A DNA stretch of 11,570 nt, taken from contig JABFSD010000295.1 of the NCBI GenBank assembly GCA_013140935.1, forward strand, positions 1-11,570. The letters run 5' to 3'. Of the stretch, positions 1 to 11,570 are shown piece after piece (positions within the stretch are counted from its first letter, which is position 1; the number at the start of each line of letters is the position of its first letter). The notes under the pieces are model-generated. The model had not been told where the DNA came from. It saw only the letters and a list, made by a program, of their open reading frames with translations, and made no database searches. The stretch comes from Acidobacteriota bacterium. GTDB lineage: Bacteria; Acidobacteriota; Blastocatellia; RBC074. Made by a program: the position numbers and the translations under genes.

Positions 1-1749
1 CCATCTCTTCACACCAGACTGACTAAATTTAATATCAAAAAGAATTTTAGACACAGCCTCTCGTTTCTGGAATTCCGTCGCTCCGCATTTTGGGCAACTC
101 GCTGGATGTTGAGATTCGATAACTTTATTTATAGGCAGATTTTTCGAGCGCCCGCGAGTAGACTTGGGAGTGGCTTGTCTAACACGTTTGCCGGACCTCA
201 CGTATACCTTTTCGCGTTGATAGTTCCAGTAGGCTGCCTGATTGACATAATCAAACTCTGGAGTCGAGAGTTTTTTATCTCCATAACGATGAAAATTCTC
301 TCGTTTCATTGAATCCGCATAAATAACATCGTTCTCATTTATGCCTATTTTTTGCGACTGTTGTACGATTAGTTGAGCAACGGCATTACTAACACTCTCC
401 AATGCTTCACAATCTTCGTCATTATAGGCAACCAACTTTTTCCGCAGACCAGCGTCTTCGGTAATCTCCCAGCCATATCGCCAAACAAGCGAAGTCAACC
501 CGGACGCCTTGCTTTCTGACCACTGAAAACCCAAATAAGGTGCGATCTCTTTGAGGCTATTTGAATAAGTAGGAAAGTAAATTTGCGCGTAGATAGCTGA
601 CAGGACGTTTACAGCCCCTTTGATAAGCTCATCCAAAGCGACACCGTTCTCGACAGCGTTGCCGTAACGCTGCTTCATCTGCTTTAGAAATGTCGTTTCG
701 TAACTCCCGTAATGGACTAGCTGAGGGTTTTCGATTTGTGCCAGAGCTTGAAGAAAAGAAACCCAAATCGCTTTTTCTTCAGAGGCATCATTCGCCCAAA
801 AGGAATGCTGAACATAAGCGTCTCCACTTTTGATGCGCAACCCAATCAAATAATAAAAATCCCGATCCGGTACACCTTCGACATCCAGGTAAACAGGAGT
901 TCCGGTGATATTCAACTTCGGACTGCCAGCGATGTGAATTTTATTCTCCCGAATGGCGAGTGCCCGTAGCGCGTGAGAATAATTATCCGGCTTTGAGGCT
1001 AGACGCTTTGGCCTCCGGCGCGGGCGATAGGTATAAGAAAGTTGAGTGACAGTAAAAATGCCCTTGCTATGTTGCTTCTTGCGTTCCTTTTCGTTTAGCC
1101 CGGAAAGCAGACTGAGTTCATCTTTCTCAACCGCAACCTGACGACAACGAGCTTTGAACTCGCACTCCACACAGTGTTTATTCAAAATCAACGGCGGCGG
1201 CGAAGGGCTTGCTTGCTGTGCGGAGATTTTGCCGACGATGGCTTTGGCGGTTTTTATCAAATCAGGTAACTGGACTTTGGTCGCCTTTTGCCCCGCACCA
1301 TGAATGATTTTCCCCAACGACGGTTGATGCCCCGAAACAGACGCTAACACCAGCGCATCAAAGGCCAATAACAATTTATCCTGACTGGTTATTTTCTCGT
1401 TAGGAAAAAATCGGATGGGAAGATAAGAGCTATGTTTTTTGTTATCGGAAGGAGCGACGCGTTCCAGCGCGTGAATTTTGGCCTGAAGCCCTTCTGCCTG
1501 TAGCTCAGTTTCAATCACTAGGCTGAACTTAGCGCTTTTGAAATCGCTCGGCGTGCCTTCACATACCAAGCTCTCATCTTCACCCAGCTTCGCGCGAGGC
1601 TGGGCGAGACCCTTCTGTTTATACGCTTCAACTTGACGAGCTTGCCAATCGGTAAAGTCCCTCTGCTCGCCAACCACGCCAGACCACAGCAAGTGTGACT
1701 TGGTTTCGCACTTCAAAAATGCTCGAAAGATTTCTTCAGTAACAAGCAT
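1..1749 (-). CDS. TM0106-family RecB-like nuclease with DnaQ-like domain (C-terminus outside window)
   Basis: The minus-strand frame is open for 583 codons from an ATG at 1749 to the window edge, with no stop in any triplet I read. The protein is cut at its C-terminus. Residues 1-203 look like a RecB/Cas4-type nuclease. Cys14, followed by the late cluster Cys193-x2-Cys196-x5-Cys202, fits the four-cysteine Fe-S site of that family, and Asp131 lies in FDALVL. Residues about 285-460 resemble a DnaQ/RNase H-fold 3'-5' exonuclease: Asp289 and Glu291 in YLDVEG, then DRDFYYLIG, HYGSYE near 346-351 and NDEDCEAL near 443-450. Residues 552-555 are a CPKC knuckle followed by DIKF and GVKRW, which recalls a transposase-like zinc ribbon. 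This order matches the TM0106 RecB-like putative nucleases (TIGR03491 as I remember it). Nuclease activity on DNA or RNA ends is inferred. The start lies 16 bases after the Rpn stop with no strong ribosome site, so it is probably co-transcribed. Confidence 0.85.
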   Translation of the reverse strand, partial: MLVTEEIFRAFLKCETKSHLLWSGVVGEQRDFTDWQARQVEAYKQKGLAQPRAKLGEDESLVCEGTPSDFKSAKFSLVIETELQAEGLQAKIHALERVAPSDNKKHSSYLPIRFFPNEKITSQDKLLLAFDALVLASVSGHQPSLGKIIHGAGQKATKVQLPDLIKTAKAIVGKISAQQASPSPPPLILNKHCVECEFKARCRQVAVEKDELSLLSGLNEKERKKQHSKGIFTVTQLSYTYRPRRRPKRLASKPDNYSHALRALAIRENKIHIAGSPKLNITGTPVYLDVEGVPDRDFYYLIGLRIKSGDAYVQHSFWANDASEEKAIWVSFLQALAQIENPQLVHYGSYETTFLKQMKQRYGNAVENGVALDELIKGAVNVLSAIYAQIYFPTYSNSLKEIAPYLGFQWSESKASGLTSLVWRYGWEITEDAGLRKKLVAYNDEDCEALESVSNAVAQLIVQQSQKIGINENDVIYADSMKRENFHRYGDKKLSTPEFDYVNQAAYWNYQREKVYVRSGKRVRQATPKSTRGRSKNLPINKVIESQHPASCPKCGATEFQKREAVSKILFDIKFSQSGVKRW

Positions 1750-1765
1750 AACTTAATGAAGCGAG

Positions 1766-2716
1766 CTAGACAGTGGCTGTGGCGGGCAGCGGATGTTGTT
1801 GCAGCCACGTTTTCAACTCCGCTAAGGAACTGAAACTGAGCAAAGAGTCTATGAGTTCTTCCGCTTGTGTTAGCGGCAAGGCGCGAATGTGTGATTGCGT
1901 AGCCTCATCCAATGCGCCAAAACGCTGCTGCAATAGCCGGAAAGCGATATTTACCGCTTCTTTTTTCATGCCGCGTCTTTCAGTAGATGTGATGTATTCC
2001 ATTTTCTGTTCCTCCTCGATTACGGTTAGTTGTTCATCGAATTCATCGGACAATTCCTCTGGCAGCGTCAGCACCCAATCCAGAAAGCGAAACAGCCCGA
2101 TGATCTGTTGCTTGCTGAATCCGCGTTGATAAAGCCGTCTGGTCATTGCCAGTCGTAGCTGCATGCGGGCGCGGGCGTCGTCGCGCGTCTGTTGCGCAAT
2201 CAGATGCGCTTGCACAACGACTGCGAAAGGGTTCGCGCTTTGTTCCAGTTCATCCAGCCGCTGGCGATAATCGGTCAGCTTGGCCGTCACGAACTTGAGC
2301 CGCAGTTCCGTACCCAGCAATTCCGTTTCATAAACCGCAGGCCGCCAGTGTTCTTCTTCGTCAGTGAAAATCACGAAGGTGGCGACGGGCGCGTTGAAGC
2401 GGTTAAAGAGCCTTGAGTGATAAACATAAATCCGCTCGGCGAAATTCGTCTCGCGCTGGCCTTGCACTTCGACATGCACCAAGACCCAAAGTTCGGTGCC
2501 GTTCTTGAGCCAGACTTTGGCGAGTTTGTCTACGACGCGGCGGCCCAGCGCAGCGTCCGCCGTGATCTTTTGCAGTTCCTTGTCAAGAAACTCATAACCG
2601 CGCGACCAATCAATTTGTTCGTGCGCCGCCGGAAAAAAGAACTCGAACGCGGCCTCGAAGAAGATATCTAAAATTTCTTTCCACGGACTATCGTAATCGG
2701 CTTGATTCACGTTCAT
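1766..2716 (-). CDS. Rpn-type PD-(D/E)XK nuclease / transposase-like protein with DUF4351 tail
   Basis: This protein of 316 residues belongs to the Rpn/PDDEXK-type transposase-like families that are abundant in cyanobacteria and Acidobacteriota. Visible family marks are YDSPWKEIL (8-16), FFFP (26-29), YEFLDKEL (41-48), VDKL (62-65) and HVEVQ (81-85), where Glu83 and Gln85 sit in the place of the E-x-K/Q catalytic pair. NFAERIYVYHSRLFNRF follows at about 91-107. The last 60 residues (KKEAVNIAFRLLQQRFG onwards) look like DUF4351. Rpn proteins are DNA endonucleases that promote recA-independent recombination, and that role is inferred here. I chose the ATG at 2716 because conserved sequence begins there and GGAGAG lies 10 bases upstream. 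An upstream TTG at 2785 would add 23 residues and overlap the previous stop as TTGA, giving 339 residues, and cannot be excluded. Confidence 0.85.
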   Translation of the reverse strand: MNVNQADYDSPWKEILDIFFEAAFEFFFPAAHEQIDWSRGYEFLDKELQKITADAALGRRVVDKLAKVWLKNGTELWVLVHVEVQGQRETNFAERIYVYHSRLFNRFNAPVATFVIFTDEEEHWRPAVYETELLGTELRLKFVTAKLTDYRQRLDELEQSANPFAVVVQAHLIAQQTRDDARARMQLRLAMTRRLYQRGFSKQQIIGLFRFLDWVLTLPEELSDEFDEQLTVIEEEQKMEYITSTERRGMKKEAVNIAFRLLQQRFGALDEATQSHIRALPLTQAEELIDSLLSFSSLAELKTWLQQHPLPATATV

Positions 2717-2781
2717 ACCCTCAACGCTCTCCTGTGAAAAACGGATGACGGGCGACAGTTTTGTTGATGGAAAAGGCGGCG

Positions 2782-3231
2782 TCAATCTTGTGATTGGCTT
2801 CTTATTGGCCGAGCGCCAGACATCTCAGGGATGTAACGGCTGAGGTAAAGACGACCTTCGTAATCAACCAACCCGACTACGGATTGATCTAAAAAGCCGC
2901 GCCGTCCTAATACGTGGCGGCGAAAACTTTCATCGGCGGCGAAGCCCACCAACGCATCAAGTTCAAAACCCGCCACGATCAGTGTGACTTCGTGCAAGTA
3001 AACGACGAAGTTGCCTGTAACGGTGCTGACCGTTCGTTTGAGGCCGTCTTCGATGGTTAGTCCCAAGTCTTCGCCGACCTTCCTGCCAAAGATGGAAAAG
3101 GTCGAACCGGTATCAACTTTAGCTTCGCAGCCGACGGTGTCGCGGACTAACCTGAGCGATACGTCAAGCGTAATGCCCGGCTGACCCGCGTCGTAATTCA
3201 CCAAGCTGTCGAAGTTAAGTTGAAAGCTCAC
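2782..3231 (-). CDS. retropepsin-like aspartic protease-fold protein
   Basis: The product has 149 residues and no signal peptide or membrane segment. KVDTGSTFSIF at 38-48 holds the DTGS active-site motif (40-43) of pepsin/retropepsin-type aspartic proteases. The second hallmark, hydrophobic-hydrophobic-Gly before a loop, is visible as HVLGRRGFLDQ at 106-116. A single copy of DTGS implies a dimer, as in retroviral proteases. Small single-domain proteins of this kind are common and mostly uncharacterised in cyanobacteria and Acidobacteriota, so proteolysis is inferred from fold motifs only. The start is GTG at 3231, overlapping the previous gene's TGA by four bases (GTGA). This suggests translational coupling and joint function with the DUF5678-like gene. 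It could also be a catalytically silent binding domain. Confidence 0.75.
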   Translation of the reverse strand: MSFQLNFDSLVNYDAGQPGITLDVSLRLVRDTVGCEAKVDTGSTFSIFGRKVGEDLGLTIEDGLKRTVSTVTGNFVVYLHEVTLIVAGFELDALVGFAADESFRRHVLGRRGFLDQSVVGLVDYEGRLYLSRYIPEMSGARPIRSQSQD

Positions 3232-3614
3232 AGCCAGCCTCCCATTTCCAACATTTCATCGGGTTTGGGCAGGTAAGTGACGAAAGCGTCCGCGCAACCC
3301 GCCGCACAAGCGGCTTCGTGCGCAGCGCGAAACGTTGCGCCGGTGCTGATGAGTTGTTGGCCTACTAACGCCACATACTGTCCGCCGTGGCTTTCCGCAT
3401 TGGCTTTCAACCACGCCATCTGTTCCTGACGACGGCTTTCGCGCGTAGCCGCTATCGGCTGCCCGGATTCAGGAAAAGATGCAGGCATCGCCGCCGTCGC
3501 GCCATTTTCGGGCAACAACGTCACCAGCACGCGACGCGGCGCTGTGACGTGCAAAGGTTTCAGCAACCGAATGTCGCCATTCACATCCATTTCAGCTTCA
3601 ACTGTCTGTAACAT
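3228..3614 (-). CDS. small protein: antitoxin-like N-terminus plus DUF5678-like C-terminus
   Basis: The product has 128 residues. The first 35 (VEAEMDVNGDIRLLKPL, then RRVLVTLLPE) resemble the short N-terminal strand-rich segment of uncharacterised proteins often found beside toxin or protease genes. A low-complexity linker (36-60) leads to QMAWLKANAESHGGQYVAL, QQLISTG and an AHEAACAAG helix (66-106), which matches the pattern of DUF5678, a small domain of unknown function. The ATG at 3614 has AAAGGGA about 6-12 bases upstream. The stop overlaps the GTG of the retropepsin-like gene, and DUF5678 proteins are, to my memory, frequent partners of such aspartic proteases. It may be a regulator, chaperone or substrate of that protease. 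No enzymatic motif is visible. Confidence 0.7.
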   Translation of the reverse strand: MLQTVEAEMDVNGDIRLLKPLHVTAPRRVLVTLLPENGATAAMPASFPESGQPIAATRESRRQEQMAWLKANAESHGGQYVALVGQQLISTGATFRAAHEAACAAGCADAFVTYLPKPDEMLEMGGWL

Positions 3615-3655
3615 CGTTTTTCCCTTTCTGCGTCAGAGTTGCTGACCTGTTACGG

Positions 3656-5794
3656 TTAAACTCGCTGGAGTCCAGCTTTTTCCAAGTATACCCGATTCCC
3701 GCTCGCACCCAAGGTTTGCACGAAGCCCGCTAGGTGAAAGGCTTCGGTCACAACGGCGCGGCGTACGTCGAGTGGCAAGAGCGTTTGAAAGCGTCCCAAG
3801 GCGTACCAGCTTTCCAACTGCCGCCAGCGTTTGCGCAAGAGCGTATGCAACTGAGGTTCGGTGAAATCCGTTGGCCCGACAGGCAGCGTGCCGCTGAACG
3901 CAACGTAAAGCTCGTTGTAATCTTCGACGCGCGCGCGATAACGGCTGGTGAGCAAATCGCCGAGCAGCAAGCCATAAGCATCGCCTGCGCAATGAAAGAG
4001 CCATGTCGTCGTATCGTTTTCATCATCGTCAATCATCATCGCCAATGCGTCTGGATTCGTCGCGCACGGCACGCCGAGTTCGGCGGCGACAGCGCGCGCC
4101 AACGCGGGCGTGAGCGGACGCCAGGGCGTGAACATTCGCGGCGCTTGCGCTTCGGCGTCAATCGTGCGCACCATCAGCTTGCGTCCGACTTGATACGTAG
4201 CCTCGCGTGCGTGGCCGCCGAACAGCATCGCTTCGCCGGGCAGCAGGTGGCGTTCGATTTCGCCAAGACGACGGCCTGTTTCTGCTTCGATGATTTCAAG
4301 CGAACGGCGGCTCGTATCCATCAGGTTGGTGTAAAGCGCGCGTAACTCGAATAACTCTTGCCACGCCGGGCCGGGTTTTAACGCCGCGCCGGTCGCAGTG
4401 GCGACGAAGAATCCTTTGGCGATCAGGTGTTCGATGATGCGGTCGTAATGTTCGCGCGACAGCAACGGTTCGCCTTGCGGCGTGACGAACAATTCATAAG
4501 CCGCGTCGGGATGAAGCTCGCCCAAACGGTTTTGTTTGACGTAAGAGCAAAGCTGCTGAATGACGACCGAAGCGCGAAAGAAATAATGATGAGCAGCGTC
4601 AGGCGTGAAACCGCGCAGGAAGACTTGAAACAGCGCGCGTTCGAGCGGATTGCGATAACCGCAAACGACTGACGTGCGCGCGGTGCGGCGATTGCCGCGT
4701 CCGATGCGTTGCAGAAAAGTGTCTTGTTCGCGCGGCGCGCCGATGAGGACGACGAGGTCTACGTCGCCGATGTCTATGCCGAGTTCGAGCGTAGAGGTCG
4801 CAAAGCACAACGCCGCATTCGCGTGCGTGAAATTCTGTTCAACCATTCGACGCACCGAAGCCGCGAGGCTGGCGTGATGGACGTATACGTTATCGCCGAA
4901 GGGTGAAGCGGGCTTTACGCGATAAGCCCATTGCTCGCATTCGGCGCGACTGGGGCAAAAGGCGAGTACTTTTTTGACGCCGCGTTTTTGCAGGCTGGCA
5001 AACAGGTGCAACAGCCTTTCGGGCTGTTCGAGTTCGACGAGTTCGGCGTCAATGGCGCGTTGGCCTGCGACCTGGATGACGCGGGCGTCGTTGAAATAGC
5101 GCGCGGCTACTGTCGCCGGATCGTGAATCGTCGCCGACAGCGCGCAGTATTGCAGATGCGCGCTCGTCGCTTCGCCCCGCGTGAACGCATAGCTTTTCAA
5201 ACGGCGCAAACGATTGAGCAGGATGCGCAACTGATCGCCACGCACCGTATTGTCGAAGATGTGAAGTTCATCAATTACTACGGCGCGCAGGTCTTTGAGC
5301 ATACGCGGCGCGTTGGTCAGCAGCGAATCCAGCGACTCAGGCGTAGTCAGCAAAACTTCGGGCGGACGTTCGGTGTTGAGCGCGGGTTCGTCACCGGTTT
5401 TGACGCGCAAGCCGATGGCGAGCTTTTCGAGCGGTGGTGCCAGACGACGCGCCAAGTCACGAGCAAGGGCGCGCGTAGGTACGAGATAAAGCAGCGAGAG
5501 TTTATGTTTGGGCGGCTGGTGCTGTTTGTGCAATTCGAGCAACGGCGCAAGCGCGGCTTCGGTTTTGCCGCTGGCGGTGGCTGAGACGATTACGCAATTG
5601 TGGCCTTCGAGCAGCGGCGGAATCGCTTGCGCTTGAATTTCAGTGAAACGACCAAAGCGCGCAAAGAACGCATCCCAGGTGTGCGGCAGGCGGTCTTTGA
5701 GTTGGCGCTGTTGGTCGGTCGAGCGGGAGTTATGGGAGCTATGAGAGCCAGGCGATTCGCTGAAAGATTGTCCCATAGCTTTCATAACTCCCAT
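3656..5794 (-). CDS. Lhr-like superfamily II DEAD/DEAH-box helicase
   Basis: This 712-residue ATP-dependent nucleic-acid helicase or translocase shows a full SF2 motif set (numbered from the ATG at 5794): motif I ATASGKTE (72-79), Ia PTRAL (106-110), TTPESL (150-155), motif II DELH (175-178), motif III SAT (220-222), motif V ATSTLELGIDIG (332-343) and motif VI QRIGRGNRR (362-370). ELGIDIG with QRIGRGNRR is characteristic of the Lhr group. The C-terminal 290 or so residues are uncharacterised to me; in Lhr relatives this part carries winged-helix and beta-barrel elements. The first 30 residues are low in complexity and are written by an inverted nonamer repeat. A TTG at 5797 precedes the ATG, and the ATGs at 5785 and 5776 are also possible starts. 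The gene follows the ATPase stop by 6 bases, so the two are surely co-transcribed. Related helicases (BrxHI-type) occur in BREX loci beside BrxD. Confidence 0.92.
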   Translation of the reverse strand: MGVMKAMGQSFSESPGSHSSHNSRSTDQQRQLKDRLPHTWDAFFARFGRFTEIQAQAIPPLLEGHNCVIVSATASGKTEAALAPLLELHKQHQPPKHKLSLLYLVPTRALARDLARRLAPPLEKLAIGLRVKTGDEPALNTERPPEVLLTTPESLDSLLTNAPRMLKDLRAVVIDELHIFDNTVRGDQLRILLNRLRRLKSYAFTRGEATSAHLQYCALSATIHDPATVAARYFNDARVIQVAGQRAIDAELVELEQPERLLHLFASLQKRGVKKVLAFCPSRAECEQWAYRVKPASPFGDNVYVHHASLAASVRRMVEQNFTHANAALCFATSTLELGIDIGDVDLVVLIGAPREQDTFLQRIGRGNRRTARTSVVCGYRNPLERALFQVFLRGFTPDAAHHYFFRASVVIQQLCSYVKQNRLGELHPDAAYELFVTPQGEPLLSREHYDRIIEHLIAKGFFVATATGAALKPGPAWQELFELRALYTNLMDTSRRSLEIIEAETGRRLGEIERHLLPGEAMLFGGHAREATYQVGRKLMVRTIDAEAQAPRMFTPWRPLTPALARAVAAELGVPCATNPDALAMMIDDDENDTTTWLFHCAGDAYGLLLGDLLTSRYRARVEDYNELYVAFSGTLPVGPTDFTEPQLHTLLRKRWRQLESWYALGRFQTLLPLDVRRAVVTEAFHLAGFVQTLGASGNRVYLEKAGLQRV
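5725..5792. repeat. inverted pair of nonamer repeats inside the helicase N-terminal codons
   Basis: GTTATGGGA and GCTATGAGA (5729-5746) face, on the other strand, GTTATGAAA and GCTATGGGA (5788-5771). The 22-base arms 5725-5746 and 5771-5792 match at 19 of 22 positions with a 24-base loop. The element occupies the first 25 or so codons of the helicase reading frame, two bases after the ATG at 5794, and accounts for the low-complexity MGVMKAMG and GSHSSHNSRS residues. Confidence 0.8.
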
Positions 5795-5800
5795 CAAGCT

Positions 5801-7213
5801 CTATCGCCCCAACATCCCCCGCCGCAACTCAGTCATCGCTTGCGAGACGGCAAAATCAGGATGGGCATAATTGAGGTCATAAACCTCAGTCGCCAATCGA
5901 ATCATCTGCCGCAAGTTGATGAGCCGCCCGTCCAGGCATTCGCGCAAAGCCGACGCTACGTCAGCGTAATCATTACGATGCTCATAACCATAAGCCTGAC
6001 GATGCAGCGCCGAGAGTTGAATCATCAAATCATTCGCAGCACTTTCTGACAGGTGCGCCGAGAGCGCGATGATCTGGTCGTCGTTGAGCCAGCGCCGATA
6101 ATCAAACGTACTCGCCGACGGCGTCACCGCGAACATCACCAGCAACTGGCTGCGGTCGGTGAAACGAAAGGCGTGCGCGTTGGTGTGATGCGCGAGTTGT
6201 TCTTCTTTGATCTTGCAGCCCTTGTGTCCGGCGAGTGCCGTATACATCAAGCCGCGAAAGAAATTGTCGGCGCGTTCCTGCCCGCGTACGTTGAGCAAGC
6301 TGTAATGCTCCGATTCGTCCAACAGCACCGCGATGCCTGCGTAACCAGCCTGTTGCGCGAGCCAGCCCCAGCCGCTCAACAGATAGCAATACTGATCTGC
6401 CGAAGTCGTCATCATCGAGAGCGCAGGAATCGGAAACTCTTTGCTCTTGACCGCGACGGCTTGCCGCACGGCGCTGATGTAAACCTTTTCGCCCGCCAGC
6501 CAATCGAACAACAGGTTGAGCGACTCGCCCGGCTGGTTGCGCATCAGCGAATAGTTATGCAGCGCCGAACCGAAGATCGTACCTTGCAATTTGGTCAGCA
6601 ACTCTGAATACGCAGGCAGCGCCAGCAAGCGCTCAAACAGCGGCGTCAATGTACCCGTCTCAGCGGTGTCGGGATAACGCAGGTTGTGCAACAGCGCGTT
6701 GTAAATCCGTTGCGGGCGATTGGGCGGAACTTCGCGCACGTCGAGACTTGCGGTAACGACAAGGAAGTTGCGTTCCAACGCCTCTTGCGCGGCCAGTTCA
6801 AAGAAATGGCTTTTGCCCGTGCCGTATTCGCCCAGCACTACGCGCACGTCGCCGCCGGTTTTGCCGACCGCGTCGAACGCGCGACTCAAACTGGCGCGTT
6901 CGCTTTTCAGCCCCGCGCTCAATTCACGAATGCGCGTATGCGGTACGACGCCGTAACGCAACGCCTCGATCGTGCGGCGCGCGGCAAGACGATCTTCCTG
7001 TTCCTGTGTACGCACGGCTTCGACGCGCGGCGCGATCAACGGACGCGGTGCTGGCAGCGGCGTGCCAGAAGATTTCAGCACCGAAAGCAGATTGACGGGC
7101 ACAACCGCGCGAATGCCGTTGTCAAAGCGCACGGCGCTCTCACGCGCAGCATTGCGCAACTCGATGATTTGTCCGCGCCCGAAAAGCGGATGGTTTACCG
7201 TAGAGCCGATCAT
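5801..7213 (-). CDS. DUF2791-like P-loop ATPase with N-terminal Tudor-like segment
   Basis: The product has 470 residues. The P-loop GEYGTGKS lies at 128-135 (Lys134), followed by HFF as in BrxD-type proteins. The Walker B strand GIAVLLDESEHY at 293-304 supplies Asp299 and Glu300. IRELSAGLKSE before the P-loop and YNALLHNLRYPD after it align by eye with the neighbouring BrxD-like ATPase, so the two are distant paralogues. Residues 1-46 (VNHPLFGRGQIIEL, then VRFDNGIRAVVPVNLL) look like the small Tudor-like beta-barrel found at the end of UvrD/PcrA-type helicases, where it serves protein or nucleic-acid contacts. The paralogue lacks it. The ATG at 7213 is preceded by only a weak TGAGAA site. 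ATP hydrolysis driving DNA handling together with the adjacent helicase is inferred from context. Confidence 0.85.
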   Translation of the reverse strand: MIGSTVNHPLFGRGQIIELRNAARESAVRFDNGIRAVVPVNLLSVLKSSGTPLPAPRPLIAPRVEAVRTQEQEDRLAARRTIEALRYGVVPHTRIRELSAGLKSERASLSRAFDAVGKTGGDVRVVLGEYGTGKSHFFELAAQEALERNFLVVTASLDVREVPPNRPQRIYNALLHNLRYPDTAETGTLTPLFERLLALPAYSELLTKLQGTIFGSALHNYSLMRNQPGESLNLLFDWLAGEKVYISAVRQAVAVKSKEFPIPALSMMTTSADQYCYLLSGWGWLAQQAGYAGIAVLLDESEHYSLLNVRGQERADNFFRGLMYTALAGHKGCKIKEEQLAHHTNAHAFRFTDRSQLLVMFAVTPSASTFDYRRWLNDDQIIALSAHLSESAANDLMIQLSALHRQAYGYEHRNDYADVASALRECLDGRLINLRQMIRLATEVYDLNYAHPDFAVSQAMTELRRGMLGR

Positions 7214-7265
7214 AAATTTTCTCAGTTGAAAGCAATCCAGTGTTTGATCGAATTGTTGCGATGGG

Positions 7266-7364
7266 CATTCTCCATTCTCAATTCCCCATTCTCAGACAGA
7301 CAGAGAGAAACATTCACAAGCATGCCCTCTGTCAAAGAATTGAGAATAGAGAATTGAGAATGGC
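7266..7364. repeat. inverted pair of heptamer tandem repeats (gap between the two ATPase genes)
   Basis: The units CATTCTC, CATTCTC, AATTCCC, CATTCTC (7266-7293) face GAATTGA, GAATAGA, GAATTGA, GAATGGC (7337-7364). Positions 7272-7294 and 7341-7363 are complementary at 21 of 23 positions. A second 7-bp stem (GACAGAG at 7299-7305 and CTCTGTC at 7327-7333) continues the same fold inward. This fills most of the 209-base gap between the two ATPase genes. The remainder (7214-7265 and 7365-7422) shows no gene or clear site. Confidence 0.85.
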
Positions 7365-7422
7365 GGTGTTTCAAAGTGCGTGTTAGCCGCAAGCGATTCA
7401 AATGCCCAGCCTGGCAACAACT

Positions 7423-8706
7423 TTAGTATTCGCCGCCTTCGGCGCGTCCCAATTGTTCAGTGACGGAGCGCACGACGGTTTGTACGTTGTCGTTTTCGTA
7501 AAGGCGTTCGCCGTCGGCGCGCTGTTCGGAAAGCATGTCAATCAGCGATTTGACGAAATGCCGCCGATGGCTCGTAGACAACAGCGCCGCGCAGGTGTCA
7601 GCCAGTTGCGCGATGTTTTGCGATTGCAACGCGGGCGTGAACTTGCTGCCATAAGCGACTTGATAAACGTCTAGGAGCCGTTCGCCGATCTTGCGCAACA
7701 ACTCTTCGCCGGGATAGTCGAGTTGATCCAAACTGATTTGCACGCTGAACGGATTCTTGCGCGAGAACTTCACTTTGGAACTGACGCGCTGGCTCAACGC
7801 TTCGTATTGCGGCGCGATGTTCGTCACGAAATAAGGCGGCACGGCATAAGCGAACATCGTCGCGGGCAAGCTCTCACCGGCGCAGCGATCAATCACTTCG
7901 CGCAAGTTGTCGCACGCGGCTTTTTCGGTGCGCGACGAACCGATGCTCACCATCCGGTCGCCTTCGTCAAACAGCAATACCAGCCCGACGTAACCCAATT
8001 CATTCACCAACTGCGAAAGCGAACGCAGCATCTTGAATGCGACCGTGCGATCCATCCGTTCGCTGATGCTGAACGCGCGCACGTCTTTCAACGCGACCGT
8101 TTCGCCGCGCAACCACGCGCCTAAAATGCGCTTGTCGGCTTCTTTCTCTTCGGCGACGGCTTTCAGATAAAAATATACGGCGTGCCGATATGAAGGGCTT
8201 TCGACCTTGAACCGCAGGATGGTGTCGAGCCAAAGCTCTACGCGCTTGTCTAGGCCGACGCTGGTCAGCATCTGTTCGACGCCGAGCATCCGCATCGTGT
8301 GAAAGAAATGATTTTCGAGAAAGGCTTCGATGCCTTGCGTGTCGGCAATCTGCGGATCAGGGTCGTGATAAATCAGGTTGTTGACGACGGCTTGATAGAC
8401 CTTGAGTTGATTGTCGTAAGGGCATTCTTTCGGACTGAGTTCGGTGCGGCTCACGACGTATCCGTTCTGCCACGCGAGATCGCGCAGCCGAAACAGAAAG
8501 TGCGACTTGCCGCTGCCATATTCGCCTACGACAAGTTTGAAACTCGAACCGCCGTCGCGCAGGTAGCCTTTCAGATATTCGTTCTCAATCGTACCCAGCA
8601 CCGAATCCATCCCGACCGTGTATGCCTCAAGCCCGCGCGTCGGCGGAATGCCCGATTCGCCCAGCTTGCGCACGATATGTTGTGCCTCTTGTTGCGTCAG
8701 TGTCAT
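7423..8706 (-). CDS. BrxD-like ATP-binding protein (DUF2791 family)
   Basis: The product has 427 residues. GEYGSGKSHF at 61-70 is the P-loop (Lys67), and GLVLLFDEGDRM at 241-252 is the Walker B strand with Asp247-Glu248. The N-terminal pattern GIPPTRGLEAYTVG followed by YLRDGGSSFKLVVGEYGSGKSHF is characteristic of BrxD, an ATPase of type 2 BREX phage-defence loci, and of relatives in other predicted DNA-processing clusters. The ATG at 8706 has AAGGA ending 8 bases upstream. The gene is the second of the leftward set, separated by about 100 bases from each neighbour, and both gaps hold inverted heptamer repeats. No BREX methylase or PglZ is present in the window, so I do not assign the symbol brxD. 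The role is probably the ATPase partner of the Lhr-like helicase, inferred by analogy. Confidence 0.87.
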   Translation of the reverse strand: MTLTQQEAQHIVRKLGESGIPPTRGLEAYTVGMDSVLGTIENEYLKGYLRDGGSSFKLVVGEYGSGKSHFLFRLRDLAWQNGYVVSRTELSPKECPYDNQLKVYQAVVNNLIYHDPDPQIADTQGIEAFLENHFFHTMRMLGVEQMLTSVGLDKRVELWLDTILRFKVESPSYRHAVYFYLKAVAEEKEADKRILGAWLRGETVALKDVRAFSISERMDRTVAFKMLRSLSQLVNELGYVGLVLLFDEGDRMVSIGSSRTEKAACDNLREVIDRCAGESLPATMFAYAVPPYFVTNIAPQYEALSQRVSSKVKFSRKNPFSVQISLDQLDYPGEELLRKIGERLLDVYQVAYGSKFTPALQSQNIAQLADTCAALLSTSHRRHFVKSLIDMLSEQRADGERLYENDNVQTVVRSVTEQLGRAEGGEY

Positions 8707-8725
8707 TGCTTTGTCCTTGTATAAG

Positions 8726-8800
8726 AATTCAGGAGACAGGAGACAGAATCCAGAATTCAGGAGCTTACATTCTGACTCCTGAATTCTGACTTCTGACTCC
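8726..8800. repeat. inverted pair of heptamer tandem repeats (gap between unknown gene and BrxD-like gene)
   Basis: Five contiguous 7-bp units ending in CAG run from 8726 to 8760: AATTCAG, GAGACAG, GAGACAG, AATCCAG, AATTCAG. Four 7-bp units starting with CTG run from 8772 to 8799: CTGACTC, CTGAATT, CTGACTT, CTGACTC. The two blocks are inverted relative to each other. Positions 8739-8763 pair with 8776-8800 at 22 of 25 positions around a 12-base loop, and the inner 13 bp are perfect. The element resembles the short tandemly repeated heptamers of cyanobacteria. It could form an RNA hairpin between the genes. Confidence 0.85.
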
Positions 8801-8808
8801 CTTCTTCT

Positions 8809-9696
8809 TTATTTTTCCGCCGCGAAATAAAGGTCTTTGATGAAGGCGCCTTCGGTCGCGCCCGTTGCCAGAAACATCGCTTTGGTGGTGTCAGCGCCGA
8901 TATCAATGGTTGCGGTGCCGAGATTGAGGCGATGGCCTTCGTGCGTGAGCTTGTTCGAACGGCGTAGCTGCAACATGTCGTAAGCAAATTGCGCTTTCGG
9001 ATAATCGAGAAAGCTCGATTTCGAAGGCGTCTTACGAAAGCCCAGCGGTTGCCGCACTAACACCAACTCGCGGTAACAATCCACGATGGGTTGGCGCGCA
9101 CCCGTCGGCTTGCCGCTGAGTTTGAGCGTACGTTGATAGGCTTCATACAACTCGCCGAGAAACGCGGCGTAATCCACCTTGCGTTCACAGATTTCCTTGC
9201 GCGCTTTGAGATAGGCTGTGACAACACGCTCTACGTCGAGCTTGACCGCGCCTTTGGTCACGGCTTGGCGCGAAAAGCTGATCGTCACTTGCCGCTTGCG
9301 CAGGTCAGGCTTGATGACGAACAAATCGGCAATCAATTCCGCAGGCGCACCGTTGAGCTTCAAGCCTTCCACCGCAAAGGCTTCGCGCAAGTCGCGGGCA
9401 AAGGTGAATTCCAGATCGGCCAGCTTCTCATCGGCCAGCGCGCGAATGCCTTGCACGAGCTTGTTGTAACTATTTGGCAGCGCCAACTCTTCGTTGGGTT
9501 GTTCGAGCAAGAGCGCGGCTTCGTGCAATACGACGGCGTTCTTGTGCGGGTCTTTCAAAGCGCGCATCGCGGTGTCGAGCGGTTTGATTACGGCCTGTCG
9601 CAATTTCACTTCGGTCGTCAACAACCGACGCACTTCACTCAATCCAGCACTTTGGGCGGAGTAATCCACCGGCGCTTTCGCAGCAGCAGTCATCAT
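8809..9696 (-). CDS. uncharacterised helical protein, first gene of the ATPase-helicase operon
   Basis: I do not recognise this 295-residue protein. It has no signal peptide, membrane segment, cysteine cluster or nucleotide-binding motif. It is strongly charged and looks mostly helical: EVRRLLTTEVKLRQAVIKPLDTAMRAL (21-47), then VVLHEAALLLEQ, LADEKLADLEFTFARDLREAF (88-108) and ERVVTAYLKARKEICERK (156-173). The C-terminal quarter is more strand-like (LNLGTATIDIGADTTKAMF, 257-275). I chose the ATG at 9696 because AAGGAG ends exactly 8 bases before it. The frame can be extended in-frame to an ATG at 9777 (322 residues), but that extension lacks a comparable ribosome site. As the promoter-proximal gene followed by two ATPases and a helicase, it may be the adaptor or specificity subunit of the complex. 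I considered a TerB-type protein but saw none of its marks. Confidence 0.8.
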   Translation of the reverse strand: MMTAAAKAPVDYSAQSAGLSEVRRLLTTEVKLRQAVIKPLDTAMRALKDPHKNAVVLHEAALLLEQPNEELALPNSYNKLVQGIRALADEKLADLEFTFARDLREAFAVEGLKLNGAPAELIADLFVIKPDLRKRQVTISFSRQAVTKGAVKLDVERVVTAYLKARKEICERKVDYAAFLGELYEAYQRTLKLSGKPTGARQPIVDCYRELVLVRQPLGFRKTPSKSSFLDYPKAQFAYDMLQLRRSNKLTHEGHRLNLGTATIDIGADTTKAMFLATGATEGAFIKDLYFAAEK

Positions 9697-9884
9697 AAAT
9701 TTTTCTCCTTGGGTTGGTTCGGCGTGAACCGTCAATTCGTCAGCGGGTTTGAATTCGTTGCTGACAGTGACCAACATCGGCCACTCGCTGAAGATGTGCG
9801 GCGAAAAAATCTCTTCCGAAAATAAAATTATTCCTCTGCCTGCATTCCTTTGCCGACAATCATTGTTTTATACTGCGCGCCGCC
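9697..9884. other. divergent intergenic region between the two operons
   Basis: This stretch holds the 5' ends of both transcription units. Next to the minus-strand gene is AAGGAG (9705-9710, minus strand), which sets its start at 9696. Positions 9697-9777 are also readable as an in-frame N-terminal extension of that gene. An AT-rich block at about 9814-9832 is the likeliest place for a leftward promoter, but I found no convincing -35/-10 pair. No operator palindrome stood out. Confidence 0.5.
9869..9874 (+). promoter_or_regulatory. candidate -10 box for the DUF488 operon
   Basis: TATACT lies 10 bases before the ATG at 9885, in an AT-rich patch of the divergent intergenic region. The only TTG-type -35 candidate (TTGCCG at 9850-9855) is 13 bases away, which is short, so the match is weak. 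If real, transcription would begin within a few bases of the start codon. The message would be close to leaderless, consistent with the absence of a Shine-Dalgarno sequence. Confidence 0.3.
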
Positions 9885-10376
9885 ATGAAGCTTCGCACCA
9901 TAGGCCACAGCAATCACGACATCGAAGCCTTCATCGCCCTGTTGCGGCGATACGAAATCAATCTGCTCATAGACACCCGCTCGCAGCCTTACAGCCGCTA
10001 TTCGCCCCATTTCAATCGCGAACCGTTACAACATCAGTTGGCGCAACACGACATCGCTTATTTACATCTCGGCGCTGAACTCGGCGGACGCCCGGCGGGC
10101 AGCGGTTTCTATCTCGCCAACGGCAAAGTGGATTACGACCTGCTCGCCGCCGCGCCGTTTTATCTCGCCGGCATCGAACGATTGCTCGCGCTGGCCGAAG
10201 AACAACCAGTCGCTTTTATGTGCAGCGAAGGCGACCACAAACATTGCCATCGTTATTGGTTGATTACGCGCACGCTGGTCGAGCGCGGCATCGCCGTCGA
10301 ACACATTCTGCCTTCCGGCGAACTCGTCGCTTCTTCTGCGAATGAGTTCGTGCCGGAGCAACCGAGTCTGTTTTAG
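9885..10376 (+). CDS. DUF488 family protein
   Basis: The product has 163 residues. The DUF488 pattern is complete: TIGHSN (5-10), LIDTRSQPYSRYSPHFN (28-44, with Asp30 and Arg32), YLHLGAELGG (59-68) and FMCSEGDHKHCHRYWL (111-126, a Cys-x7-Cys-His-Arg motif at Cys113/Cys121). DUF488 proteins are a widespread small enzyme-like family of unknown reaction, repeatedly met in accessory and conflict-related loci. The conserved Cys and CHR suggest a catalytic or metal site, which is inference. The ATG at 9885 has no visible Shine-Dalgarno sequence, and a -10-like TATACT lies only 10 bases upstream, so translation from a nearly leaderless message is possible. It is the first gene of a rightward set, 25 bases before the second DUF488 gene. 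Confidence 0.9.
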   Translation: MKLRTIGHSNHDIEAFIALLRRYEINLLIDTRSQPYSRYSPHFNREPLQHQLAQHDIAYLHLGAELGGRPAGSGFYLANGKVDYDLLAAAPFYLAGIERLLALAEEQPVAFMCSEGDHKHCHRYWLITRTLVERGIAVEHILPSGELVASSANEFVPEQPSLF

Positions 10377-10401
10377 TTTTCAGCTTGAAAGGATCGGCCT
10401 G

Positions 10402-10821
10402 ATGACGATCTACACGATTGGGTTCACCAAAAAATCATTGCGCGAATTTATCGAAACGCTGCGGGCGGCTGACGTGCGTTGCGTGATTGACGTGCGGTTG
10501 CGCAACACTTCGCAACTCGCGGGTTGGAGCAAGCAGCCCGACTTTGAATACCTGCTCACGACGGGCTTCGGCATCGCTTACGAACATCATCCCGAATTCG
10601 CGCCGACGGGCGAGATGCTGGATGAGTACAAACGCAATGGCGATTGGGCGCGTTACGAAGCGCGTTTCAATTCGTTGCTCGCTGAACGCCAACCGCCAAT
10701 GTGGACGCAAGAGAACGCTTGTCTGCTTTGCACCGAACCTACACCTGCGCAATGCCATCGCCGATTGGTGGCGGAATACCTGTGCGTGCTCGACCCGCTC
10801 CTGGAGGTGAAACACCTGTGA
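10402..10821 (+). CDS. second DUF488 family protein, distinct subfamily
   Basis: The product has 139 residues. TIYTIGFTKKSLREFIETL (2-20), VIDVRLRNTSQLAGWSK (28-44, with Asp30 and Arg32 in register with the first copy) and LLCTEPTPAQCHRRL (108-122, Cys110-x7-Cys118-His-Arg) define a DUF488 protein. The substrate-side loop (RNTSQLAGWSK) differs clearly from RSQPYSRYSPHFN in the upstream copy, so this is a separate subfamily and not a recent duplication. I chose the ATG at 10402 because AAAGGAT lies about 9 bases upstream and TIGF is the normal N-terminus. An in-frame ATG at 10342 would run inside the previous gene. The stop overlaps the next start as GTGA. The pair may act as a heterodimer or on two related substrates, which is inference. 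Confidence 0.9.
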   Translation: MTIYTIGFTKKSLREFIETLRAADVRCVIDVRLRNTSQLAGWSKQPDFEYLLTTGFGIAYEHHPEFAPTGEMLDEYKRNGDWARYEARFNSLLAERQPPMWTQENACLLCTEPTPAQCHRRLVAEYLCVLDPLLEVKHL

Positions 10822-11528
10822 GCGTAACCAAAGACATCACCATTCTCGCGCTGACCAAAATGCACGGCGGCGTATGCACCGCAGGCATTGATGCCGATGG
10901 GCAATGGGTGCGTCCGGTGCGCACTGCGCAACAGGTCGAACACGGCATCACCGATCATTGCCTGCTGCCGCTCGATTTCTTTCACGGCGGCCAGTCGCAT
11001 CTCGTCAATCTCGGCGTCACGCGCTTCACGCTCGACGCGCCCGCGCCGCAACCGCCGCACAGCGAAGACTGGACGCTCAACCTCAAACAGAAACCCTCGT
11101 TCATCAGGAAACTGTCAACCAGTGAACAAACTGATTTTCTCGCCGCGCACGCCGAAAGTACGTTGACGCTGGCTGACCCAGGACGTTCGCTCACGCTCAT
11201 CAAGCCGGATGATTACCGCTTCACGTTCAGCCGCAATCAGACCGGCGATGACGTAACGGTGCGCGCGTCATTCTCAATTGGCGCGACAACGATCAACGAC
11301 ATCGGCTGCACCGACCTGCGCCTGCGCGTACTCGGTCGCAAACTCTGTCCGCAAGCCGACGCAGCGCCTTACACGCTCAATCAAACGGGCTTCGCGCGGC
11401 ACGGCAAAGAGGCGATGTATCTGGCGGTAGGCTTATCGCGGCTGCATCAAGGCAAGCATTGGCTGATTGTCGTTGGCGTACACACATTGCCTGAATTGGC
11501 GTTGGAGATTGATTACGCAAAGCTGTAG
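10818..11528 (+). CDS. dual-OB-fold-like protein linked to DUF488 genes
   Basis: The product has 236 residues. The start is GTG at 10818, set by a strong GGAGG at 10803-10807 and a four-base overlap (GTGA) with the preceding stop. Frame-open sequence upstream (to 10701) lies inside the DUF488 gene. The opening ITILALTKMHGGVCTAGID then GQWVRPVR (8-35), and the closing YLAVGLSRLHQGKHWLIVVG then HTLP (201-225), match my memory of the dual-OB (DuOB) family. In that family two OB folds are predicted to bind nucleotides or nucleic acid, and it has been noted in bacterial conflict systems, sometimes beside DUF488. The family assignment is from these two blocks only. No catalytic motif is evident. 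In this operon it would be the nucleic-acid or nucleotide recognition partner of the DUF488 proteins. Confidence 0.75.
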   Translation: MSVTKDITILALTKMHGGVCTAGIDADGQWVRPVRTAQQVEHGITDHCLLPLDFFHGGQSHLVNLGVTRFTLDAPAPQPPHSEDWTLNLKQKPSFIRKLSTSEQTDFLAAHAESTLTLADPGRSLTLIKPDDYRFTFSRNQTGDDVTVRASFSIGATTINDIGCTDLRLRVLGRKLCPQADAAPYTLNQTGFARHGKEAMYLAVGLSRLHQGKHWLIVVGVHTLPELALEIDYAKL

Positions 11529-11550
11529 CACGGACTTCAGTCTGTGCTAC
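11525..11550. repeat. short palindrome overlapping a stop codon (REP-like or terminator hairpin)
   Basis: The 11-base arms 11525-11535 (GTAGCACGGAC) and 11540-11550 pair fully if one G-U wobble is allowed, around the loop TTCA. The left arm contains the TAG stop of the dual-OB-like gene. No U-tract follows, so intrinsic termination is doubtful. The sequence looks like dispersed intergenic palindromes I associate with Acidobacteriota genomes, an inference that copy number would settle. Confidence 0.75.
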
Positions 11551-11561
11551 GAGGGAAAGCT

Positions 11562-11570
11562 ATGAACGAC
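11562..11570 (+). CDS. start of a further rightward gene (three codons only)
   Basis: An ATG at 11562 followed by AAC GAC runs off the window. GAGGG at 11551-11555 is a good ribosome site with 6 bases of spacing, and the position directly after the 11525-11550 palindrome is typical for a downstream operon member. Nothing can be said about the product. Confidence 0.4.

Follow-up and report, generated by a model that had tools for sequence, protein, structure and literature searches.

A conserved four-gene set with two BrxD-like ATPases and an Lhr-type helicase resembles parts of anti-virus systems in bacteria and archaea

ATPases of the BrxD class are ORC-like, and helicase loading has been suggested for the BrxD-BrxHI pair, according to the part of PMC12839542 drawn on here. 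Shango is presented as an anti-phage system in the corresponding part of PMC10250203. With a TerB protein, a BrxD-like ATPase and a helicase, it is the closest known set without BREX. The combination of a BrxD-like ATPase with an Lhr-like helicase is the part of BREX type 2 and of Shango whose role is unclear, and a compact four-protein set with neither methylase nor phosphatase makes the function of ATPase and helicase testable in isolation. Such a set, the quartet, spans positions 3656-9696 of an Acidobacteriota contig of 11,570 nt (JABFSD010000295.1), with all four open reading frames on the minus strand. This whole stretch of DNA is termed the window; its ends are the contig ends, and the host locus is therefore readable within the window only. 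The quartet consists of the following features:

8809..9696, minus strand: P1, 295 aa, family unknown, with a long helical N-terminus, an alpha/beta middle and a winged-helix-like C-terminus (about residues 174-295)
7423..8706, minus strand: P2, BrxD-like AAA+ ATPase, 427 aa, both Walker motifs (A and B) intact (PF10923, 9.8e-48)
5801..7213, minus strand: P3, second and old BrxD-like ATPase paralogue, 470 aa, Tudor domain at the N-terminus (PF10923, 1.7e-30)
7070..7213, minus strand: Tudor domain of P3, UvrD/PcrA type, from a profile against UvrD Tudor structures
3656..5797, minus strand: P4, Lhr/BrxHI/SngC-type SF2 DExH helicase, 713 aa by longest open reading frame

The longest frame of P4 opens with TTG, and translation could equally well begin at an internal ATG close by. 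For P1 the longest frame encodes 322 aa and opens at 9777; the start at 9696, which gives 295 aa, is preferred because the database copy and the nearest homologue both begin at this methionine. The initial annotation of this DNA described four co-directional genes for a BrxD-like ATPase, a second diverged ATPase of that type, an SF2 helicase of the Lhr group and an unrecognised helical protein. The frames and their shared strand bear this out: P2 and P3 both match PF10923 (BrxC_BrxD), and P4 matches DEAD and Helicase_C, with BrxHI as its best PADLOC model (236 bits), followed by SngC of Shango (209 bits). P1 is indeed without a known family and is helical only in part, since the AF2 model also contains alpha/beta and winged-helix-like parts.

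The four genes are a real unit, inherited together. P1, P2, P3 and P4 follow one another in this order on one strand in 60 of 94 loci (window included), with median gaps of 2.5, 12 and 18 nt in the conserved quartets; because the order recurs so often the set is beyond chance. Its genes are conserved neighbours in relatives, whereas the initial annotation had named a lack of such conservation as a refuting result. From 139 confirmed relatives 80 were kept. The 94 loci were reached by removing nine of 103 sources (the window and 102 loci), namely eight duplicates and L138, a G039 contig with P1 only, whose counterpart L137 (G011) was kept. In G011 and G039, P1 lies on a different contig from the ATPase pair. 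The distances of the four proteins are correlated at 0.89-0.94 over the 60 loci, compared with a shuffled maximum of 0.17, with shared descent contributing to these values. Contig ends account for some of the 34 incomplete loci, and L104 was scored incomplete because its longest frames overlap in the wrong frame. L084, L096, L118 and L123, whose ATPase pair has no P1 or P4 in the locus, and L069, L078, L080 and L090, where P4 is missing from the locus, resemble genuine variants and weigh against strict integrity. Partial copies are seen at L027, L135 (P3 piece only) and L136 (P1 only), and in Acidobacteriota relatives PIN or GNAT genes are inserted between P3 and P4.

Besides Acidobacteriota, WOR-3, Gemmatimonadota, Myxococcota and further groups, the hosts include archaea, both methanogens and ANME. 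Among 147 WOR-3 genomes, 58 hold P1 and the ATPases, one P1 only, five an ATPase only and 83 neither, so that both occur in 58 of the 64 genomes with either. Among 297 Acidobacteriota genomes, 12 of the 14 carriers hold both, one P1 only and one an ATPase only; a genome counts here as an ATPase carrier if it has two ATPases side by side or matches P3 strongly (13 genomes), the other 10 of 23, with a weak single match, being excluded. Fisher p values are 9e-34 (WOR-3) and 2e-19 (Acidobacteriota), for genomes that are not independent.

Searches of Pfam, PADLOC and NCBIfam give nothing for P1 at E<=1. Across the 79 members of its own family, each Pfam family matches four members at most, and the lowest E value in the 25 of 71 Pfam families shown is 0.0026; these matches are weak and scattered, and assignment of P1 to a known Pfam family was rejected. 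In the AF2 model (pLDDT 93.7) the N-terminus is made of long helices, followed by a small alpha/beta part and a C-terminus that resembles a winged helix. Searched against solved structures, the P1 sequence yields 49 matches at E<=1, mostly to coiled-coil or helical proteins (best 1.6e-4), and the best Foldseek E value for the whole model is 0.9. A relationship to TerB proteins was likewise rejected, at a probability of 0.4% for P1 against the SngA profile.

Both ATPases keep their nucleotide-binding motifs: Walker A is present at 60/60 loci in P2 and at 58/60 in P3, and the Walker B pattern in all 60 of each. P2 is kin of BrxD and SngB; its best PADLOC model is BrxD, and it reaches 98 bits against the Shango model and 131 bits against the NCBIfam BrxD equivalog, whose cut-off is 350. 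In the ATPase tree the P2 rows do not form one group, L036 and the plasmid copy standing apart from the rest, nor does P2 group with SngB alone. The 26 P3 rows fall on one side of a branch (98/93), and P2 and P3 are distinct, old paralogues. The P3 profile yields only two odd matches among solved structures.

The N-terminus of P3 is a Tudor domain of the UvrD/PcrA type, by profile match and by the conserved His and aromatic residue. The profile, built from 17 of 20 rows (L057, L103 and L112 left out), matches the UvrD Tudor structures 7egt_B (6e-5), 7egs_B (1.4e-3) and 6yi2_A (1.4e-3); His8, Gly12, Gly14 and Phe30 are invariant in the 17 aligned rows, with Phe11 in the consensus. A strict motif is found in 38/60 P3 and a loose one in 51/60 P3 (first 60 and 70 residues), while the loose motif occurs in 2/60 P2 (first 60 residues); the domain is absent from some P3 proteins. 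In PcrA/UvrD it is an RNA-polymerase-binding module, as stated in the part of PMC5397179 used here, and the Tudor domain of P3 hints at RNA polymerase as a candidate partner. This lead is not raised for the ATPase-helicase pair in the parts of PMC12839542 (BrxD-BrxHI) and PMC10250203 (Shango) that were covered.

P4 carries the SF2 helicase motifs and is kin of BrxHI and SngC. Its best solved relatives are 5v9x and 7lhl, two chains titled ATP-dependent DNA helicase, which we take to be Lhr. The best NCBIfam model is the ligase-associated DNA damage response DEXH helicase (196 bits, cut-off 850). In the tree, with the few references of three Shango-like and two BREX-2 loci, P4 forms a clade apart from the three SngC and two BrxHI proteins (100/100) in which phyla are intermixed; SngC sits with BrxHI and not with P4, under a midpoint root with five reference rows.

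These relationships bear on whether the quartet is a Shango member with the TerB subunit swapped for P1, the ATPase duplicated and a Shango-like action, which we consider unlikely. Shango-like plasmid loci share the layout of helper protein, BrxD-like ATPase and helicase, and the scores of P4 and P2 against the Shango models point the same way. However, SngA is absent from the 102 loci and the window, where three distant SngA proteins find each other as a control, and from 50 carrier genomes, where no positive control responded; P1 does not resemble the SngA profile, and P4 forms its own clade with SngC placed beside BrxHI. Without a TerB subunit, the quartet appears to fall outside Shango.

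The initial annotation saw no BREX partners and named pglX or pglZ homologues just beyond the window as its other refuting result; the wider search agrees with it within limited sensitivity. The first PglZ queries were weak, missing the PglZ of an Aulosira plasmid, and the search was repeated with the Aulosira BREX proteins and a joint PglZ profile. Three queries and this profile give 0 PglZ matches in the 102 loci and the window, with controls matched, though remote forms could be missed. BrxC/PglY likewise gives 0 matches there, the Aulosira BrxC query missing type-2 PglY controls so that remote types could escape; BrxA and BrxB also have no match, and in the repeat with Aulosira queries no control responded for BrxC, BrxA or BrxB. 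One PglX-like protein is found, of 967 aa, at L109 (1.4e-13). PF08665 (PglZ domain) has no match in the whole assemblies of G000, G235, G275, G009 and G051, the last four being close Acidobacteriota carriers. The quartet includes neither a methylase nor a phosphatase, and no nuclease can be recognised in it. The proposal of a minimal BREX-related set in its own right is partly supported, in that the genes are a compact, self-standing group of conserved neighbours; its defence or repair role is putative, one plasmid relative adjoins BREX, and Shango had not been considered.

That relative belongs to a divergent quartet branch on two plasmids. One plasmid copy is from the cultivable Desulfomonile tiedjei. 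On the conjugative Aulosira plasmid a complete BREX locus, with its own BrxD and BrxHI retained, precedes the quartet by 172 nt, and the quartet forms an additional unit whose ATPases and helicase are separate from those of BREX. The position behind BREX, together with BrxD and BrxHI as best models of P2 and P4, could suggest a leftover of BREX type 2, a BrxD-BrxHI pair after loss of the core genes. This is very improbable, as two BREX-2 loci are annotated with one BrxD beside one helicase, the quartet is intact in 60/94 loci across many phyla, the Aulosira BREX possesses its own pair, and P4 and P3 form separate clades. The P1 of the window matched no plasmid. P3 matched 668 plasmid records, all below 60% identity and none over more than 80% of its length; six of the 20 listed matches were opened and comprise three Shango-like loci, two BREX-2 loci and one quartet. 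In viral contigs 54 stretches matched a pattern and none was confirmed; phage records yielded no match either.

In the preferred reading, to which we assign a probability of about 0.5, the quartet would be one machine, a BREX/Shango-related anti-invader system in which ORC-like ATPases place a helicase on DNA close to RNA polymerase. P2 and P3 would form a mixed ORC/Cdc6-like ring or clamp, and P1 would contribute a helical scaffold and touch DNA through a winged helix. The Tudor domain of P3 would dock the assembly on RNA polymerase, the ATPases would load P4 on DNA at or behind the transcribing enzyme, and P4 would strip or unwind invader DNA or invader transcription complexes. Because the quartet has no self-marking gene, invaders would be recognised by the state of their DNA (stalled, under heavy transcription or at replication forks) and not by methylation. 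The conserved order, co-occurrence, correlated distances and kinship to BrxD/SngB and BrxHI/SngC were counted for this anti-invader reading, as were the P3 Tudor domain, the plasmid copies and the few flanks matching defence models. Carriage by 14/162 genomes of the home class, partial copies, PIN/GNAT insertions and mixed phyla were counted for it as accessory behaviour.

A serious rival, at clearly less than even odds, is a chromosomal machine for genome maintenance. It would carry out transcription-coupled repair or resolve conflicts between transcription and replication; P3 would dock on RNA polymerase as PcrA/UvrD or Mfd do, and P4 would unwind R-loops or damaged DNA. This reading draws on the UvrD-type Tudor domain (PMC5397179, in the part used), the DNA damage response helicase as best NCBIfam model of P4, a WOR-3 presence that is clade-wise, partly syntenic and mostly single-copy, and the absence of the quartet from the phage records and viral contigs searched. 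The flanks shown are also largely ordinary cellular genes; among 132 aligned flanking proteins, mad3 is matched by three and AriA, reverse transcriptase and Cas1 by two each (134 listed, after exclusion of proteins shorter than 120 aa, longer than 1000 aa or containing unknown letters; a further two, of about 990 aa, were then dropped). Maintenance is opposed by patchy presence in the home class and family, with the same-genus genome G291 negative, by partial and split copies, by plasmid copies, one beside BREX, and by defence proteins as best PADLOC relatives of P2 and P4.

No description of the quartet was found in the literature searched. It resembles parts of anti-virus systems, with a full match to none, and may represent an overlooked form of DNA protection. 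Tentatively, and with more doubt than confidence, it could be a four-subunit machine that has not been described before, separate from both BREX and Shango and common to bacteria and archaea: a split ORC-like loader, of two ATPases and a separate winged-helix subunit, would be tethered to RNA polymerase by the Tudor domain, load an Lhr-type helicase and intercept foreign or conflicted DNA during transcription with no modification mark.

Like Shango, the quartet is a small operon outside BREX that pairs a BrxD-like ATPase with an SF2 helicase, has neither methylase nor phosphatase, and places the helicase after the ATPase at the 3' end. SngA is a TerB_N protein of 760-815 aa (TerB_N, TerB and TerB_C in the two scanned), whereas the quartet has the 295-aa P1, unrelated to SngA by sequence, a second, Tudor-bearing ATPase, and a P4 in its own clade. 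BREX type 2, with its BrxD-BrxHI dyad and PglW/X/Y/Z, shares the order of BrxD-type ATPase and BrxHI-type helicase; the quartet is without PglX, PglZ and PglY/BrxC and has two distinct ATPases and P1. The RNA-polymerase partners PcrA/UvrD, Mfd, CarD and RapA, as well as the BREX-3 protein BrxHII, bear a Tudor domain like P3, whose domain is of the UvrD type; in P3, however, it sits on an AAA+ ATPase and not on a helicase, and RNA-polymerase binding is putative. The likeness to ORC/Cdc6 loaders, also putative, lies in ORC-like ATPases beside a helicase and the winged-helix-like end of P1, but in the quartet the winged-helix-like part is on a separate protein and the helicase is of the SF2 type, not a hexameric replicative one.

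The four genes of the quartet occupy the minus strand of the window from 9696 to 3656, in agreement with the co-directional set proposed by the initial annotation:

9696-8809, minus strand: P1, a 295-residue protein matching nothing curated
8706-7423, minus strand: P2, ATPase with a PF10923 (BrxC_BrxD) match
7213-5801, minus strand: P3, ATPase with a PF10923 (BrxC_BrxD) match
5797-3656, minus strand: P4, DExH SF2 helicase of the BrxHI/SngC/Lhr kind

P1 gives no match in a PADLOC-DB 2023 search, nor does its counterpart from Aulosira. The intergenic gaps measure 102 nt (P1-P2), 209 nt (P2-P3) and 3 nt (P3-P4); the two flanking P2 (7214-7422, 209 nt; 8707-8808, 102 nt) exceed the respective medians of 12 and 2.5 nt in 60 complete loci. 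The window is one entire contig of an assembly that is 73.8% complete and divided into 1235 contigs. A TM0106-family RecB-like nuclease gene on the minus strand (1-1749) is truncated by the contig end and adjoined by an aspartic-protease-like gene and a DUF4351 gene (1766-3231). Divergent from the quartet, the plus strand (9885-11528) encodes two DUF488 proteins and a dual-OB protein, matching PADLOC models B, C and A of the candidate defence set PDC-M45, the third weakly (2.9e-8).

Protein searches at E<=0.001 return 276 relatives of P1 and, with the 7997 best candidates scored, at least 210 of P3; the named homologues listed belong to Acidobacteriota, mostly Blastocatellia and Pyrinomonadaceae. 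An alignment-based scan of named genomes for the P3 family confirms 139 relatives, from which 80 loci were kept. These include bacteria of the Acidobacteriota, WOR-3/Stahlbacteria, Latescibacterota, Gemmatimonadota, Zixiibacteriota, Cloacimonadota, Myxococcota, Deltaproteobacteria, Poribacteria and Tectomicrobia, and methanogenic or ANME archaea. With regions of further genomes and the window added and nine removed, 94 loci were compared. P1, the two ATPases and P4 follow one another in this order on one strand in 60 of them; each of the other 34 is incomplete, in some cases where a contig ends and in others as a genuine variant. At four loci (L084, L096, L118, L123) the ATPase pair stands without P1 and P4, and in one Acidobacteriota genus (L032, L037, L038) it is preceded by a gene for a coiled-coil protein, which may resemble a DUF3782-type protein.

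Co-occurrence was counted with P1 located by its own profile. Among 297 Acidobacteriota genomes, P1 is present in 13 and some P3 match in 23. In 13 of the latter the ATPases form an adjacent pair or P3 is strongly matched, and the remaining 10 have one weak match; P1 accompanies the pair or strong match in 12, on separate contigs in G011 and G039. The WOR-3 phylum (147 genomes) has P1 in 59, the ATPases in 63 and both in 58. Fisher p values are 2e-19 and 9e-34, respectively, for genomes that are not independent. Pairwise distances of P1-P4 correlate at 0.89-0.94 across the 60 loci. The quartet is a unit.

In a tree of 57 ATPases, a branch (98/93) separates the 26 P3 sequences from P2, SngB and BrxD, which suggests an ancient duplication; the P2 sequences do not form a single group. 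Retention of both proteins with their Walker motifs argues for different jobs. A small N-terminal domain, detected by a loose motif, is found in 51/60 P3 versus 2/60 P2 proteins. Searched against all solved chains, its profile ranks UvrD Tudor structures first (7egt_B, 6e-5; 7egs_B and 6yi2_A, 1.4e-3), followed by demethylase Tudors. The PcrA Tudor domain is described as binding RNA polymerase, with His681 and Trp684 among the mutated residues (PMC5397179). By motif, P3 His8 and an aromatic residue at the third position after it may be their counterparts.

Insertions concentrate between P3 and P4, where the junction exceeds 300 nt in six loci versus one at each other junction. In three Acidobacteriota loci, this junction is occupied by a gene of PIN or GNAT type together with a small partner gene (L063 and L129 confirmed by Pfam, L081 by eye), and L128, cut before P1, has a PIN-like ORF recognized by eye. 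These toxin-antitoxin-like genes in the same junction look as if they were guarding the operon. At L114 and L119 the junction contains small ORFs of other sorts, and at L053 a run of transport genes 4.6 kb long.

Of 18 WOR-3 loci inspected, 10 share part of their gene neighbourhood, as would be expected of an operon stably settled in the chromosome. The quartet might serve transcription-coupled genome maintenance, a reading we hold as possible and the less probable one, to which a Tudor domain of UvrD type would also be suited. Against a housekeeping role stand the presence of P3 in only 14 of 162 genomes of the home class, its absence from the same-genus genome G291, and partial copies at L027, L135 and L136; L027 has a truncated P1 and little of P2, which assembly error could also give. 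Among 132 nearest neighbours of 41 selected loci, three is the highest count reached by any PADLOC or Pfam family. The Pfam families (25 of 154 shown) are largely ordinary cellular ones, and the PADLOC families (25 of 118 shown) include a few defence models (mad3 in three; AriA, reverse transcriptase and Cas1 in two each), all as raw counts from these loci alone. The quartet also occurs on a plasmid of Desulfomonile tiedjei (26.9 kb) and on a conjugative plasmid of the cyanobacterium Aulosira laxa; both copies belong to a branch remote from that of the window.

The four genes are inherited together. Their products include two BrxD-type ATPases whose motifs are intact, one helicase and a UvrD-type Tudor domain; genes for modification or for a nuclease are absent from the quartet. 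In the proposed mechanism, P2 and P3 would form a ring, P1 would provide a DNA-contacting scaffold, the Tudor domain may dock on RNA polymerase, and the P4 helicase would be loaded. Passages of a BREX survey (NAR 2026, PMC12839542) class BrxD as an ORC-Cdc6 ATPase, suggest that it may load BrxHI, and place a Tudor in BrxHII. Defence against invaders is our main reading, at a probability of about one half.

The quartet had been described as lacking BREX partners. This stands for PglZ, BrxC/PglY, BrxA and BrxB, none of which is detected in 102 loci and the window, together about 1.54 Mb and including nine redundant or partial loci, with the queries used, whose sensitivity is limited. It does not hold throughout, however: L109 encodes a single PglX-like protein, and on the Aulosira plasmid (L145/L146, AP018310.1 3238-24287) the quartet follows a complete BREX locus on the same strand at a distance of 172 nt (BrxA, BrxB, BrxC, PglX, PglZ, BrxD and BrxHI by PADLOC). 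The ATPases and helicase of this quartet are nearer to those of the Desulfomonile quartet than to BREX. Of 50 carrier genomes, 29 give a PglZ-domain match at some position, but the closely related Acidobacteriota carriers G235, G275, G009 and G051 give none; in five WOR-3 assemblies where P1 and PglZ share a contig (G430, G444, G449, G450, G451), their coordinates are 0.35 to 1.03 Mb apart.

Shango-like loci on three plasmids differ in composition, combining a single ATPase and a helicase with a TerB_N protein (domains scanned in two). SngA was not found at quartet loci or in the 50 carrier genomes searched. P1 was considered as an SngA relative and rejected, the two having no sequence kinship. 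In the helicase tree, 33 P4 sequences stand apart from three SngC and two BrxHI with full support. A description of the quartet was not found in the open-access literature searched, where DUF2791 or PF10923 comes up in one paper; passages of PMC12839542 do not name a BREX-free quartet, and 'Shango' is absent from its main text. The ATPase-helicase core is common to known systems; the quartet itself is probably neither BREX nor Shango.
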